A stretch of 5,480 nucleotides of DNA from Chloroflexota bacterium (lineage in GTDB: Bacteria; Chloroflexota; Chloroflexia; QHBQ01; JADMIH01), in assembly GCA_015478675.1 (NCBI GenBank), contig JADMIH010000223.1, forward strand, positions 1 through 5,480, in the 5' to 3' direction. The notes below the pieces were generated by a model. That model worked only from the letters and a program-made list of their open reading frames with translations. It was not told where the DNA came from and ran no database searches. Position numbers and translations under genes: made by a program. This document shows positions 1 through 5,480 of the stretch, one piece after another; within the stretch, counting starts at the first letter, position 1, and every line of letters begins with the position of its first letter.

Positions 1-2281
1 GGGGAAGGGTCTGCACTTCGTAAAGCACACGAGTGATATTTACCTGCGTGTTGGCGTCGAATACGAGCTTGCGCGAGAGGAGCAGCTTGTTATCATCATC
101 AACGAAGATCAAATATGTGTGATCTTGCTTGGCGAGTTGCTCCATAATGTGCTGACCGAGCTGGCAGGCATCGTCAGATTGCAAGCCTGGGTCGTGTGGG
201 TTCAGGAACGTCTCGCCGATATAAGGGTCCTGCGGGTCGTCATGTACGATTACATAGAGGGTGATAATTGGCCCCGATGGGGTACGCGACAGGACCATAT
301 CTATGCTGGCGGGCATTTCAAGAGTGGGAGGTCTAGTCCATGACCTGGAGGGGGTGCGACTCAGGATGGAAAGCACTTTGTTTCCGCCCTCGCGCAAGAT
401 TGCCGTGTGAGTTACGGCCTCACGTCCCGGCGGTAAGAGGGCTATCATTGCATCAGGTAGGGCGTCTCCAATGCTCACCGGGGCGGGAGTTCCCCAGGAA
501 GGGTACGCGAAAGCGTCGTGCCAGCGCTGGCCGTAAGCCACCTGTTGGCGTGCTTCGTAGTGGCTTGGGTTGCTTTCGAGCACCTGCCTGAACTCTCTCA
601 AAGCTACTTCGAAACCTTCTGAATAGCGAAGAGCTACAGCATAGAAGTAGCGGTAGAGCAGAGAGTCGGGCACAAGCTCCAGCATCTCTGAGAAGATAGC
701 AGCAGCAGCACGAGCCGCGCCTGCATCAACCTTGTACCCTCTGGCGCTTCTGGTTACACCCTTCTCCATTTCCAGCAGGGCGCTTCGGAAAAGAGTACGT
801 GCCTTCTCTATGTTGGGAAAGCGCTCGGCACTATCGCGTAGCGAGTGAGTGCCTATTATCTCAGTCACAGGCCCCGTCGGCAACTCAGGTAGGGAATCCA
901 CCAGGTATCCTGATTGCAGATCCTCGCGCCTTTGCAAAACAGGAGACGTTATCGTCTCTGTGTGGTGGTCTCTAGCCTCGCTATCCTCGCCTATATTGTC
1001 CAGGGTTGAATCCTCATCCAGGTGCGGTGAGGTGACTTTAGGCGCTGCGTCTATCTTCAGGACTTCGTACTGCTGTGGACTTGCGACTGCGGCCATGCCA
1101 AGGGCTTCACCCGTGTAGCTGGATGGAATCGCGGCATCGCGTGTGTGCCCCGTCTCGGCACGTATGGGCGTGAGGAGCTTGTAGCCTGGGAGTCCTGCCG
1201 GCGCAGGTAGTGCCGGCTTCTCGGGCACAACGTATGTTTCAGCAATCTTATCATGTAGACCTTGCCTGCGTGGGTACAAGGCGATCATAACAAAGCCCGC
1301 GCCAAGGGGCGCAAAGGAGAAAAAGTAGCCAAGCATACGTGCCAGGGCGCGTCCAAACTCAGGCGTACCGCCATCGGCGCGCACCACCTTTATACGCATC
1401 AGCCTCTTGCCCACGGTTTGCCCCCACACACTCCACTGTACGACGTGATAGGCGACGAAGATAAAGAGGGCAAGGCAGATAAATGGGCCGTATACTCCCA
1501 GCCAGCTCCAGAGGTCACGCGGCTCGTTGCGCGACCCCGCCCAGAGCAGGCCGGCGACGGTGCCCACCTGAAAGAGGGCCATAACTGCAAAGTCTATCAG
1601 CGCAGCTTTGAGGCGGGTGAAGAAGTTGACATAAAATGGCGCATAGCTATCCGGTATGGCGGCCCCGCCATCTATATCGGGGGGTGCCTGGCCGGCAGTA
1701 GCTGTTTCCGGGCCGGATGGTAGCGCCTGCGAGCCTACCGCAGAGGGATTGTAGCTGTGGGATGAGTAGTCGCCTCCGTATATGACGGCCCCGTGAAGGG
1801 GTGATTGCCCGGTCTGCGGGGGCGGAGGCCAGCCCACAGGCCCTGTTGGGTACTGTGGGTAGTAGGGCATGTGTGACACGATGGGAGGGGGCTGTGGTGG
1901 CGCTGAAACGCTTGTGCCCTGGAAGGTATCTGATGAGACTGGAGGCGGGGTTGCCCTGCGGTAAGCGGTGACGATAAATATATGGTCGCCTGTGCGCGAG
2001 TCTGTGCCCTGCCAACCCGCCAGGTCATACCGCGAAGTATCAGCCCAGGAGGTGCCTTCAGGCGCGGGTATAGCACGCATATCAAGGAGGGCGCGCGACC
2101 ACGGATCATCGGGCCACGCGCCTGTGATAGAAAATAGGCGCAGCGGCGGCGCGTCTGTAGAAAGGGCGCTAGCTGCGTCGCTATTTACAGCGCCAAGTAC
2201 CTGGCGCGCGTAGTTCAGGTCGGGCGCGGCGCCTTGCTTCCAGATGAAAATTTGCGCCAGACGACCGGCATTACCAGCCAT
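1..2281 (-). CDS. RDD-family multidomain membrane protein with TPR-like segment (partial, C-terminus beyond window)
   Basis: I translated this frame by hand. It is open for 760 codons from ATG at 2281 to the window edge with no stop, so the C-terminus is missing. Residues 1-110 form an unrecognised, apparently soluble domain. Residues 111-210 are a Pro/Gly/Tyr-rich linker (PPQPPP, WPPPPQTG). Residues 223-352 are an RDD domain: R223 and D230 in TRLKAALIDF, GQTVGKRLMRIKVV at 287-300, and QGLHDK with D344 near the end. Three hydrophobic segments lie near 226-248, 261-281 and 313-335. Residues 353-485 are low-complexity and acidic. Residues 488-585 are helical and TPR-like (IFSEMLELVPDS, ALREFRQVLESNP). 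Residues 600-760 form an unrecognised, probably alpha/beta domain. RDD proteins are mostly poorly characterised, and some are linked to ion or compatible-solute transport. The role here is unknown; a membrane scaffold or sensor is possible. ATG 2281 is the only standard start after the in-frame stop at 2300-2302. Confidence 0.9.
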   Translation of the reverse strand, partial: MAGNAGRLAQIFIWKQGAAPDLNYARQVLGAVNSDAASALSTDAPPLRLFSITGAWPDDPWSRALLDMRAIPAPEGTSWADTSRYDLAGWQGTDSRTGDHIFIVTAYRRATPPPVSSDTFQGTSVSAPPQPPPIVSHMPYYPQYPTGPVGWPPPPQTGQSPLHGAVIYGGDYSSHSYNPSAVGSQALPSGPETATAGQAPPDIDGGAAIPDSYAPFYVNFFTRLKAALIDFAVMALFQVGTVAGLLWAGSRNEPRDLWSWLGVYGPFICLALFIFVAYHVVQWSVWGQTVGKRLMRIKVVRADGGTPEFGRALARMLGYFFSFAPLGAGFVMIALYPRRQGLHDKIAETYVVPEKPALPAPAGLPGYKLLTPIRAETGHTRDAAIPSSYTGEALGMAAVASPQQYEVLKIDAAPKVTSPHLDEDSTLDNIGEDSEARDHHTETITSPVLQRREDLQSGYLVDSLPELPTGPVTEIIGTHSLRDSAERFPNIEKARTLFRSALLEMEKGVTRSARGYKVDAGAARAAAAIFSEMLELVPDSLLYRYFYAVALRYSEGFEVALREFRQVLESNPSHYEARQQVAYGQRWHDAFAYPSWGTPAPVSIGDALPDAMIALLPPGREAVTHTAILREGGNKVLSILSRTPSRSWTRPPTLEMPASIDMVLSRTPSGPIITLYVIVHDDPQDPYIGETFLNPHDPGLQSDDACQLGQHIMEQLAKQDHTYLIFVDDDNKLLLSRKLVFDANTQVNITRVLYEVQTLP

Positions 2282-2301
2282 GGTCTGCCATTTTTCCTCT
2301 C
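2271..2301 (-). promoter_or_regulatory. Ribosome-binding region with a 6-codon ORF overlapping the RDD gene start
   Basis: On the minus strand a GAGAGG Shine-Dalgarno-like sequence (2301-2296) lies only 4 nt before an ATG at 2291. It is 14 nt before the ATG at 2281 that opens the long gene. The upstream ATG encodes only MADHGW and stops with TAA at 2273-2271, just inside the long gene in another frame. The site is therefore spaced better for the tiny ORF than for the gene. Translational coupling or re-initiation is possible, but a simple long-spacer initiation at 2281 would also work. Confidence 0.4.
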
Positions 2302-2330
2302 AACAGATGGGCCTTACATATCTCGTATAT

Positions 2331-2342
2331 CCCTGGCCAGGG
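2331..2342. repeat. Perfect 12-bp palindrome CCCTGGCCAGGG
   Basis: CCCTGGCCAGGG is an exact 12-base palindrome about 50 bases upstream of the RDD gene start. Its last two bases are the first two of the left target duplication of the adjacent mobile element. Its position suits an operator for the RDD gene, but a 12-base palindrome alone does not show that. It may also simply mark a preferred insertion site. Confidence 0.4.
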
Positions 2343-2348
2343 TTAATT

Positions 2349-2480
2349 GAGGCATGGGCATAATTCATTTTTCACGCGTAGAGGCGCGCCAAATAGACCG
2401 CCAAACTGCCCATATTGGCCCCAGTGGGCCAATGCTGTGAGCGTGAAATTCCGCCTGATTTTGAATTATGACCATGCCTC
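2349..2480. mobile_element. MITE-like element, 132 bp, with 19-bp TIRs and 8-bp target duplication
   Basis: The left end GAGGCATGGGCATAATTCA (2349-2367) is the reverse complement of the right end TGAATTATGACCATGCCTC (2462-2480) at 18 of 19 positions. Immediately outside each end is the same octamer GGTTAATT (2341-2348 and 2481-2488), as expected of a target-site duplication. Inside are a further subterminal inverted pair TTTCACGC/GCGTGAAA (2370-2377 and 2441-2448), a GGCGCGCC palindrome (2383-2390) and a central hairpin (2414-2433). There is no transposase reading frame, so it would need one supplied in trans. Several insertion-sequence families make 8-bp duplications, and I cannot assign this element to one from its ends. 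It lies in a divergent promoter region and could affect either gene. Confidence 0.8.
2414..2433. repeat. Central hairpin of the MITE-like element
   Basis: ATTGGCCC (2414-2421) and GGGCCAAT (2426-2433) pair perfectly over 8 bp around a CAGT loop. The hairpin's centre is about 9 bases from the centre of the element's terminal repeats, so the element is not one simple long palindrome. Such internal pairing is common in short non-autonomous elements. Confidence 0.6.
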
Positions 2481-2676
2481 GGTTAATTACTCCTGTGTAT
2501 ACTTCTACTCAAGAGTACTGGCATTGTAGCATAGGGCCTGAAGGGTAACAATGGCCTGGCAGGGGTATGTTAGAGGTATCTATATTTAGCCGGTGGTACT
2601 AATCACATGGCGCTGTGGAGCATAATCTGTACCTTTCGGCGCTCGCTAAGGTTGCGCACGACCCGCAGCAGGGGAT

Positions 2677-2696
2677 AAGGTGCGGCAAGGTGCGCA
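2677..2696. repeat. Two-copy 10-bp tandem repeat
   Basis: AAGGTGCGGC (2677-2686) is followed directly by AAGGTGCGCA (2687-2696), identical at 9 of 10 positions. A related AAGGTTGCGCA occurs at 2648-2658. The second unit runs into the left arm of the large hairpin at 2689, so the repeat may be a degenerate part of the same dispersed element. No function is evident. Confidence 0.35.
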
Positions 2697-2738
2697 GAGG
2701 ACGCGAAGGTTATACAGAAGCCGCGTCCTCTGCGCACC
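2689..2738. repeat. 17-bp perfect inverted repeat (hairpin), 16-nt loop
   Basis: GGTGCGCAGAGGACGCG (2689-2705) pairs without mismatch with CGCGTCCTCTGCGCACC (2722-2738) around a 16-base loop. There is no T-run after either arm, and it sits between divergent genes where a terminator is not expected. I see no target duplication at its borders. It most resembles a REP/BIME-type dispersed intergenic palindrome, but one copy cannot prove that. A structured RNA or a regulatory cruciform are alternatives. Confidence 0.65.
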
Positions 2739-2861
2739 ACGTACAATGTACAGGCACAGCGGTCAGCCGTCATTCGCACATAAGACCGTAACTGTGTAGT
2801 GGAACGAAGGGATAAAGCCGGTTGGGTGTAGCCGGCAATCCACGACCCAGAGGATCTGTCG

Positions 2862-2867
2862 TATAAT
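2862..2867 (+). promoter_or_regulatory. -10 box TATAAT of the solute-binding protein gene; likely leaderless transcript
   Basis: A perfect TATAAT ends 7 bases before the A of the ATG at 2875, so normal sigma-70 geometry would start transcription at about 2874. No Shine-Dalgarno lies upstream of the ATG. There is also no alternative start codon back to the in-frame TAG at 2797-2799. Together these point to a leaderless mRNA. No good -35 hexamer is present around 2839-2845, so activation by a bound protein or an atypical sigma contact is possible. Confidence 0.6.
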
Positions 2868-2874
2868 TATAGAT

Positions 2875-4605
2875 ATGCAGCGATTTACTTTTAGCGCTTC
2901 GCGGCGCAGCGCTTTGCTTTGTCTACTTATAACGACGCTAGTAGCCGCAGGGTGCGATCTTCTCCCCGGGCCCGATACGCCGCGCTCCCCCAGAACGCCT
3001 ACCGCTGTGCCACCTCCAACGGCTACTGTGCCGCCCGACAAGAGGGGAGGTACTCTGACCGTCAGCATGGCTGCCGACGTCACCTCGCTCAATCCGTGGC
3101 TCGCGGGTAATGACGAAGGCGCACAGAAGATTAGCCGTCTTATCTTCAACGGCCTGACGCGTCTCGATAACCGTCTGCAACCACAGCCTGATTTAGCCGA
3201 AAGCTGGGACGTATCTGCCGATGGCACCTCGCTCACATTCCACCTGCGCAAGGGCGTTTTGTGGCAGGATGGCAAGCCTTTTACCGCTCAGGATGTTGTC
3301 TGGTCATACAATGTGATGGCAGCCCTGCCGGTGGACCCTTCATCTCTACTTGGCGCTTCGCTCGTTCCCATTCAGCAGACCATCGAGAGCGTACAGGCGG
3401 TTGACCCTGTTAGCTATACTGTGCGCTTCAGCCTCAAGCGGCGCTATTCGCCTATTTTGGCCGACCTCGCACTGCCTATTCTCCCCAGTCATATTCTATC
3501 GGGCACTACAGCCGATAAGCTTTCTGCTTTGCCTTTCAACAGTAATCCTGTTGGCACGGGGCCTTACGCCTTCGACAAGAGGGTACCCGACCAGTCTGTG
3601 TTATTGAAATCGAACCCGCGCTACTTTGCGGGAGAGCCGCCCATAGGCAACATCAACTTCCTGGTGGCTCCGCCCAGTAACCTTGCGCTGGCCGAAGATG
3701 CTATCCGAAAGGGTCAATTGCTCCTCGCGCAACTGCCACCTGGTGATGCGGAGAAACTTGTAAAGGAGGGCAAGGGCATACGCGGTGGAGCTTACGATGA
3801 GCTTGGTTATGACTTCGTGGCCTTCAACTTGCGCCCGCCACGCCCTTTCAGCGACACGCGCTTGCGCCAGGCGTGGGCATTGGCCCTCGACAAGCCGGGG
3901 CTGACTTTCGCTGCGACCGCAGGGGAGGGCGATCCGGTCTGGAGCGACATCAATAAAGCATCGTGGGCCTACGATCCCAACGTTCCCAAGCCCGGTGGCA
4001 ACCCCGAAGCCGCGCGCAAGCTGCTGGCCGACGCTGGGTGGGTAGACAAGAATAATGATGGTATTCTGGAGAAAGCTGGTAAGCCGTTGCAGGTTTCTCT
4101 TTATGTGCGTTCGGACAACCCTGTGCGGCGCAAGGCAGCGCAGGCGATGGTTGAGCCGCTAAAGAGGGTGGGTATCGGTGTAAAGGTGCAACTCGCGGAT
4201 TTCGAGACCGCCTTGCTGGGGCGGCTTAGCCCGAATGCACAACCTCCCTTTGATTTTGATGTTGTGATGCTCGGCTACACGCGCACAGGTGTAGACCCCG
4301 ACGACTTTCTCCTATTTCATTCGAGCCAGATACCGACACAAGCGGCACCCGCAGGGCTGAACTTTACCGGCTTCAACGCTCCTGAGTACGATGATCTATC
4401 AGTGAAAGCTCGCAACAGCTACGATTTTGGGGAGCGCAAAGATATTTATGCTCGCATGCAGAGCATTATCGCCGACCAGATGCCCTACTATTATCTATGG
4501 TCGCAAAAGTTCGGTGTGGTGGCAGGCCCAAAGCTCAAAGGCGATATAGACTTTTCATCACCTTTATACATGTGGAACATTACTCAGTGGTACATTGAGA
4601 AGTAG
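2875..4605 (+). CDS. ABC transporter family 5 solute-binding lipoprotein (peptide/oligopeptide type)
   Basis: The 576-residue product belongs to the SBP_bac_5 (DppA/OppA-like) family, which captures peptides, nickel or sugars outside the membrane and passes them to an ABC permease. Residues 1-26 form a lipoprotein signal: R3, R10 and R11, a hydrophobic core at 13-25, then VAAGC with C27 as the lipid-modified residue. A Pro/Thr-rich tether follows (about 30-56), then GGTLTVSMAADVTSLNPW near 58-75. The family signature region is LAESWDVSADGTSLTFHLRK (107-126) with FTAQDVVWSYN (136-146). NPVGTGPY is at 224-231, and a DKNNDGILEK loop at 391-400, typical of the family, may bind calcium. The length is close to the family norm and the frame is intact. 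The substrate cannot be read from sequence. No permease or ATPase gene is adjacent and a terminator follows 58 bases after the stop, so it is probably expressed alone. Confidence 0.95.
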   Translation: MQRFTFSASRRSALLCLLITTLVAAGCDLLPGPDTPRSPRTPTAVPPPTATVPPDKRGGTLTVSMAADVTSLNPWLAGNDEGAQKISRLIFNGLTRLDNRLQPQPDLAESWDVSADGTSLTFHLRKGVLWQDGKPFTAQDVVWSYNVMAALPVDPSSLLGASLVPIQQTIESVQAVDPVSYTVRFSLKRRYSPILADLALPILPSHILSGTTADKLSALPFNSNPVGTGPYAFDKRVPDQSVLLKSNPRYFAGEPPIGNINFLVAPPSNLALAEDAIRKGQLLLAQLPPGDAEKLVKEGKGIRGGAYDELGYDFVAFNLRPPRPFSDTRLRQAWALALDKPGLTFAATAGEGDPVWSDINKASWAYDPNVPKPGGNPEAARKLLADAGWVDKNNDGILEKAGKPLQVSLYVRSDNPVRRKAAQAMVEPLKRVGIGVKVQLADFETALLGRLSPNAQPPFDFDVVMLGYTRTGVDPDDFLLFHSSQIPTQAAPAGLNFTGFNAPEYDDLSVKARNSYDFGERKDIYARMQSIIADQMPYYYLWSQKFGVVAGPKLKGDIDFSSPLYMWNITQWYIEK

Positions 4606-4663
4606 GGGCGCGGGAATGGTATGAGGGCGTGGCGTGGCGCAACCCTGAAGGTGAACAAGGCAG

Positions 4664-4711
4664 CAAAGAAGCCTTACCGGGGAGGAGGAGAACTCCGGTA
4701 AGGCTTCTTTG
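4664..4711. terminator. Bidirectional Rho-independent terminator
   Basis: CAAAGAAGCCTTACCGG (4664-4680) pairs perfectly over 17 bp with CCGGTAAGGCTTCTTTG (4695-4711) around a 14-base purine-rich loop. Because the arms end in AAAGAA and TTCTTT, either strand reads as a GC-rich stem followed by a short T-rich run. It lies between the ends of the plus-strand solute-binding gene (58 bases after its stop) and the minus-strand small gene (about 148 bases after its stop), as expected for a terminator shared by convergent genes. The T-run is short, so termination may be incomplete. No gene was seen in 4712-4858. Confidence 0.85.
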
Positions 4712-4858
4712 TTGGCGTTGCCGGGCATCAAGAGCTTTGCCGCAACAAAACGCCGGTTTGTGCCTGGTTTCCCTGGCTCTACTCAGTAACCGGGGGTGCT
4801 AGCTCACGGTGGCGTTGAAGCATTAGCTGCGTTCCGTCTGATCCTGCCTGCTTGCCCA

Positions 4859-5107
4859 CTACCGGCCCTGGGCCAGTTCCTTGCTCATGTTTTGCATATG
4901 CTCTTTGGCCGCGACGTCTACCTTCTCCTGAATGGAGCGGCCCACTTCCTGGTTGCTGAGGGTGCCCGCAAGGGCAGAGATTGCTCTCATCGTTGCCAGT
5001 TCGCCTAGTACTAGATCGGGCGCAGGGTCCCCTCCATGGATCAGCAACCAGAGTTTTATTATCCAGATGGGGTCTAGCGAATGTTCAAAGACAGTATGCT
5101 TATTCAC
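4859..5107 (-). CDS. Small protein of unknown function, 82 residues
   Basis: This is a complete frame starting with GTG (5107-5105), read as Met, and ending in TAG. The start is set by a good AGGAG six bases upstream, and the gene converges on the terminator at 4664-4711. I do not recognise the family. The N-terminal third has a hydrophobic, Trp-rich stretch LDPIWIIKLWLLIHGGDPAPD (11-31) that is too short and interrupted for a confident membrane helix. Residues 35-80 look helical and charged (ELATMRAISALAGTLSN, then RSIQEKVDVAAKEHMQNMSKEL). There is no cysteine and no signal peptide. The product is probably a small soluble or membrane-associated helical protein. Overlapping plus-strand frames lack a comparable ribosome-binding site. 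Confidence 0.7.
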   Translation of the reverse strand: MNKHTVFEHSLDPIWIIKLWLLIHGGDPAPDLVLGELATMRAISALAGTLSNQEVGRSIQEKVDVAAKEHMQNMSKELAQGR

Positions 5108-5113
5108 AACTTG

Positions 5114-5118
5114 CTCCT
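5114..5118 (-). promoter_or_regulatory. Shine-Dalgarno AGGAG that sets the GTG start of the small gene
   Basis: On the minus strand AAAAGGAGCAAGTT precedes GTG, with AGGAG at 5118-5114 and a 6-base spacer. This near-ideal spacing supports the GTG at 5107 over the downstream ATG codons, and it is the strongest reason to treat this frame as a real gene. Confidence 0.8.
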
Positions 5119-5201
5119 TTTAAGTTATACAGCGATGCTGTAGATAGTAGTGTCACAGCCGAGAGGAGGGATTCTGCCCGACTGCGGTCTGCCCTGCCGC
5201 C

Positions 5202-5227
5202 GAGTGAGGAGATGCCGTCTCTCACTC
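5202..5227. repeat. Hairpin in the leader of the small gene
   Basis: GAGTGAGGAGA (5202-5212) pairs with TCTCTCACTC (5218-5227) over 10 bp with one bulged G and a TGCCG loop. It lies about 95-120 bases upstream of the small gene's GTG and would be in its 5' untranslated region if transcription starts near 5231. It has no T-run. It could stabilise the leader or regulate translation, and it does not match a riboswitch class I know. Confidence 0.45.
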
Positions 5228-5237
5228 ACAGTTTGAT

Positions 5238-5243
5238 GTTATA
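5238..5243 (-). promoter_or_regulatory. Possible -10 box (TATAAC) of the small gene
   Basis: On the minus strand TATAAC sits at 5243-5238, predicting transcription from about 5231 and a leader of roughly 124 bases. No convincing -35 hexamer is present about 17 bases upstream, so this is tentative. Support comes from the direct repeats that would fall just upstream of the -35 position. Another TATAAC at 5129-5124 is too close to the Shine-Dalgarno to serve well. Confidence 0.3.
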
Positions 5244-5270
5244 CCAACAAGCGCCCGACGGTATCCGTAG

Positions 5271-5302
5271 GATTACTTAACTCTACGGCTGTGATTACTT
5301 AA
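5271..5302. repeat. 10-bp direct repeats GATTACTTAA at 22-bp spacing
   Basis: GATTACTTAA occurs exactly at 5271-5280 and 5293-5302, a start-to-start distance of 22 bp or about two helical turns. A 6-bp inverted pair CCGTAG/CTACGG (5265-5270 and 5283-5288) interleaves with the first copy. If the small gene's promoter is at 5238-5243, the repeats span about -40 to -71, where activators often bind. The protein that might bind is unknown. Confidence 0.45.
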
Positions 5303-5340
5303 TTCACCTTACGCACTCTGGGCCAGTTCATAGTTGGTCT

Positions 5341-5393
5341 TTGACAAATGAACTATCCTTTGTCAATTCCGAACACAGCGAGGAATGACAAAG
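5341..5393. repeat. Overlapping, mutually exclusive inverted repeats built on TGACAAA
   Basis: TTGACAAA (5341-5348) pairs with TTTGTCAA (5359-5366). The same middle arm, extended as CTTTGTCAATTCC (5358-5370), also pairs with GGAATGACAAAG (5382-5393), giving 12 bp with one bulged A and an 11-base loop. Only one of the two hairpins can form at a time. TGACAAA therefore appears three times in alternating orientation. There is no T-run for a terminator. A multi-site operator or a switchable RNA structure are both possible. Confidence 0.4.
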
Positions 5394-5480
5394 CCGAGGC
5401 GGCGCACCCAAAGCTGACTTTGCTTAGCTCGACTTTGTACATTAACAATTCAATAACAGACCGCGTAGGCGAGCCTTTCG

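Follow-up and report, generated by a model that had tools for sequence, protein, structure and literature searches.

The question raised by this locus is whether a short palindromic stretch between two genes arrived there by transposition or belongs to the ancestral intergenic sequence. The DNA analysed (the window) is 5,480 nucleotides long and comes from a Chloroflexota bacterium (contig JADMIH010000223.1 of assembly GCA_015478675.1). Within it, a gene for an RDD family membrane protein (PF06271, E 5.2e-24) lies on the minus strand at 2–2281, with its start codon at 2281, and runs off the window. A gene for a solute-binding protein (SBP_bac_5, PF00496) occupies 2875–4605 on the plus strand, and the stretch in question is located in the 593-bp gap between the two.

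The initial annotation described exact octamers flanking 19-bp inverted ends that match at 18 of 19 positions, with nothing in between, and this arrangement was borne out to the base across 2341–2488. The element itself covers 2349–2480 (132 bp, no strand assigned). Its left terminal inverted repeat (2349–2367, plus strand) and right terminal inverted repeat (2462–2480, minus strand) are of the type GAGGCATGGNCATAATTCA, and the end-to-end inverted match stops at position 20. Direct copies of the octamer GGTTAATT, taken as target-site duplications, occupy 2341–2348 on the left and 2481–2488 on the right, with 0 bases between duplication and inverted end on either side. These are the only 2 occurrences of the octamer in the window, where its reverse complement does not occur at all, and the match cannot be extended in either direction (G at 2340 against C at 2480; G at 2349 against A at 2489). 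The element was also said to be too short for a transposase, which is correct, as no ORF within its 132 bp could be one. At its left edge, positions 2331–2342 form a perfect 12-bp palindrome (CCCTGGCCAGGG), which shares 2 bases with the target duplication and is possibly part of the target site.

To set this arrangement against chance, the window was scanned for inverted ends matching at 16/19 or more positions, with an outer length of 42–599 bp and exact abutting 8-mers, and the same scan was applied to 60 first-order Markov simulations of the window. The window contained one such structure, the element at 2349–2480, and the 60 simulations contained none. The real sequence is richer in the component parts than its simulated counterparts, with 25 inverted registers of at least 16/19 (simulated mean 0.38, largest 7) and 74 eight-mer coincidences (simulated mean 52). 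The 25 registers correspond to three palindromes, one being the element and the other two having their centres near 2713 and 4687; neither of these two is flanked by a direct repeat of 5–12 bp. Calculated from the simulation means, about 7e-6 such combinations would be expected by chance, and counting all 25 real registers raises this figure to about 5e-4. The initial annotation had read the ends and duplications as the mark of transposition, and together they strongly support transposition of a short element lacking coding capacity.

The element is predicted to fold strongly on both strands. With its duplications, the plus strand gave −65.1 kcal/mol (z −6.36) and the whole element on the minus strand gave −62.6 kcal/mol (z −6.74), with 0/200 shuffles as good in each case. 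The interior alone was moderately better than shuffles (z −2.38, 3/200 as good), and in these predictions the strength of the fold comes mostly from the terminal stem. Nested internal palindromes had been reported as well, and both are present in the sequence: the arms at 2370–2377 (plus strand) and 2441–2448 (minus strand) pair with each other, and the inner palindrome ATTGGCCC-4-GGGCCAAT at 2414–2433 consists of the inverted pair 2414–2421/2426–2433. However, the minimum-energy fold of the minus strand, which is the sense strand of the RDD gene, keeps the inner palindrome and omits the 2370–2377/2441–2448 stem. No Rfam family reached its gathering score in the window, and the intergenic region gave two matches below threshold (E 0.49, partly overlapping the element, and E 0.63, outside it), both to unlikely kinds of RNA; a known RNA family was rejected on this basis.

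The element had further been placed about 68 bases from the RDD gene start, between two divergent promoters. The distance agrees (67 bases lie between the element and the start codon's first base); no divergent pair of promoters was found in 2200–2900. The only sigma-70-like match in 2200–2900 (1 found against a mean of 0.8 in shuffles, hence not above chance) is TTGTTA-17-TACAAT with a TG before the second hexamer, which lies beyond the element on the minus strand (2551–2523) and faces the RDD gene across it. Going by this one chance-level match, the element may sit in the 5' leader of the RDD gene. Supposing that this match is used and that transcription begins near 2516, the element would lengthen the leader by 140 nt, from 95 nt to 235 nt, and bring a strong hairpin into the transcript (predicted fold of the assumed leader plus 20 coding bases, −95.3 kcal/mol with the element and −30.6 kcal/mol without). 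Under this model, an effect of the element on RDD expression is possible. That the element was co-opted as a hairpin leader controlling the RDD gene, making it a regulatory MITE in a Correia-like position in Chloroflexota, we consider unlikely. An intrinsic terminator was also considered and rejected, as 0 were found in 2200–2900.

Further copies and a parent insertion sequence (IS) were sought in several collections. BLASTN with 148 bases (the element and its duplications) gave no match at E 1 among 72,556 plasmid and 50,697 phage records. In viral contigs, no stretch matched either of two two-ended patterns or an interior pattern, and the exact end pattern matched once (L003), overlapping the start of a predicted ORF. 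For this match, no partner end was found within 12,359 bases at up to 3 mismatches, and it was taken as a probable chance match. The end sequence was present in 0/398 genomes from the phylum of a Neptuniibacter genome that carries a distant RDD relative (see below), a phylum taken as Pseudomonadota from the record name. The plasmid, phage, viral-contig and 398-genome sets, in which no second copy was found, all sample the host lineage poorly, as does the E. coli set used below, and the absence of copies in the collections searched weighs little. A protein set of some 5.8 billion entries does cover the host lineage, and would reveal only copies called as ORFs of similar length; when it was searched with one translated ORF from each strand of the element (2/6 frames), no candidate shared three words. 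A coding sequence was rejected for the element on the basis of these two of six frames. Target duplications of 8 bp are made by several IS families. No IS end sequence is known to fit the present one well, and no parent IS family is named from it. A literature search with its first eight bases gave no relevant title among those listed.

Other explanations than a MITE were weighed against these results. The stretch could be ancestral and serve the RDD gene as a structured leader RNA or as an operator, its inverted repeat being a functional stem and its octamers agreeing by chance. Such a leader or operator would account for the strong predicted fold, the internal palindromes and the position shortly upstream of the RDD start, and the promoter-like match would transcribe through the element. 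However, abutting 8-mers are expected to agree by chance at only about 1.8e-5 per register (derived from the simulations), the fold is mostly terminal stem with an interior much closer to shuffles, and Rfam yielded nothing beyond the sub-threshold matches described above. We consider a leader or operator of this kind highly improbable.

The two ends could also be what is left of a single IS copy that suffered an internal deletion, rather than of a MITE family that amplified. The interior is tied to no family and a second copy was not found in sets that sample the host lineage poorly, both of which are consistent with a lone remnant. Yet the interior has palindromes of its own, and the two of six frames searched produced no protein homologue. 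A deleted IS is, in our view, improbable too.

A MITE inserted by transposition is clearly the best explanation, and a very probable one. It is favoured because an exact 8-mer abuts 19-bp ends matching at 18/19 positions, an arrangement seen in 0/60 simulations, and because the element is too short for a transposase and the two frames searched lack a homologue. The whole-element folds on both strands (z −6.36 and −6.74) favour it as well, and the element agrees with the prokaryotic MITEs described in PMC10969869 in its size, the length of its ends, its position between genes and a transcript that forms a hairpin. Prokaryotic MITEs are short (typically <500 bp) and without a transposase, and this element has 132 bp; they have terminal inverted repeats, here 19 bp (18/19), and their younger copies have flanking target duplications, here an exact 8 bp abutting both ends. 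They are also intergenic and form a stable stem-loop in the transcript, as is predicted here. On the other side, prokaryotic MITEs are typically AT-rich, a typical and not a defining trait (PMC10969869), whereas the element shows no excess of A+T over its intergenic surroundings (GC 0.515 vs 0.517 there, and 0.561 for the whole window). MITEs are further expected in multiple copies per genome and alongside an autonomous IS with the same ends; counting against a MITE here, neither a second copy (in sets that sample the host lineage poorly) nor a parent IS or empty site was found. Judging from the intact 8-bp duplication and the 18/19 ends, a recent insertion is plausible. In such an insertion, the target duplication would have been made by gap repair, the element would have been mobilised in trans by the transposase of a parent IS, and it would presumably exist in multiple copies.

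The element is probably a new MITE, ordinary in kind, of which one copy was seen. ERIC sequences of Enterobacteriaceae, about 127 bp long, are likewise intergenic and nearly the same size as the 132-bp element, but the 593-base intergenic region matched nothing at E 0.01 among 20,395 E. coli records. MITEAba12 of Acinetobacter has 111–114 bp and 16-bp inverted ends with one mismatch (19 bp with one mismatch here), and shares with the present element the presence of a target duplication and the absence of a transposase (PMC6382973). It differs in its 9-bp duplication (8 bp here), its end sequence, its 90 copies and its likely parent IS, ISAba12, as opposed to the one copy seen and no known parent here (PMC6382973). 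Correia elements of Neisseria, as described in PMC10969869, are short and palindromic, and can adjoin a promoter downstream and lie in a gene's transcript; they are reported there to be cleaved by RNase III and bound by IHF, and they are likened to the present element by form, not by sequence. The likeness is one of form, lying in size and anatomy for MITEAba12 and in position for Correia elements. Literature searches showed no title on MITEs in Chloroflexota among those listed, although the text of a paper may mention one. While a probable MITE is by itself an ordinary feature, the clean ends and target duplication of this one give a direct handle for finding its parent IS and further copies in a host genome.

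Relatives of the flanking genes were also collected. The RDD protein search yielded 62 proteins, including the window's own, from 7,992 scored candidates. The nearest other protein among the 62 (P0002) is 87% identical, and the 6 proteins with an organism name are all from a Chloroflexota or Chloroflexia bacterium, which makes an uncultured Chloroflexota bacterium the probable host. An alignment built from 16 of these proteins, that of the window among them, matched 64 stretches of genome contigs, one of which encodes a relative, the Neptuniibacter RDD protein (26% identity over query residues 263–352); beyond this distant protein, no true relative was found in these contigs, and no relative in viral contigs. 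The Neptuniibacter genome has one RDD family match. Across this genome and 56 of its relatives, a sample that says nothing about Chloroflexota, the alignment had matches in 42/57, limited to the RDD domain and its immediate vicinity. For the solute-binding protein, 3,280 plasmid records matched, of which 3,279 lie under 60% identity and 1 lies at 60–80%; the ten matches listed are about 30% identical, and none of these is named as Chloroflexota.

Three other features of the window were recorded. A minus-strand ORF of 82 aa with a GTG start lies at 4859–5107 and matched nothing in Pfam at E 0.001. The intergenic region that holds the element also has, at 2689–2738, a perfect 17-bp inverted repeat (GGTGCGCAGAGGACGCG/CGCGTCCTCTGCGCACC) whose arms enclose a loop of 16 nt, REP-like by impression, for which a flanking direct repeat of 5–12 bp was not found. 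Lastly, a 20-bp inverted repeat (95%) at 4661–4714, downstream of the solute-binding protein gene's stop at 4605, is possibly a transcription terminator.
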